Source: Beijerinckiaceae bacterium
GTDB lineage: Bacteria > Pseudomonadota > Alphaproteobacteria > Rhizobiales > Beijerinckiaceae
DNA length: 64,000 nt
Reading direction: 5' to 3'
Assembly: GCA_009773635.1 (NCBI GenBank)
Contig: WSYC01000009.1
Span: forward strand, 1 to 64,000
In this document: one piece after another, positions 1-64,000 of the stretch
How the letters are laid out: each line of letters starts with the position of its first letter
Numbering within the stretch: position 1 is the stretch's first letter
The notes under the pieces: generated by a model
The model's database searches: none
Told to the model about the DNA's origin: nothing
What the model saw: the letters and a program-made list of their open reading frames with translations, nothing else
Made by a program: the position numbers and the translations under genes

Positions 1-144
1 GCCTCAACCATACCATGGGGTATGCTTTTCGTCCTTCTCCTGCCATCTCATCCACCCTTTCCATGCCGTTGCGGCAAAATTAATGGGTCTGGACCCTAGC
101 AGCCTGTCCCGGGAAAGGCCACCTCGGGCCTCATGTCGTGCACA

Positions 145-864
145 TCAATGCGCCTGCCCGAGATAGAGCGCGGCGGCACGCTCATCCGCGAGCAGTGTCG
201 AGGCCGGGCCTTCAAGCGCCACCTTGCCGCCATCGAGAATGGCGCCGCGATGCGAAATCGCCAGCGCTTGCCGCGCCCGTTGCTCGATCAGCAACACGCT
301 GGCACCCATCGCGGGCAGTGCCTCGATACGCTTGAAGGTCTCTGCCACCAGCATCGGCGAGAGCGCCGCTGTCGGCTCATCGAGCACCACGAGGCGCGGC
401 CGCGTCATGAGTGCGCGGGCATAGGCGAGCTGTTGGCGCTCGCCGCCGGACATCGCGCCGGCGCGGGTGCGCCGTCGTTCCGCCAGTGCCGGAAAGACAT
501 CGAACAGCTCGGCCATGCGGGCCCGGGCATTGGTCACGCCGACGACAACCTCCAGGTTTTCCTGCACGGAGAGCGAGGGGAAGATATTGGCGACCTGCGG
601 CACATAGCCGATGCCGAGCGCAGCACGTTTCTCGGTCGGAACCGCGTTGATGACGACACCCTCGAACCGGATTTCGCCGGACACACGCGGCAGCAGGCCA
701 ACGACCGCCTTCGCCAGCGTCGATTTTCCGGCGCCGTTCGTGCCGGCAACGGTCAGGATTTCACCCGGCGTCAGCGCGAGATCGATCCCGTTGAGGATAT
801 CGACTTCGGCATAGCCGCCACGCACATCCCGGATCTCGAGGAGATTCAATGCGCTCGCGTTCAT
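145..864 (-). CDS. livF: LIV-type ABC transporter ATP-binding protein (LivF-like)
   Basis: This is a cytoplasmic ATPase of the hydrophobic/branched-chain amino acid (HAAT/LIV) ABC family, 239 aa, a normal LivF length. Walker A GTNGAGKST is at residues 41-49, the ABC signature MSGGE at 138-142 and Walker B LVVLDEP at 158-164. It is the last gene of a minus-strand operon, and its ATG overlaps the livG stop (ATGA, 861-864), which implies translational coupling. It should pair with LivG to drive the LivH/LivM channel. The substrate cannot be read from the ATPase. The neighbouring amidohydrolase suggests an amide, dipeptide or similar compound rather than free leucine (inference). Confidence 0.92.
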   Translation of the reverse strand: MNASALNLLEIRDVRGGYAEVDILNGIDLALTPGEILTVAGTNGAGKSTLAKAVVGLLPRVSGEIRFEGVVINAVPTEKRAALGIGYVPQVANIFPSLSVQENLEVVVGVTNARARMAELFDVFPALAERRRTRAGAMSGGERQQLAYARALMTRPRLVVLDEPTAALSPMLVAETFKRIEALPAMGASVLLIEQRARQALAISHRGAILDGGKVALEGPASTLLADERAAALYLGQAH

Positions 865-1619
865 GCGGCGCCTCCGAGGTAGGCTTCGCGCACATTGGCG
901 CGTTTGAGAACCTCGCCCGGCGCCCCCGATGCGATGAGCCGGCCGCGATCCATCACGTGCAGCGCGCCCGCCAGCCGTGAAAGCGCGCCAAGATCATGCT
1001 CGATGATGATGAAGCCGATACCATCAGCGTTGAGTGCCCGGATATGCCCGGAAATTTCCTCGATCAGCACCGGGTTGACCCCCGCGAAAGGCTCATCAAG
1101 CAGGATCAGTTTTGGCCTGGTCATCAGCACGCGGCCGAGTTCGAGAAGTTTTTTCTGCCCGCCCGAAAGCTTGCCGGAGGGCACATCCGCGACCGCGCCA
1201 AGCTTGAGAAAGGCGATAGTGTCATCAACGCGCGCCGCGATCGCGCTTTCCTCGCGCCGGATGGCGGCGGGTCTGAGGAAGAGATCGACCAGGTTCTCCC
1301 CGCTCTGGTTCGGCGCGGCAGCCATCAGGTTCTCGCGCACCGTGAGATGCGCGAATTCCTTCGGCACCTGAAACGTGCGGACCATGCCGGCCCGCGCCCG
1401 CTCATGCGGGGGCAGCGCGGAAATGTCGTGCCCGTCGAGCCGCACCGTGCCGCCTTGCCCGGCCAGAAACCCGGTTATCAGCGAGAACAGCGTCGATTTT
1501 CCGGCCCCATTGGGTCCGATGACGCCGACGAGCCCGCCGGATTCTGCCTCGAACGACACCTCGTCCACTGCACGGAACCCGCCGAAGGCGCAGGTCAGGT
1601 TTTCGATCACGAGTTTCAT
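861..1619 (-). CDS. livG: LIV-type ABC transporter ATP-binding protein (LivG-like)
   Basis: This is the second ATPase of the LIV-type importer, 252 aa. Walker A GPNGAGKST is at residues 35-43, signature LSGGQ at 151-155, Walker B LILLDEP at 171-177 and the switch His in IIIEHD at about 208. LivG proteins are normally a little longer than LivF, as here. The start overlaps the livM stop by 4 nt (1616-1619) and the stop overlaps the livF start, so the genes are tightly coupled. The family assignment is secure; the substrate is not known from the sequence. Confidence 0.92.
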   Translation of the reverse strand: MKLVIENLTCAFGGFRAVDEVSFEAESGGLVGVIGPNGAGKSTLFSLITGFLAGQGGTVRLDGHDISALPPHERARAGMVRTFQVPKEFAHLTVRENLMAAAPNQSGENLVDLFLRPAAIRREESAIAARVDDTIAFLKLGAVADVPSGKLSGGQKKLLELGRVLMTRPKLILLDEPFAGVNPVLIEEISGHIRALNADGIGFIIIEHDLGALSRLAGALHVMDRGRLIASGAPGEVLKRANVREAYLGGAA

Positions 1620-2503
1620 CTGCGCCTCGTGAAATCGCCCATCAGCCCCTGCGGGCGATAGAGCGTGAAGAGCACCAGGGCGAGGCCGACCGCGCCGATG
1701 CGGATCGAGGCCATGTCAACAGCCGAAATGAACGGCATCACGTCGCGCAGGAAGCGCGACCCTTCAAGGAACAGCATCAGCAGCGCGGTGCCGACAATGG
1801 CCCCGGAAATCCGGCCCACCCCGCCCATGATGATCGCCATCCAGACATAGAAGGTCACCAGCGGGTTGAACTGGTCCGGCGAGACATAGCCGATGTAATG
1901 CGCGTAGAACGCACCTGAAAGCCCGGCCAGCGCCGCGCCGAGTACCAGCACCTGGATCTTGAAGCGCGCGGGGTCCTTGCCCAGCGCCTTCACCGCTTCC
2001 TCATTGTCGCGGATCGCTTCGATCATCCGCCCGAACGGGCTCGCGACGATGCGGCGGAACGCATAGATCGCCGCGCCGTTCGCCGCCAGCAGCACCGCGA
2101 GCACCGCCAGTGCCGAGAGAATGCCAACCCCGTCGACGAGACGCGGAATGCCGGGAATGCCCTGCACGCCGTTGGTCAGCTGCTTTTCGGAGGTGACGAT
2201 GATCCGCACGGTCTCGGAAAATCCGAGCGTGACGATGGCGAAGTAGTCATCCCTGAGCCGAAGCGCGATCAGCCCGATCGGGAAGGCCGCAAGCCCCGCC
2301 AACACTATCGCGGCCAGGAAGCCGACAATGACCGGCAACCCCGCATAGGCCGAGAGAATGGCCGCAGCATACGCCCCGATGCAGAAAAACCCGACATGGC
2401 CGAAATTGATCAGGCCCGTCAGCCCGTATTGCAGGGTGAGACCGAGCGAGAGCAGCACATAGATGGCCGTGATGATCAGGATGGCGACGAGATAGGCTTC
2501 CAT
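1616..2503 (-). CDS. livM: LIV-type ABC transporter permease (LivM-like)
   Basis: This is an inner-membrane permease of 295 aa, almost entirely hydrophobic. Early in the protein it has the family's YGLTGLINFGHVGFFCIGAY signature (residues about 27-46). The LivM-type cytoplasmic loop follows, with EAIRDNEEAVKALGKDP in the middle. The C-terminus YRPQGLMGDF is typical of the family. It forms the channel with LivH. The last base of livH is shared with its start codon (2503), and its end overlaps livG. It is shorter than E. coli LivM because it lacks the extra N-terminal segments, as is usual for HAAT homologues in alphaproteobacteria. Confidence 0.9.
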   Translation of the reverse strand: MEAYLVAILIITAIYVLLSLGLTLQYGLTGLINFGHVGFFCIGAYAAAILSAYAGLPVIVGFLAAIVLAGLAAFPIGLIALRLRDDYFAIVTLGFSETVRIIVTSEKQLTNGVQGIPGIPRLVDGVGILSALAVLAVLLAANGAAIYAFRRIVASPFGRMIEAIRDNEEAVKALGKDPARFKIQVLVLGAALAGLSGAFYAHYIGYVSPDQFNPLVTFYVWMAIIMGGVGRISGAIVGTALLMLFLEGSRFLRDVMPFISAVDMASIRIGAVGLALVLFTLYRPQGLMGDFTRRR

Positions 2504-3369
2504 CAGCGCGCCCCCTCCAGCTTGCCGAACAATCCGCGCGGGCGCACCAGCAGCACGAACAGCATCACCACGAACGCGAGTGCGATCTTGTAGGTGAAGC
2601 CGACGAAAGGCGTCGCCACCTCCTGCGCCACGCCTAGAATCAGACCGGCCACCACCGCGCCGACAGGGCTGCCGATGCCGCCGAAAATCGCGGCGGAAAA
2701 CGCCGGCAGCAGCAAGTCCCAGCCCATTTCCGGGGAAACGACAGTCTTGATCCCCGCGATCATGCCCGCGACAGCGGCTACCGCGCCGGCCAGCACCCAG
2801 AGCGCGATCATCACCCTGTCGGGCGAAATCCCGGAAACGCGGGCGAGTGCGGCATCATCCGCCACCGCCCGCATCCGCCGCCCGATGGGCGTGAGATAGA
2901 GGACACCGAACACCACCATGAGCGCCGACCCCGCAGCCAGCGCAAGCCAGAGATCGTTCGGCTGGATGGGAACCTCGCCAAGGCGCCAGGGGCGCACGAG
3001 CGGCAGTTGAAACACGCTCTGCGAATGCCCGAAGGCGACCCCCATCGCCGCGCGCAACATAAACCCAAGCCCGATGGAGGCGACCAGCAGCGCCACGTTC
3101 GAGCGGCGCGCGAGCTGGCGGAAAATCAGCAAATAGCCGAGCACGCCGACCAGCGCGCCGGCGGCGGCCCCGAGAATGCCGCCGGCAATCAGCGAGCCGG
3201 TGATCCGGTGCCCGATCAACGCGCCATAGGCGCCAAGCGTCATGGTGTCGCCGGTCGCGGCATTGGGAAACCGCGCGATGCCGAACACAAGCGTGATCGA
3301 GAGCGCGGAAAGCCCGATGACGAGGCCGGACACCAATCCGGCGATAACAAGTTCTATCCAGAAAGCCAT
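2503..3369 (-). CDS. livH: LIV-type ABC transporter permease (LivH-like)
   Basis: This is an inner-membrane permease of 288 aa with about eight hydrophobic segments. The C-terminal stretch IVSPEMGWDLLLPAFSAAIF-type followed by GGIGSPVGAVVAGLILG is the usual LivH signature, and the end VRPRGLFG is also typical. It pairs with LivM. It lies 64 nt downstream of the binding-protein gene and shares one base with livM, so it is cotranscribed. Assignment rests on family sequence features and gene order. Confidence 0.9.
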   Translation of the reverse strand: MAFWIELVIAGLVSGLVIGLSALSITLVFGIARFPNAATGDTMTLGAYGALIGHRITGSLIAGGILGAAAGALVGVLGYLLIFRQLARRSNVALLVASIGLGFMLRAAMGVAFGHSQSVFQLPLVRPWRLGEVPIQPNDLWLALAAGSALMVVFGVLYLTPIGRRMRAVADDAALARVSGISPDRVMIALWVLAGAVAAVAGMIAGIKTVVSPEMGWDLLLPAFSAAIFGGIGSPVGAVVAGLILGVAQEVATPFVGFTYKIALAFVVMLFVLLVRPRGLFGKLEGAR

Positions 3370-3433
3370 TCAGCATCCGGTTGCATGAGAGGAAAGAAAA
3401 CCCGGCCGCACGCGCGACCGGGTGCAGTCGGGG

Positions 3434-4654
3434 TCAGATCTTGACGACGTAGCGCCGCTCGAGCTTGCCCTTGGTGATGAAGAAGACGCCGAAATCCGGG
3501 GTGACATCGCCGAACTGGTCGAAATCAAGCACCGAAGACGCGCCCTGATAGTTGATCTTCTTGCCGGCTGCGAGCGCAGCCTTGCCATCGGCGAAGCTGA
3601 AAACTTCCTCGCCAGCAGGATTGCCGACTTCGCGGATTTTCGCGTTGATGGCGGCGACATCGGCGCTTTTCGCCGCTTCCATCGCCAGCGCGAGCGTGAT
3701 CACCATATCGTAGGTCATCGCGGCATAGACGTTCGATGCGCCGGGCTGGCCGGTCACTTTCTGGTGGAGGGCGTCATAGCGCTTGAATGAAGGGGCGTTC
3801 TCGTTCGAGACGCTGTCGACAGAGATCAGTCCTTCGGTGGCTTCAAGACCAAGCGCTGCAATCAGCTGTGGGTTGGCCGCCCAGCCGGGGATGATCCACT
3901 TGGTTTTCGCACCGGTCTGGAACCATTCGCGCAGGATGATGGTCGTATCCGGCAGGAACGAACCCATCACGATCACATCCGGCTTGGCGGCAAGAACCTT
4001 CTGCAGCTCCGCACGATAGCTCGACTGGTTGGGTTCGTAGACAACCTCCTCGACGACCTTCTTGCCTTTGGCTTCCCAGGCCTTCTTGAAGCCCGTGGTA
4101 TTGCCGATACCCGAAGCATTGTTGAAGGCCATCGTCGCCGCGCGCTGGTAGCCTTCCTTCACCGCGATTTCCGCGAACGCCCGGCCGAAGCGGTCGTTCG
4201 TTGCCTGGAAACGGTAGGAGAGGCCCTTCGCATTCGCGGGGGGCACCGAGAGCGCCGGCGCGCCGGAGGTGTTCATCAGCAGGACGTTGGCGTCATTGGT
4301 CAGCGGCACGACGGCCAGCGAGACACCGGAGGACCAGGTGCCGAGGATCGCTTTCACCTTGTTGACCTCGATCAGCTTCTTGGCTGCCAGAACCGCCGCC
4401 TGCGGTGTTGTCTGCGTGTCGTCGGGGAAGGCCTCAAGCTTCTGCCCGCCCGCGCCGCCGGCAGCATTGACCTCATCAACCGCAGCCAGAATCATTTTCT
4501 GCATGCCGGAGCCGTACGGACTGCCCGCACCCGTCACCGGGTTCAGCGCGCCGATGCGGAAGGGTGCGCCTTGCGCCTTGCCGGTTGCCGGCGTGAGTGT
4601 GAGCGCGAGCGCACTGCCCGCAGCCTGAAGCATCGTCCTGCGATCGATCGTCAT
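3434..4654 (-). CDS. ABC transporter periplasmic substrate-binding protein (LIV/amide family)
   Basis: This is a type I periplasmic binding protein of the Leu/Ile/Val-amide family, 406 aa, that would deliver a ligand to LivHM. The N-terminus has an arginine pair (DRRTML, residues 4-9), then a hydrophobic stretch and AKAQ-like cleavage region near residue 28, consistent with export, possibly by the Tat route. The mature start FRIGALNPVTGAGSPYGSGM is the typical ligand-cleft beginning of these proteins. It sits between the amidohydrolase gene (66 nt upstream) and livH. As the solute receptor it decides specificity, but the residues visible here do not identify the ligand. Confidence 0.88.
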   Translation of the reverse strand: MTIDRRTMLQAAGSALALTLTPATGKAQGAPFRIGALNPVTGAGSPYGSGMQKMILAAVDEVNAAGGAGGQKLEAFPDDTQTTPQAAVLAAKKLIEVNKVKAILGTWSSGVSLAVVPLTNDANVLLMNTSGAPALSVPPANAKGLSYRFQATNDRFGRAFAEIAVKEGYQRAATMAFNNASGIGNTTGFKKAWEAKGKKVVEEVVYEPNQSSYRAELQKVLAAKPDVIVMGSFLPDTTIILREWFQTGAKTKWIIPGWAANPQLIAALGLEATEGLISVDSVSNENAPSFKRYDALHQKVTGQPGASNVYAAMTYDMVITLALAMEAAKSADVAAINAKIREVGNPAGEEVFSFADGKAALAAGKKINYQGASSVLDFDQFGDVTPDFGVFFITKGKLERRYVVKI

Positions 4655-4720
4655 GGAAAGTCTCCCTCGTTGGCCGCCGTGGCGGAAGTGCTGCGGTATT
4701 TTTCGGTTCAGTTTGGTCTT

Positions 4721-5941
4721 TCAGGTCAGGCTGTTCCTGATGAAGCGGCCCGCCTGCATGATCACCGGCATATGCCGGCCCTGCCCGGTGAGCAGGGAGA
4801 GATCCTTCAGCGGGTTGCCCTCGACTACGATCAGATCAGCGATGGCGCCCGGGGCGATAACGCCGAGCTTGCCCTCCATCTGGATGAGGCGGGCCGCGAC
4901 ATGCGTCGCCGAGCCGATCACCTCATGGGCGGGAAGAACACGCCCGCGGAGCACGAACTCCTCGGATTGATGCCGGTGCATCTCGCCCAGAAGGTCCGTG
5001 CCGTAGGCCATGGACAGTTCGGCGTTGCGCATGATCTCCAGCGAACGCATGCCGGCATCCTGCACGCCAGCGACCTTCGCAATGGAATCCGAGGGCATGC
5101 CGAGCGCCTCGCCCTCTTTCGCCAGCGAGTCATACGTGATCAGCGTCGGCACTGCGATGGCGCCCTGTGCGCTGGCATAAAGCGCGGTTTCCGCGCCGAT
5201 CAGGTTGCAGTGCTCCAGCGAATGCACACCGCATTCCACGGCACGGCGGATGGCGGCATCCGTATAGAGATGCGCGGATACATAGGTGCCGGCGTTCGCG
5301 GCTTCCTCGACAACCGCGATGATTTCCTCACGCGAGAAGCCGAGAAAATGGATGGGGTCCGTGGGGGAGGCGACGCCGCCATTGGCCATGATCTTGATGA
5401 AGCGCGCGCCGGCCTTGATTTCTTCGCGCGCTGCGCGGCGGATGGCATCGACGCCATCACAGATGCGCCCAAGCGAGCCCAGGCGGTGATCGAACCCCGG
5501 CCTGTCGTCATAGCGGCCGCGAAAATCTGTATGCCCGCCGGTTTGCCCGAGCGCCTTGCCGCAAAGGACGAGGCGGGAGCCTTCGAAAAGCCCCTCCTGC
5601 CAGGCTTGGAGCAGGCCGTGTGTGGCACCGCCGACATCGCGCACGGTGGTGAACCCACGCATCAGCATGCCCTGCATGATCTTCGCCGCGCGGTGGGCGA
5701 CCAGTGCATCCGGCATGGCGGCATTGGCCGCGAAATTCGGTGTCGACGCGATGACATGCACATGCGCATCGATCAGGCCCGGCATCAGCGTGCGCCCGCC
5801 AAGATCAATCACTGTGGCAGAAGGCGATGCTGCGCGCGCGCTGACCTCGCGGATCGTGCCACCCTCGACCAGCACCGAAACGGGATCGGTCGCTTCCGGT
5901 CGGGTTCCGTCAACGAGGCGCGCATTGGTGAACAGCTTCAT
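4721..5941 (-). CDS. metal-dependent amidohydrolase (imidazolonepropionase/Xaa-Pro dipeptidase-like)
   Basis: This is a 406-aa amidohydrolase-superfamily enzyme without a signal peptide, so cytoplasmic. Visible metal ligands are the HxH pair H60/H62 in LIDAHVHV, the probable carboxylated lysine K183 (FIKIMANGGV), H224 (SAHLYTD), H244 (SLEHCN) and D316 (GTD). This is the binuclear pattern of the imidazolonepropionase-like and prolidase-like group. The C-terminal part (IAPGAIADLIVVEGNPL) is the usual urease-alpha-type small domain. The gene overlaps the TetR gene by 4 nt upstream and precedes the LIV transporter genes, so it probably hydrolyses the imported compound. The exact substrate is unknown. 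Confidence 0.88.
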   Translation of the reverse strand: MKLFTNARLVDGTRPEATDPVSVLVEGGTIREVSARAASPSATVIDLGGRTLMPGLIDAHVHVIASTPNFAANAAMPDALVAHRAAKIMQGMLMRGFTTVRDVGGATHGLLQAWQEGLFEGSRLVLCGKALGQTGGHTDFRGRYDDRPGFDHRLGSLGRICDGVDAIRRAAREEIKAGARFIKIMANGGVASPTDPIHFLGFSREEIIAVVEEAANAGTYVSAHLYTDAAIRRAVECGVHSLEHCNLIGAETALYASAQGAIAVPTLITYDSLAKEGEALGMPSDSIAKVAGVQDAGMRSLEIMRNAELSMAYGTDLLGEMHRHQSEEFVLRGRVLPAHEVIGSATHVAARLIQMEGKLGVIAPGAIADLIVVEGNPLKDLSLLTGQGRHMPVIMQAGRFIRNSLT

Positions 5942-6717
5942 GATCTCTCTCCGGTCAGCGGCATGTCTTTGCCGGTGATGCCGATTTTCGCAGCCAGATC
6001 GCGCTTGAGCATGGTGAGCAAGCCGTCAAAATAGCGCGGGTCCTGGCGCAGCACCGATTGCACGCCCATGCCTCTGATCAGGCAAAGTGTGGCGTTGAGC
6101 GTTGCCTCAACTTCGGATGTCGAAAGGCCGCTGCCTTCGAAAAACCGATGCCAGATCGAGTCGAGCGCGACGTGGAAGTCCTTCACCAGCGGTACGAGCT
6201 TGCCATGCAGCCACGGATTGTGGCGCGCTTCCGTCACGTATTCGAGCGTCACGAAAAAGAGCTGCCCCTGGAACATCACCCAGAGCCGGTCGAGAAACGC
6301 ATCGAGCCCGAGCGCCCCGGATTTCACATCGCCGGCCAGGGCCGAAATCTCGTCCGTCGAACGCCGCAGCATCCGGCTCGCGGCCTGCGCGACAAGGTCG
6401 TCCTTGCTCTCGAAATGATGGTTGAGCGCGCCGCGCGAGACCCCGGCAAGATCGGCGATGTCGGCGGTGGTCGTGCGGGCATAGCCACGTTCGTGCAGAA
6501 CCTCGAGTGTTGCATCGATCAGCTTCAGCCGGGTTTCGGAGGAGCGCTCCTCCTGGCTGCGGCGGGTGGTTCCGGTCGTGCGCGCTGCCTTGGGGGAAGC
6601 AGGCTGGACGTGGCGGGAATGGCTGATGGCGCTCTTGGATTGGCCTTTGGTTCCGGCGACAGCGTCGCGCTGCATGCGTGCCGGAAGACCCTTCCTGCCC
6701 GCCGTTGCCTCTGCCAT
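5938..6717 (-). CDS. TetR/AcrR family transcriptional regulator
   Basis: This is a 259-aa TetR-family repressor and the first gene of the amidohydrolase/LIV operon. A basic, low-complexity N-terminal extension of about 55 residues precedes the DNA-binding domain. The helix-turn-helix is at about residues 82-107 (TTTADIADLAGVSRGALNHH, then FESKDDL). The C-terminal ligand-binding domain is unassigned. The start is supported by AAGGGGGA six bases upstream of the ATG. A perfect 22-bp palindrome lies 53-74 bp upstream and is the obvious candidate operator, implying autoregulation and control of the whole operon, with the transported compound as the likely inducer (inference). Confidence 0.9.
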   Translation of the reverse strand: MAEATAGRKGLPARMQRDAVAGTKGQSKSAISHSRHVQPASPKAARTTGTTRRSQEERSSETRLKLIDATLEVLHERGYARTTTADIADLAGVSRGALNHHFESKDDLVAQAASRMLRRSTDEISALAGDVKSGALGLDAFLDRLWVMFQGQLFFVTLEYVTEARHNPWLHGKLVPLVKDFHVALDSIWHRFFEGSGLSTSEVEATLNATLCLIRGMGVQSVLRQDPRYFDGLLTMLKRDLAAKIGITGKDMPLTGERS

Positions 6718-6752
6718 GCCGTCCCCCTTCAGCTGATCCTGAATAGTGGGGG

Positions 6753-6781
6753 AGTAGATGATGAATTTTACAAACCGTCAA
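6753..6781 (-). promoter_or_regulatory. candidate promoter of the TetR/LIV operon
   Basis: On the minus strand TTGACG (6776-6781) is followed after 17 bp by TCTACT (6753-6758), four of six matches to the -10 consensus. The -35 hexamer sits exactly in the centre of the palindrome, so a bound repressor would block RNA polymerase. The predicted leader is about 28 nt. Seen by eye only. Confidence 0.45.
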
Positions 6782-6791
6782 GACGGTTTGT
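6770..6791. promoter_or_regulatory. 22-bp perfect palindrome, candidate TetR operator
   Basis: The half-site ACAAACCGTC (6770-6779) and its exact reverse complement GACGGTTTGT (6782-6791) are separated by AA. The site lies between the divergent TetR gene (start 6717) and the NAD(P)HX dehydratase gene (start 6918). Size and symmetry fit a TetR-dimer operator, and it overlaps the -35 element of the TetR promoter. Confidence 0.72.
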
Positions 6792-6917
6792 TTTTACGTG
6801 TGCCAGTTTCCAGGTTGGAGATACCTCTGACTGCTCCCGGTCTTTCGTGTGTGCTGACAGGCGGGAGGCCGCCTGCTAGCATGCAGTTCCCCTCATGGTT
6901 CTGCGCTTGCCATCCCG

Positions 6918-7778
6918 ATGCCCGCTTCCTCAGCCGATACGCTTCCGCTCCGCAACGGCCCTGACCTCTGGCGAGCAGCGCTGCCGCTGCGCGCGGATGC
7001 GGATCACAAATACACCCGTGGTGCATGCCTTGTCTGGAGCGGTCCGGCGCTTGCAACCGGGGCCTCGCGCCTTGCCGCGCGCGCTGCGCTCCAGATCGGC
7101 GCCGGCATTGTCACGCTGGCGGGAAGCCGGGAGGCGTTGCTGGTGCATGCCGCGCATCTCAGCGCGATCATGCTGCGCGAGATCACGGAGGAGCAGAGCT
7201 GGCGTCTTCTGCTGGCGGAGCCGCGCCTCAGAAGCGTTGTCATTGGCCCGGCGGCAGGCCTTGGCGAGCCGACACGGCAGGCAACGCTCGACGCGCTGGC
7301 AGCCGGCGTTGCGGTGGTGATCGACGCAGATGCGCTGACGGCGTTCTCCGAAAATCCTGATCGTCTTTTTGCGGCCGCCAGGGCCGCGGGAAAGCCTGTC
7401 GTCCTGACACCGCATGAGGGCGAATTCGCCGCGCTCTTCGGCGCGATGCCGGGCCAGAACCGTGAGGCGCGTGTGCTGGAAGCCGCGCACCTGAGTGGCG
7501 CCATCGTGATCCTGAAAGGCCATCATAGCCTCATCGCCGCGCCGGACGGGCGGGGGGCGATCAACACCAACGCCCCTGCAACATTGGCCACGGCCGGCTC
7601 GGGCGATATTCTTGCCGGCCTGCTCGGCGGGTTGCTGGCGCAGGGCATGCCGGGGTTTGAGGCCGCCTGCGCCGCCGTCTGGCTGCATGGCGAGATCGGG
7701 CGGCGGGCGGGCCACCACCCGATCGCGGATGACTTCATTGCCGCTATTCGCGCGTTGCCCGGGTTCGGGGCTCTCTGA
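6918..7778 (+). CDS. nnrD: ADP/ATP-dependent NAD(P)H-hydrate dehydratase (stand-alone)
   Basis: This is a 286-aa ribokinase-like enzyme corresponding to the C-terminal half of YjeF/Nnr, which repairs hydrated NAD(P)H (NADHX). It carries the family motifs TPHEGEF (164-170), which follows VVL, and AGSGD (226-230) with the catalytic Asp at 230 followed by ILAGLLGG. The N-terminal epimerase domain of bifunctional Nnr is absent and no epimerase gene is nearby. The sequence starts at an ATG preceded by no strong ribosome-binding site. It is a single plus-strand gene between two minus-strand units. A 7-bp hairpin (6858-6864 with 6869-6875, loop GAGG) lies in its leader region. Confidence 0.85.
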   Translation: MPASSADTLPLRNGPDLWRAALPLRADADHKYTRGACLVWSGPALATGASRLAARAALQIGAGIVTLAGSREALLVHAAHLSAIMLREITEEQSWRLLLAEPRLRSVVIGPAAGLGEPTRQATLDALAAGVAVVIDADALTAFSENPDRLFAAARAAGKPVVLTPHEGEFAALFGAMPGQNREARVLEAAHLSGAIVILKGHHSLIAAPDGRGAINTNAPATLATAGSGDILAGLLGGLLAQGMPGFEAACAAVWLHGEIGRRAGHHPIADDFIAAIRALPGFGAL

Positions 7779-7831
7779 ACCGCGGATGGCGCCCGGTATC
7801 CGCCCTCGGGATCAAGGGGATGGTCCAGAAA

Positions 7832-8944
7832 TCAACCCAGCGTCGCGAGAAGCTGCCGCATGAGTTCCGCACGTTGAACGATCGTCGGGATGTTGATCTG
7901 CTCGTAATCCGTGTGCGCGCCCTTGCCGTCGACGCCGAGGCCATCAAGGGTCGCGGCGTAAGGCGCGGTGAAATTCCCGTCCGAGCCGCCGCCAGTCGAA
8001 ACGCCGATCAACTCGAACCCCATGCCCGCCGCCAGCGTGTGTGCATGCTCGAAAAGCGCCTTGGCCGCAGGCGTCTGCTCGAACGGCGGGCGGTTCATGC
8101 CGCCGGTGACGGTGAGGCTCACGCCCTCGGTTTTCGGTTTGAGGCCGAGGATTTTCGCCGTCAATTCCTCCGCCAGCTCTATCGTGGGAACACGGAGATC
8201 GACTGCCGCATGGGCCTCCTCCGGGATGACGTTGGCCTTGGTGCCGCCCGAGACGACGCCGACCGTCACGGTCACGCCACGCGCTTCGTCGCACAGGCCT
8301 TCAAGCGCGAGGATGACATGGCCCAGCTCGCGCACGGCGCTGCGGCCTTCATGCGGTTTCGCACCGGCATGGGAGGCCACGCCCCTGATGTGCACATCGA
8401 AGCGCCCGACACCCTTGCGCGCGGTGACGATCTTGCCGCCATCGCGGGCCGGTTCCGTCACCAGCACGTATTTCGCCTTGCGGCCCAGGGCTTCGATCAG
8501 CGGGCGCGAGGTCGGGCTGCCGACCTCCTCGTCCGAGACGTAGAGATGCGTCACGCCGAGCTTGCCGGCACCGGCAGTGGCGATTGCCTTCAGCGCGTGA
8601 TGCGCGATGCAGGCCCCGGATTTCATATCGTAGATGCCCGGCCCGAAGGCGACGTCGCCCTCCACGCGCCAGGGCAAGCGGCCGGTGATGAAGCCCATGG
8701 GATGCACGGTATCGAGATGGCTCAGGATGAGGATGCCCGGCTTGTCCTGCCCCCAATGCGAACGCACAACGAGATGATCGCCATGGCCTTCCGTGCCGGC
8801 GACGCGTTCGATATCGACCGGCAGTCCGGCGTGATCGGCGATCACCATGTCGACAAGGCGGTTGATCTGATCGGGGCGCTCGGTGGGGCTTTCGATCTCC
8901 ACCCAGCGGCGGATATGGGCGAGGATCGTGTCGGTCGCGAACAT
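7832..8944 (-). CDS. M20 family metallopeptidase (glutamate carboxypeptidase-like)
   Basis: This is a di-zinc M20 peptidase/amidohydrolase of 370 aa from the chosen start. An in-frame start at 9022 would add 26 residues, but AGGGA lies about 7 bases upstream of the ATG at 8944 and neither 8962 nor 9022 has such a site. From 8944 the ligand motifs are SHLDTVH (H76, D78), YDMKSG (D106), SDEEVGS (catalytic/ligand E139-E140) and VTEPA (E164). The later GVASHAGAKPHEGRSA is the dimerisation-domain motif of the carboxypeptidase G2-like branch. It probably acts in the cytoplasm on N-acyl or peptide substrates. It is not obviously part of an operon. Confidence 0.87.
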   Translation of the reverse strand: MFATDTILAHIRRWVEIESPTERPDQINRLVDMVIADHAGLPVDIERVAGTEGHGDHLVVRSHWGQDKPGILILSHLDTVHPMGFITGRLPWRVEGDVAFGPGIYDMKSGACIAHHALKAIATAGAGKLGVTHLYVSDEEVGSPTSRPLIEALGRKAKYVLVTEPARDGGKIVTARKGVGRFDVHIRGVASHAGAKPHEGRSAVRELGHVILALEGLCDEARGVTVTVGVVSGGTKANVIPEEAHAAVDLRVPTIELAEELTAKILGLKPKTEGVSLTVTGGMNRPPFEQTPAAKALFEHAHTLAAGMGFELIGVSTGGGSDGNFTAPYAATLDGLGVDGKGAHTDYEQINIPTIVQRAELMRQLLATLG

Positions 8945-9037
8945 GAGGGTTCCCTGAGGCATTGAGCGGTGGGTGTGGTGGAAGTCCCTGGCCAAGCTTG
9001 CATGGCTCAAGGGGGCCGGCAAGGCAGCGCGTGGGTT

Positions 9038-9370
9038 CTAATCGACGATGAACAGTTTTGCACCGGTTCTGGTCGAGGAACGATGCGCCGCATCGCCGAA
9101 GTCCGAAACCTGATAGCTCATACCGGGTTTCATCAGAAAGCGCCGGCCGTCCTTCAACTCGGTCTCCAGTTCGCCTTCGAGCACGTAGAGCACATGGCCG
9201 CGATCACACCAGTGATCGGCGAGATAGCCGGGCGTGTATTCAACCTGACGAATGCGGAGATCACCGATCTGGAAGGAACGCCAGAACGCCGTGCCGGTTT
9301 CGCCGGCATGCTCTGTCGGCGCGACGCTGCTCCAATCGATTACAGTGAAGGGGAGGGCGGGGATTTTCAT
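9038..9370 (-). CDS. small cupin-fold protein (DHCW-motif type), copy 1
   Basis: This is a 110-aa single-domain cupin. The core is YTPGYLADHWCDRGHVLYVL followed by EGELETELKDG, with H53 and H59 as candidate metal ligands, then LMKPGMSYQVSDFG as the second cupin strand pair. NCBI calls similar proteins DHCW-motif cupins; no biochemical role is known. No signal peptide is present. A diverged paralogue of the same length lies 140 bp upstream on the same strand, so this is a tandem duplication. Confidence 0.75.
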   Translation of the reverse strand: MKIPALPFTVIDWSSVAPTEHAGETGTAFWRSFQIGDLRIRQVEYTPGYLADHWCDRGHVLYVLEGELETELKDGRRFLMKPGMSYQVSDFGDAAHRSSTRTGAKLFIVD

Positions 9371-9510
9371 CGAGCGTTCCCGTGAATGGGCGGAAGCCTT
9401 CTTGTCGGATGTTCAGGAAGGCCATTCCAATTCAAAGAAATGATCGATCGCGCGCCAGCGCTGATGAATGCTTCGCCGCCGCAGCAGGTCGGCAAGACGC
9501 TGAGCGGGCT

Positions 9511-9843
9511 CTAGTCGACAATAAACAGTTTGGCCCCGGTTATGGTGGAAGACCGGTACGCGGCACCGCCACAGCCCGAGACCTGAACGCTCATGCCCGG
9601 CTTCAGCAAGACGCGTTGGCCGTCCTTCAGCTCGGCCTCGAGCTCACCTTCTAGAACATAAAGCACTTGCCTGCGGTCGCACCAATCTTCCGCGCGGTAT
9701 CCGGGTGTGTATTCGATCTGGCGAACGCGGAGATTGCTGCTCTGGAACCGGCGGCAGATGGCTGCGCCGGACTCACCTTCATGCTCAACGGCGGGGACGG
9801 TGTTCCAGTCGATCACGGTAAAGGGGAGGGACAGGAATTTCAT
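9511..9843 (-). CDS. small cupin-fold protein, copy 2 lacking both candidate His ligands
   Basis: This is a 110-aa paralogue of the downstream gene, collinear without gaps. The two share the N-terminus LPFTVIDW, the YTPGY and LYVLEGELE blocks and the C-terminus TGAKLFIVD. The in-frame reading from 9945 adds 34 residues unlike copy 1, so the ATG at 9843 was chosen. In this copy H53 has become D and H59 has become Q, so both candidate metal ligands of the cupin motif are gone while the fold-defining glycines and hydrophobics remain. It may be a metal-free binding protein or a decaying copy. Confidence 0.68.
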   Translation of the reverse strand: MKFLSLPFTVIDWNTVPAVEHEGESGAAICRRFQSSNLRVRQIEYTPGYRAEDWCDRRQVLYVLEGELEAELKDGQRVLLKPGMSVQVSGCGGAAYRSSTITGAKLFIVD

Positions 9844-10130
9844 TTTTTTATCTCGTTTGAGGTCTTGAGTGTTCCGATGGCCCTTCAATACAGCGCACAA
9901 AAATCGCGGAAGTGATCGACCACACAGTGGCGTTGGCGGCGCCAAAGCCGGACGTGGCGACAGGCGGTCCCGCGCGGCCCCGATCAGCTTGGCTCAACTT
10001 CTGCGGGGGCGATGCAACGGGGCGTGTTTCGAATAATGCAGAACAGGCTCAAAAATATTGCCTCTTTTGTTCGTCAATCGCGATAGTTAAACCCCACGAT
10101 ACAAGTTGCCATCGGATCGGGGGTGCCGCG
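9844..10130. other. 287-bp divergent intergenic region
   Basis: This region lies between the minus-strand cupin gene and the plus-strand acyl-CoA dehydrogenase gene. An open frame from 9912 runs into the dehydrogenase, but its product does not resemble the family N-terminus. A TTGCCT/GATAGT pair with 18-bp spacing at 10060-10089 is a weak candidate promoter for the dehydrogenase. No RNA gene or repeat was recognised. Confidence 0.35.
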
Positions 10131-11276
10131 ATGTTCCGTCTGAATGAGGATGCCCTGGCGATCCGCGATATGGCGCGTGCGTTCTCCGCGGAAAAGCTCG
10201 CGCCGCATGCGATCGAGTGGGACGAGAAGAAGCACTTCCCGGTGGATGTGATGCGCGAAGCCGCCGGCCTCGGCATGGGCGGCATCTATGTCAAGGAGGA
10301 TGTCGGCGGCTCCGGCCTCAGCCGTCTCGATGCCGCCGTGATTTTCGAGGCGCTGTCGCTGGGGTGCCCGGCGGTTGCAGCCTATATCTCGATCCACAAC
10401 ATGTGCGCCTGGATGGTCGACACCTACGGTAACGATGAGCAGCGCCGGAAGTGGCTGCCCGCGCTCGTCTCGATGGAGAAATGCGCGAGCTATTGCCTGA
10501 CTGAGCCCGGTGCAGGCTCGGATGCTGCCGCCCTTTCAACCCGCGCGGTGAAGGATGGCGATGCTTACGTTCTCACCGGGCAGAAGCAGTTCATTTCCGG
10601 TGCCGGCAACGCCGATGATTTCTATGTCGTGATGGCGCGCACGGGCGGCGAGGGGCCGAAGGGCATCTCGACCTTCGTGGTCGAAGGCGGCACGCCCGGC
10701 CTTTCCTTCGGTGCCAACGAGCGCAAGATGGGCTGGAACGCCCAGCCGACGCGCGCCGTGATCTTCGATGACTGCCGCGTCCCCGCCGCGAACCTCATCG
10801 GCAAGGAGGGGGATGGCTTCAGGATCGCCATGTCCGGGCTTGATGGCGGGCGGCTCAACATCGCCGCGTGCTCGGTTGGCGGGGCGCAGGCGGCGCTCGA
10901 CAAGGCGCTGGCCTATACCGCCGAGCGCAAGGCCTTCGGGAAGAAGCTCAACGAATTTCAGGCGCTTCAGTTCCGCCTCGCGGATCTCGCGATCGAGCTG
11001 GAAGCCGCGCGTCTCTTCCTCTATTCCGCCGCCGCCGCGTATGACCGGGGCGATGCGGAGAAAACCATCACCATTGCCATGGCCAAGCGCTTCGTCACGG
11101 ATACCGGGTTCGAGGTAGCGAACGGCGCGCTCCAGCTTCTGGGCGGCTATGGCTATCTCTGCGAATACGGCATCGAGAAGATCGTCCGCGATCTGCGCGT
11201 GCACCAGATCCTCGAAGGCACCAACGAAATCATGCGGCTCATCGTCGCGCGGGCGCTGCTCGCCCGGCACACCTGA
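10131..11276 (+). CDS. acyl-CoA dehydrogenase, probably isobutyryl-CoA dehydrogenase
   Basis: This is a 381-aa FAD-dependent acyl-CoA dehydrogenase. The ATG at 10131 was chosen because MFRLNEDALAIRDMARAF is the usual family start. FAD/substrate motifs are CLTEPGAGSDAAAL and the C-terminal LEGTNEIMRLIVARALL with the catalytic-base Glu at about 362. The YISIHNMCAWMVDTYG segment is characteristic of the isobutyryl-CoA (ACAD8-like) group. The next gene is 3-hydroxyisobutyrate dehydrogenase, so a role in valine breakdown (isobutyryl-CoA to methacrylyl-CoA) is likely. Another short/branched-chain acyl-CoA is possible. Confidence 0.85.
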   Translation: MFRLNEDALAIRDMARAFSAEKLAPHAIEWDEKKHFPVDVMREAAGLGMGGIYVKEDVGGSGLSRLDAAVIFEALSLGCPAVAAYISIHNMCAWMVDTYGNDEQRRKWLPALVSMEKCASYCLTEPGAGSDAAALSTRAVKDGDAYVLTGQKQFISGAGNADDFYVVMARTGGEGPKGISTFVVEGGTPGLSFGANERKMGWNAQPTRAVIFDDCRVPAANLIGKEGDGFRIAMSGLDGGRLNIAACSVGGAQAALDKALAYTAERKAFGKKLNEFQALQFRLADLAIELEAARLFLYSAAAAYDRGDAEKTITIAMAKRFVTDTGFEVANGALQLLGGYGYLCEYGIEKIVRDLRVHQILEGTNEIMRLIVARALLARHT

Positions 11277-11319
11277 ATTTTGAGACGGCAACAAGACCAC
11301 GCGAAAAGGGAATCCTCAC

Positions 11320-12222
11320 ATGAGCACCATCGGCTTTCTCGGTCTCGGCAACATGGGGCGCCCGATGGCGCTCAACCTTCTCAAGGCCGGCCACAGCGTT
11401 GTTGGCTTTGATCTCTCGTCTGCCGCCTGCAAGGCAAGCGCGGAGGCCGGATTGACGGTTGCCGCCAGCGCTGCGGAGGCGGTTTATGGCGCGGAAATCG
11501 TCATCACCATGCTGCCGGCAGGCAAGCACGTGCTCGACGCGTATTCCGGCGCGATGAACCTGCTGGGCACCGCACCGAAGGGCGCGCTCTTCATCGACTG
11601 CTCGACCATCGACATCGCCTCGGCGCGTGCGGCCAGCGCGGCAGCGGAAAAGGCCGGGATGCTCAGCGTCGATGCGCCGGTTTCGGGCGGTGTCGGCGGT
11701 GCGGCGGGCGCGACGCTCACCTTCATGGTCGGCGGCGCGGATGCGGCGTTTGCCAAGGCCAAGCCCATTCTCGAACAGATGGGCAAGAAGATCGTGCATT
11801 GCGGGGGTGCCGGCACCGGTCAGGCGGCGAAAATCTGCAACAACATGATCCTCGGCATCTCGATGATCGGCGTCGGCGAGGCCTTTGTGCTCGCCAAAAA
11901 ACTCGGGCTGTCGGAGCAGGCGCTGTTCGATGTCGCCTCGACTTCCTCGGGCTCGTGCTGGTCGCTCAATACCTATTGCCCGGTGCCGGGCCCGGTGCCA
12001 ACTTCGCCCGCGAACCGCGATTACGCGCCGGGCTTTGCGGTTGACCTCATGCTCAAGGATCTGCGGCTTTCTCAGGAAGCCTCGCGCGCTTCTGGGGCTG
12101 CAACGCCGATGGGCGCGGCGGCAGCGCAGCTTTTCGAGCTCTTCGCGGCGCAAGGGCACGGCGGGCTCGATTTCTCGGCGATCGTGACGTTTCTGAACGG
12201 AACGCCGGGTAAAGCGCCCTAA
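11320..12222 (+). CDS. mmsB: 3-hydroxyisobutyrate dehydrogenase
   Basis: This is a 300-aa beta-hydroxyacid dehydrogenase that oxidises 3-hydroxyisobutyrate to methylmalonate semialdehyde in valine catabolism. The NAD-binding GLGNMG is at residues 8-13, the substrate motif DAPVSGG at 118-124, and the catalytic Lys171 with Asn175 in GQAAKICNNM. It follows the acyl-CoA dehydrogenase by 43 bp on the same strand. Its stop overlaps the end of the convergent PccR gene by 4 nt. The product leads to propionyl-CoA, the substrate of the pcc genes next door. Confidence 0.92.
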   Translation: MSTIGFLGLGNMGRPMALNLLKAGHSVVGFDLSSAACKASAEAGLTVAASAAEAVYGAEIVITMLPAGKHVLDAYSGAMNLLGTAPKGALFIDCSTIDIASARAASAAAEKAGMLSVDAPVSGGVGGAAGATLTFMVGGADAAFAKAKPILEQMGKKIVHCGGAGTGQAAKICNNMILGISMIGVGEAFVLAKKLGLSEQALFDVASTSSGSCWSLNTYCPVPGPVPTSPANRDYAPGFAVDLMLKDLRLSQEASRASGAATPMGAAAAQLFELFAAQGHGGLDFSAIVTFLNGTPGKAP

Positions 12223-13643
12223 ACGATCGAATAGGGCAGCGTGCCGCGCTCGTCCTGATTGAGCGTCAGGCGGCGCGAGAGCGGCGGGGCCGAGCGCTGG
12301 GCGCAATCCTCGCGGGCGCAGAGCCGGCAGGAAACGCCGATTTTCGCAACGCCCGAGCGCCCGCGCAGATCGATCTCGTCGGCATAGACGAAGTGGTGTG
12401 CATCCGAGATCGCGCACCCCAGCCCGATGGCGAAACGCTGCATCGGTCCGCCATGGTGATGCGCGGGTTTGACGACGCATTTCGCAAGGCCGAGATAGCG
12501 CGTGCCATCCGGCATTTCCGCGTGCTGGATCAGGATGCGATCCGGGGTCTCGAAGGCCTCATGCACGTTCCACAGCGGGCAGGCGGAGCCAAAGCGCGCG
12601 AACTGGAATCGGGTCGAGGAGTGGCGCTTGACGATGTTGCCGGCCCGATCAAGCTTGACGAAATATACCGGCACGCCCTTGGCGCCGGTGCGCTGGAGTG
12701 TCGAGAGCCGGTGGCAGACCTGCTCGAAGCTCACGCCGAAAAAATTACCGAGCCGGACAAGATCATGCCGCATCCGCTTGGCCTCGCCCGCGAAAGCGGC
12801 GTAGGGCATCAGGAGCGCGGCGGCGAAATAGTTTGTCAGCGCGGTCTGGGCGATGGCGCGCGCGTCGGGTGTGCGCAGTGTCGCGTCTTCCGCGCGGGCG
12901 TCGATCATCGCGCCGTTTTCGAGCCGGGCGATCTGGTAGGCGAGCTGGAAGCCGCGCGTCGTGGCGTCGGTCGCCGGATTGAGACTCAGCACGCGGCTTT
13001 TGGGGTCGAAGGAGCGCAGCCGCGCGTCGTCCTCCTGCATGTCGCGCACGCGCACGCCGTGGCGTGATTGCAGGAACTGGATGAGGGCGCCGATATCGCG
13101 CCCGCGCTGATCGAAGGCGCGGCTCGCAAGCCGTTCGGCGGCCAGATCGAGATCATCGATATAGTTGTCGGTGTAGTGGAAGAAGTCGCGGACAACCTCG
13201 AACGGATGCGCGTTCACCCCGCGCGACGGTTCCTCCGGGCGGCCGGCACTTGGCATATCCGGGATTGCGGTCGGGTCGAGCGAGCGGCGGAAGGCGGAAT
13301 GCAGCTCAATGAAGCGATGCGCGAGCCAGGGCGCGGACAGCGCCAGTGCACGGATATCGACATGGGTGGTTTCCGCCTGGCTGAAGATCGGGTCGGACAG
13401 CGCCTCGCGCAGGTCCGCCGCCAGCCGGTCCGGGTCCTCGGACATCAGGTTGGCGGCATCGCCACCAAAGAGCTGGCTGAGGCCATAAAGCACCGAAGCG
13501 GAAACCGGCCGCTGGTTGGTTTCCATCTGACTGAGATAGGCGGTCGAGATGCGGAGCTGGCGGGCGAGGTCGGCCTGCGTCATGGCGCGACTGTCGCGTA
13601 GACGGCGGATTCCGGCACCGACGAAGAGTTTGCGATCGCGCAT
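12219..13643 (-). CDS. pccR: short-chain fatty acyl-CoA regulator (ScfR family, PccR-like)
   Basis: This is a 474-aa regulator with an N-terminal XRE helix-turn-helix (about residues 9-63, MTQADLARQLRISTAYLSQM), a middle IrrE/ImmA-like segment and a C-terminal DUF2083-type domain ending in CRLCAREDC plus QRSAPP (Cys439, Cys442, Cys447). Members of this family sense short-chain acyl-CoAs; PccR of Rhodobacter controls pccB, and RamB and MccR are relatives. Here the gene faces pccB across 224 bp, the same arrangement. Operator-like TTTGC repeats lie 27-50 bp upstream of its start. It probably controls pccB and the downstream propionyl-CoA genes. Confidence 0.85.
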   Translation of the reverse strand: MRDRKLFVGAGIRRLRDSRAMTQADLARQLRISTAYLSQMETNQRPVSASVLYGLSQLFGGDAANLMSEDPDRLAADLREALSDPIFSQAETTHVDIRALALSAPWLAHRFIELHSAFRRSLDPTAIPDMPSAGRPEEPSRGVNAHPFEVVRDFFHYTDNYIDDLDLAAERLASRAFDQRGRDIGALIQFLQSRHGVRVRDMQEDDARLRSFDPKSRVLSLNPATDATTRGFQLAYQIARLENGAMIDARAEDATLRTPDARAIAQTALTNYFAAALLMPYAAFAGEAKRMRHDLVRLGNFFGVSFEQVCHRLSTLQRTGAKGVPVYFVKLDRAGNIVKRHSSTRFQFARFGSACPLWNVHEAFETPDRILIQHAEMPDGTRYLGLAKCVVKPAHHHGGPMQRFAIGLGCAISDAHHFVYADEIDLRGRSGVAKIGVSCRLCAREDCAQRSAPPLSRRLTLNQDERGTLPYSIV

Positions 13644-13669
13644 GAACTATCGAATTCTCAAAGAGTTGA

Positions 13670-13693
13670 TTTGCTAATATTTGCATATCAGCA
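13670..13693. promoter_or_regulatory. candidate ScfR/PccR operator
   Basis: Two TTTGC elements (13670-13674, 13680-13684) are spaced one helical turn apart. They overlap an imperfect inverted repeat, TGCTAATAT (13672-13680) with ATATCAGCA (13685-13693), one mismatch, spacer TTGC. ScfR proteins are reported to bind paired TTTGCAAA-like half-sites (from memory). The site is AT-rich within a GC-rich divergent promoter region. Confidence 0.5.
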
Positions 13694-13710
13694 TTTTACA
13701 TACTTGTCAC
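13682..13710 (-). promoter_or_regulatory. candidate pccR promoter
   Basis: On the minus strand GTGACA (13705-13710) and TATGCA (13682-13687) are separated by 17 bp. The -10 lies inside the candidate operator, so binding there would repress pccR. The leader would be about 30 nt. The -10 match is weak (three of six). Confidence 0.3.
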
Positions 13711-13867
13711 GTCAGCAAAATGGCCGAAAGACGGATGGTGAAATGCCCGTGATGGCTCGTATGCTGCGTGAAAGCTCCGGTTTTCGGAATGCATGGCGCG
13801 TCCGGGACAAGGATTGAGAAGACGTTGGGCCGTGCCGGCAGTGTAGCAGGCCCCGAGGGAGAGAACG

Positions 13868-15397
13868 ATGCGGGATATCCTCGATCAACTCGAAGATCGC
13901 CGGGCGCAGGCGCGGCTCGGTGGCGGCACGAAGCGCATCGAGGCGCAGCATGCCAAGGGCAAGCTGACGGCGCGTGAGCGCATCGAGCTGCTGCTCGATC
14001 ATGGCAGTTTCGAGGAGTTCGATATGTTCGTGCAGCATCGCTGCGTCGATTTCGGCATGGACAAGGGCGAGAAAATCCCCGGCGACGGCGTTGTCACCGG
14101 GTGGGGCACGGTCAACGGGCGCAAGGTTTTCGTTTTTGCCAAGGATTTCACCGTCCTCGGCGGCTCGCTGTCCGAGACGCATGCGCAGAAGGTTGGGAAA
14201 ATTCAGGAAATGGCGCTGCGCATGCGCGCGCCGATCATCGGGCTCTATGATTCCGGTGGTGCGCGTATCCAGGAGGGCGTGGCTTCGCTCGCCGGCTACG
14301 CGGATATCTTCAAGCGCAACGTGACGGCTTCGGGCGTCATCCCGCAGATTTCCGTCATCATGGGGCCGTGCGCGGGGGGCGATGTTTATTCGCCCGCGAT
14401 GACCGATTTCATCTTCATGGTGCGCGACACTTCCTACATGTATGTCACCGGCCCGGATGTGGTGAAAACCGTGACGAACGAGATCGTCACCCACGAGGAA
14501 CTCGGCGGTGCCTCGATCCACACCACAAAATCCTCGATCTCGGATGGCGCTTTCGACAACGATGTCGAGGCGCTGCTTCAGATTCGCCGCCTCATTGATT
14601 TCCTGCCCGCAAACAATCTCGACGGCGTGCCGGAATGGCCTTCCGAGGATGATCCCCTGCGCCGCGATGCGAGCCTCGACACCCTGATCCCTGACAATGC
14701 CAACCAGCCCTACGACATGAAGGAGCTGATCGGAAAGATCGTTGACGAGGGCGATTTCTACGAGCTTTCCGCGAAGCACGCGGGCAATATCATCACCGGC
14801 TTCGGCCGCATCGAGGGCCGCACGGTCGGCATCGTTGCCAACCAGCCGATGGTGCTGGCGGGCGTGCTCGACTCGGACGCTTCCCGCAAGGCCGCGCGCT
14901 TCGTGCGCTACTGCGATGCGTTTGAAATCCCGATCGTCACCTTCGTCGATGTGCCGGGCTTCCTGCCGGGCACAGCGCAGGAATACGGCGGGTTGATCAA
15001 GCACGGCGCGAAGCTGCTGTTCGCCTATTCGCAGGCCACCGTGCCGCTCGTCACCTGCATCACTCGCAAGGCGTTCGGCGGGGCGTATGACGTGATGGCG
15101 TCGAAGCACATCGGCGGCGATGTCAACTACGCCTGGCCGACGGCGCAGATCGCCGTGATGGGCGCGAAAGGTGCGGTGGAGATCATCTTCCGCGGCGGCA
15201 CACCCGAAGAGATCGAGCAGCGCACGAAGGAATACGAAGCACGCTTCCTCTCGCCCTTCGTGGCGGCCGAGCGTGGCTATATCGATGAGGTCATCATGCC
15301 GCACTCGACCCGTGCCCGCATTTCCCGCGCGCTCGCCATGCTCCGCACCAAAAAGGTCGAGCAGCCCTGGCGCAAGCACGACAACATGCCGCTGTGA
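13868..15397 (+). CDS. pccB: propionyl-CoA carboxylase beta subunit
   Basis: This is a 509-aa carboxyltransferase subunit that moves CO2 from biotin to propionyl-CoA, giving (S)-methylmalonyl-CoA. The N-terminal half has the CoA-side carboxyltransferase core ([20 protein letters not shown], then [12 protein letters not shown]), and the C-terminal half has the biotin-side core ([19 protein letters not shown], then AFGGAYDVM). Length and motifs fit PccB rather than acetyl-CoA carboxylase AccD. GAGGGAGAG lies just upstream of the ATG. It heads the operon pccB, GNAT, pccA, mutA, mutB and faces its likely regulator PccR. Confidence 0.95.
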
Positions 15398-15402
15398 TCG
15401 AT

Positions 15403-15909
15403 ATGAAGAATGTGACCTTCAGAGAGGCAATACCGGAGGACGGGGCAGGGATGCTCGCGGTCCATCTCGCGGCGATCCGGGCCATCGATGATCGGTTCTA
15501 TGGTCCGGAAATTCGTGAGAGTTGGGCCTACGGTCTCAAGGCGGAGGGCTATGCGCGGAGCGTAGCGGGAGGGGAACAGATCGACGTGGCGATCCGGAAC
15601 CCGGATGAAGTTCTCGCTTTTTGCGGCAGGCAAGATGGCGAATTATTTGGGTTGTTTGTGCACCCAAAAGCGCAAGGTCTTGGAATTGGGACGGTGTTTC
15701 TAGATCGAGTTGAGATGCAATTTGCTGCGGAAGGGCGCAGCGATGTTGAATTGGATGCCGCCTTGAATGCGCAGAGTTTCTACGAGGCACGAGGCTGGAA
15801 GCTCATTGGCATTCACGAAAAGAAAACGCGTGGCGGGCTGATGCAGCGTGTGGCTCGAATGGCCAAAAACCTCAAAATTCAAAGCATGATGCGCGGCAGT
15901 GAAGGGTAA
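15403..15909 (+). CDS. GNAT family N-acetyltransferase inserted between pccB and pccA
   Basis: This is a 168-aa GNAT-fold protein. The acyl-CoA-binding motif A is LFVHPKAQGLGIGTVFLDRV, and a C-terminal NAQSFYEARGWKLIGIHEKK segment is typical of the fold. The acceptor is unknown. A GTG at 15394 that overlaps the pccB stop is an alternative start; neither has a clear ribosome-binding site. It ends 3 bp before pccA and so must be cotranscribed. Its central part is close to half G+C with TTT/TTG/AAA-type codons, unlike the strongly GC3-biased genes on either side, which suggests later acquisition. Acylation of a propionate-pathway protein is only a guess. Confidence 0.75.
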   Translation: MKNVTFREAIPEDGAGMLAVHLAAIRAIDDRFYGPEIRESWAYGLKAEGYARSVAGGEQIDVAIRNPDEVLAFCGRQDGELFGLFVHPKAQGLGIGTVFLDRVEMQFAAEGRSDVELDAALNAQSFYEARGWKLIGIHEKKTRGGLMQRVARMAKNLKIQSMMRGSEG

Positions 15910-15912
15910 GAA

Positions 15913-17924
<2,012 letters not shown>

Positions 17925-17925
<1 letters not shown>

Positions 17926-19711
17926 TGGATTTTGCCAGCGCCTTTCCGAAAGCAACCCACAGCGAATGGCGCGAGGCGGTGGACCGCGTTCTCAAGGGCG
18001 CGGACTTCGAGAAGGTGCTCGTCGGGCGCACGGCCGACGGCATCGCCATCATGCCGTTGCACCCCCGGCGCGCGGATGCCGGGCCGATCGCGGGCGCGCG
18101 CGGCGCAAACCGCTGGCGGATCACGGCGCGGCTCGATGATCCCAACGCCGAGCGCGGCAATGGCCTGATCCATGACGATCTCCTCGGCGGGGCTGATAGC
18201 ATCGCGCTCACCTTCGCCGGCTCACCGCAGGCGCGCGGCTTCGGCCTGCGTGATGCCTCTTCGCCAAGCGTCACCGCCTGCCGGGTGCAACGCTGGATGT
18301 CGATTTCGGGTTGCAGCCGCTGGCCGATTTCGCAGTGACCGGGCGGATGCCGCTCGGATTTGCCGTGCTGATGAACAATCTGCGCGACATCATCAGCCAC
18401 CTGCAGGGCGACGGCTTCAAGGGTCCGTTCCTGCGCTGCGATGGCCGGCCGTTCCATGAAGCCGGGGCCAGTGAGGCGCAGGAACTTGCGGCCGTGATCG
18501 CGCAAGGTGCCGCGTATCTCCGTGGGCTCAAGGCAAAAGGCACCCCGCTGGATGATGCCGCCGCGATGCTCTCGTTCACGCTCACGGCGGATGATGACCA
18601 GTTCATCACCATCGCGAAATTCCGCGCGCTGCGCCTCCTCTGGGCACAGATCGAGACGGCGATCGGCCTGCCGGCGCGCCCGATCCGCATCCATGGCGAA
18701 ACCGCCTGGCGCATGCTGACGCGGCGCGATCCGCATGTGAATATCCTGCGCGCGACGATTGCGTGCTTCGCAGCCGGCATCGGCGGCGCGGATTCCGTGC
18801 TGGTTGAACCGTTCACGGCGGCGCTCGGACTGCCGGATGGCGCGGCACGGCGGCTTGCCCGCAACACCAGCCTCATTCTCCTTGAGGAATCGAACCTCCA
18901 CCGCACGATCGATCCTGCAGCCGGGGCGGGCGGTATCGAAGCCCTGACGGATGATCTTGCGGTCAAGGCCTGGGGGTTGTTCCAGCTCGTCGAGGCGCAG
19001 CGGCACGAGGGCGAGGCCGGAATGGTCGCGGCACTCGGCAACGGGTTCGTCGCCGAGATGGTGCGGGACAGCGTCGATGCTCGGACCAAGGACATTGGCA
19101 CGCGCCGCCTGCCGATCACCGGCGTCAGCGAGTTTCCGAACAGCGCCGAGGTGCCGGTCGAGGTGCTGGCGCCGCTGGTGCCCAAGCCTTCCGAGACGCC
19201 GTTTCCCGCGCAGCGGCTGGCCGAACCTTTCGAAGCCCTCCGGGACCGCGCCGATGCCCACGCCGCGAAAACCGGCACCCGCCCGGCGATCTTTCTCGCC
19301 AATCTCGGCCGGGTCGCGGATTTCACCGTGCGGGCGATGTTCGCCAAGAACCTCTTCGAGGTCGGCGGCTTTGCGGTGATCATGAACGACGGCTTTGCGG
19401 ATGCTGAAGGCAGCACCGATAGTGCCGCGCTTGTTGCCGCCTTCAGGGCTTCGGGGGCCGCTTTCGCCTGCCTTGCCTCTTCGGATGCTGTCTATTTCGC
19501 ACCGGCTCAGGAAGCACTCCACCCGGACGATACACTGGCCGAGGATGTTGCGCGCCAGCTTCGCCATGCTGGCGCGGAAGCGTTGCTGCTGGCGGGGAGA
19601 CCCGGCAAGCACGAAACGCGCCTCAAGGAGGCGGGCATTGCCAATTACGCTTATGCAGGCTGCAATGTGCTGGCGTTGCTCACAACGCTCCTCGGCCTTG
19701 CCGGCGCCTGA
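17925..19711 (+). pseudogene. mutA: methylmalonyl-CoA mutase small subunit, frameshifted
   Basis: MutA is the non-cobalamin-binding partner of MutB. The frame from the ATG at 17925 encodes a normal MutA N-terminus (MDFASAFPKATHSEWREAVD to AGSPQARGFGLRDAS), then runs into a stop at 18336-18338. The rest of the protein (LPGATLDVDFGLQPLADFAV onward to 19711) is in the -1 frame. The switch must fall between about 18240 and 18278 and equals one missing base. No slippery heptamer is visible, so programmed frameshifting is unlikely. Either the gene is broken or the sequence has a one-base error. The downstream 466-codon half shows no other damage, so any mutation would be recent. Confidence 0.85.
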
Positions 19712-19728
19712 AAGGAAGGTTCGGAACC

Positions 19729-21888
19729 ATGCATACGATACCTGACTTTTCCACCATTCCCTTCGCGCGTTCCGCAACCGCCGCTGCGGCCAGTGAAGCT
19801 GAAGCCTGGGCAACGCCCGAGGGCATCGCCATTCCGCCGCTGACCCTTGAGGCCGACCTCAAGGGCCTCACCGCGCTCGACACCTACCCCGGTCTGGCGC
19901 CCTTTGTGCGCGGACCCTACCCGACGATGTACGTCAACCAGCCATGGACGATCCGGCAATACGCCGGGTTTTCGACGGCGGAGGATTCGAACGCCTTCTA
20001 CCGCCGCAATCTTGCTGCCGGGCAGAAAGGGCTTTCGGTCGCCTTCGATCTTGCGACGCATCGCGGCTATGATTCCGATCACCCGCGTGTGGCCGGCGAT
20101 GTCGGCATGGCCGGTGTCGCGATCGACAGCATCTACGATATGCGGACGCTGTTCGACGGCATTCCGCTCGATCAGATGTCGGTGTCGATGACGATGAACG
20201 GTGCGGTGCTGCCCGTTCTCGCGCTCTATATCGTCGCGGCGGAGGAACAGGGCGTCTCCCCCGAGAAGCTCTCCGGCACGATCCAGAATGACATTCTGAA
20301 GGAGTTCATGGTCCGCAATACCTACATCTACCCGCCGGAAGGGTCGATGCGGATCATCTCGGATATCTTCGCCTATACGGCCCGGAACATGCCGAAGTTC
20401 AACTCGATCTCGATTTCCGGCTACCACATGCAGGAAGCCGGCGCGACGCAGGACCTCGAGCTCGCCTATACGCTTGCCGATGGCGTCGAATATCTCCGGG
20501 CCGGCATCGCGGCGGGCATGGATGTCGATACGTTTGCGCCGCGGCTGTCGTTCTTCTGGGCGATCGGCATGAATTTCTTCATGGAAGTCGCCAAGATGCG
20601 TGCCGCACGCCTGATCTGGGCGAACCTCGTGAAGGGGTTCAGTCCCAGGAGCCTGAAATCGCTGCCGCTGCGCACGCATTGCCAGACGTCTGGCTGGTCG
20701 CTCACCGCGCAGGATGTTTACAACAACGCCATCCGCACCTGCGTTGAAGCGATGGCGGCCACGCAAGGGCATACGCAATCGCTGCACACCAATGCGCTCG
20801 ACGAGGCGCTGGCGCTGCCGACGGATTTCTCGGCGCGCATTGCGCGCAACACCCAGCTTCTCATCCAGCAGGAAGCCGGCACCAACCGCATCATCGATCC
20901 CTGGGGCGGTTCGCGCATGGTGGAAAAGCTGACGGCGGATCTCGCCCAGCGCGCCTGGGGGCATATCCGGGAAGTCGAAAAGCTCGGCGGCATGGCCAAA
21001 GCCATCGAGGCTGGCATCCCCAAGCTCCGCATCGAGGAAGCTGCCGCCCGCACACAGGGCCGGATCGATTCCGGCGAACAGACCATCATCGGCGTCAACA
21101 AATACATCCTCGAAAACGAGAAGCCGTTCGACGTTCTCAAGGTGGATAACGCCGCCGTCCGCGCCATGCAGATCGAGAAGCTCAACCGTCTGAAGGCCGA
21201 GCGGAACAGCGATGACGTCAAGCAGGCGCTGGCTGCGCTGGAGCATGCCGCGCGCACAAAAACCGGCAATCTCCTCGCGCTGGCGGTTGTCGCCGCACGC
21301 GCGAAGGCAACGGTCGGCGAGATCAGTCTTGCGCTTGAACGCGCGTTTTCGCGCCACAAGGCCGAGATCAAGACGATCTCCGGCGTCTACCGCGACTCGG
21401 TCGGCGAGAAGAACCCGGCGGTGCAGCGCGTCTCCGGCATGACACGCGCCTTTGCCGAAAACGATGGCCGCCTGCCGAAAATCCTCGTCGCGAAGATGGG
21501 GCAGGACGGGCATGATCGCGGCCAGAAGGTGATCGCCTCGGCGTTTGCCGACCTCGGGTTCGATGTCGAGATCGGCCCGCTGTTCGCCACCCCGGAGGAA
21601 GCCGCAGCGCAGGCTGCTGATGGCAATGCGCATATCATCGGCGTCTCCAGCCTTGCGGCGGGGCATCTCACGCTGGTTCCGGCGCTCAAAGCGGCGCTGG
21701 AGAAGGTCGGGCGGCCCGATATCATGATCGTCGTCGGCGGGGTCATTCCACCGCAGGATTTCCAGGCGTTGCTCGATGCCGGGGCGGCGGCGATCTTCCC
21801 GCCCGGCACGGTGATCGCGGATGCCGCGGAGAAGCTGCTCGACGGGCTCAACCGCAAACTCGGTTACGCCCAGCCCAAGGTGGCGTGA
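19729..21888 (+). CDS. mutB: methylmalonyl-CoA mutase large subunit
   Basis: This is a 719-aa adenosylcobalamin-dependent mutase that converts (R)-methylmalonyl-CoA to succinyl-CoA. The N-terminal TIM barrel has the substrate-side segment [20 protein letters not shown]. The C-terminal B12 domain has DGHDRG with the axial-ligand His at 595, then SSLAAGH and [11 protein letters not shown] good ribosome-binding site (AAGGAAGG) precedes the ATG. It is the last gene of the pcc operon. The epimerase and the MeaB chaperone are not in this window. It is intact although its partner mutA is frameshifted; some bacteria and mitochondria use a homodimer of this subunit type. Confidence 0.95.
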
Positions 21889-21892
21889 GCAG

Positions 21893-21994
21893 GTGTCATT
21901 CCCGACGCGGCGAAGCCGTGAGCGGGAATCCAGCTTCATTCGTTATTGTTTCCCTGGATTCCCGTCCGATGCTTTGCATCGCCGGGAATGACAC
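21893..21994. repeat. double-hairpin intergenic repeat, copy 1
   Basis: The outer inverted repeat GTGTCATTCCCG (21893-21904) and CGGGAATGACAC (21983-21994) is perfect. Each half also folds on itself: GCGGCGAAGCCG-type hairpin near 21907-21920 and GATGC-TTT-GCATC near 21968-21980. Internal GGGAATCCAG and CTGGATTCCC (about 21924-21963) are also complementary. The layout resembles a REP/BIME-type element. A second copy lies at 24208-24306. It may also end mutB transcription. Confidence 0.75.
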
Positions 21995-22119
21995 TGGTGT
22001 ATGAATGTCGGAATGAGCTAACCCGCCGAAAAAATTGCCCTAGATACGGATGCAGGCTTTCCGTTGCTCCGCTAACCACTATATTCGTCCGTCGGCTATA
22101 GGTGCCAACGGAGATAAAT

Positions 22120-22332
22120 ATGCCTTGGAAAAATGATTCGGAGTCCCAATATCGAGCAGGATATGAAGAAGGTGCTCTGGCATTGCTTAACGAATTCAGA
22201 GGAGAATTGTCTCCTAGCGCTTTGAAACGAATAGAAATATGGACTAAGGATCTAGACGGCTGGCGCGTGGATGCTCGGCAACAAGTAGCAGCGGGCAAGA
22301 AGCCCGCCAAGAAGACGCCCCCCGTTCTTTGA
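22120..22332 (+). CDS. small hypothetical protein, AT-richer
   Basis: This is a 70-aa ORF with no family that I recognise. ACGGAG lies seven bases upstream of the ATG at 22120 and decides this start over a GTG at 22102. The protein begins MPWKNDSESQYRAGYEEGAL, is acidic in the middle, and has a Lys-rich tail (KKPAKKTP). Base composition is clearly lower in G+C than the flanking mutB and ilvD, suggesting separate origin. It lies between a repeat element and ilvD. It could be a real small cytoplasmic protein or a chance ORF. Confidence 0.45.
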   Translation: MPWKNDSESQYRAGYEEGALALLNEFRGELSPSALKRIEIWTKDLDGWRVDARQQVAAGKKPAKKTPPVL

Positions 22333-22358
22333 ATTCTCGAAATTAAGGTCTATTTCTC

Positions 22359-24197
22359 ATGCCTCCATATCGCTCTCGCACCACCACGCATGGCCGCAAC
22401 ATGGCCGGCGCCCGCGGCCTCTGGCGCGCGACGGGCATGAAAGATGGCGATTTCGGCAAGCCGATCATCGCGGTCTGCAATTCGTTCACGCAGTTCGTGC
22501 CGGGGCATGTGCATCTGCACCCCCTCGGGCAGCTTGTCGCGCGCGAGATCGAGCGCGCAGGCGGGGTCGCGAAGGAGTTCAATACCATCGCGGTCGATGA
22601 CGGCATCGCGATGGGGCATGATGGCATGCTCTATTCGCTGCCTAGCCGTGAGATCATCGCGGATTCGATCGAGTATATGGTCAATGCGCATTGTGCCGAT
22701 GCCATGGTGTGCATCTCCAACTGCGACAAGATCACGCCCGGCATGCTGATGGCGGCGATGCGGCTCAACATCCCCTGCGTTTTCGTATCCGGCGGGCCGA
22801 TGGAGGCCGGCAAGGTCACGATCAAAGGCAAGGAACGCGCGATCGACCTGATCGACGCCATGGTCTATGCCGCCGATGACAGCTATTCCGACGCCGAAGT
22901 CCAGAGCATGGAACAGGCAGCGTGCCCGACCTGCGGCTCGTGCTCGGGCATGTTCACCGCCAACTCGATGAACTGCCTCACCGAGGCGCTGGGCCTCGCG
23001 CTGCCGGGCAACGGCACGGTGCTCGCGACGCACGCTGACCGCAAGCGCCTCTTCGTCGAGGCCGGGCATTTGATCGTCGATCTCGCCAAGCGCTATTACG
23101 AGCAGAACGACGAGAGTGTGCTGCCGCGCTCTATCGCCGGTTTCAAGGCGTTCGAGAACGCCATGACGCTCGATATCGCGATGGGTGGTTCGACCAACAC
23201 CGTGCTGCATCTGCTGGCGGCGGCGCACGAGGCCGAACTCGATTTCACGATGAAAGATATCGACCGCCTCTCGCGCAAGGTGCCGGTGGTCTGCAAGGTC
23301 GCGCCTGCGGTGGCCGATGTGCACGTCGAGGATGTGCATCGCGCCGGCGGCATCATGGGGATTCTGGGTGAACTCGATCGCGCCGGACTGCTGCACGCCG
23401 AATGCGGCGCGGTTCATGCCGAGAGCCTCGGTGCGGCGCTCGCCCGCTGGGATATCAAGCGCTCGAACTCGCCGGATGTCGCGACCTTCTTCAAGGCCGC
23501 GCCGGGCGGTGTGCCCTCGCAGACCGCCTTCAGCCAGGAAGCGCGCTGGAAGGATCTCGATACGGACCGCGACACGGGCGTGATCCGCAACGCCGCGCAT
23601 GCCTTCTCGAAGGATGGGGGTCTCGCGGTGCTCTATGGCAACATCGCGCCGGATGGCTCGATCGTGAAGACGGCGGGCGTGGACCCGGAGGCGCTGACCT
23701 TCACCGGCCGCGCGCGCATCTTCGAAAGCCAGGATGCGTCGATCCTCGGCATTCTCAACGGCGATGTCGTGGCGGGTGATGTCGTGCTGATCCGTTACGA
23801 AGGTCCGAAGGGCGGGCCGGGCATGCAGGAAATGCTCTACCCGACGAGCTATCTCAAATCGAAAAAGCTCGGCAAGGTCTGCGCGCTCATCACCGACGGG
23901 CGCTTCTCCGGCGGTTCCTCGGGCCTATCGATCGGCCATATCTCGCCGGAAGCCGCCTCGGGCGGGCCGATCGGGCTCGCGCGCGAAGGCGATATCATCG
24001 AGATCGATATCCCCGCGCGCCGCATCCACCTCAAGGTGTCCGATGAGGAGCTGGCGGCGCGGCGCAAGGAGCAGGATGCCAAGGGCTGGAAGCCGGCGGC
24101 TCCGCGCAAGCGCAACGTGACGACGGCGCTGAAAGCCTATGGCCTGATGGCGTCGAGCGCGGACAAGGGTGCGGTGCGCATCCTGCCGGAAGAGTGA
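22359..24197 (+). CDS. ilvD: dihydroxy-acid dehydratase
   Basis: This is a 612-aa Fe-S dehydratase of valine/isoleucine/pantothenate synthesis that converts 2,3-dihydroxy-isovalerate or -methylvalerate to the 2-oxo acids. IlvD signatures are [12 protein letters not shown] (Cys122, with Lys124 as probable Mg-binding carbamate) and [19 protein letters not shown] (Cys195). The C-terminal [20 protein letters not shown] contains the catalytic serine region. Length is normal. It is a single gene flanked on both sides by copies of the same intergenic repeat. Confidence 0.95.
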
Positions 24198-24207
24198 GGC
24201 CACGGAC

Positions 24208-24306
24208 TGTCATTTCCGGCGGCATGCAGTGCCGGACGGGAATCTGGAACTGAGGTTCACGTGGAAGATGGATTCCCGCCCGCCCTCCGGGCGTCGGGAA
24301 TGACAC
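24208..24306. repeat. double-hairpin intergenic repeat, copy 2
   Basis: This is a second member of the family at 21893-21994. The ends are TGTCATTTCCG and CGGGAATGACA, the inner parts are CGGGAATCTGGA and TGGATTCCCG, and each half forms a hairpin (CGGC-ATGCAGT-GCCG; CGCCC-GCCCTCC-GGGCG). It fills the space between the ilvD stop and the end of the convergent Lrp gene and may act as a two-way terminator. Confidence 0.72.
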
Positions 24307-24315
24307 TGTGCGTCG

Positions 24316-24786
24316 TCAGGGTGTTTCTTGCGGGGTCGGCACGCGATAGGCGGTCGTCGATTTCACGCGCTCCATCGCAAAACGCGAGGTCACATTCTTG
24401 AGCGGCACGGCCTCGATCAACCGCTTGTAGAACGCATCGTAGCTCGCCATATCCGCGACCACGACGCGCAGCATGTAGTCGACGTCTCCGGCCATGCGGT
24501 AAAGCTCCATCACCTCCGGCATCGCGCCGACAAGCCGCGCGAAGTTCTGTAGCCACGGCGCGGAATGATCAGCGGATTCGATCTGCACGAAAACCGTCAG
24601 TCCGAGCCCGATCTTTTCCGGCGAGACGATGGCTACTCGCCGGGTGATGACTCCCGTTGCCTCAAGGCGCTGCACGCGTTTCCAGCACGGGGTTTGCGAG
24701 AGGCCCACCCGGTTCGACAGTTCGGCGAGGCTGATCGTGCAATCCTCCTGCAGCGCAGTCAGGATCTTGCGGTCGATTGCGTCCAT
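24316..24786 (-). CDS. Lrp/AsnC family transcriptional regulator
   Basis: This is a 156-aa Lrp-type regulator with an N-terminal HTH (residues about 4-60, TISLAELSNRVGLSQTPCWK then RVQRLEATGVI) and a C-terminal RAM ligand-binding domain (EVMELYRMAGDVDYMLRVVV). It lies downstream of cysG on the same strand with a 98-bp gap, so it may be transcribed separately. The effector is unknown; the family usually binds amino acids. A different Lrp paralogue is at 36093. Confidence 0.88.
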   Translation of the reverse strand: MDAIDRKILTALQEDCTISLAELSNRVGLSQTPCWKRVQRLEATGVITRRVAIVSPEKIGLGLTVFVQIESADHSAPWLQNFARLVGAMPEVMELYRMAGDVDYMLRVVVADMASYDAFYKRLIEAVPLKNVTSRFAMERVKSTTAYRVPTPQETP

Positions 24787-24884
24787 GCTTGAAATTCCAG
24801 CGAATGAGAAAACATGAGAGAAGGATGTTCTAAAAACATCCCAGATTATCTTCGTCTACAGAAAATCGTTCTATTCGCGCGGCA

Positions 24885-26405
24885 TCATGCGCATTGCGCC
24901 ACCCGATCAGTCGTGGCGGCCTGCGCTGCTGCCAACCGCTCGCGCAGCACCGCGCCGATGAGCACGAGTGTCGGCCCCGGCGCTGTTTCCACTACGCGTG
25001 CCGGCAAGGCATCAAGCCGCGCGGTGATCTCGCGCTGGTTCGGTCGCGTCGCATACGTGATGGCGGTCGCCGGGGTTGCCCCCGGCAGGCCCGCCGCGAT
25101 GGCCCGGGCCACGAAAGCGGCGAGCGTGCCGCGCGGCATGTAAAGCACCGTTGTCGCGCCGGGGTCGGCGATGGCCGCCCAGTTGATATCAGCCGGAAGT
25201 TTGCCATCCTCGCCATGCCCGGTGAGGAACTGGACACGGCGCGCGACCTTGCGTTCGGTGAGCGATATCCCGAGCGCGGCGGCAACGCCTTGCGCGGCGG
25301 TGATGCCGGGGATGATCTCAACCGCAATACTAGCCGCACGGCACGCGGCCAATTCCTCCGAGGCGCGGCCGAACACAAGCGGGTCGCCCCCCTTCAGCCG
25401 CACCACGCGCTTGCCCTGCCGCGCGAGGCGCACCATGACATCGTTGATCTCGCCCTGCTTGCAGGAGGGACCGTGCCCGGTCTTGCCGACAATCATGCGC
25501 TGGGCCTCGCGGCGGGCGAGTTCCAGCACTTCGGCGGAAACAAGATCGTCGAACAGGATGATATCCGCCGCCTGAAGCGCGCGGACCGCCTTCAGCGTCA
25601 GGAGGTCGGGGTCACCCGGCCCGGCGCCGACAAACGTCACCTGACCGGTCGCCGGCTGGTTTGCATCCCCCGCGAAAGCCTGCATCAGCGCATCGCGGTC
25701 GGCCTCCTCCGGCGCACGGTCGGGCGCGGCGAGGGCGCGACTGGTGAAGCGCTCCCAGAAGCGCCGCCTCAGCGCATAGTCCGGCCGTTTGGCCTGCACG
25801 AGCGGACGCCAATCGCGTGCCGCTTTGGCCCAGGCGGCGAGCCCGCGCGGCAGCAGGGCCTCGATCTTGGCACGAATGGCCTGCCCGAATACCGGTGCAG
25901 CGCCATCGGTCGAGATCGCGATCACGAGCGGCGAGCGGTTGACGATTGCGCCGAACTGGAAATCGCAGAACGCGGGATTGTCGATGATGTTGACGGGAAC
26001 TCCGGCGTGTCGCGCTGCCGCAACGAAGCCCTCGATGTCGCGGGGATCATCGAGATCGGCGATCGCGAGCGCAGCGCCTTCCAGATCGCTTGGCCGCCAG
26101 GGACGAGGGGTGATCGCAAGCTGTCCGAAGCCTTCATCCTGTCGCCCGGCGAGGCTTTCCGCCAGCGCGGCGAAGGGGGCGATATCGGCGTCCTCACCGG
26201 CGAGAACAACGACATTCGCGCCGGCGGCCGCGAGGAGTTCCGCTTTCCAGCGTGCGCCCTCGGTCGCGCCGGCCAGAACGACACGTCGACCATGAAGTTT
26301 GTGAAACACCGGCAGTGTCGCGAGCGGGGCAATCCGGTCCGGCAAGGCGATGCCGGGCTTGCGGGCGGAGGGCTTGCGGGCGAGGAGCTTGGGGGCTGTG
26401 GTCAT
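24885..26405 (-). CDS. cysG: siroheme synthase (uroporphyrinogen methyltransferase/dehydrogenase/ferrochelatase)
   Basis: This is a 506-aa CysG that makes the siroheme needed by the sulfite reductase of this operon. The N-terminal precorrin-2 dehydrogenase/ferrochelatase part is LPVFHKLHGRRVVLAGATEG to about residue 230. The C-terminal SUMT part contains VTFVGAGPGDPDLLTLKAVR, the VVRLKGGDPLVFGRASEE motif and EIIPGITAA. The ATG at 26405 was chosen because it starts the family alignment. It also overlaps the stop of a 34-codon gene (ATGA, 26402-26405). The open frame to 26624 would run antisense-like through that gene. This is the last gene of the sulfate operon. Confidence 0.92.
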   Translation of the reverse strand: MTTAPKLLARKPSARKPGIALPDRIAPLATLPVFHKLHGRRVVLAGATEGARWKAELLAAAGANVVVLAGEDADIAPFAALAESLAGRQDEGFGQLAITPRPWRPSDLEGAALAIADLDDPRDIEGFVAAARHAGVPVNIIDNPAFCDFQFGAIVNRSPLVIAISTDGAAPVFGQAIRAKIEALLPRGLAAWAKAARDWRPLVQAKRPDYALRRRFWERFTSRALAAPDRAPEEADRDALMQAFAGDANQPATGQVTFVGAGPGDPDLLTLKAVRALQAADIILFDDLVSAEVLELARREAQRMIVGKTGHGPSCKQGEINDVMVRLARQGKRVVRLKGGDPLVFGRASEELAACRAASIAVEIIPGITAAQGVAAALGISLTERKVARRVQFLTGHGEDGKLPADINWAAIADPGATTVLYMPRGTLAAFVARAIAAGLPGATPATAITYATRPNQREITARLDALPARVVETAPGPTLVLIGAVLRERLAAAQAATTDRVAQCA

Positions 26406-26506
26406 AGGATGCGCTCCGGCGGGAAGATCAGCCAGAGTGCGGTCATGGCGACGATCAGGAGCCTGAAGGCCCAGTCGATCAGCTGGATCGGCCGTTCCGG
26501 GGTCAT
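26402..26506 (-). CDS. 34-residue membrane peptide between cysN and cysG
   Basis: This is a short gene with very good local evidence. The ATG at 26504-26506 overlaps the cysN stop as ATGA, the stop overlaps the cysG start as ATGA, and GGAGG lies seven bases before the ATG. The product starts MTPERPIQLI, has one hydrophobic segment at about residues 9-29 (ending in ALWLIFP) and ends PPERIL. Such four-base coupling on both sides is unlikely by chance. It is predicted to be an inner-membrane peptide. Because CysN ends in a DUF2061-like membrane domain, the two may interact (inference). I know of no named family for it. Confidence 0.72.
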   Translation of the reverse strand: MTPERPIQLIDWAFRLLIVAMTALWLIFPPERIL

Positions 26507-28137
26507 ATGCCGCCTCCATCGATGCCAAGGGCTGGCGGAACTGGGCGATGCCGCGTCGCCAACCCGAGTTGCCAGAGTCGATCATGCAGCACACGCAAAG
26601 CGGGCCTGAGAACGAGATCAGCAAACCCGGCTCCGAGCGCGATCGTCACGCTGCCGGTAACGGCCAGCGCGAGACCCGCGAACAGCAGGGCGCTGGCGAT
26701 CCGCCAGCTGATGCGGTGCATGACCTCGTCGCGGCTCGCACCAGGCACGATCAATCCTGCCGCCAGCGCGATGCGCCCGAAAGCGGTGGCTCCTGCGCGT
26801 GCCTGAACGGTCTTCTTGTCTCCAGCATCGGCTGCGGTGTGTTCAACCGTGCCGAGCGCGACCGCTTCGTTGGTCAGCGGATCAATCAGCAGCAGGGAGC
26901 CGAGGGTCCGGCAGTCGGCGTATCGCGTGGCATAAATCGGGGTTTCGATGTGCAGCGTTGCGAGCCCGAGGGCATTCATGGCGAGTTCTGCGGCCGGGCG
27001 TTCGGTGTAATCGTGAACGTCGATAGCGTGATGCAGCGCAATGAGGCGCGCGCCGGTCACGGCCGTGCCGAGCTTGATGAGATAGGGTTTGCCGGGAACA
27101 ACGGCGGTTTCGCTGAGCGCGAGCAACCGCGCTGTGACGCGCCGGGTAGCCTGCCCCGAGGCGACGAGAACATCGCCACGGCTGATATCGATCTCGTCTG
27201 CGAGGGTGAGCGTGACCGCCGCACCCGCGCCAGCTGATTGGGCATCTCCCGAGGGGGTGAGAATGCGGGCGATACGGCTCGTCCGGCCGCTCGGCAGCGC
27301 GACGATGCTGTCGCCGGGGCAGATCTCGCCGGAGGCGATGGTGCCGGAAAAGCCACGAAACTCCGCATTCGGGCGGTTGACCCACTGGATAGGCAGGCGA
27401 AATTTCGCATCCTCACCCGTCGATGTCTCGATGGTCTCAAGCAGGGTGAGGAGGCTCGGGCCAGAATACCACGGCATCATCGCCGAAGCCTTGGCCACGT
27501 TGTCGCCTTCGCGCGCCGAGAGCGGCACGAAATGGACAGTTGTAAACCCGAGGCCCGGGATCAGCGCGCGATAATCCGCCTCGATGCGCCTGAAGGTGGC
27601 CTCGTCGTAGCCGACGAGATCCATCTTGTTGATCGCGATGATGACATCGCGCACGCCGATCATCGAGACGATGCAGGAATGCCGCCGCGTCTGCGCCAGC
27701 AGTCCCTTGCGGGCATCAATGAGGATCACAGCGCAATCGGCGGTCGAGGCACCAGTCGCCATGTTGCGCGTGTATTGCTCGTGGCCGGGGGTATCCGCCG
27801 CAATGAAGGCGCGGTTGGCGGTCCCGAAGTAACGGTAGGCGACGTCGATGGTGATTCCCTGTTCGCGCTCGGCGGCAAGGCCATCGACGAGCAGTGCGAG
27901 ATCCGGTGTATCGCCCGTAGTGCCGAAACGCCGGGAATCGTTCGCGAGGGCTTCGGCCTGATCCTCGAACACCGAATGGGTTTCCCAGAGCAAACGTCCA
28001 AGCAGCGTCGACTTGCCGTCATCCACCGAGCCGCAGGTGATGAAACGCAACAGCGATTTGGAGGCGGGTGCCGGAACCGGCGCAACGGCAGGTCCGAAGC
28101 CGGTCTCGGGTTGACGCTGGAGGGCAGCGGTGCGCAT
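26503..28137 (-). CDS. cysN: sulfate adenylyltransferase subunit 1 fused to a DUF2061-like membrane domain
   Basis: This is a 544-aa CysN, the GTPase that energises APS formation by CysD. GTP motifs are GSVDDGKST (36-44), DTPGHE (115-120) and NKMD (170-173), followed by EF-Tu-like beta domains to about residue 430. Many alphaproteobacterial CysN proteins end in an APS-kinase (CysC) domain. Here the tail from about 466 (SRDEVMHRISWRIASALLFA, then a second hydrophobic helix and LRVLHDRLWQLG) instead looks like DUF2061, a two-helix membrane domain. APS kinase is not needed if CysH reduces APS directly, which its cysteines suggest. The start shares a base with the cysD stop. Confidence 0.9.
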   Translation of the reverse strand: MRTAALQRQPETGFGPAVAPVPAPASKSLLRFITCGSVDDGKSTLLGRLLWETHSVFEDQAEALANDSRRFGTTGDTPDLALLVDGLAAEREQGITIDVAYRYFGTANRAFIAADTPGHEQYTRNMATGASTADCAVILIDARKGLLAQTRRHSCIVSMIGVRDVIIAINKMDLVGYDEATFRRIEADYRALIPGLGFTTVHFVPLSAREGDNVAKASAMMPWYSGPSLLTLLETIETSTGEDAKFRLPIQWVNRPNAEFRGFSGTIASGEICPGDSIVALPSGRTSRIARILTPSGDAQSAGAGAAVTLTLADEIDISRGDVLVASGQATRRVTARLLALSETAVVPGKPYLIKLGTAVTGARLIALHHAIDVHDYTERPAAELAMNALGLATLHIETPIYATRYADCRTLGSLLLIDPLTNEAVALGTVEHTAADAGDKKTVQARAGATAFGRIALAAGLIVPGASRDEVMHRISWRIASALLFAGLALAVTGSVTIALGAGFADLVLRPALRVLHDRLWQLGLATRHRPVPPALGIDGGGI

Positions 28138-29039
28138 CAGAAATAGCCTTCCTGTTTCTTTTTCTCCATTGAGCTCGCGCCATCGGCATCGATGATCCGC
28201 CCCTGCCGCTCCGAGACACGGCTCGCCCGCATTTCTGCGAGAATGCCGGGGAGGGTTGCGGCCTCGCTCTCTACCGCGCCGGTGAGCGGGTAGCAGCCGA
28301 GCGTGCGAAAACGGACCATGCGGGTCTCGATCGTCTCGCCGGGCAGGAGAGTGAAACGCTCGTCATCCCGCAGGATCAGCGCGCCGTTGCGCACCACCAC
28401 CGGGCGGGGCTTCGCGAAATAGAGCGGCACGACCGGGATATTTTCCTGGGCGATGTAGTCCCAGACGTCAGCCTCGGTCCAGTTCGAGAGCGGGAAGACG
28501 CGGAAGCTCTCGCCCTTCGCCTTCCGGGTGTTGAACAGCGCCCAGGGCTCCGGCCGCTGCGCTTTCGGGTCCCAGCGATGATCGGGGGTGCGCAGCGAGA
28601 AGACGCGCTCCTTGGCGCGGCTTTTTTCCTCGTCGCGCCGCGCGCCGCCGAAGGCCGCGTCGAAGCCGAATTTGTCGAGCGCCTGCTTCAGCCCTTGCGT
28701 CTTCATCACGTCCGTATGCACCGCCGAGCCATGGCTCTGCGGGCCGATGCCCTGCGCCAGCCCCTCCGGATTGATATGGACGAGGAGGTCCAGCCCCAGC
28801 CTTTTGGCCGTGGCATCGCGGAACTCGATCATCTCGCGGAACTTCCAGCCGGTATCCACATGCAGCAGCGGAAACGGCAGCTTGCCCGGCGCGAAAGCCT
28901 TCATCGCAAGATGCAGCAGCACGGCGGAATCCTTGCCGATCGAATAGAGCAGCACCGGCTTTTCGCAGGTGGCGGCAACCTCGCGCAGGATGAAGATCGC
29001 CTCGGCTTCGAGCTTCTGGAGATGGGTCAAGGGCTTCAT
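28137..29039 (-). CDS. cysD: sulfate adenylyltransferase subunit 2
   Basis: This is a 300-aa ATP-sulfurylase catalytic subunit that forms APS from sulfate and ATP together with CysN. The PP-loop SIGKDS is at residues 33-38. Further family blocks are [20 protein letters not shown] and [20 protein letters not shown], and the C-terminal [20 protein letters not shown]-type end. The start overlaps the cysH stop by 4 nt and the stop touches cysN. Length is normal for CysD. Confidence 0.95.
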
Positions 29040-29782
29040 GTCCGCGCCTCCACCAAAACGCCTGAACGCACTAGCTTGCCATCAGCCCCGACATGGAGGC
29101 CGCATTCCTTGGCGGCGTCGTTCTCCCACCACCAGCGCCCGGCGCGTTCGTCCTCGCCCGGCTGAAGCGCACGAGTGCAGGGCTGGCAGCCGATGGAGAG
29201 GAAGCCCTGCGCATGCAGCGGGTTCACCGGCACGGCATTCGCGCTCGCGAAGGCCACGGCCTTCTCGCGGCTCCAGTCGATCAGCGGGTTGACCTTGAGA
29301 AGCCCGAAGCCGGCATCAAACTCTGCTACGGACATCGAACCGCGGTTTGCAGATTGCCCGGCGCGCAGGCCCGTGATCCAGACTGCTGCACCGGCCAGCG
29401 CCCGCTTCAGCGGCTCGACCTTGCGTGCCCCGCAGCAGGCCTTGCGCGCCTCGACCGAGAGGACAAACCCGTTGATTCCCTGATCGGCAAGCAGGGCTTC
29501 CACGTGTTCGCGTTCAGGAACAAAACCCCGGATGCGCTGGCCGTAACGCATCTCGGTCTCGGCCCAGAGGGTGTAGGTGTCCGGAAACAGCCGGCCCGTA
29601 TCGAGGGTTGCGACCTCGATATCGAGATTTTCTGAGAAGATAAGCTGCGTCAGCACCTGATCCTCAAGACCGAAGCTCGTCGTGAAGACGATCCGGCCCG
29701 CGATGCGGTCGCGAACCAGCTTCAGGCGCTCGAGCGGGGTCTTCGGCAGAAGCACGGCGGCGATGGTGGTGACATCAACCAT
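29036..29782 (-). CDS. cysH: adenylyl-sulfate reductase (thioredoxin-dependent APS/PAPS reductase family)
   Basis: This is a 248-aa reductase that turns activated sulfate into sulfite. The ATG at 29782 has GGAGGGG just upstream; the open frame to 29845 was not used. PP-loop-like [11 protein letters not shown] is at 34-44. The cysteine set C116-C117 ([11 protein letters not shown]) and C199/C202 ([10 protein letters not shown]) binds a 4Fe-4S cluster in APS reductases and is missing from PAPS-specific CysH of E. coli type. Substrate is therefore probably APS, consistent with the absence of an APS kinase domain. It overlaps DUF934 (8 nt) and cysD (4 nt). Confidence 0.93.
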
Positions 29783-30290
29783 TGCGCCCCTCCAGCCGCG
29801 CGGCGCGGCGCTGATCGAGAATGCTGGCCTCGCGGGCATAGCCACGCTGGTAGGTGGCGGAAAAGGCGGCGGCAGCCTTCACCCAGTGCTCGGCAGGCTG
29901 GCGCGCGGCATTGGCCTCCGGCAGTTCCACCTCGTCAAATCCGCAGGCGAGCGCATAGGCGAATTGATCCGCGATCAACGGACCGATCGCGCGCAGCGTG
30001 CCGGTAAATCCGTCCCGACGCAGCCGTTTTGCGAGGCTGAAGCCGCGCCCGTCGGCATAGGCCGGGAAAGCGATGCCGATCAGCGCCAGCGCGTCAAAAT
30101 GCGGCGCCAGCGCCGCGATCTCGACCGTGTTGGCGATCTCGACGCCGATCTCCTGATCGCCGCGAACCGCGAGGACGGCGGGCAGATCAGCCAGAGAAAC
30201 CAGAACGCACGGATGGTCTGTGGCTTCGCCGCTGTTGAAACGGTGGAATCGATCGGCGACAAAGCGCCCCCCGGCATCAAGCAGCGGCAT
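29775..30290 (-). CDS. DUF934 protein of the sulfite reductase operon
   Basis: This is a 171-aa soluble protein of family DUF934, found almost always next to ferredoxin-type sulfite reductase and cysH genes. Its biochemical role is not established. The ATG at 30290 was chosen because AGGAGA lies nine bases upstream and the protein starts MPLLDAGGRFVADRFHRFNS; the reading from 30824 is antisense-like frame into the reductase gene. Conserved blocks are FPAYADGRGFSLAKRLRRDG and GTLRAIGPLIADQFAYALAC then GFDEVEL. It overlaps the sulfite reductase by 14 nt and cysH by 8 nt. Confidence 0.85.
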   Translation of the reverse strand: MPLLDAGGRFVADRFHRFNSGEATDHPCVLVSLADLPAVLAVRGDQEIGVEIANTVEIAALAPHFDALALIGIAFPAYADGRGFSLAKRLRRDGFTGTLRAIGPLIADQFAYALACGFDEVELPEANAARQPAEHWVKAAAAFSATYQRGYAREASILDQRRAARLEGRNG

Positions 30291-31947
30291 GGTCGATCTC
30301 CTGCAGAAATGCTGCCTTGAACGGCGCGATGCCGAGCCGGCGAACGGTGTCGATGAAGGCTTCACCGGTGTTTCGCTGACCGAGATAGACCTCCACCAGC
30401 CGCTCGATGGCATCCGGCACTTCGGCGGCGGTGAGACCGGGGCCGAGGATATCGCCGAGCGCGGCGTTCTCGGTGGCATCGCCCCCGAGTGTGATCTGGT
30501 AGCTCTCCTCGCCGCGCTTCTCGAGCCCGAGAATACCGATATTGCCGACGTGGTGATGGCCGCAGGCGTTGATGCAGCCGGAAATCTTGATGCCGAGCGG
30601 GCCGATCTCGCGCTGCCGAGCCGGGTCTGCGAAGCGCTGCGACAGCGCCTGCGCGATGGGGATCGAGCGGGCCGTCGCCAGCGCGCAGTAATCGAGGCCG
30701 GGGCAGGCGATGATATCGGTGATGAGCCCGACATTGGCTTCCGCGAGCCGCGCGTTGCCGAGCGCTTTCCACACGGCGAAAAGATCATCCTGAGCCACAT
30801 GCGGCAACACGAGGTTCTGCGCATGGGTGACGCGCAACTCGCCGAAGGAGTAACGCTCCGCGAGGCCTGCCGCCGCGCGCATCTGCTCCGAGGTCATGTC
30901 ACCCGGCACCGCGCCGATGCCCTTGAGCGAGATCGTCAGGGCAGCATAGCCCGGAGCCTTGTGCGGGGTGACGTTGACATCAGCCCAGGCAGCGAATGCC
31001 GGGTTGGCTGCGCGCGCGGCCTGATAGGTCTGGCTCACCGCCGGGCGTTTCTCGTAAGGCGGGGCTGCGAAATACGCCGCGATGCGTGCCACTTCTTCCC
31101 GGTCAGCGTTGATTGTGGTGCGATCGAGTGCGGCGAATTCCGCTTCGACCCGCGCCTGGAATTCCTCGATCCCGATCTCATGGACGAGGATCTTCACCCG
31201 CGCCTTGTACTTGTTGTCGCGCCGCCCTTCGGCGTTGTAGACGCGCATCAGGGCTTCGAGATAGGCGAGGAGATCACCCTTCGGCAGGAAGTCGCGCACG
31301 ACCTTGCCGATCATCGGCGTGCGGCCGAGCCCGCCACCGACGATGATCTCGTAGCCGGTCTCGCCGGCGGTGTTTCTGACGATGCGGAGGCCGATATCGT
31401 GCACCTTCACGGCTGCACGATCATGCGCCGCGCCGGTGACCGCGATCTTGAACTTGCGCGGCAGGTAACTGAACTCGGGGTGCGCGCTCGACCATTGCCG
31501 GATCAGCTCCGCCACCGGGCGCGGGTCCTCGATTTCATCGGCAGCGACGCCGGAGAACTGGTCCGCCGTCACGTTGCGGATGCAATTGCCGGAGGTCTGG
31601 ATGCAGTGCATTTCGACATCAGCCAGAAGGTCGAGAATTTCCGGCACATCGCGCAACCGCGGCCAGTTGAACTGGAGGTTCTGCCGCGTGGTGAAATGGC
31701 CGTAGCCGCGATCGAACTTCTCACCGATCAGCGCGAGCTGGCGCAACTGACGCGCCGAAAGCGTGCCATAGGGAATGGCGATCCTGAGCATATAGGCGTG
31801 CAGTTGCAGGTAGACGCCGTTCTTCAGCCGGAGGGGCTTGAACTCGTCCTCGGTAATGGCACCGGAAAGGCGACGGTTCACCTGATCACGGAACTGGGCG
31901 ACCCGTTCGCGCACGAAGCGCTCGTCGAATTCATCATAGCGATACAT
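30277..31947 (-). CDS. cysI: ferredoxin-type assimilatory sulfite reductase (nitrite/sulfite reductase family)
   Basis: This is a 556-aa siroheme/4Fe-4S reductase. The ATG at 31947 starts the family sequence (MYRYDEFDERFVRERVAQFR), and an upstream TTG gives only seven more residues. N-terminal FTTRQNLQFNWPRL is the siroheme-side motif. The cluster ligands are CPGLDYC (C415, C421) and CINAC (C458, C462). No flavoprotein (CysJ) gene is present. Electrons probably come from the ferredoxin and ferredoxin reductase encoded upstream in the operon. Nitrite reductases share this fold, but the cysH/D/N/G neighbours point to sulfite. Confidence 0.93.
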   Translation of the reverse strand: MYRYDEFDERFVRERVAQFRDQVNRRLSGAITEDEFKPLRLKNGVYLQLHAYMLRIAIPYGTLSARQLRQLALIGEKFDRGYGHFTTRQNLQFNWPRLRDVPEILDLLADVEMHCIQTSGNCIRNVTADQFSGVAADEIEDPRPVAELIRQWSSAHPEFSYLPRKFKIAVTGAAHDRAAVKVHDIGLRIVRNTAGETGYEIIVGGGLGRTPMIGKVVRDFLPKGDLLAYLEALMRVYNAEGRRDNKYKARVKILVHEIGIEEFQARVEAEFAALDRTTINADREEVARIAAYFAAPPYEKRPAVSQTYQAARAANPAFAAWADVNVTPHKAPGYAALTISLKGIGAVPGDMTSEQMRAAAGLAERYSFGELRVTHAQNLVLPHVAQDDLFAVWKALGNARLAEANVGLITDIIACPGLDYCALATARSIPIAQALSQRFADPARQREIGPLGIKISGCINACGHHHVGNIGILGLEKRGEESYQITLGGDATENAALGDILGPGLTAAEVPDAIERLVEVYLGQRNTGEAFIDTVRRLGIAPFKAAFLQEIDHAAA

Positions 31948-31957
31948 GGTGTCTGCC

Positions 31958-32875
31958 TCAGGCTGCAAGTGCGCGGTAGAGGGTGAAAATCGAGAGCGTC
32001 ATGATCAGTCCGCCAATCAGCACCATCAGCGCGCGGCGGTTGATGCGGTGCGTCAGTCTGGCGGCGAAAGGCGCAACAATGAGCCCGCCGAGAACCAACC
32101 CGGCGACGCTTTCCCAGTGCTGGATGCCGATCAGCACGGCGAAGGAAAAGCCGCTGGCCAGGGTGACGAAGAATTCAGCAGCATTGACCGAGCCGATTGT
32201 GGTCTTCGGCTCATGGCCGGAGCCGATCAGCGTCGTCGTCACCACCGGGCCCCAGCCGCCGCCGCCGACCGAATCGGCAAAACCGCCGAACAGCGCGACA
32301 GGGATGAGGCGATTGCCGATCACAGGTGTGAAGTGCACGGCCCTGAACGCCCGAAAGATGATGTAGAGCCCCATGAGCAGGAGATAGCCGGCGATCCAGG
32401 GGCGCAGTGTATTACCGTCGATCGATGTGACCAGCGCCACCCCGGTGACGGCACCGATAATGCCGGGAATGAGGATGCGTCCGAAGATGCGTTTGTCGAT
32501 ATTTCCAAGCCGCCAATGCGCCACGCCGGATGCCGCCGTAGTGAAGGCTTCCGCAACATGAACGGTTGCCGTTGCCGCCGCCGGAGAAATCCCGGTCGCC
32601 AGCAGCAGCGAATTCGACGTGATGCCATAGGCCATCCCGATCGCGCCATCGACGAGCTGCGCGGCAATCCCGACCCCCAGCGCCTTCAGGAAAGCCGCCA
32701 GATCGAACGACCCGGATGCACCGGAGCGGAAAATCCACAGGCTCAGGAACCCCGCGAACACCAGAATCACGGCGAGAGACAAGGCGCGCGCAATCCGGGG
32801 CGAGAGGCGCGCGATATGCGCCTCGTCGATTGCAAGGGCCGGGATGGAAAGCGTTGGTCCTGCGGGCTCAGTCAT
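31958..32875 (-). CDS. TSUP family transporter (TauE/SafE-like)
   Basis: This is a 305-aa inner-membrane protein with about eight hydrophobic segments. TSUP proteins carry sulfite, sulfate or organosulfonates. The ATG at 32875 gives a short cytoplasmic lead and then LSLAVILVFAGFLSLWIF as the first membrane helix; the reading from 33166 is a shadow of the DUF2849 gene. Two repeated halves each carry a glycine-rich motif (DGAIGMAYGITSNSLLL; GFADSVGGGGWGPVVTTTLI). It overlaps DUF2849 by 8 nt and ends 10 bp before the reductase. It may import sulfate or export excess sulfite; the sequence does not decide. Confidence 0.88.
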   Translation of the reverse strand: MTEPAGPTLSIPALAIDEAHIARLSPRIARALSLAVILVFAGFLSLWIFRSGASGSFDLAAFLKALGVGIAAQLVDGAIGMAYGITSNSLLLATGISPAAATATVHVAEAFTTAASGVAHWRLGNIDKRIFGRILIPGIIGAVTGVALVTSIDGNTLRPWIAGYLLLMGLYIIFRAFRAVHFTPVIGNRLIPVALFGGFADSVGGGGWGPVVTTTLIGSGHEPKTTIGSVNAAEFFVTLASGFSFAVLIGIQHWESVAGLVLGGLIVAPFAARLTHRINRRALMVLIGGLIMTLSIFTLYRALAA

Positions 32876-33212
32876 GGGCTGCGTCCCTGATCGCGGGGAA
32901 CTCAGCCTGTTTGCCAAGATCGGGCCGGATGCTCGGCCCCAGGATCCTAAAGCGTTCGCGGAAGTGCCGAGGCACCGGGATGCCGGCATCGCTGATCTCG
33001 ACATCGACGAGATAGGCATCCACCACATGGTTGCCGGCCATCGCGGTCCTGCCTTCGGCTTCAAGCGCGGTTGCGGATGCCGTGTCCTGCGCGATGAGCG
33101 CCTCGGTGGGATTGCGAGACCAGCCGGTCGCCGTGCGGAAGACGACATCGCCGTCGAGCAGGTCATTCGCGAGTAGAATGGCCGGGAGAGGGGGGAGCTT
33201 TGCGCTGGACAT
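32868..33212 (-). CDS. DUF2849 protein of the sulfate operon
   Basis: This is a 114-aa soluble protein of family DUF2849, typical of alphaproteobacterial sulfite-reductase operons and of unknown function. It has the family's ILLANDLLDGDVVFRT start and LVDVEISDAGIPVPRHFRER middle. It shares one base with the ferredoxin stop and overlaps the TSUP gene by 8 nt, so it is translated with them. Confidence 0.82.
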   Translation of the reverse strand: MSSAKLPPLPAILLANDLLDGDVVFRTATGWSRNPTEALIAQDTASATALEAEGRTAMAGNHVVDAYLVDVEISDAGIPVPRHFRERFRILGPSIRPDLGKQAEFPAIRDAAHD

Positions 33213-33532
33213 CAGTTGACCTCCGCCAAGGTGAGGGTGAGACCATCCAGTGCTTCCTCCCAGAGGATCTGGCAGGAGAGACGGGAGGTGGCCTCGATCG
33301 CCGGGAGTTCGTCGAGCTTGAGCAGCTCGTCCTCGCGTGCCGGGTGCAGTCGCCCCGCCCAGTCCGGTGCGACGATGACGTGGCAGGTCGCGCAGTCGCA
33401 GGCGCCGCCGCAGATTCCTTCGACACCGACGCCGTGGTCGCGCAGAATTTCCATCACGCGCCAGCCTTCCGCCCCTTCGAGCGTGTGGTTCCGGCCGTCG
33501 CGGTCGGTGACGTGAAGAACGGCCATGTTCAT
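33212..33532 (-). CDS. 2Fe-2S ferredoxin, adrenodoxin type
   Basis: This is a 106-aa ferredoxin with ligands C41, C47, C50 and C87 in the adrenodoxin spacing C-x5-C-x2-C-x36-C (EGICGGACDCATCHV; RLSCQI). An additional C45 lies within the loop. It lies directly after the ferredoxin reductase gene (4-nt overlap) and before the sulfite reductase genes, so it is the probable electron donor to sulfite reductase (inference from position and family). Confidence 0.9.
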   Translation of the reverse strand: MNMAVLHVTDRDGRNHTLEGAEGWRVMEILRDHGVGVEGICGGACDCATCHVIVAPDWAGRLHPAREDELLKLDELPAIEATSRLSCQILWEEALDGLTLTLAEVN

Positions 33533-34584
33533 GCCGCCTTCGAGGTGTCGCCCACCTGCAAGCGCTGCTGCAGCTCGCTGGAGGAGGTGGTGTACTGGAA
33601 ACGGAGTTTCTCCTCCGGTCGAACGACCTTGAACGCGGCGTGGCTCGCGAGCGCGGCCTCGTGAAAACCGGAGAGAATGAGCTTCAGTTTGCCGGGGTAA
33701 TGATTGATGTCGCCGATGGCGAAAATACCCGGCGTCGTCGTCTGGAATTTCTCGGTGTCGACCCGGATCTGCTTGCCGTCCGCAAGATCGAGGCCCCAGT
33801 CGCCGATCGGGCCAAGCTCGATGGTCAGGCCGAAGAAGGCCAGCAGCCGCGTCGCAGGCAGGGTCTCGAGACCGGCCTTCGTCTTGATGGTGACGGCGTC
33901 AAGCTGCCCCGCCGCGCCCGACAGGGCGTGTAGATCACCCTCGACGAAGCGCAGCTTGCCCTCTGCTTCCAGTGCCCGCATCGCGGCCACCGACGCAGGG
34001 GCCGCCCGGAACCGGTCCGAGCGGTGCATCAGCGTCACGGATTTCGCATGACCGACCATGTCAATCGCCCAGTCGAGCGCGGAATCGCCGCCGCCGACCA
34101 CGACGAGATCGCTCCCCGCGAACCGCGCCCGTTTACGAACGGCATAGAAGACCGAGGTGCCCTCGAAAGCGTCGAGCCCGTCAAGCTTCGGCTTGCGCGG
34201 CGCGAACGAGCCGGCACCGGCGGCGATGAAGATCGCCCCCGCATCGATCATCTCACCGTCGCTGGTCTGGAGCGTGAACCGTCCGTCCGCCCGCTTCTCA
34301 AGATGCGTGACCAGTTGGCCGAGCCGGAATTCCGGCGTAAACGGTGCGATCTGTTCGAGGAGCTTGTCGGTCAACTCCTGGCCAGAAATCACAGGCCAGG
34401 AGGGAATGTCGTAGATCGGCTTTTCCGGGTAAAGTTCGCTGCATTGCCCGCCGGGCTTGTCGAGCACGTCGATGACAACGGCTTTCAGCCCGAGAAGCCC
34501 GAGTTCGAACACGGCGAACAGGCCTGTGGGTCCTGCGCCGATAATCGCGACATCGGTGATGGTTGAGGTTGGATGGAGTGCCAC
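33529..34584 (-). CDS. thioredoxin-reductase-like ferredoxin-NADP+ reductase
   Basis: This is a 351-aa FAD/NAD(P)H oxidoreductase from a GTG at 34584. The family normally starts a few residues before the FAD motif, here GAGPTG at 16-21. The open frame to 34707 adds 41 residues that do not look like the family. LYPEKPIYDIPSWPVISGQE is the hallmark of thioredoxin-reductase-like FNR, the NADPH motif is VVVGGGDSALDWAID, and no CxxC redox pair is present. It is the first gene of the sulfate operon and probably passes electrons from NADPH to the ferredoxin. The GTG start is uncertain because no strong ribosome-binding site is seen. Confidence 0.85.
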   Translation of the reverse strand: MALHPTSTITDVAIIGAGPTGLFAVFELGLLGLKAVVIDVLDKPGGQCSELYPEKPIYDIPSWPVISGQELTDKLLEQIAPFTPEFRLGQLVTHLEKRADGRFTLQTSDGEMIDAGAIFIAAGAGSFAPRKPKLDGLDAFEGTSVFYAVRKRARFAGSDLVVVGGGDSALDWAIDMVGHAKSVTLMHRSDRFRAAPASVAAMRALEAEGKLRFVEGDLHALSGAAGQLDAVTIKTKAGLETLPATRLLAFFGLTIELGPIGDWGLDLADGKQIRVDTEKFQTTTPGIFAIGDINHYPGKLKLILSGFHEAALASHAAFKVVRPEEKLRFQYTTSSSELQQRLQVGDTSKAA

Positions 34585-34598
34585 GGCGAGCCCAGTTC

Positions 34599-34614
34599 GT
34601 TCGTTATTACGAAC
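34599..34614. promoter_or_regulatory. inverted repeat ahead of the sulfate operon
   Basis: GTTCGT (34599-34604) and ACGAAC (34609-34614) flank TATT. On the minus strand the repeat lies 15-30 bases before the predicted GTG of the ferredoxin reductase and just after a TATAGTAT stretch (about 34623-34630) that could hold a -10 element. The position suits a repressor site for the whole operon. The regulator is unknown. Confidence 0.4.
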
Positions 34615-34793
34615 AAAATGGATACTATAAGCGCCGTTCTCTCTCAATTCGGGGTCTGTAGCCCCAGCTTTCAAAGATCGGTGACGATGGAGAATGTTTT
34701 TCTCCACCCATCCCGTCGGGTTCGAAATCGGCTAGGCAAGCCTCGCACGCATCCCTACGATATCCCGCAATTAATCCTGCATTGTGGTGATCG

Positions 34794-36086
34794 ATGAAAC
34801 CGAATTCCGTGCGTGACACTCTCGAAGCAGCACTTGCGGCCGCTGGCTCTGACCGAGCGCGGGCGGTATTCACGGCGTTGATGCCGGCGAGCGCCCGCGT
34901 TGAGGCCGATGCGGCCGATGCGCGCCAGCGCGCCGGAACGAGCCTCGGCCCGCTCGATGGCGTGGTCATCTCGGTGAAGGACCTCTTCGACATCAAAGGA
35001 GCCCGGACAACGGCAGGTTCAAAAATCCGGCAGACCACGAGCCCTGCAACCGCCGATGCGCCAGCGATTTCGCGATTGCGGCGTGCCGGTGCGGTGCTCA
35101 TCGGGCGCACCAACATGAGCGAGTTTGCCTATTCCGGGCTCGGCCTCAACCCGCATTATGGCACGCCGGGCAGCGCCTTGGCCCCCGATCGTGCGCCGGG
35201 TGGCTCGACCTCCGGCGGCGCGGTGTCGGTAGCGCTCGGGCTGGCACGGCTGACGCTCGGCACGGATACCGGCGGTTCGACACGCATTCCCGCCGCGTTC
35301 AACGGCATTGTCGGCTTCAAGCCGACGAGCACGCGCGTGCCGAAGACCGGGTGTTTCCCGCTTTCGCATGCGCTCGACAGTATCGGCCCGCTCGGCCGGA
35401 GCGTTGCGGATTGCGCGGCGATGGATGCCATTCTTGCCGGTGACGAGGCCACCCCGCTGGCCGATGTCGCTATCGCCGGCCTGCGCATCGGTGTTCCGCG
35501 CGGGCTTTTGTTCGAGAATACCGAACCGGAGGTGATGCATGCCGTCGAAGCCGCGCTCGTGAAGCTGGAGAAGCGCGGCGCGCGGATCGTGGATATCGAT
35601 ATCGACGATCTCGTTCTGGCCACGCGTGCGGCACTCGGAATCGGCCCGATCGCCGCGTGTGAGGCTGCCCAGATCCATGCCGAAGCCATCGAATCCGTGC
35701 CGGATGATTTTGATCGGCGCGTTCTCGCCCGAATCCTGCTTGGACGTGATGTGCCCGCGTGGAAATACGTCGAGGCGGTGCAGCGACGTGAGGCGCTCAA
35801 GCCGGCCTTCTCCGCCCGCATCGGCGCGTGCGACGTTCTGGCGCTGCCGACCGCGCCGATCCTGCCGCCGTTGATCGCGCCACTGGAGGCGGATGACGCG
35901 CTTTTCCACGCGACGAACCTCCTTACCTTGCGCAACACCAGCCTCGGCAATTTCATGGATTGCCCGGCGCTCTCGCTGCCGCTGCCCGTCGATGGCCTGC
36001 CTGTCGGGCTGATGCTGATGGGCGCTACCGGCACGGACCGGCGGCTGTTCGCGATTGGGCAAGGGATCGAGGCAGTCCTGCGCTGA
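34794..36086 (+). CDS. amidase signature family hydrolase
   Basis: This is a 430-aa amidase with the Ser-cisSer-Lys triad visible as K62 (SVKDLFDIKG), S138 (GGSTSGGA) and S162 (TDTGGSTRIPAAF). There is no signal peptide, so it acts in the cytoplasm. The length and the absence of GatA-specific context (no gatB/gatC) argue against tRNA amidotransferase. It is a monocistronic plus-strand gene divergent from the sulfate operon. The substrate (aryl or alkyl amide, or similar) cannot be told. Confidence 0.88.
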   Translation: MKPNSVRDTLEAALAAAGSDRARAVFTALMPASARVEADAADARQRAGTSLGPLDGVVISVKDLFDIKGARTTAGSKIRQTTSPATADAPAISRLRRAGAVLIGRTNMSEFAYSGLGLNPHYGTPGSALAPDRAPGGSTSGGAVSVALGLARLTLGTDTGGSTRIPAAFNGIVGFKPTSTRVPKTGCFPLSHALDSIGPLGRSVADCAAMDAILAGDEATPLADVAIAGLRIGVPRGLLFENTEPEVMHAVEAALVKLEKRGARIVDIDIDDLVLATRAALGIGPIAACEAAQIHAEAIESVPDDFDRRVLARILLGRDVPAWKYVEAVQRREALKPAFSARIGACDVLALPTAPILPPLIAPLEADDALFHATNLLTLRNTSLGNFMDCPALSLPLPVDGLPVGLMLMGATGTDRRLFAIGQGIEAVLR

Positions 36087-36092
36087 TCACCT

Positions 36093-36578
36093 TCAGCCCG
36101 CGCTGACGGGCACGACGGTGGTGTGCTTCACGCGGCTGAGCGCGAAGCTCGATTCAATCGAGGCGACGCCTTCGAGCCGGCTCAGCTTGTCCTTGATGAA
36201 GCGCTCGTATTCAGCAAGGCTGCTGACAACGATACGCATCAGATAGTCGCGCGTGCCGGTCATCAGGTAGCATTCCATCACCTCCGGCCAGCGCGACACG
36301 GCGAGGGCGAAGCGTTCCAGTTCTTCCTCGCGCTGCCGTTCAAGCCGGATTGAGGCAAAGACATTGACCGCAAGCCCGACCCGGTTCTGGTCGACCACCG
36401 CGACATAGCCGGCAATGACACCGCGCTCCTCGAGCAGCTTGACCCGCCGCAGGCAGGGCGAGGGCGAAAGCCCCGCGCGCTCGGCAAGGTCCGTGATGGT
36501 GATCCGGCCGTTCTGTTGCAGCGCGTTCAGAATGCGGATGTCGATGGCGTCAAGCGCGATTGTGGCAGGATTTGCCAT
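36093..36578 (-). CDS. Lrp/AsnC family regulator next to an AceE-like gene
   Basis: This is a 161-aa Lrp-type regulator: HTH at about residues 10-65 (ITITDLAERAGLSPSPCLRR), then the RAM domain (EVMECYLMTGTRDYLMRIVV). GGAG lies eight bases before the ATG. It is divergent from the E1-like gene at 36688 across a 109-bp AT-richer region, the usual layout for a local Lrp regulator and its target. In Pseudomonas putida an Lrp-type MdeR similarly neighbours the 2-oxobutyrate dehydrogenase-like mdeB (family knowledge). The effector is unknown. Confidence 0.88.
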   Translation of the reverse strand: MANPATIALDAIDIRILNALQQNGRITITDLAERAGLSPSPCLRRVKLLEERGVIAGYVAVVDQNRVGLAVNVFASIRLERQREEELERFALAVSRWPEVMECYLMTGTRDYLMRIVVSSLAEYERFIKDKLSRLEGVASIESSFALSRVKHTTVVPVSAG

Positions 36579-36687
36579 TCAGATCTCCAAAATATCGAAA
36601 TCATGCTAATACCAACGCCGTGATTGGTCAAATTCGACAAGATCGGGCGTGGCGGTTGCGGTAGTCTTTGTGGTGAAGGAGTTCGCC

Positions 36688-39108
36688 ATGCCCACATCCG
36701 ATCCGCGCCTGCCCCTGCTCACCGAGATCGAGCGCCGCGTGCTCTGGCTGGCGGCGTGGACGATCCACAACGCCAACCACATCCGCGAAGCCGGCGAGGT
36801 GAAGGTCGGTGGGCACCAAGCCTCCTCGGCATCGATGGCCTCGATCATGAGCGCGCTGTATTTCGCGGCGCTCCGGCCCGAGGATCGTGTCGCGGTCAAA
36901 CCGCACGCCTCGCCGATCTTCCATGCGATCCAGTATCTTGCCGGCAACCAGAGCCGCGAGAAGCTCGAAGCCTTCCGCTCCTACAAGGGCGCGCAGAGCT
37001 ACCCCTCCCGCACCAAGGATGTCGATGACGTCGATTTCTCCACGGGTTCCGTGGGTCTCGGCGTCGCGCAGACGCTGTTCTCCTCCCTCGTGCAGGACTA
37101 CGTGAAGGCGCACGGCTGGATGGCGGACAAGCCCGAGGGGCGGATGATCTCCCTCGTTGGCGATGCCGAGATGGACGAGGGTAATATCTATGAAGCGCTG
37201 ATCGAGGGTTGGAAGCACGGGCTGCGCAACACCTGGTGGGTGGTCGATTACAATCGCCAGAGCCTCGATGCCGTCGTGCGCGAAGGCCTTTGGGAGAAGT
37301 TCGAATCGATGTTCCGCAATTTCGGCTGGGATGTCGTGATCGTGAAGAACGGCAAGCTGCAACTCGAAGCCTTCGCCGAGCCGGGCGGCGATGCGCTCCG
37401 GCGCTGGATCGACAGCTGCCCGAACCAGCTTTACTCAGCCCTGACGTTTCAGGGTGGCGCGGCCTGGCGCAAGCGGCTCCTCGATGAGATCGGCGATCAG
37501 GGCGATGTGGCACGCCTGATCGAGAAGCGGTCGGATGCCGAACTTGCCGCACTGATGGGCAATCTCGGCGGGCATGATCTGCCGAGCCTCGTTGAGGCTT
37601 TCGAGGCCGCGAAAACGCATGACCGGCCGGTGCTCTTCATCTGCTACACGGTCAAGGGGTTCGGGCTGCCGCTCGCCGGGCACAAGGACAACCACGCCGG
37701 ATTGATGACGCCGACGCAGATGGAGGGCTTTCGTAAAGCCTGTAATGTGCGCGAAGGCGCCGAATGGGAGAAGTGGGAAGGCGCGCGCCTGCCCGCCGCC
37801 GATCTCCAGCGCTTTGTTGATGACGCGCCATTCTTCGCTGGAGGCCGCCGCCGCTATTCCGCGCCGAAGGTGCCGGTGCCGGAGGCACTGGCTTTCCCCG
37901 CGCCGTCGGGCAAGCCGGTCTCGACCCAGATGGGGTTCGGCCAGATCCTCAACGAAATCGCACGCGAGGACAGCGCGCTCGCAAGCCGCATTGTCACCAC
38001 CGCGCCGGATGTCACGGTCTCGACCAACCTCGGGCCATGGGTCAACCGGCGCGGGTTGTTCGCGCGCGAAAGCATGGCGGATACGTTCAAGGCGGAACGC
38101 ATTCCCTCGACCTACACCTGGGAATTCTCGCCCAAGGGCCAGCACCTCGAACTCGGCATCGCTGAATCGAATCTTTTCATCGCGCTCTCTGCATTTGGCT
38201 TGAGTCACTCGATCAACGGCGAGCGGCTGCTGCCCATCGGCACGGTCTATGATCCCTTCATCCTGCGTGCGGCGGATCAGCTCAACTATGCCTGCTATCA
38301 GGATGCGCGCTTCATGCTGGTCGCGACCCCTTCGGGCGTGTCGCTCGCTCCGGAAGGCGGCGCACATCAATCCATCGCGACGCCGCTCGTCGGCATGGCG
38401 CAGGACGGGTTGTGCTCGTTTGAACCGGCGTTCATCGACGAGCTTGCGGTGATGATGCGCTTCGGCTTCGACTACATGCAGCGGCAGGGGGGAGATGAAT
38501 TGGGCGAGGCCGAACCCGATGCGCGCAGCTGGCTGCGGGACGCAACCGGCGGCTCGATTTACCTCCGGCTCTCGACCCGCCCGCTGGAACAACCAACGCG
38601 TGCCATGACGCCCGACCTCGCGCGTGACATCGTTGATGGCGCCTACTGGATGCGGAAGCCGGGTCCGAACGCGCAGGTTGTGGTGGCCTATACCGGCACG
38701 CTGGCGCCCGAAGCCATCGAGGCCATCGGCCTGATGGGCGAGGACCGGCGCGATGTCGGCCTGCTCGCCATCACCTCTGCAGACCGGCTCAATGCCGGCT
38801 GGACGGCGGCGCAGCGCGCGCGGGAAGCCGGGTACGGCCATGCGCAGAGCCATATCGAACGGTTGCTGGCCGATCTGCCGCCGCATTGCGCGCTGATCAC
38901 CGTGATCGACGGCCACCCGGCGACGCTGGCCTGGCTTGGCTCGGTGCACGGCCATCGCACACGCTCGCTCGGCGTCGAGCATTTCGGGCAGACCGGCACG
39001 ATCAGCGATCTCTATCGCCATTTCGGGATCGACGCCGCCGGCATCCTCAGCGCCGCCAGCGCGATGACCGGGGGACGCCCGATCCGGCATATCCGGGCCG
39101 TGTCCTGA
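36688..39108 (+). CDS. AceE-like thiamine-diphosphate 2-oxoacid dehydrogenase E1 (transketolase family)
   Basis: This is an 806-aa homodimeric E1-type enzyme. The ATG at 36688 has GAAGGAG six bases upstream; the frame from 36649 was not used. The ThDP-binding motif is GDAEMDEGN (158-166) with the distal VDYN (186-189). The C-terminal half has the E1 pyrimidine-domain blocks (FSPKGQHLELGIAESNLFIA, PEGGAHQSIATPLVGMAQDG). It resembles AceE but is about 80 residues shorter, and no E2 or E3 gene is adjacent. Candidate substrates are pyruvate or 2-oxobutyrate (MdeB-like), the latter giving propionyl-CoA. The adjacent Lrp gene probably regulates it. Confidence 0.8.
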   Translation: MPTSDPRLPLLTEIERRVLWLAAWTIHNANHIREAGEVKVGGHQASSASMASIMSALYFAALRPEDRVAVKPHASPIFHAIQYLAGNQSREKLEAFRSYKGAQSYPSRTKDVDDVDFSTGSVGLGVAQTLFSSLVQDYVKAHGWMADKPEGRMISLVGDAEMDEGNIYEALIEGWKHGLRNTWWVVDYNRQSLDAVVREGLWEKFESMFRNFGWDVVIVKNGKLQLEAFAEPGGDALRRWIDSCPNQLYSALTFQGGAAWRKRLLDEIGDQGDVARLIEKRSDAELAALMGNLGGHDLPSLVEAFEAAKTHDRPVLFICYTVKGFGLPLAGHKDNHAGLMTPTQMEGFRKACNVREGAEWEKWEGARLPAADLQRFVDDAPFFAGGRRRYSAPKVPVPEALAFPAPSGKPVSTQMGFGQILNEIAREDSALASRIVTTAPDVTVSTNLGPWVNRRGLFARESMADTFKAERIPSTYTWEFSPKGQHLELGIAESNLFIALSAFGLSHSINGERLLPIGTVYDPFILRAADQLNYACYQDARFMLVATPSGVSLAPEGGAHQSIATPLVGMAQDGLCSFEPAFIDELAVMMRFGFDYMQRQGGDELGEAEPDARSWLRDATGGSIYLRLSTRPLEQPTRAMTPDLARDIVDGAYWMRKPGPNAQVVVAYTGTLAPEAIEAIGLMGEDRRDVGLLAITSADRLNAGWTAAQRAREAGYGHAQSHIERLLADLPPHCALITVIDGHPATLAWLGSVHGHRTRSLGVEHFGQTGTISDLYRHFGIDAAGILSAASAMTGGRPIRHIRAVS

Positions 39109-39158
39109 ACACCGGCCGGGCACTCCATTGCGGGCACCGGGACATTTCGCCTCGATAG

Positions 39159-39176
39159 CCTGACAGAAATGTCAGG
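39159..39176. promoter_or_regulatory. 7-bp hairpin with GAAA loop
   Basis: CCTGACA (39159-39165), loop GAAA, TGTCAGG (39170-39176) form a perfect stem in the 175-bp space between the E1-like gene and the SDR gene. No T-run follows on either strand, so it is a poor intrinsic terminator. It may be a protein site or leader structure. Confidence 0.3.
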
Positions 39177-39283
39177 AAAGGCTACCGCCTGTTCCCATCG
39201 TTTGGTAAACCCCTTGGGGGCATGCAGGTCCGAACAAACGGGGCTTGCGTTGGTGCGCACAAACAGAACGCGGGGAGAGTGGC

Positions 39284-40036
39284 GTGAATACAATCGATCT
39301 CAAGGGCCGGGTGGCCATTATCACCGGCGGTGCGCGTGGCATCGGCTATGCTGCCGCGGAACGGATGCTCGCCTCGGGTGCGACTGTCGCGCTGTGGGAT
39401 GTCGATGCCAAGGCGCTCGATGCGGCAAAGGCGAGCCTCGGCGCGCTCGGCAAGGTCTCCGGTGATATCGTCGAGCTGACCGACGAATCCTCCATCGCTG
39501 CCGCGACAAATGCTGTTCTGGCCCGGCATGGCAAGATCGACATACTCGTCAACAATGCCGGCATCACCGGTGGCAATGCCAAGCTGTGGGAGCTGGCACC
39601 CGATGTCTGGCGCCGGGTGATCGATGTCAATCTCATCGGACCCTATCTCACCTGCCACGCCATTGTGCCGGCAATGATGAAGAACGGCTATGGCCGCATC
39701 GTCAACATCGCCTCGATTGCGGGCAAGGAGGGCAATCCCAATGCCTCGCATTATTCGGCGTCGAAGGCAGGGCTGATCGGGCTGACGAAATCACTCGCCA
39801 AGGAGTTGGCGACCGCGAACATCCTCGTCAACTGCATCACCCCGGCGGCGGCAAAGACCGAGATCTTCAACCAGATGAAGCAGGAGCATATCGATTTCAT
39901 GCTCTCGAAAATCCCGATGAACCGCTTCCTCGAAGTCAAGGAGGCGGCATCAATGATTTGCTGGCTTGCCTCCGAGGATTGCGCCTTTTCCACCGGCGCG
40001 GTGTTCGATATTTCCGGCGGGCGGGCGACGTATTGA
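39284..40036 (+). CDS. SDR family NAD(P)-dependent oxidoreductase
   Basis: This is a 250-aa classical short-chain dehydrogenase from a GTG at 39284, chosen because GGGGAGAG lies five bases upstream and the sequence starts with the usual short lead before TGGARGIG (14-21). NNAG is at 90-93, and the catalytic S144, Y157 and K161 (YSASK) are present. The C-terminus [16 protein letters not shown] is typical of 3-oxoacyl-ACP reductase-like SDRs. The true substrate is unknown. It lies 26 bp before a YaiI-family gene, with which it is probably cotranscribed. Confidence 0.87.
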
Positions 40037-40062
40037 GCCTGCCGGGCACGGGGGAGGCCCAC

Positions 40063-40551
40063 ATGGCAGAAAACCCGGTCATCCGCCTTCTCGTCGATGC
40101 GGATGCCTGCCCGGTGAAGGATGAGGCCTACAAGGTCGCCGCGCGTTACGGCGTGAAGACCTTTGTTGTCGCCAACAGCGCTATCAATGTGCCGCGCGAT
40201 CCCTTGATCGAGCGTGTGGTGGTGCCGGCGGGGCTTGATGTCGCCGATGACTGGATTGCCGAACGCGCCGCGCCCGGCATCGTTGTCATCACGGCGGATG
40301 TTCCGCTCGCGGCGCGCTGCGTCAAGGCCGGGGCGATCGTGCTCGCACCGAACGGCAAGGCGTTCAGCGAGCAATCCATCGGCATGGCGCTCGCCACGCG
40401 CAACCTGATGGACCAGCTGCGCTCCTCCGGTGAGATCACAGGAGGCCCGAAGCCGTTTGCCGCGAAGGATCGATCGGCGTTTCTCTCAGCGCTGGATCTG
40501 GCGTTCGTGCGGCTGAAGCGGGCGGGGTTCATGCCGGACCCGGCGTCCTAG
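40063..40551 (+). CDS. YaiI/YqxD (UPF0178) family protein
   Basis: This is a 162-aa protein of the NYN/PIN-like UPF0178 family, of unknown function. GGGGAGG lies just before the ATG at 40063. Family blocks are [32 protein letters not shown] and [20 protein letters not shown]. The early DADACP acidic motif is where a metal-dependent nuclease site would sit, but no activity has been shown. The stop overlaps the end of convergent tssH by 4 nt, so there is no terminator between them. Confidence 0.88.
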
Positions 40552-43187
40552 CGGGCGGCCTCGACCGTGAAGGTGAACACCCCATCCTCGACCGAGAGCG
40601 CGAGTGTTCCGGGTTTCTTCTGCTCGATCTGCAGCGCGAGGATGCGGCGCGAGAGCTCCGGCAGCACCGCGTTGGTGAGGATGTTGTCGATCATCCGCCC
40701 GCCGCTTGCGGGATCGGTGCAGAGGCTGACGATCCGCTCGACCACCGCGTCATCATAGGTGAGGGCAGCGGCATGGTTGTCGCGCACGCGGCGCACGATC
40801 CGGTTGAGCTGGAGCCGCACGATGCCGCCGAGCATCTCCGGCGAGAGCGGGAAATACGGGATGGTGACGATGCGTCCGAGCAGCGCCGGAGGGAAGACTT
40901 CCAGCAGGTCCGGCTTCAGCGCGGCGGCAAGCTTTTCGATATCGCTGCGATATTCGTCCTTGCCGGCGAGGTGCATCAACCTGTCAGTGCCGACGTTCGA
41001 GGTCAGGATGATCAGCGTGTTGCGGAAATCGATCCGCCGTCCGGTGCCATCCTCCATCACGCCCTTGTCGAACACCTGGAAGAAAATCTCGTGCACATCC
41101 GGGTGGGCCTTTTCGACCTCGTCGAGCAGCACGACCGAATAGGGCTTGCGGCGCACGGCCTCGGTCAGCCTGCCGCCCTCACCATAGCCGACATAGCCGG
41201 GAGGCGCGCCCTTGAGCGTCGAGACGGTATGCGCCTCCTGGAACTCGCTCATGTTGATGGTGATGACGTTCTGCTCACCACCGTAGAGCGCTTCGGCGAG
41301 CGCCAGCGCGGTCTCGGTCTTGCCGACGCCGGAGGGGCCGCAGAGCATGAAGACGCCGATCGGCTTGTTGGGGTTGTCGAGTTTCGCGCGGCTGGTCTCG
41401 ATCCGCTTGGCGATGGCGGCAAGGCCATGGCCCTGCCCGACGACGCGGCGGTTGAGGATCTCCGGCAGATCGAGCACCGCCTGGATATCGTCCTTGACCA
41501 TGCGCCCGACCGGAATGCCGGTCCAATCCGAGACGATGGCGGCAACGGTATTCTCGTCGACATGCGGATAGATCATCCGGTCATCGGGCGGCAGGGTTTC
41601 AAGGTCGGTGAAACGCGTGCGCAAGGTGGCGAGCGCCGCAGTGCGATCCGCCTCGGAGGGTGCCGCGCCTTCCTTGCCGGCGAGGAAGGCGCGCAACGCG
41701 AGGATTTCATCGACCATCGCCTTTTCGGCGGCATGGGCGGCCTCGGCCTTCGCGAGCCGTTCGGTGAGGGTTGCGGTTTCCGCCGCGATTTCCTGAAGGC
41801 GCATCGCGTTATCGGCGCCGAGTTCGGCATCCTTTTCGAGCGCGGCCTTTTCGGCGGCGCGGGCGGTCAGCGCGTTGCGGCTCGCCTCGATCACGGCCGG
41901 GGTCGTGTTCTGCGAAATCGCGACACGGGCGCAGGCGGTGTCGAGCAGGCTGACGGCCTTGTCGGGGAGCTGCCGCGCGGGAATATAGCGCTGCGAGAGC
42001 GTCACTGCCGCGACGATGGCGGCGTCCGAAATGCGCACGCCGTGATGCTTTTCCATCGGGGCGAGAATGCCGCGCAGCATGTCGCAGCAGCGCTGCGTGT
42101 CCGGCTCATCGATCTGAACCGGCTGGAAGCGGCGGGTCAGCGCCGGGTCTTTCTCGATATACTGGCGGTATTCGCTCCAGGTGGTGGCGGCAATCGTGCG
42201 GAGCGTGCCGCGCGCAAGCGGCGGTTTCAGCAGGTTCGCGGCATCCCCGGTGCCGGCCGCGCCACCGGCGCCGATCAGCGTATGGGCTTCATCGATGAAG
42301 AGGATCACCGGCGTCGGGGAGGCCTGCACCTCGTCGATCACCGAGCGCAGGCGCTGCTCGAACTCGCCCTTCATGGAGGCGCCGGCCTGCATGAGCCCGA
42401 CATCGAGCGCGCAAAGCCGCACGCCTTGCAGGGCCGGGGGCACATCGCCGGCGACGATGCGCTGCGCGAGGCCTTCGACCACCGCTGTCTTGCCGACGCC
42501 GGCCTCTCCGGTGAGGATCGGGTTGTTCTGGCGGCGGCGCAGCAGCACATCGATGATCTGGCGGATTTCGGCATCGCGGCCGAGGATAGGGTCCATCTTG
42601 CCCTCGCGGGCGCGGGCGGTGAGATCCTGGCTGAAGCGATCAAGCGCGGTGGTGCCCTTCGGGCCGCTTTCGGAGGCGATCCCCGCGCCATCGATCGGCC
42701 GCATGGCTTCTTCCACCGAGCGGGCGAGGATGCTGCGATGCTCGGCGGCGAGCGTATCGGCGTTGATCTTCTGGAACTCGGACGAGACGGCGTAAAGCGC
42801 CCGGCGCAACTCGTTCGATTTCAGCGCAGCGAGCAACGCATGGCCGGAGCGGATCTGCACCTCCCCGAAGAACAGCGTGGCGTAGTGCCAGCCGCGATCA
42901 AGGAGATCGACGAGTGCGTTCGAGACGCCGGGCATCTCGCTCTCGTTGCGGCGGAAGCCGTTGACGACATTCTGGCAATCCGCGAGCAGCCGGTTGCGAT
43001 CGAGCTTGAAGTGATCCGCGATCACCGGGATATCGGTGCCCTCGGCCATGATGAGTGGCGTGAGCCAATGCGCCAGCTCGACATGGCGGTTGCCGGCGCT
43101 CTTGGCGAGCCGCATCGCCTGGATGAAGGCATCATAGCCAACCCGGTTGAGTTTTCCGGCAACGGTTTCGAGGCTGATATCGGCCAT
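40548..43187 (-). CDS. tssH: type VI secretion ATPase TssH (ClpV)
   Basis: This is an 879-aa AAA+ unfoldase that recycles contracted TssB/TssC sheath. It has a Clp-N repeat region (about 1-150), a first ATPase with Walker A GEAGVGKT (227-234) and Walker B ILFIDE (295-300), a ClpB-like middle coiled coil (about 430-500), and a second ATPase with GPSGVGKT (617-624). A short middle region and the context mark it as ClpV rather than housekeeping ClpB. It is the last gene of the sheath/baseplate operon, 13 bp after tssG. Confidence 0.95.
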
Positions 43188-43200
43188 GGACGTGCATCCT

Positions 43201-44289
43201 TCAGGTGAGTGTCGGCGCAGTCATGCCAGCTTCGCGCTGCTCCGCGCGGTGCTTTTTCACACGCGAGTGCACATGAAAGCGCGCATCGCGGCGGATGGTC
43301 TCGCCATCCTCGGCCCAATCCGGCGCCATCCACGAGGTCCAGCCGAGGCGGCCGGATTTCCCGAGCACCATCGGGCGGGCAGCTTTGGCGGGCAGGGCGA
43401 GCTCCACATCCCAGTCGAGCGTTTCGCCGAGGTGGAAGGTGATGAGATCATCGAGGTTTTCGGCGCGCGGATTGCCGGGCAGGTAGGTCTCGTATTCCTC
43501 GAGCGTCGTTGCAAAGAGCCGGATGCGGAACTTGTCGGAGATCGAAAAAGTGCTCTTGCCGAGCATCAGGCTACCGCCAAGCGTCGCGCCGCTGCCACCG
43601 AGCCGGCTCTGGTCCTGTGGCGCGAGTTCGAGCCAGCTTCCGGTGAATTCCTCGATCTCGCAGCGGATGCGGAACGTGCCTGAGATCAGCGAGGCAACCC
43701 GAGAGGCGCTTTTCGCGTTTGAGGCCATCAGCCCGGCGAAGTGCAGTTTGACGGCGTCGGGCAGCGTATCGATATCGGTCGCGAGCGGCGAGCCGATGCC
43801 GATGGTCGAGCCGATGTAGGCTCGGAAACGGTCATCCTTCGGCCGGTCCGCCTGCGCGATCGGCCGCGAATCCGCCCAGGCCCGGAAGAAGAGCTGCAGG
43901 AAGCGGTTGTTGAAGAGATCCAGAAACCGCGGGAAAGCGTCGTCGCCGCGGATGAGATAGGTGTTCGCCTCATCCGTTGTCGTCAGCGGCAGCGCGCCCT
44001 GCGGGCCGAGCATGCCGAGGAACCGCACCAGCACGCGCAGGCGTTCTGGCGTGATTTCCTCAACCTTGCTCAGGTTCGAATCCGGGAAGACAAGGAAAGG
44101 GTCTTGTCCGAGCGTGATGTATTCGTCGCGCAGGGTTTCGCTGTCGCCGATGCGCGGCGCATTCTTGTTGCGCGCTTCGAGCGTGCGCATGGTTGCGAAG
44201 AAGTCGAACAGCTCCGGCGTCTCTTTCAGCGCGTCGCGCAGCGTCGACGGCAGCCGGGTCGTGGCGGGTTTGGCAGCTTTCTTTTTCAT
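43201..44289 (-). CDS. tssG: type VI secretion baseplate subunit TssG
   Basis: This is a 362-aa baseplate wedge protein (VasB/ImpH family). Family blocks are ALKETPELFDFFATMRTLEA, DSETLRDEYITLGQDPFLVF and RFLGMLGPQGALPLTTTDEA, and the C-terminal TFSISDKFRIRLFATTLEEY then LPGNPRAENLDDLI. The start overlaps the tssF stop by 4 nt. It forms the TssE-F-G wedge that joins sheath and spike in the cytoplasm. Confidence 0.93.
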   Translation of the reverse strand: MKKKAAKPATTRLPSTLRDALKETPELFDFFATMRTLEARNKNAPRIGDSETLRDEYITLGQDPFLVFPDSNLSKVEEITPERLRVLVRFLGMLGPQGALPLTTTDEANTYLIRGDDAFPRFLDLFNNRFLQLFFRAWADSRPIAQADRPKDDRFRAYIGSTIGIGSPLATDIDTLPDAVKLHFAGLMASNAKSASRVASLISGTFRIRCEIEEFTGSWLELAPQDQSRLGGSGATLGGSLMLGKSTFSISDKFRIRLFATTLEEYETYLPGNPRAENLDDLITFHLGETLDWDVELALPAKAARPMVLGKSGRLGWTSWMAPDWAEDGETIRRDARFHVHSRVKKHRAEQREAGMTAPTLT

Positions 44290-46253
44290 AGCACCGGCCT
44301 CTGGCCGAGGCGGGGTGCCCAGCGCATGATTTCACCACGCTCGACGGAGCGGATCACGGTCTGCGTGAAAGTGTTGAGGTGGACGTATTCGGCGAAGAAC
44401 CGGTCGAGCACCGCGCCGAGCAGGAAAATGCCGGAGCCTTCGAAGGCCTTCTCATCAAAGGTGATGGTGACCTCGATGCCGCGCGCGACGCCTGCGCCCT
44501 CGCGGCGCTGGATGCGGCGCACCACCGGCTGACTTTCGATCGAGCGGATGCCCCAGATGCGCCGTTCCACCGTGCCATCGGCGACATCGGCGAAGATCAG
44601 CAGCGCTTCCTTGAGCATGCGCGCATCACCGCCGGCCTTCTCGCCGATCAACCCGAGATGGTTGAGGCTGAGGAGATTGAGGAGCCGCCAGAGCGTCGAG
44701 CCTGTCGACCAGGTTTCAACCCGGCCGCGCTTTTGCGTTGCGATCGGCTCGCGCGGGCTCGTCGGTCCGGCGATGCAGGAGATCGGAAGCTCGGTGTCGT
44801 CTAACAGGCGAAAATCGATCTGCCCCGAGCCTGTTGGCAGGAGTTCGGGCAGATGGCGGTTCGAGCACAGGGCGCGCACCGAGAGTTCCATCACGCCCTC
44901 GCTCTCGTCGGTGGCGAGCGGGGTCGTCACCGAGAGATACATGTCGGTGCCGGTGTAATCGGACGGCGTTCCGAAACGGCGTTCGTCGGCGGTGCGGCGG
45001 CGGGGAAGGCGGCGCACGGTGTAGGCGGAGCGGTCGTTCTCGCTCGCGCCGCCATCGAGCGAGGCGCCATAGAGCGGGGGCACGGCCACCTTGTCCTTGC
45101 CGCCGGGCCGATGCGCGTGCACCGCGAGGATGCGATGCGGCTCATAATCGAGCGGGCGCGAGCGATCCGGCACGACGTGGTATTCGTGCAGGCCCGGCTT
45201 TACCGAAAGCCGGTCGGTCGTCTTCTCGAAGAGGTTGATCGCCGGGGCGGCATAGAGCGCGAAACTCTCCGTCGAGGCATAGGCGGCGAGGCGCGGGTTC
45301 ACCTCGTCGAAGGTGAGCACGATCTCCATCGTGCGGGCCGGGATACGCGGCAGGATGCGCTCCAGCCCGACCAGCTCGAAGCCGAGGAACTTGCGCGGCA
45401 GGATGAAATATTCCCTGAGCTGCGCGAACCCCCGGAACATCCGGTTGTCGATCGGGAACAGTGCCTCGTCCGCCTCGAACCCCAGCGGGCGGATTTCAAC
45501 GCCCGTGCCCGGCAGGACAACGGGATCGCCGAAGGCATCGAGATAACGGAAGTGCAGTGACACCCGGCGCGCAAAAATCTGCTCCATCAGCGCGATGGCA
45601 TCGGCCTCGGCACCGAGGAAATGGATGGGGAGCGTCTTGGTGCGGCAGCCTGAGAACAGGGTGGTCGGATCGCCCGCAGGGACATCATCGGCGGGTTCGT
45701 TGGCGGCATCGGCCACCGAGCGATGCTTCAGCGTCAGCACAAGGCCGGCGGCGGAAGCGCTGGAGATCGGCACCTTGAGCGCCTGGATCGGTGCGGCGGT
45801 CGCGACATAGCGCGCGTCCTTGATCTCGAACGGCCACAGCGTCACCGAGCTTGAGAGCCGGAAGCGGCACGACACCGGGCGATCACGCAGGCGATGCACC
45901 GCCTCGATGATTTCAAGCCGCGGGATGATCCGGCCTTCCTGCAGCGCGGCGTCGCCGAACTGGGGCGAAAAGCGCACCATCGCGGCGGAGGGGGTCGGCG
46001 CCAGCGCATCCGGCAGCAACTGCTCAAGCAGGTTGCCGGTGAACTCGGGGAACTCGTGCTTGAGCTTGAGCTGCACGCGCGCGGCGAGGAACGCCGTGCC
46101 CTCGAGCAGGCCGGAGACCATCGGGTCCGCGCGCTCGCCGACGAGGCCGCCAAGGCGCTGGGCGATCTCGGGATATTCTTCCGAGAATTCCTTGGCCTGC
46201 TCGTTGAGCAGCAGGAGTTCGCGGTTGTAGAAATCGAGGAATTCGCGGTTCAT
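44286..46253 (-). CDS. tssF: type VI secretion baseplate subunit TssF
   Basis: This is a 655-aa baseplate protein (VasA/ImpG family). The start MNREFLDFYNRELLLLNEQA is the typical TssF beginning, so the ATG at 46253 was chosen over the open frame from 46340. Other blocks are VSGLLEGTAFLAARVQLKLK, FTGNLLEQLLPD and near the end FLLGAVLDRFFAEYVHLNTF. It is 2 bp after tssE and overlaps tssG. Its length is slightly above the usual 580-630. Confidence 0.94.
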   Translation of the reverse strand: MNREFLDFYNRELLLLNEQAKEFSEEYPEIAQRLGGLVGERADPMVSGLLEGTAFLAARVQLKLKHEFPEFTGNLLEQLLPDALAPTPSAAMVRFSPQFGDAALQEGRIIPRLEIIEAVHRLRDRPVSCRFRLSSSVTLWPFEIKDARYVATAAPIQALKVPISSASAAGLVLTLKHRSVADAANEPADDVPAGDPTTLFSGCRTKTLPIHFLGAEADAIALMEQIFARRVSLHFRYLDAFGDPVVLPGTGVEIRPLGFEADEALFPIDNRMFRGFAQLREYFILPRKFLGFELVGLERILPRIPARTMEIVLTFDEVNPRLAAYASTESFALYAAPAINLFEKTTDRLSVKPGLHEYHVVPDRSRPLDYEPHRILAVHAHRPGGKDKVAVPPLYGASLDGGASENDRSAYTVRRLPRRRTADERRFGTPSDYTGTDMYLSVTTPLATDESEGVMELSVRALCSNRHLPELLPTGSGQIDFRLLDDTELPISCIAGPTSPREPIATQKRGRVETWSTGSTLWRLLNLLSLNHLGLIGEKAGGDARMLKEALLIFADVADGTVERRIWGIRSIESQPVVRRIQRREGAGVARGIEVTITFDEKAFEGSGIFLLGAVLDRFFAEYVHLNTFTQTVIRSVERGEIMRWAPRLGQRPVL

Positions 46254-46255
46254 GG

Positions 46256-46813
46256 TCACGCTGCCCGGCTGACGGAAATGGCACAATTGTCGACATCGAT
46301 ATCCGCGATGAACACCACGGGGATGTTGATCGGCTCGCATTGCAGATCGGCGGAAATCTCAAGCCTAACGGTCAAGGTTGGCTCGTCCACGCGGACGATC
46401 TGGCTGACGTGGATCGACTGGCCGATGAGGCGCGGCTCATACCGGCGAACGGCAGCCTCGACATCGCGGACGAGTGCGCCATTCGTGGCCTGATCGGCAA
46501 AACGTGCGTGAAGATCGCGCAAGCCGAAATTCAGGATCGAGCCGCGGACGGCATCGAACCCGTCGAGATCAACGGCGGATTCCAAGTTGATTGTATTGAC
46601 GAGGGCGGAAAGATCACGCGCGACTTCCTCGCGCAGGGCCTGCTCGGTGATCGGGGCGCGGAGTGAACCGCGTGCTGCGACCGGCGGAACAGTTTTGGGC
46701 GATGTATCGGTCTTGTCGGCGCGGCGATTGAGGTAAAGCCGATCGGCATGCGCGCTGCGGAAGGCGTAAATGAGCGGAGGCGAAAGCCTGTCCTTGCCGA
46801 TTGTCCTGCTCAT
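46256..46813 (-). CDS. tssE: type VI secretion baseplate subunit TssE (gp25-like)
   Basis: This is a 185-aa gp25-like protein. The N-terminal part (residues 1-60) is basic and weakly conserved. The core LREEVARDLSALVNTINLES, then DGFDAVRGSILNFGLRDL and RRYEPRL matches the lysozyme-like gp25 fold of the phage T4 baseplate. It comes 113 bp after hcp, with a strong stem-loop in the gap, and 2 bp before tssF. Confidence 0.9.
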   Translation of the reverse strand: MSRTIGKDRLSPPLIYAFRSAHADRLYLNRRADKTDTSPKTVPPVAARGSLRAPITEQALREEVARDLSALVNTINLESAVDLDGFDAVRGSILNFGLRDLHARFADQATNGALVRDVEAAVRRYEPRLIGQSIHVSQIVRVDEPTLTVRLEISADLQCEPINIPVVFIADIDVDNCAISVSRAA

Positions 46814-46883
46814 GATGCACCTGCCCGCCGGTTTTCTGGTTTGTCTGCCGGAAGCGGGACTCTCCCGTCATTCCTGTTGGCGA

Positions 46884-46907
46884 GGGGCGGGCGACAACGC
46901 CCACCCC
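46884..46907 (-). terminator. GC-rich stem-loop between hcp and tssE
   Basis: On the minus-strand transcript GGGGUGGGC, loop GUUGUC, GCCCGCCCC forms a nine-pair stem with one G-U wobble. No U-run follows, so it is more likely a partial attenuator or an mRNA-protecting hairpin than a full terminator. It would let hcp, needed in large amounts, exceed the downstream baseplate genes. Confidence 0.5.
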
Positions 46908-46926
46908 CTGAAGCAAAGCCAGCGGC

Positions 46927-47406
46927 TTACTTCTTCTTGTTCTTCGAGACGTCCCAGGCCACTTCGACCGCGCCCGAACCCGAGCCGGAAGACGTCTGCG
47001 GGGTGTAGATGACCTTGAACGACGAGAAGTTGATCGAGACGCTTTCGCTGACAAGATCATTGCCGTTCGAGCCCATGGTCTGCACCGAGGAAATCAGAAC
47101 GTCTTCGAGTTCGATGACGTAGTAATCGAGGGGCTTGGTGCCACCGGCCTTGCGGCAGGTGATCTTCGCCTTCTTGATGTGGGCGCCTTCGCAGCACTTC
47201 AGCATCAACGTCGGCGAGACCTTGCAGGCGCTCTTGTTGATGTGAACGTCCTGCACCGAAACCTTGCCGGCGCCGGAGCCGGTCGCGACATGGGATGTGC
47301 CCTGCTGGGCCATGCCGAATGTCCAGGAATCGATGTCGATTGCGTTGGTCTTGATGGCGGATTCACCCTGAAAACCATCAATTTCGAGAAACATATCTAC
47401 GGCCAT
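46927..47406 (-). CDS. hcp: type VI secretion tube protein Hcp (TssD)
   Basis: This is a 159-aa Hcp that forms the inner hexameric tube. It has the family start MFLEIDGFQGESAIKT, then HVATGSGAGKVSVQDVHINK, and the C-terminal SESVSINFSSFKVIYTPQ. A perfect AGGAGGT lies four bases before the ATG (minus strand 47411-47417), the strongest ribosome-binding site noticed in the window, consistent with a highly made protein. A Ser/Gly linker and a Lys-rich tail (SKNKKK) end the protein. It is separated from tssC by a 198-bp spacer holding a repeat. Confidence 0.95.
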   Translation of the reverse strand: MAVDMFLEIDGFQGESAIKTNAIDIDSWTFGMAQQGTSHVATGSGAGKVSVQDVHINKSACKVSPTLMLKCCEGAHIKKAKITCRKAGGTKPLDYYVIELEDVLISSVQTMGSNGNDLVSESVSINFSSFKVIYTPQTSSGSGSGAVEVAWDVSKNKKK

Positions 47407-47490
47407 GGATACCTCCTGTGTAAGCCGATTTCTGTGTAATACGGCGAGGTGTTGGGGGATGTGTGCTGCTGCACAGGGTGGGGTTGGTGC

Positions 47491-47593
47491 TAGAGCAATT
47501 TCAGTGAATTCGCATTCACTTCATTTGCTCTATCTTCTTGTTTTGTCGCATTTTCTTCACGCGAACCGGAATCCACTTCGCTTGAAAATGCTC
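47491..47593. repeat. Rhizobiales-type intergenic repeat between tssC and hcp
   Basis: On the minus strand AGAGCATTTTCAAGCGAAGT, then GGATTCCGGTTCGCGTGAAG and a T/A-rich end with AGAGCAA is a sequence type I recognise as a common dispersed repeat in Rhizobiales genomes. The left part (47491-47530) folds on itself with AGAGCAA/TTGCTCT ends. It has no coding potential and falls inside the T6SS operon between tssC and hcp. Confidence 0.65.
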
Positions 47594-47604
47594 TGGGTTC
47601 CGGC

Positions 47605-49092
47605 TCAGCCGGCTTTCGCCGGCAGCCGCGAGACGAGGCTCAGGCCAATGTCCATGCCTTCCAGCTGGTAGTGCGGGCGGAGCATGAACTTGGCGAAGTA
47701 GTAGCCAGGGTTCTCTTCGTTCTCGGTGATTTCGACCGAGGCTGCCGCGAGCGGACGGCGCGCCTTGGTTTCCTCGGTCGAGTTCACGGGATCCCCGTCG
47801 ACATAGAGGTGGATCCAGTCGTTCAACCAGCGGGTCAGCTCTTCCTTGTTCTTGGTCGAGCCGATCTTGTCGCGCACCATGCACTTCAGATAATGCGCGA
47901 AGCGGGAGACCGCGAACATGTAGGGCAGGCGGGACGAGAGGTTGTCCGACGCCGTGGCTTCGTCCGTCATCTTCTTCTTGGGGCGGTAGACGGATTGCGC
48001 GCCGATGAACGCCGCCTTGTCCGAGTTCTTGCGGTGGACAAGCGGGATGAGACCCGACTTCGCAAGCTCCGCCTCGCGGCGGTCGGTGATGGCGATCTCG
48101 GTCGGGCACTTCAGGTCAACGCCACCGTCATCGGTCGGGAAGGTATGGACCGGCAGGTTGATGACCTCGCCACCCGATTCCACGCCACGGATGCGCGTCG
48201 TCCAGCCCCATTCCTTGTAGGCACGGTTGACGTTGGCAGCCATGGCATAGGCGGCGTTCATCCAGCCATACTTGGTGCCGTCATGACCATCGGTCTCTTC
48301 CTCGAAACCGAATTCCTCGACCGGATCGGATTTCGCGCCATAGGGCAGACGGGAGAGAACACGCGGCAGGCACAGTCCGAGATAGCGGGCGTCCTCGCTG
48401 TCGCGCAGGCTCTTCCAGGCCGCGTAATCCGGCGTCTCGAAGATGGTCGAAAGGTCGCGCGGGTCGGAGAGCTGGGTCCAGCTGTCCATGCCCATCAGCG
48501 TCGGGCTGGCACCGGCGAACAGCGGCGCATGCGCGCTGGCTGCGATCTTGGTCAGGCCGCGCATGAGCTGGATGTCCATCGGCTCGTGCGAGAACTGGTA
48601 GTCAGCCACCAGCGCGCCGAAGGGCTCGCCGCCGAGCTGGCCGAATTCCTGCTCGTAGACCTGCTTGAACATCGGGCTCTGGTCCCAACGGGCGCCGGGG
48701 TAGGTGCGCAGGTTGTTGTTCAGCTCGGTCTTGCCGACATTCATGAACTTGATCTTGAGCGTCGCATCCGTCTCCGAATTGAAGACGAGATAGTTGAGGC
48801 CGCGCCAGGCGCTTTCGATCTGCTGGAATTCCGGGGCGTGCAGGATCGCATTCATCTGGTCGGAGAGCTTCTCGTCGAGCCGGGCGATCATTTCGTCGAT
48901 GGTTTCCAGCACGTCGTTCTTGACGAGTGACTGGTCCGCCAGCGCCTGGTTGACGAGCGTGGTGACCGCGTTCTCGACCTCGGTCGCGGCGCGCTCGTTG
49001 CGGGGTTTGAAGCTCTGCTTCAGGAGCGAGGTGAATTCCTCGACATCGGGGGTGGCGCCAGCTTCGACGCCTTTCTGGAGTTCGGTAGCCAT
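47605..49092 (-). CDS. tssC: type VI secretion contractile sheath large subunit TssC (VipB)
   Basis: This is a 495-aa sheath subunit. Family blocks are EFQQIESAWRGLNYLVFNSE, GEPFGALVADYQFSHEPMDI, the central LGLCLPRVLSRLPYGAKSDP and YFAKFMLRPHYQLEGMDIGL at the C-terminus. It assembles with TssB into the contractile sheath around Hcp. It follows tssB by 42 bp, and the ribosome-binding site is GAGGCAAG. Length and motifs are standard. Confidence 0.96.
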   Translation of the reverse strand: MATELQKGVEAGATPDVEEFTSLLKQSFKPRNERAATEVENAVTTLVNQALADQSLVKNDVLETIDEMIARLDEKLSDQMNAILHAPEFQQIESAWRGLNYLVFNSETDATLKIKFMNVGKTELNNNLRTYPGARWDQSPMFKQVYEQEFGQLGGEPFGALVADYQFSHEPMDIQLMRGLTKIAASAHAPLFAGASPTLMGMDSWTQLSDPRDLSTIFETPDYAAWKSLRDSEDARYLGLCLPRVLSRLPYGAKSDPVEEFGFEEETDGHDGTKYGWMNAAYAMAANVNRAYKEWGWTTRIRGVESGGEVINLPVHTFPTDDGGVDLKCPTEIAITDRREAELAKSGLIPLVHRKNSDKAAFIGAQSVYRPKKKMTDEATASDNLSSRLPYMFAVSRFAHYLKCMVRDKIGSTKNKEELTRWLNDWIHLYVDGDPVNSTEETKARRPLAAASVEITENEENPGYYFAKFMLRPHYQLEGMDIGLSLVSRLPAKAG

Positions 49093-49134
49093 GGTCTTGC
49101 CTCTTGAAGGGTTGTCGCGGGCGGGCGCGGAGCC

Positions 49135-49671
49135 TCAGCCTTTGCTGGTTTCGGAATTGGCGGTTTCGTCGGCGTCTTGCGCGGCCCGGTCCCGGAGCGC
49201 GGTCATCAGCGCGGGATCGGAGAGGAGTTCACGCAGCTTGTTCTCGGCGTTGACCTTGCCGTCCATGTAACGCTGGAGGTTCTTGAGCTGCTCGCGCGCC
49301 TCAAGGAGCTTGGCAACAGCCGGCACCTGACGGGCGACAGCGGTCGGCTTGAAGTCGTCCATTGTCTTGAACTCGAGGCTCACGCCGAGCTTCTGGCCAT
49401 TCTCGGCGCCGAGCTTGTTGTCGACGCGGAAATCGATGGCCGGGTTGATCGCGCTCATGCGGCGGTCAAAGTTGTCCATGTCGATATCGAGGAACTTGCG
49501 CTGCGCGATCTCCGGCTTCTCGACCTTCGAGGCATTGCCGGAAAGGTCAGCCAGCACGCCCATGATGAACGGCAGTTCGACCAGCTTTTCAGCGTTGTAG
49601 GGATCTTCGTAGGTGATGTGGACGCGCGGCTTGCGGTTGCGCCGGATGAATTTCTGTCCGCTATCGCTCAT
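49135..49671 (-). CDS. tssB: type VI secretion contractile sheath small subunit TssB (VipA)
   Basis: This is a 178-aa sheath protein. The N-terminal NRKPRVHITYEDPYNAEKLV and LPFIMGVLADLSGN, and the later FLDIDMDNFDRRMSAINPAI define the family. The C-terminal part is helical and charged and would interact with TssC and ClpV. It lies between tssA (105 bp upstream) and tssC (42 bp downstream). Confidence 0.95.
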   Translation of the reverse strand: MSDSGQKFIRRNRKPRVHITYEDPYNAEKLVELPFIMGVLADLSGNASKVEKPEIAQRKFLDIDMDNFDRRMSAINPAIDFRVDNKLGAENGQKLGVSLEFKTMDDFKPTAVARQVPAVAKLLEAREQLKNLQRYMDGKVNAENKLRELLSDPALMTALRDRAAQDADETANSETSKG

Positions 49672-49776
49672 GATGTCATTCCTTCTTTTGTCTGTCGTTT
49701 CCAGGGCCTGGACATTCGGTTTTGGTGTTTGCCCTCGGTGGACGGGGTGTCCGGACCGCGGGCATCGTTCAGAAAT

Positions 49777-51195
49777 CTATCGCTCTTCGGACTGGTGAAG
49801 ATGCGAGGCCGGCAGCAGTTCCTCGAGGACGGCAAGGAAATCCCGCCCGGCAAGGGCGCGGGCGCGGTCGAGGAGCAGGGGCAAGGGGCTCGAAGGCTCC
49901 TCCGACCGGTAGTAGCCGGCCACCTGCGCCATCAGATCGACAGCGTCGCGTTGAGAAAGGACCTTAAAGCGCTGCGGAATTGCCGCTGTGCGCCCGTGCA
50001 CATTGGAGATTTCGGGTTCGAATTCCGTGTTTTCAGACGCTTTTTCAGCAGCTTCGTCGTCATCGAAGGAGGTCGGTTTGTCGTCCTGTGGTCCGGGATG
50101 CTCCTCGACATCGTTCTCCTCGTCGCCGTTCTCCTCCTCGGCGGCGCCGGGCGTCTCGAAGGCGGTGAGCTGCTCCATCGCGATGTTGAATCCCGCGCCG
50201 CGCCCGATACGGATGCTGGCGGCGGGAAAGGCATCCGGCATCAGCGTGCGCAAGGCTTCGATGAAGGAGACATCCGCGAGCTGGCGGCATTGCCGCACCA
50301 GCAGCAGGCCGGGCGATGAGGGCTCGTAGCGGGCAAGGTAGGCCGCCACCGCATCCAGCGCGCCCTTGGCGGCGGCCTGCGTCGTGATCGCGGTGGCAGA
50401 TGCCGGGGATTTCTCGCCGTCTTCGCCGCGCGACATCGTGCCGGTCGCAGTGGCAGCCTGAGCCGGGCTGCGGCGGCCGATCTCGCCATCGAGCCAGGTG
50501 ATCTGGTCGCCGACGAGCTTGCGCAGGTTCGGCAGGGCAAGATCGCGTCCTGCACCGAGGTGGGTTGCGAAGGAGGCGGCGATCGCACCGAGCCCGTCGC
50601 GCAGGGTCTGCAGGGCCGCGCGGCTGGCGGTGAGTTCCGCGATGTCGGCGCGTTCGAGCGCGGCGGCGATGGCGCTCGCCTGATGCGCATCCTCGTTCTC
50701 GCGCGGTTGCACGCTTCCGGCCGCAATCAGATGGTGGCGGAACGACACCCGGCCGAGATTGCGGCTTTCGAACAGCGGCGTTGCCTGAAGCGGCATTACC
50801 GAGTGCGGCATGTCGTCGAGCGCCATCAGCACACCGCGCCTGAGCTCGATATCATCCGCCGGATGCACCGCGTCCCACTGGCGGTTGAGGAGGTCGGCCA
50901 TCCCCGCGACAACGCCCGCGAATTCCGGCAGGCGCCGGTCGAGGATCATCAGCTTGGCGACGAGCACCAGCACGCGCAGATCGCGCGAGCGCTTCAGCAG
51001 GGCGTCGGCGGCCTTGAATTCAGCCTCGAAGTTGATCTGGCTGCGCTCGAACTCTGCAAACGCCGAGGGCAGGACGCCCTCGACACGCGCGAGAAAGCCG
51101 AGGTGATCATCATCACCGGCAAGGTCGAGGTCGGGTCCGCACGCATCGTCTGCGAGTGCGGCGGCGCCGAACCATAGGGGTTCGATCTCACTCAT
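49777..51195 (-). CDS. tssA: type VI secretion protein TssA (ImpA)
   Basis: This is a 472-aa TssA that caps and organises tube/sheath growth. The N-terminal ImpA domain is at about 10-130 (RDLRVLVLVAKLMILDRRLP, LNRQWDAVHP). The middle is variable, with a very acidic stretch (EEENGDEENDVEE) around residues 355-375. The C-terminal block SQRDAVDLMAQVAGYYRSEE, PSSPLPLLLDRARALAG is of the TssA1-like type. It lies 94 bp downstream of the ompA-like gene and starts the core tssABC set. Confidence 0.9.
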   Translation of the reverse strand: MSEIEPLWFGAAALADDACGPDLDLAGDDDHLGFLARVEGVLPSAFAEFERSQINFEAEFKAADALLKRSRDLRVLVLVAKLMILDRRLPEFAGVVAGMADLLNRQWDAVHPADDIELRRGVLMALDDMPHSVMPLQATPLFESRNLGRVSFRHHLIAAGSVQPRENEDAHQASAIAAALERADIAELTASRAALQTLRDGLGAIAASFATHLGAGRDLALPNLRKLVGDQITWLDGEIGRRSPAQAATATGTMSRGEDGEKSPASATAITTQAAAKGALDAVAAYLARYEPSSPGLLLVRQCRQLADVSFIEALRTLMPDAFPAASIRIGRGAGFNIAMEQLTAFETPGAAEEENGDEENDVEEHPGPQDDKPTSFDDDEAAEKASENTEFEPEISNVHGRTAAIPQRFKVLSQRDAVDLMAQVAGYYRSEEPSSPLPLLLDRARALAGRDFLAVLEELLPASHLHQSEER

Positions 51196-51289
51196 CTGAG
51201 CAAAGTTCCTCGTTCGCGCCGCCCGGCGAACGAGGGCGCGGTGTTATGAAACGGAAAGTTTCGTCATCGGCTCGGGCGGGTCAGGCGCC

Positions 51290-51844
51290 TTATTGCGCCA
51301 GTCTTGTCTCGACGCGCCGGTTGGTCGCGTCGAGCGGGTTTTCGCTACGCGGCTTTGCGCTGCCGAAGGCTTTCGGCAGAACACGATCCCGCGGAATGCC
51401 GCGCGATTCGAGATACTGAACCACGGCCTCGGCGCGGCGGCGCGAGAGATCGAGGTTGTGCTCATCGCTGCCGCGGGCGTCCGTGTGGCCCTCAACCGCA
51501 AACCGCATCACCCTGAGGCGCGGGTCGACCAGTGCGGTGGCGAACTGGTCAAGGTTGCGCTGGGCCGCGTCGGTCAGTCGATCGGAATCGAGGCCGAACT
51601 GGATCAGAAGATCAAAGCTCGGCGCGTTCAGCGAGGCTGCGGAGGGCGGCGGCGCGGTGCGGCAGTCGGTCTCGGTGCCGATGCAGACCTTGCGCTCGGT
51701 GCCAAGGCCGCGCGGGGTGCCGAGCGCGCCGGAGAAGCGTTCAATGATCTGCTCTGCGGTGAAGGCCGGCTTGCCCTGGGCAAGGGCCAGACCGGGGGCT
51801 GTCAACAGCCCCGCGAACAGCAAACAAGCACTCAGCCGACGCAT
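51290..51844 (-). CDS. OmpA-family peptidoglycan-binding protein at the head of the T6SS operon
   Basis: This is a 184-aa exported protein. The ATG at 51844 was chosen: GGAGG lies nine bases upstream and the product starts with a clear Sec signal (MRRLSACLLFAGLLTAPGLA, cleavage near LAQG). An upstream ATG at 51853 lies directly on the Shine-Dalgarno bases. The mature part is a short linker then an OmpA domain (FGLDSDRLTDAAQRNLDQFA, EGHTDARGSDEHNLDLSRRR, ATNRRVETRL). Two cysteines (in KVCIGTETDC) may form a disulfide. A second OmpA domain occurs at the TssL C-terminus. It could anchor or sense the secretion complex at peptidoglycan (inference). Confidence 0.82.
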   Translation of the reverse strand: MRRLSACLLFAGLLTAPGLALAQGKPAFTAEQIIERFSGALGTPRGLGTERKVCIGTETDCRTAPPPSAASLNAPSFDLLIQFGLDSDRLTDAAQRNLDQFATALVDPRLRVMRFAVEGHTDARGSDEHNLDLSRRRAEAVVQYLESRGIPRDRVLPKAFGSAKPRSENPLDATNRRVETRLAQ

Positions 51845-52158
51845 CTCGGGCATCCTCCGATTGATGTTTTCGCGCGAAAGATGGCGCATTCCCGGGGGCG
51901 CGTCAACGAAACCGGGGGTTGCGGGCGTTGGGGCGGACATGGTTCTGGTCTCCTCGTGTGCATTGGCCGGGCCTCATACGGATCGGCTGCATGGTCGCCA
52001 TAAACCACACCGCACCGGGCGCAGGATGTGCTTCGTCACACTTCGGGAAGAGGCGCGAGCGGCAACACTGGGTCTCACAGGATCACGGCGCATGCTGTGC
52101 CGTGATCACTCCGATGACATCTCCGCGCGAGGCTCTCGCACGACATTGAGGAAGAACC
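51845..52158. other. 314-bp divergent promoter region of the T6SS
   Basis: This stretch separates the minus-strand ompA-like/tss operon from the plus-strand vgrG operon. It holds a 9-bp inverted repeat at 52081-52107 and no convincing sigma-54 (GG-N10-GC) element or clear sigma-70 pair. A minus-strand reading from 51940 into the ompA-like gene is not expected to be translated. No RNA gene is recognised. Confidence 0.5.
52081..52107. promoter_or_regulatory. 9-bp inverted repeat upstream of vgrG
   Basis: GATCACGGC (52081-52089) and GCCGTGATC (52099-52107) are exact reverse complements around a 9-bp spacer. The centre-to-centre distance is about 18 bp, suitable for a dimeric regulator. It ends 51 bp before the vgrG ATG and could alternatively fold in the mRNA leader. 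Confidence 0.45.
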
Positions 52159-54045
52159 ATGGCCCGCACGCCAAACCAGGATCAAAGGCCGGCAACGCTG
52201 GAAACGCCCTTTGGCAAGGACGTGCTTTCTTTCGTGAGCCTTGACGCGCATGAGGGCATCAGCACGCTGTTCAGCTTCGAGATCGAGGCCGCCAGCAAGG
52301 ATGCGGCGCTGGATTTCGACAAGGCGCTGGGGCGCAATTGCTGTGTCACCTATCGCACGCACAAGAACGCCGAGCGGCATTTCAACGGTGTGCTGACCTC
52401 CGCCGAATGGCTCGGCAAGCGCGCCGGCCTGCACCATTACCGGCTCAGGCTCGAACCCTGGCTCGCGCTGCTCGGATATACGGCCAACTGCCGGTTCTTC
52501 CAGCAGCTGAGCGTGGTCGACATTATCCGCAAGGTCTTTGCCGAAAGCGACTTCAACGACTTCGCCTTCCGGACCTCCGAGAGCTACGACCCCATTGAAT
52601 ATTGCGTCCAGTACCGCGAGACGAACCTCAATTTCGTCAGCCGCCTGATGGAGCGCTATGGCCTCTATTTCTTCTTCGAGCATTCGAAGGGCAAGCACGA
52701 GATGATCATCGCCGATGGCCGCTCGTCGCACCAGCCGGTCAAGAATCTCGCGAGCGTGCCGCTGCGGCACTCCGAGGCCAGCAATTTCCGTGATGAGCAA
52801 TATCTCTCAGGCTGGACACCGACCCGCCGCTTCGAGACCGGCAAGGTTGCCCTGAACGACTACGACTATCTCAAGCCCAACGCGTCGCTGCTCGCGCAAT
52901 CGAGCCAGCCGGGTGGCTACACCAAGGCTGACCTTGAAATCTACGATTATCACGCTTCCTACGATGAGCGCGGCAAGGGCGAAAAATTCGCCAAGTTCCG
53001 GCTCGAGGCGCGCCAATGCCTTGATTTCCGCCGCGAGGGTTCGGGCGATGCGCCCTCCATCACACCCGGCGGGTTGATCACACTGGCCGAGCATCAGGAA
53101 GGCGGCGAGAACCGCCAGTATCTCGTCGTCACCTGCCACCACCGGCTGGATGGCGATACCTACGGCTCCTCCGACCAGAGCGGCGGGGTTGGTTATCAAG
53201 GGCGCTATCTGTTCCAGCCGTCCGACCGGCCGTATCGCTCGCTGCTCCTCACGCCGAAGCCCTCGATCGCCGGGGTGCAGACCGCGAAAGTCGTCGGCAA
53301 GGAGGGCGAGGAGATCGATGTCGACGAGCACGGCCGCATCCTCGTGCAGTTCCACTGGGACAGGGACAAGAAGCAGTCCCGCCGCGTCCGCGTGGCGCAG
53401 ACATGGTCCGGCAAGAGCTGGGGCGGCATCGTGCTGCCGCGCATCGGCATGGAGGTGGTCGTCGAGTTCATCGAGGGCGATCCGGATGCGCCGCTGGTCG
53501 TTGGTTGCGTTTATAACGGCGCGAACCCGCCACCCTTCGCCCTGCCGGAGAACAAGACGATCTCGGGTGTTAAATCGCGGTCCTCGAAAGGGGATAACGG
53601 CTACAACGAGCTCATTTTCGAGGACAAGACCAATCAGGAAAAGATCCGTATTCACGGCGAGAAGGACCTCGATGTCACCGTCAAGAACGCGGAGCACCGG
53701 GAGATCGGCCGCGAATTCAAGCCGGCGCGCGGCAAGGCCTCGTGTGAAACAGTGGTCAAGGCGGGCGATCATGTCCTCAAGGTCAAGACCGGCAACCGCA
53801 AGGTGTCAGTTGGCGGCAGCCAGACGGTTGATGTCACGGAGATGATCACCACCAAGGCCGGCGTTGCCATGCAGTTCAAGGTCGGTGCAAGCAAGATCAT
53901 CATCACCTCCGCGGGCATCATCCTCGATGCGCCGACGATCACGATCAAGGGCAAGGCGGTCGCGACGGTCACCGCGCCGGTCACCAATATCGTCGGCTCG
54001 GGCCTGCTCACCCTCAAGGGTGGCTTCATGGGGATGGTGCTGTGA
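52159..54045 (+). CDS. vgrG: type VI secretion spike protein VgrG (TssI)
   Basis: This is a 628-aa spike protein. The gp27-like N-terminal region contains FVSLDAHEGISTLFSFEIEA, CVQYRETNLNFVSRLMERYG and LYFFFEHS. The gp5-like OB part has DEHGRILVQFHWDRDKKQSR, VRVAQTWSGKSWGGIVLPRI and VYNGANPPP. The C-terminal beta-prism ends GSGLLTLKGGFMGMVL. No extra effector domain follows, so this is a structural (not evolved) VgrG. AGGAAG precedes the ATG. It leads the plus-strand operon with the DUF6931-type gene and tagH, so any cargo must be carried through other proteins. Confidence 0.95.
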   Translation: MARTPNQDQRPATLETPFGKDVLSFVSLDAHEGISTLFSFEIEAASKDAALDFDKALGRNCCVTYRTHKNAERHFNGVLTSAEWLGKRAGLHHYRLRLEPWLALLGYTANCRFFQQLSVVDIIRKVFAESDFNDFAFRTSESYDPIEYCVQYRETNLNFVSRLMERYGLYFFFEHSKGKHEMIIADGRSSHQPVKNLASVPLRHSEASNFRDEQYLSGWTPTRRFETGKVALNDYDYLKPNASLLAQSSQPGGYTKADLEIYDYHASYDERGKGEKFAKFRLEARQCLDFRREGSGDAPSITPGGLITLAEHQEGGENRQYLVVTCHHRLDGDTYGSSDQSGGVGYQGRYLFQPSDRPYRSLLLTPKPSIAGVQTAKVVGKEGEEIDVDEHGRILVQFHWDRDKKQSRRVRVAQTWSGKSWGGIVLPRIGMEVVVEFIEGDPDAPLVVGCVYNGANPPPFALPENKTISGVKSRSSKGDNGYNELIFEDKTNQEKIRIHGEKDLDVTVKNAEHREIGREFKPARGKASCETVVKAGDHVLKVKTGNRKVSVGGSQTVDVTEMITTKAGVAMQFKVGASKIIITSAGIILDAPTITIKGKAVATVTAPVTNIVGSGLLTLKGGFMGMVL

Positions 54046-54608
54046 TGAGCCGCATCCGGTTTGAAACCGTCGGGGATGTCTTCGAGGCGCTGCCGACACT
54101 CGCCGAGGATATCACCGCGCGTGGATCGGGCGAGGCCCCGCTTGCGTTCATGACGAGCCTCGTTGCCGGGGAAGACCCCGCCGAGGCGCTCGCGTTCTGC
54201 GCCTATGTGCTGCCGCGTCGCGAGGCCGTCGGCTGGTATTGCCGGTCGCTGCGCGCCATCAAGGTTGCGGCGATCAGCCCGAACGATCCGGCGTTGCGCC
54301 TGGCGGAAGCCTGGGTGCGCGAACCGGGCGAGGCGCTGCGCCTCGAAGCCCTCGCGCTCGTCGAGGAACTCGACAAGACCAGGCCCGCGAGCTGGGCCGC
54401 GATCGCGACAGCCTGGTCGGGCGGCTCGCTTGCGCCGGCGGAATTTGCCGGGCAGGCCACCCGCACTGCCGCGCCCTATCTCGTTGCCAAGGCCATTCAG
54501 GCCGGGTTTTCGATGCTCATCCCGCAGCTTCCTTCCGGCGAGCAGCGTGATACGATCCGGCTCTGCATCGACGAAGGGCTTCGGATTGCCGGGAGTGAAG
54601 GGCCATGA
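54045..54608 (+). CDS. DUF6931-type T6SS-locus protein of unknown function
   Basis: This is a 187-aa protein, mostly alpha-helical by composition, without signal peptide or membrane segment. LAFMTSLVAGEDPAEALAFC and YVLPRREAVGWYCRSLRAIK resemble the DUF6931 family that I associate with type VI loci; this is from memory. Its ATG shares a base with the vgrG stop (TGATG), and tagH starts within its end (4-nt overlap), so the three are translated together. Position right after vgrG is where cargo adaptors or effectors are often encoded, but no toxin motif is seen. Confidence 0.7.
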   Translation: MSRIRFETVGDVFEALPTLAEDITARGSGEAPLAFMTSLVAGEDPAEALAFCAYVLPRREAVGWYCRSLRAIKVAAISPNDPALRLAEAWVREPGEALRLEALALVEELDKTRPASWAAIATAWSGGSLAPAEFAGQATRTAAPYLVAKAIQAGFSMLIPQLPSGEQRDTIRLCIDEGLRIAGSEGP

Positions 54609-55912
54609 GCACCATCATGAAGCTTCGGCTGACCATCGAAAATCAGGATTCGCTGCCGGACGGTGGTCCGCTGACCTATACGCTCACCGGGCGGCGCGGC
54701 ATCGACATCGGCCGGGATTCGCACCTTGACTGGGTGCTGCCTGATGCCTCGCGCGTGATTTCCGGCAAGCATTGCGAAATCCGGTTTCGGGAAGGCGGCT
54801 ACTGGCTGCACGACGTCTCCAGCAACGGCACCTACCTCAACGGTGCCGCTTCGCGCCTCGCCGAGCCACGCCGGTTGCGCGAGGGCGACCGGCTCGAAAT
54901 CGGCCCGTATCTGATCGCGGTTTCCGTGAGCGGCGATGACGCTGCCGGGGACGAACCGGTGCCCCCCTCGATCGGGAGCATCCGGCCGGTGCAGGCGATG
55001 CCCATGCAGGATCTCTGGGGTGTGGACGAGCCGGTCGCGCCGCATACGCCGGTGACGCGGGACCGCAGCGCGCGCCCGGTATCGGATTTCGATTTCATGG
55101 ACAGCGCCGGGGATATCCCCGTGCCGATCGAGCCTGATCCGGTCGCAAAAGCGATCTGGCCCAATCCGGCAACGCCGGCTTCCGTGCCAAGCGATCTTGA
55201 TTGGGGTCTGCCGCCCGCGGTGGTGAGCCCGCCTGTTCAGGTGGCCGAGGCTTTCGCCGAACCGCCCGCTGCTCCGGCGCAGATTGATGCACCACTCCCG
55301 CCGCGCGTTGTGCCTCCGGCCAACGTGGATGACAGCGCGCGCTTTATTGCCCTGTTCGAGAAGGGCGCCGGCCTGCCGCCGGGTGCGCTGAAGAGCCGCC
55401 CGCCGGAGGAACTCGCGGAAGAACTGGGCCGCATGATGCTGGCCGTCACCAGCGAGCTGAAGACCCTGATGCAGGCGCGTGCTGAGTCAAAGGGCGCGAT
55501 GCGCAGCGCCAACCACACCAGCGTGCAGGCGCTCGACAACAACCCCATTCCCTTTGCGCCGACGGCGGAAGACGCCCTGCGCCTGATGCTCGCACGGCAG
55601 GGACGGAGCTATCTTTCCGGTGAGGCGGCGATCGCCAAAACCTTCGCCGCGCTCAAGGCGCATCAGATGGACACCTTCGTGGCCATGCAGGGCGCGCTCG
55701 ACGGGCTGCTCCATGAACTCGATCCCACCGAAATCGAGCAGGCCGCCGAGCCCGACAGCGGCATCGAGAAGCTGCTCGGGGCCCGCAAGGCCCGGCTATG
55801 GGATCTCTATCGAACCCGCTGGCAGGCACTCTCGGTCAGTCACCCGGACGGGCTGCGCGGGGCGTTCATGAGCCTCTTCACCGCCCGGTATGACCGGCGC
55901 GCGGGGTCATAG
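54605..55912 (+). CDS. tagH: T6SS-associated FHA-domain protein (TagH/Fha-like)
   Basis: This is a 435-aa protein with an N-terminal FHA domain (phosphothreonine-binding) at about 30-100: GR at 36-37, SGKH at 53-56 and SSNGT at 72-76. A proline/acid-rich linker (about 120-250) follows. The C-terminal VI_FHA block runs from about 270 (PPEELAEELGRMMLAVTSEL, NPIPFAPTAEDALRLMLARQ, GIEKLLGARKARLWDLYRTR). In Pseudomonas the FHA protein is phosphorylated by PpkA to switch on secretion. It ends 4 bp before convergent ppkA. Confidence 0.88.
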   Translation: MSTIMKLRLTIENQDSLPDGGPLTYTLTGRRGIDIGRDSHLDWVLPDASRVISGKHCEIRFREGGYWLHDVSSNGTYLNGAASRLAEPRRLREGDRLEIGPYLIAVSVSGDDAAGDEPVPPSIGSIRPVQAMPMQDLWGVDEPVAPHTPVTRDRSARPVSDFDFMDSAGDIPVPIEPDPVAKAIWPNPATPASVPSDLDWGLPPAVVSPPVQVAEAFAEPPAAPAQIDAPLPPRVVPPANVDDSARFIALFEKGAGLPPGALKSRPPEELAEELGRMMLAVTSELKTLMQARAESKGAMRSANHTSVQALDNNPIPFAPTAEDALRLMLARQGRSYLSGEAAIAKTFAALKAHQMDTFVAMQGALDGLLHELDPTEIEQAAEPDSGIEKLLGARKARLWDLYRTRWQALSVSHPDGLRGAFMSLFTARYDRRAGS

Positions 55913-55916
55913 GTCA

Positions 55917-58016
55917 TCATCCCTCGGAACGCAGATACTGCCGGATAATTGTTACCCCGCCCGCCTCCGGCGCGAGGTCTTTTGCGAGGTCCGGGAAGAC
56001 CTCCGAAGCGTAGCTGCGCGACCGGCCCTGAAGCGAGCGCGGCTTCTGCGGCGAGAGGATCACGATCACGAGCCGCGCACGCTTTTCCGCCCGCCCGGCA
56101 GGTATCGCCGGGAGCGTGATCGTGCTGTCGCGCGAACCGGGACGTGACTGGACGGGCAGCGCTTCCACGACACCATCATCATTGACGAGAACGGCGCTGG
56201 CGGTGCGGAAACCGACGCCGGCAATCACGCCCTCCAGGCTCTGCCCTGCCTTCGGGTTCAGGGTCGGGAAGCGGAGCTGTGCATCCCGGTTCTGGTCGCC
56301 CGGAATGGCCCGCAGAAACTCGACTGCCGGGCACTGGGCGGTGCTGACAGGCCGGAACTGGATATTCGCATCGAAGCCCATCGCGGCGGTAAATGCGGTG
56401 TCGAAGGCTTCGATCAGCCGCGAATCCGCGCCGAAGGCCTCGATATCGGCTTTGTTCGGTCCGGCGCTACGGAGCGAAACCGCGAGGCAGGGCATCGCCG
56501 GGTAGCGTGCCAGAAAAGCTTCCGCCGAACCGGCTCGTGGCGACGGGGGCGGAGGCGTGACCATCGCGACCGTTGGTGATGGCGGTGCCACCTCCGGTGT
56601 CACGGGCGGGCGAGGCAGGGTCGGCTGAGGCACGGGTGTTTCAACTGCCGTCGTCGTGGACAAGGTCGGCCGACCGATAACGGGCGGCGGCGGCAAGGCG
56701 GGAAGAGGATCGGCGGGAAGAGGATCGGCAGGCAGCGGATCGGTCGAGCCCGGCCCGGTTGCAGCCTGTTCAGGCGTGTCAGGATTATCGGGTGGCGGGG
56801 GCTCCTTGATCTGGAGCGTGGTCTTGTTGGCTGACAGAAGGCCGGGTTTGGGCAGCGGCAGATACGGATCACCGTCAAGGTCAGTCGTCCCGCCACTCCG
56901 ACCCGTCAGGTTCGGCAGCCAGAACAGCGCGGCCGGAATGGCGGCCCCGGCGAGCAGGGTTGCGGCGACGGCGGCAACGATCAACCCGCGCGAGCGTCGA
57001 GGTCCCGTCTGCTGCGCGGCCTCGATCGCGCCAAGCTGGCCGCGGCGGCGGCGCGGCAGAATCCGTTCGTCCTGATCCGGATGAGAGGTTTGCCCGATTT
57101 CGGAAACGGCCGCGAGCGCGACCGGTTTGCCGATTGCTTGGGCTCGCGTGCGCACCTCGACCATGCTGGCAGGCCGGTCATCCGGCAGCGGCTGGAGCAT
57201 GGCGGCAAGCAGGGGGGCGAGCGCAGGCGGCACTCCATCAAGCGCCGGCACGACCCGCCGGCGATCGATGGTTTCGGCGTGATTGCTGCCCATATCGATT
57301 GCCTTGCCGCCGGCGGCTTCGGCGATCACCAGCGCGAGGCTGTAGATATCCGATTTCGGCGTGACATCGCCGCCGAAGAGCCCGAGCTGTTCAGGCGAGA
57401 CATAGCTGAATTTGCCGGCAAAGCTGTCGCCGATGACAGTTTCGGCACCAAAACGGGTCGATTTGGCGATACCGAAATCGATGATTTTCGCACGCCGAAT
57501 GTCGCCTGCGGGAACAATCACATTGTCCGGCGACATATCACGGTGGACGATGCCGATCTCATGCGCCGCACCGAGCCCCGCCGCGAGGCGATCGAGCAGC
57601 AGGAGGCACTCCGGCAGGGGCAGCGGGCCGCGTTTCAAAATTTCCGACAGCGGTTCGCCATCGACGAATTCCATCGCCAGATACGGGCGGCGCAGATCGG
57701 GGTCGATGGCGACGACAAAATAGCGGATGATGGCGGCGTGGTTGAGGTGATGGAGCGCCGAGGCTTCCTTGCGGAACAGCGCGAGCGCGGCGTCATTGCC
57801 GACCATATCCGGCCGGATGACCTTGATCGCCACCGCGTCACCGGTTTCGATGACGTGGCCGCGATAGACCTCGCCCATGCCCCCCGTGGCGATCAGAAGG
57901 TCGATCTCATAGGTGCCGTTGAGGCGCGTTCCCGCGGGCAAGCCGCCGCTATCGGCAGCGCCGGCACGCACGGCAATGCGCGTGGCATCGACCGGGCTCT
58001 GTGCGTCATCCGCCAT
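55917..58016 (-). CDS. ppkA: T6SS serine/threonine protein kinase PpkA
   Basis: This is a 699-aa membrane kinase. The cytoplasmic kinase domain is at about 35-300: glycine loop ATGGMGEVYRG (43-53), Lys65 (AIKV), catalytic HRD with D160 and N165, DFG at 180-182, and the activation segment SYVSPEQLGLF. One membrane helix is at about 344-367. A proline-rich periplasmic linker follows, with three DPLPA repeats. The C-terminal domain (about 515-699) is of unassigned type and may sense envelope signals. It probably phosphorylates the FHA protein. Its start overlaps pppA by 11 nt. Confidence 0.9.
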   Translation of the reverse strand: MADDAQSPVDATRIAVRAGAADSGGLPAGTRLNGTYEIDLLIATGGMGEVYRGHVIETGDAVAIKVIRPDMVGNDAALALFRKEASALHHLNHAAIIRYFVVAIDPDLRRPYLAMEFVDGEPLSEILKRGPLPLPECLLLLDRLAAGLGAAHEIGIVHRDMSPDNVIVPAGDIRRAKIIDFGIAKSTRFGAETVIGDSFAGKFSYVSPEQLGLFGGDVTPKSDIYSLALVIAEAAGGKAIDMGSNHAETIDRRRVVPALDGVPPALAPLLAAMLQPLPDDRPASMVEVRTRAQAIGKPVALAAVSEIGQTSHPDQDERILPRRRRGQLGAIEAAQQTGPRRSRGLIVAAVAATLLAGAAIPAALFWLPNLTGRSGGTTDLDGDPYLPLPKPGLLSANKTTLQIKEPPPPDNPDTPEQAATGPGSTDPLPADPLPADPLPALPPPPVIGRPTLSTTTAVETPVPQPTLPRPPVTPEVAPPSPTVAMVTPPPPSPRAGSAEAFLARYPAMPCLAVSLRSAGPNKADIEAFGADSRLIEAFDTAFTAAMGFDANIQFRPVSTAQCPAVEFLRAIPGDQNRDAQLRFPTLNPKAGQSLEGVIAGVGFRTASAVLVNDDGVVEALPVQSRPGSRDSTITLPAIPAGRAEKRARLVIVILSPQKPRSLQGRSRSYASEVFPDLAKDLAPEAGGVTIIRQYLRSEG
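56700..56744. repeat. three tandem 15-bp repeats inside ppkA
   Basis: GGGAAGAGGATCGGC occurs twice exactly (56700-56714, 56715-56729) and once in degenerate form (56730-56744). It encodes three copies of DPLPA in the periplasmic linker of PpkA. Slippage would change linker length in 5-residue steps without breaking the frame. Confidence 0.8.
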
Positions 58017-58854
58017 GGTGCGCCTTTCTCAAGGCCAGCTGCACGGTCTGCTCGCGCATCGGTCTTTCGCCGCGCGCCGGTTTATCAAGGCCCTCCCGTC
58101 GCTCTGATAGCGGGGAGGCCGGGCGAACGCCAACCAGAATGACCGTGACATTGTCGCTCGCCCCCTCGCGCAAGGTCGCGCCGATCAGCGCTTCCGCTGC
58201 CTCATCCAGCGAACGGCCGGAGAGTATCGACAGGATTTCGGCGTCGGAGAGATGGGTTGTCAACCCGTCCGAGCAGAGGAGGTAAATATCCCCCGACTGG
58301 ATGGAGCCGCTCCTGTATTCGAGATCGACGGCATCGTCGACGCCGATGGCCCGTGTGATGACGTTGCGACGCGGCCAGACGCGGGCCTCTTCCGGGGTCA
58401 GCGTGCCCTGCCGCAAGAGGTCCGCCGCTTCGGTGTGATCGTCGGTCAGCAGCGTGAGTGCCCGGTCGCGCAGGCGGTAGATGCGGCTGTCGCCGGCCCA
58501 GGCGCACAGAAGTGCCTGATCGTGGATGAGCAATGCCGCGAGCGTGGTGCCGAGCGCGCTGCCGTTCTCCCGGACGAAGCGGCGCAGGGCGTGGTTGGCC
58601 CGTGTGACGCCCGCGTCGAAGGTGTCGCGGAATTCCATCAGGCTCGAAAATCCTGTCAGGCCGGTCAGGGCCTCGATCACGGTGCGGCTGGCGTGGCGTC
58701 CGTCCTTGAGGCCGCCGACGCCATCCGCCACGGCAAAAAGCCCCGCACCGGCATCGACGAGATAATCATCCTGATTTTCCTCGCGCACATGGCCGACGTG
58801 GCTGACGCCGCGTGCGTCGAGGATGAAGGGATCGAAAACTCCGGCTGGGGTCAT
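58006..58854 (-). CDS. pppA: T6SS PP2C-type phosphatase PppA
   Basis: This is a 282-aa PPM/PP2C metal-dependent phosphatase that reverses PpkA signalling. Motifs are VGHVREENQDDYLVD (ENQD at 26-29), LFAVADGVGGLKDG (D44, G45), CAWAGDSRIYRLRD and LLCSDGLTTHLSD, with late SDNVTVILV holding the last metal Asp. There is no membrane segment. The start is coupled to the tagF stop (ATGA), and the end overlaps ppkA by 11 nt. Confidence 0.92.
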   Translation of the reverse strand: MTPAGVFDPFILDARGVSHVGHVREENQDDYLVDAGAGLFAVADGVGGLKDGRHASRTVIEALTGLTGFSSLMEFRDTFDAGVTRANHALRRFVRENGSALGTTLAALLIHDQALLCAWAGDSRIYRLRDRALTLLTDDHTEAADLLRQGTLTPEEARVWPRRNVITRAIGVDDAVDLEYRSGSIQSGDIYLLCSDGLTTHLSDAEILSILSGRSLDEAAEALIGATLREGASDNVTVILVGVRPASPLSERREGLDKPARGERPMREQTVQLALRKAHHGG

Positions 58855-59570
58855 GGCGCGTCTCCCGCAGGATCAAAGCGCCCGGATAGCATGGCAGCGA
58901 AGGTTTCGTCGCCAAGCAAGCTCGCCATGCCGATAAGGCGTGGTGGATAATCCTGCCCGCCGGAGGTCCACCAGCGCGAGGCGGAAGCCTCGGCGCGTCG
59001 GGTCTCGCTTGCAAGCAGCCGCTGCATCTGGCCTGTCATGAAGGCATCGGGAGACCCGCCTTCAGCGCCACCCGGCGAGATGAAGGCCGCCGGTTCAGCA
59101 GGGGGCACGTCGCGCGTTGGCGGCATCGGCAGGGCGTGCAGCGCCGCCAGAAAGGCGTCGTAGCTGGCGCCGGGTTCGAGCACGCTCAGGCAGAGCGTTT
59201 CGAGCGTAGCGAGCGCTGCCTCGGACCCGCTGTCACCGGGGGGCATGAAGCCGCGCCCCTCGGACGCGAGCGCCAGAACCGTCAGCGGGAAATAACGCCC
59301 GGCACCGTCGACGCTTGGCATCATCACGCCGATCGCTTCCCGGCCCAGCACTTTCGCGCCGCACCAGAACCGCCAGATCGGCGCGCTGAGAAACGCGCGG
59401 ACCCAATCCCGGTCGAGCGTCTGCCGGCTCTGGGCGATACCGCGCTGGAGCCAGGCCTCCCAGGGGGAGAGCACCGCCTGCGGCAGGCCGACGGCAACAA
59501 AATCGCGTTTGGCGGGAAGTTTTCCGAAGATGCCGTATGTCACCTTTGCGTGGGGGGTGCCGAGGGTCAT
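58851..59570 (-). CDS. tagF: T6SS post-translational repressor TagF (ImpM)
   Basis: This is a 239-aa TagF. Family signature YGIFGKLPAKRDFVAVGLPQ is followed by the PWEAWLQRGIAQSR segment, and WRFWCGAKVLGREAIGVMMP then SVDGAGRYFPLTVLA. TagF holds back secretion by binding the FHA protein, independently of phosphorylation. It is coupled to tssM upstream and pppA downstream by 4-nt overlaps. In some species TagF and PppA are one protein; here they are separate but adjacent. Confidence 0.92.
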   Translation of the reverse strand: MTLGTPHAKVTYGIFGKLPAKRDFVAVGLPQAVLSPWEAWLQRGIAQSRQTLDRDWVRAFLSAPIWRFWCGAKVLGREAIGVMMPSVDGAGRYFPLTVLALASEGRGFMPPGDSGSEAALATLETLCLSVLEPGASYDAFLAALHALPMPPTRDVPPAEPAAFISPGGAEGGSPDAFMTGQMQRLLASETRRAEASASRWWTSGGQDYPPRLIGMASLLGDETFAAMLSGRFDPAGDAP

Positions 59571-62500
59571 TGCGCCCCCGGGCAGCGGAATTCACGCAGG
59601 ATGGTCGAGGTGATCGGGTTGATGCCGGCGGGGGCGTTGAGGGCATAGGCCACCTCGCCGCCGCTGGTCTGGAACCGCGCCATCACGGTTTCACCCGCGC
59701 GCTGCACGCTCGCACCATCCATGAGGCGGAAGAATCCCCACGGCCCGTCCTTGCGGGTCACGCTTTCACGGCCCGTGAAATCGCGGACGATGACGGCGGT
59801 CTTCTGCAGGCCGGCAGGGCCGGGCCACTGCATCTGCGTCGGGGCGACCGGCGCCTTCGGCTGGGCCGGCGGCGGGGTCGGCGCGCCGAAGATCGACTGG
59901 AACGGCGAGGGCGGCTGCGCGCCTTCCAGCGCATCCGTCGCGACGATCGCACCGTTCACTTCGAGCCGCACCTGGCTTGCGCCGGCGGGGATCGTCATAT
60001 TGCGTGCCACGAACGCAAACCCCGCCGCGCCGGTGCGCAGATAGGTCTCGCGGATCGCCGCCGCGCGCTGGAAATCACGCAGGACGGCCGGCGAAAGCTG
60101 GCGACCGACGGGGCTCGTCGGGTTCCAGACCCATTCGCGTTTCGTCGTATCGGCGTAAGATGCGAGGTTGACCTGAAAGAAGCGGTCGATGACGCCGTTG
60201 GTCGCGAAGAGGCGCTCGAAATCCGGCACGGTGATCTCTGCTGCCGCACCTTTGGCGAAGGGATATTTGCCGGTGGTCGCGGCGCGGCAGACCTCGGTCA
60301 CCTGCTCGGCGAGCGCGCGGTTGAGCCGGGCGACGGTCGAGCCGGTCGCGTCCTGATCGAAAGCGTTCGCGGCGCGTTGCAGCAGCACCGAGAACGGCGG
60401 CGGCAGGCGCGTCGTGTTGCCGCTGAGCGATTGCAGATGCGTGCGGAACATCTGCGATGCACCGGCGGCCTGGGCCGGGTCCTGCATCGCCATCAGGCTC
60501 TTGTGGATGTCCGAGAGGTTGGTGATGACGTCATCGATGATCTTGCGCCCGCCTTGCGCTTCCACGACGACATGCATCGGGCGGAAGGCGGCCTCGATCT
60601 CGGCGCCGGGCACCATGCCGGGCGGGAAGGGCAGCTTGGCAGGCGCGGGCGGCGGGGTTGAACCCGCAGGCTTCGGCTTCTCACGTGTCAGCTGGGTTTC
60701 GAGCTTGATGGACTCGAACAGCGCGATCAGCGGCGATGTCGCGCGGGCGGCGGCATCGAGCGCGACATAGCGCGGCCTGTCGGCGGTCAGCGCCTTGATG
60801 GAGAGCCGCGCGAGCGATTTCTCCCAGGTGCGGATGAATTCGGCATTGTAGCGTTGCAGCATCGCGGGCTCGAACTCGTCGAACTGGCGTTGCAGCGTCG
60901 CCTGATCGGCAACCGCGCCGAGGAGCTTGCGATCCTTCTCGACAATGCCGCGAACCTCTGCGAGGCGACCGAGGAAGATCTCGTGAAACCCGTCGTAGGT
61001 GAAGAGAAACGGCACACGGACGCTTTCCAGCCCTTCGCCGCCCTGGGCCTCGAACACGCGTTCGCCGTCCTGCCCGGCCTTGGCCTTGGCGTTCCAGTCC
61101 CGGCTCGCCTGCTGCGCGGCAAAGCCCCGCATCAGCTCGAAGCCGCGTTCGACGACGCCGAGGCGGCCGAGGGTTTTCTGCGTCTCCTGAATGAGCGCGT
61201 CATCGAGCGCGACGGCGCGTTCAGCCACCGGCGGATCGAAGGCCAGCATGGCGTCGAGGTGTTCGGTGAGTACGCGACGGCCATCCGCATTGGCAGCGCC
61301 CGGAAACAGGTTCTGCTCCCAATCGGCCTGAAGGAAGGTCTTCAGCTTGGCCTTGTCCATGGCTTCGCGACCGCCGAGCATCAGGTAAGCGGGCAGTGCC
61401 TGGAAGGCATAGCCGGCATCCTGCTCGCGGGCGCGCAGCTCGGTTTCGAGCCGGTAAATCAGGCGCGGCCGGAAGTGACGTTCGAGCGCATTGTGATACG
61501 CGGTTTCGGCCGCCGAATTCAGTCGTTCGCGCTGGCTGAGGCCGAAGGTCTCGGCGGTCGGTGTCGCCATGTCGCGTTCGGCATAGCCGCCGGGGAGCGC
61601 ACGCAGGTGCTGGAGATGACGCAGCGGCCGGCTGAGATCACCGTCGCTGATGATCGTCTCGGCGCTGATATCCTCGCCGATCTGCTTGTAGCGCGTCGCG
61701 TTCTGGAAGGTCGCGCCAATCAGCCCGTCGTTGCGCGAATAGCTGATCCACCACGCGGCGAGCGCGCCGAAGGTGACGAGCGCCAGCGCCGCATAGGCTG
61801 CCATGCGCGCGATCGACATCCGTCTCACAGCCGCGCGGTTGGTCGAGACCCAGCCCGCTTCGCCGACAATGACGTTGGTGATGAGATCGGTGAGGAAGTA
61901 GCTCTTGCCGGTGCCGGAATAGCCGGCATCCGCGCGGTCTTCCGTGCCGAAGGAGCGGTTGAGCGCGCCGATCAGCCGGTCGATCGGCGTGCCCTGCTGG
62001 GTGCCGGAGGTGAAATAGAAGCCGCGCAGCGTCGCATTGGCGTGGTAGCGCGTCGGCTCGAAGATGCGCGAGAGGAAATCGGTGATCGCGCCCTTGCTCG
62101 CGGCCATCTGGCTCGGGAAGCCGAGCAGCTTGACCTTGGCGGCCGGCGTCGGCTCGTCCTGCAGGCGGTCCATCATGTCGAGGTTGAGGCGCTCGATCAG
62201 GAGGTCGAATTCCTCACCGACCTCGCCGACCCTGTTCTCGGTCTTGTCGTCGGTCTGGAAGGTCGCGCCCCACACCGCCTTGCGGCCGGTCTCGTTGAGA
62301 TGGCCGAAGAATTCGCTGAACCCGGCAACAAGATCGGCCTTGGTGAACAGCGCATAGACCGGGAAATCCACCTTGAGTTCGTCATGTAGCTCGATGAGCC
62401 GCGCGCGGATGGCATCGGCATGCTGCTGGACGAGCGCCGGGCCGCCGGTGATCACATCTTCAAGGCTGATGCAGAGGAGGACGCCGTTGATCGGCTGGCG

Positions 62501-63115
62501 CGGGCGGTTCTCGCGCAGCAGCGTCAGGAAGGAGCGCCAGCTTTTCGCGTCGCCCTTCGCATCCGAATCCTGCGTCGTGTAGCGGCCGGCGGTATCGAGC
62601 AGCACGGCTTCCTCGGTGAACCACCAATCGCAATAACGCGTGCCGCCGACACCCGCGATCGCGGCGGGGGAGAGCCCGCGCGCCAGCGGGAACTTCAGCC
62701 CGGCATTGACCAGCGCCGTCGTCTTGCCGGCACCGGGCGGGCCGATGATGACATACCAGGGCAGGTCGTAGAGATAATCGCCGTTGGCGCTGCCGGTCTT
62801 GCGCAGGGTTGCGAGCGCATCTTTCATCCGCTCGCCGAGCACGGCGCCGTCGCCGGTTTCCTCGATGGTCTCGTCGGTTTCGCCAAGGCTCTTCTCGAGC
62901 TGCGCCTGCGCCTTCCTGCGCCTGAGGATTGCAAGGCCGATCAGGCCGCCGGTGATTGCGAGGATAAGCAGCACAAGGCTCAAGCGCACCCAGAGCGGAT
63001 CGAACGGGTGAACGCCGCCGATCGCGACCAGCGGTCCGGCAAACCAGATCAGCAGACATAGGGCTGCAGCGCCAATGGCGGAAGCGAGCATGAGGAGAAG
63101 CATTCGGGTCGTCAT
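59567..63115 (-). CDS. tssM: type VI secretion membrane subunit TssM (IcmF)
   Basis: This is a 1182-aa inner-membrane anchor spanning to the outer membrane complex. Two N-terminal membrane helices are at about 4-26 and 44-64. The cytoplasmic NTPase domain has Walker A GPPGAGKT (125-132), with LLDTAGRYT soon after. A third helix lies near 445 (YAALALVTFGALAAWWISY), then a large periplasmic domain to the C-terminus. An upstream GTG at 63124 would add three residues. It is coupled to tagF. Length is typical and the nucleotide motif is intact. Confidence 0.95.
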   Translation of the reverse strand: MTTRMLLLMLASAIGAAALCLLIWFAGPLVAIGGVHPFDPLWVRLSLVLLILAITGGLIGLAILRRRKAQAQLEKSLGETDETIEETGDGAVLGERMKDALATLRKTGSANGDYLYDLPWYVIIGPPGAGKTTALVNAGLKFPLARGLSPAAIAGVGGTRYCDWWFTEEAVLLDTAGRYTTQDSDAKGDAKSWRSFLTLLRENRPRQPINGVLLCISLEDVITGGPALVQQHADAIRARLIELHDELKVDFPVYALFTKADLVAGFSEFFGHLNETGRKAVWGATFQTDDKTENRVGEVGEEFDLLIERLNLDMMDRLQDEPTPAAKVKLLGFPSQMAASKGAITDFLSRIFEPTRYHANATLRGFYFTSGTQQGTPIDRLIGALNRSFGTEDRADAGYSGTGKSYFLTDLITNVIVGEAGWVSTNRAAVRRMSIARMAAYAALALVTFGALAAWWISYSRNDGLIGATFQNATRYKQIGEDISAETIISDGDLSRPLRHLQHLRALPGGYAERDMATPTAETFGLSQRERLNSAAETAYHNALERHFRPRLIYRLETELRAREQDAGYAFQALPAYLMLGGREAMDKAKLKTFLQADWEQNLFPGAANADGRRVLTEHLDAMLAFDPPVAERAVALDDALIQETQKTLGRLGVVERGFELMRGFAAQQASRDWNAKAKAGQDGERVFEAQGGEGLESVRVPFLFTYDGFHEIFLGRLAEVRGIVEKDRKLLGAVADQATLQRQFDEFEPAMLQRYNAEFIRTWEKSLARLSIKALTADRPRYVALDAAARATSPLIALFESIKLETQLTREKPKPAGSTPPPAPAKLPFPPGMVPGAEIEAAFRPMHVVVEAQGGRKIIDDVITNLSDIHKSLMAMQDPAQAAGASQMFRTHLQSLSGNTTRLPPPFSVLLQRAANAFDQDATGSTVARLNRALAEQVTEVCRAATTGKYPFAKGAAAEITVPDFERLFATNGVIDRFFQVNLASYADTTKREWVWNPTSPVGRQLSPAVLRDFQRAAAIRETYLRTGAAGFAFVARNMTIPAGASQVRLEVNGAIVATDALEGAQPPSPFQSIFGAPTPPPAQPKAPVAPTQMQWPGPAGLQKTAVIVRDFTGRESVTRKDGPWGFFRLMDGASVQRAGETVMARFQTSGGEVAYALNAPAGINPITSTILREFRCPGAQ

Positions 63116-63149
63116 GGCGTGCACTCGGTGCCGGAAATGGCGGGGTTAG

Positions 63150-63250
63150 AGCCTGTTGCGCGGAAGCGGAACCCGGTTTTGCACGACACCATGCAGCAAA
63201 ACTGTGAGCTAGAGCACGGTCCCGATCCTGCCGGACCAAAACCTGCTTCA
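63150..63250. repeat. Rhizobiales-type intergenic repeat between tssL and tssM
   Basis: On the minus strand CCGTGCTCTAGCTCACAGTT, then TTGCTGCATGG, CCGGGTTCCGCTTCCGCGCA and AGGCTCTAA resembles a dispersed repeat type of Rhizobiales (GCTCTAG ends, CCGGTTCC core). It fills most of the 178-bp gap between tssL and tssM and carries no gene. Assignment is by recognition only. Confidence 0.5.
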
Positions 63251-63302
63251 AGGGAGAATTTCGCGAGGGTGGATAATTCAGGGTTCACGGGCAATTCCTG
63301 TT

Positions 63303-64000
63303 TCATGGGCATGTCAGGAACGCGTCGTCGCGCGGGATGATGAGCTCGACGCGGCGGTTGCGCGCGCGGCCCTCGCTGGTGTCTTCGGCGGCGATGGGCT
63401 GGTCGGCGCCCTTGCCTTCGACGGTGATGCGGCCCGGCTCGGTGAAGCCCGGCTTGATGAGAGCCGCCACCGCCTGCGCCCGCTCCACCGAAAGGTGCCA
63501 GTTGGAGGGGAAGCGCGCCGTGGCGATGCGCGTCGAATCCGAATGGCCGACGATGCGGATCTGCCCCTTGTGCTTGTCGAGAATGGTGCCGATCCGCGAG
63601 CCGGTGGCCTTGAAGCTCTCAAGGATGTCGGCCTTGCCGGAGGCAAAGGAGGCGAAGGCTCCGACGCGCAGGATGACCGAGTTCGGGGTTTCGATCGCGG
63701 TGATGCGACCCGCTTCGATCTCGGTGGCGAGCGCCGTCTTCAGGCAGCCGAGCTGGCTGGAGGGGGGCGGCGGCGGTGGCGGGGGCACCGGCGCGCGGCG
63801 GGCGAGCGCGATGGTATCCGTCGGCACGAGGCGGCGGACTTCATCCGCCACCGTCTCCGACGAGGAGGCCAGCAGCAGCCGGAACCCGATGTAGACAGCG
63901 GCCATCACGACGGCCGAGACGGCAGCAACCGACCAGAGCGGCACGCGGAACCTTGCGACCTCGGGCGGCAGGTCCTGCCCTGGCCAATGCGGCGAAAGAT
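63303..64000 (-). CDS. tssL: T6SS inner-membrane protein TssL with C-terminal OmpA domain (5' end outside window)
   Basis: Only the C-terminal part is visible; the frame is open to the window edge at 64000 (LSPHWPGQDLPPEVARFRVP is the end of the DotU-like cytoplasmic domain). A single membrane helix follows (VPLWSVAAVSAVVMAAVYIG), then a Pro-rich linker (PPPPPPPPSS) and an OmpA/peptidoglycan-binding domain (GHSDSTRIATARFPSNWHLS, GRARNRRVELIIP). This is the evolved TssL type with its own peptidoglycan anchor. A GTG at 63944 is not its true start. It precedes tssM by 178 bp. Confidence 0.93.
   Translation of the reverse strand, partial: LSPHWPGQDLPPEVARFRVPLWSVAAVSAVVMAAVYIGFRLLLASSSETVADEVRRLVPTDTIALARRAPVPPPPPPPPSSQLGCLKTALATEIEAGRITAIETPNSVILRVGAFASFASGKADILESFKATGSRIGTILDKHKGQIRIVGHSDSTRIATARFPSNWHLSVERAQAVAALIKPGFTEPGRITVEGKGADQPIAAEDTSEGRARNRRVELIIPRDDAFLTCP

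Follow-up and report, generated by a model that had tools for sequence, protein, structure and literature searches.

The window, by which I mean the whole analysed stretch of 64,000 nucleotides from a Beijerinckiaceae bacterium, carries on its minus strand a run of genes in the order TauE/SafE, cysI-type reductase, DUF934, cysH-type reductase, cysD, cysN, a small gene, cysG and an Lrp/AsnC-type regulator (Table 1). The same genome (G000) holds a second match to CysG, with E <1e-60.

Table 1. Position and basis of assignment of the small gene, its neighbours and the associated sites in the window.
Feature	Positions	Strand	Basis
Small gene, 34 codons, very probable single-pass membrane microprotein MTPERPIQLIDWAFRLLIVAMTALWLIFPPERIL	26402..26506	(-)	translation, homologues, profile, dN/dS, AlphaFold2
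GGAGG, Shine-Dalgarno sequence of the small gene, within the cysN codons for DGGGI	26513..26517	(-)	sequence
GGAG preceding cysG, putative site within the final codons of the small gene	26414..26417	(-)	sequence; by eye
cysN, sulfate adenylyltransferase subunit 1, C-terminus DGGGI, last sense codon ATA	26503..28137	(-)	Pfam/NCBIfam; codon table
DUF2061 domain of CysN, residues 476-523	26569..26712	(-)	PF09834, 29.2 bits against a gathering cut-off of 23.1; AlphaFold2
cysG, full siroheme synthase, start within ATGA overlap	24885..26405	(-)	Pfam/NCBIfam; sequence
cysD, sulfate adenylyltransferase subunit 2	28137..29039	(-)	NCBIfam
cysH-type PAPS/APS reductase, start codon provisional	29036..29845	(-)	PF01507
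DUF934 protein, likely start at the methionine of MPLLDAGG	29775..30290	(-)	PF06073; position
cysI-type sulfite/nitrite reductase	30277..31968	(-)	PF01077, PF03460
TauE/SafE gene, at the far end of the gene run from the small gene	31958-33166	(-)	

The small gene begins with the ATG at 26506, 6 nt behind the GGAGG, and its TGA ends at 26402 on the minus strand, giving a protein of 34 amino acids. The end of cysN reads ATA TGA, and ATGA is common to the cysN stop codon (26505-26503) and the start of the small gene. A second ATGA is common to the stop codon of the small gene (26404-26402) and the ATG of cysG (26405-26403), the last codon and stop reading CTA TGA. As far as nucleotide sequence can do so, these start and stop overlaps show the small gene to be linked translationally to both neighbours. 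Opposite cysG and the small gene, the plus strand has an antisense open frame of 571 codons (24894-26609), probably a by-product of the high GC content.

The small protein has a single hydrophobic segment, with a best 17-residue Kyte-Doolittle mean of 2.02; across 15 family members this value ranges from 2.02 to 2.69. The AlphaFold2 model (mean pLDDT 80.8, 12 sequences) predicts one helix at residues 5-27, with PP at its end. The charges on either side of the helix are approximately balanced, which makes the orientation in the membrane unsure.

Conservation and selection

In 12 of 19 CysN loci, taken from 61 related genomes, a short open reading frame with a hydrophobic core lies directly behind CysN. 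A profile of 12 peptides, run against 298 genomes of the family, gave 27 matches with E <1e-5, the next one following at 0.002. For 140 cysG loci (131 distinct), the open reading frames ahead of cysG were compared with a profile of 18 peptides, which retrieved 36 rows (30 distinct), and no further match at the 131 distinct loci up to E 1. The homologues measure from 34 to about 80 amino acids, a few relatives having 79-83, and they share the core F-R/K-L-(about 8 hydrophobic residues)-W-(2-3 residues)-P, also seen as F-R/K-L...LW...P, which is conserved behind different upstream genes.

Selection is visible in the frame of the small gene. The dN/dS ratio in this frame is 0.20 across five congeners of five species; eleven Bosea-type genes, compared over their 28-codon core, give 0.24, and three Phreatobacter-type genes give 0.37. 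In the other two frames of the same clusters, which hold stop codons, the ratio lies between 1.00 and 2.29. These comparisons of coding sequences show that the small gene is protein coding and that its amino acids are maintained by selection. Two candidate explanations, that of a chance open reading frame and that of an N-terminal extension of CysG, were ruled out by this frame test.

The overlaps themselves are made with rare codons. In all 17 loci with a small gene behind it, cysN has ATA as its final sense codon, which supplies the start of the small gene, although ATA accounts for only 12 of 647 among the other isoleucine codons of the open reading frames examined. All eight relatives without a small gene behind cysN end this gene in ATT or ATC, as do seven further named loci without it; one such locus ends in ATA, which brings terminal ATA to 1 of 16 in total. 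That exception, in Rhodoblastus acidophilus (L247), has ATA followed by TGA at the end of cysN and an open reading frame of 9 codons behind it, possibly a remnant. At the other end, the base preceding the stop codon of the small gene is A in 26 of 30 loci and G in 3 of 30, giving ATGA or GTGA overlaps, against a third-position background of 8.1% for A; the start of cysG is overlapped by the small gene in 29 of the 30.

Two congeners (L002 and L012) do not have the small gene, and there cysG overlaps the stop codon of cysN as TTGA and uses the same GGxGG stretch. A motif close to DGxGI forms the C-terminus of CysN-DUF2061 proteins even where no coupled gene follows (window 26503-26517; L267, L279, L298, L302, L310). 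Similar ends, such as YDNGGGI and DGPGSGI, are found in the longer, tail-less CysN of Mesorhizobium, Hyphomonas and Aminobacter. This ending looks like a motif of the protein.

The earlier note on this DNA had proposed a real short gene that gene finders with a length cut-off would easily overlook, and the homologues together with the dN/dS of 0.20-0.37 bear this out. The GGAGG site, the ATGA overlaps with cysN and cysG and the single hydrophobic segment that it described are all confirmed from the sequence. It had also called the arrangement hard to obtain by chance. The layout of overlaps alone is weak evidence for a gene, because 59% of random 33-codon stretches are open in this window of 64% GC; what places the small gene beyond chance is the comparative evidence, that is, the homologues found by position and by profile, the dN/dS in its own frame and the rare codons that form both overlaps. 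The refuting condition that the note had named, a lack of conservation in relatives at synonymous-site resolution, does not apply: start, stop overlap and hydrophobicity are all conserved. I have very little doubt that the open reading frame is a gene for a membrane microprotein.

Distribution of the small gene and of the CysN tail

The carriers are Hyphomicrobiales: besides Bosea, Phreatobacter and the genus of the window, a small number of further genera in the same family have the gene. At the level of the order, 397 genomes were scanned and 14 matched with E <=0.01: five in the family already known, four Phreatobacter-type (three with E <1e-5 and one, with E 0.003, recognised by its place before cysG) and five more with E 0.009 to 0.01. 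In 289 genomes of the class, 11 matches were found, of which the window's own and that of one congener are strong and the nine others have E 0.001 or weaker. These profile scans, which divergent members can escape, found no further confirmed carrier among the 397 genomes of the order and the 289 of the class. By position alone, a strongly diverged small gene is seen between DUF934 and cysG in two loci (L105 and L115) of the Bosea-type group g12. Plasmids searched with a Bosea-type peptide gave no match, and 92 further CysN loci (80 named and 12 others) showed just two types, both already known (L245 and L313). Two of the records are contained in others, L332 in that of Bosea sp. WAO (L244) and L067 in that of Phreatobacter (L313).

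The small gene occurs in two arrangements, one being CysN-DUF2061 followed by the small gene and cysG, the other, in Bosea and in G117, DUF934 followed by the small gene and cysG. Where CysN-DUF2061 lies directly upstream of cysG, the small gene is present in 16 of 21 distinct loci; where DUF934 does so, it is present in 13 of 25 by profile and in a 14th (L115) by eye. Of the 85 loci with other contexts upstream of cysG, one has it; this is a Phreatobacter contig whose start falls within the small gene. In three Bosea genomes examined (L330-L332) the tailed cysH-cysD-cysN lies elsewhere, in G091 at a distance of 157 kb. As cysN is part of another operon in Bosea, the small gene has no fixed place next to cysN. 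Its place next to cysG is not strictly fixed either, because in G009 it lies behind cysN and no cysG was found within the next 2.3 kb. Downstream of the small gene in that genome (L324, minus strand) there is another short hydrophobic open reading frame, which starts with MAWARLKPLIDILLFVASLVFLIAIVSG. The place before cysG is kept more often than the place behind cysN, and some relatives have lost the small gene while retaining the CysN tail. Its presence or absence, mapped as a label on a CysN tree of 34 rows, needs 7 changes, from which it follows that the gene was often lost or moved.

The tail of CysN is predicted by AlphaFold2 (mean pLDDT of the whole model 74.9) to form a helical hairpin of residues 469-494 and 497-529, followed by a disordered C-terminus. 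A profile built from 15 CysN tails (A3) finds a match in 106 of the 298 genomes of the family. These 106 comprise every one of the 27 genomes that match the small gene strongly and 79 of the 271 others (Fisher P 7e-14, a statistic that ignores relatedness). This co-occurrence is suggestive only, because 10 of the 15 rows of the tail profile come from genomes with the small gene, a bias towards 27 of 27, and because the genomes are related; shared ancestry could be an alternative source of the pattern. The 79 tail-matching genomes without a strong small-gene match indicate that the tail does not need the peptide. In group g12, which has 24 genomes among the matches listed, exactly those 12 genomes that have the small gene match the tail below 1e-10, a split that could go back to a single event on the CysN tree. 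In some genomes the sequence itself shows the tail fused to CysN; in others the fusion was deduced from the length of the open frame, the CysN frame of G007 and G278 being interrupted by a contig end. Around standalone matches to the tail profile in five genomes (L325-L329), none of cysN, cysD, cysG, cysH, cysI and DUF934 was found within the fetched stretch.

Two suggestions of the earlier note are thus upheld in part. Its coupling to cysN and cysG is seen in the overlaps of the window, but the tie to cysN does not extend to Bosea, where the gene stands between DUF934 and cysG with cysN in a different operon, nor the tie to cysG to G009. The link to a membrane-tailed CysN is indirectly supported by the suggestive co-occurrence, though the small gene has no positional tie to cysN and is lost in some tailed relatives.

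Possible role and comparison with known systems

Sulfate activation is textbook soluble chemistry, and annotation frequently overlooks small membrane proteins. From the co-occurrence and the coupling I infer the CysN tail as the partner of the small protein, in competition with CysG and with a transporter. The two-part anchor that the earlier note suggested, for sulfate activation or siroheme synthesis, is a fair hypothesis for which the support is indirect. The reading that I tentatively prefer, giving it a little short of an even chance, is that of an accessory single-pass subunit of a membrane-tethered apparatus for sulfate assimilation, its most likely contact being the CysN tail. The helix of the small protein would then lie in the inner membrane against the two-helix DUF2061 tail, and CysN-CysD (ATP sulfurylase), perhaps with the next enzymes, would be kept at the membrane, for example close to where sulfate is imported. 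In the genus of the window, the coupling by overlaps would match the amount of the small protein to that of CysN and CysG; in Bosea, where its gene belongs to the cysI-DUF934-cysG operon, the small protein would come together with CysN in the membrane.

Alternatively, the peptide may be a partner of CysG, or of siroheme delivery to CysI, that recruits a soluble enzyme to the membrane; its association with tailed CysN would then reflect only the common descent of one type of sulfate operon. The small gene adjoins cysG upstream both behind CysN and behind DUF934, overlaps the cysG start in nearly every locus and in Bosea stays with cysG, apart from cysN. However, about 100 of the 131 distinct cysG loci do without the peptide, the peptide of G009 has no adjoining cysG and the CysN tail is present in every genome with a strong small-gene match, so that I consider this partnership unlikely, if worth keeping in mind. 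Quite improbable is that the peptide serves an integral membrane transporter of the pathway, such as a sulfate permease or the TauE/SafE protein, as a small subunit for regulation or assembly. KdpF and CydX would be precedents, the TauE/SafE gene belongs to the same gene run and in one relative a TauE-like open reading frame, named by eye, lies behind the tailed CysN, but no transporter gene adjoins the small gene in the loci read.

That the open reading frame is a mere translational relay from cysN to cysG, its amino acids being irrelevant, I regard as very improbable. The overlaps at both ends and the GGAG for cysG in its final codons would fit a relay, and the TTGA overlap of cysG with cysN in L002 and L012 indicates that direct coupling works too; against it stand the dN/dS well below 1 in three clusters, the core conserved across different upstream genes and, in Bosea, a start of its own away from cysN. 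A chance open reading frame or a part of a CysG N-terminal extension, for which the many open stretches in GC-rich DNA and, in some relatives, a cysG frame open upstream through the small gene could be cited, has practically no probability left, as selection in the frame of the small gene and not in the other two refutes it at the sequence level, barring systematic error.

Returning to the accessory subunit at the CysN tail, its broader form, in which an undescribed microprotein family and the DUF2061 tail on CysN make up a platform by which sulfate activation, and perhaps siroheme supply as well, is tethered to the inner membrane in Bosea, Phreatobacter and their relatives, is possible but doubtful. 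To my knowledge, a membrane-organised assimilatory sulfate reduction of this kind is known from no organism. Codon selection and the rare overlap codons show that the small gene is genuine and belongs to a core metabolic operon, in named, cultivable genera such as Bosea. If the small protein works with the DUF2061 tail, these bacteria would organise sulfate activation at their membrane, and there would be a function to look for in DUF2061.

The small protein matches no known family. Scans of 18 members found none in Pfam (best E 0.24, COX14, one member) or in NCBIfam (best E 0.016, TraP, one member), PHROGs and PADLOC being outside these scans; among solved structures neither the peptide nor the tail profile had a match up to E 1, and searches of the open literature found no description of the small protein. 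DUF2061 (PF09834) shares with the small protein its short length, its hydrophobicity and its operon, and occurs in all 27 strong-match genomes, but it is a two-helix hairpin where the small protein has one helix. Descent of the small protein from DUF2061 was considered and rejected, as there is no similarity (hhalign probability 0.2, 6 columns). The domain is barely described in the literature, where a search for its name found it in four papers; in two of these, DUF2061 genes appear in tables of iron-responsive genes in Caulobacter (CC_0155) and of SsoR-related genes in Shewanella (SO_4740) (PMC3751524, PMC12442407).

CysX of Corynebacterium glutamicum, a proposed electron carrier of 82 amino acids with four conserved cysteines, is, as described for fpr2-cysIXHDNYZ, likewise encoded by a small gene inside an assimilatory sulfate-reduction cluster (PMC1266029). 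The peptide of the window differs from CysX as described there in having a membrane helix and no cysteine.

A likeness in kind is offered by the small single-pass subunits of transporters and oxidases, of which KdpF and CydX are well known. These have fewer than about 60 amino acids and one helix, and their genes lie in the operon of the complex that they serve; the small protein agrees with them both in size and in its single predicted membrane helix. It differs in having no family match, and in that its neighbours are soluble enzymes, one of them with a membrane tail.
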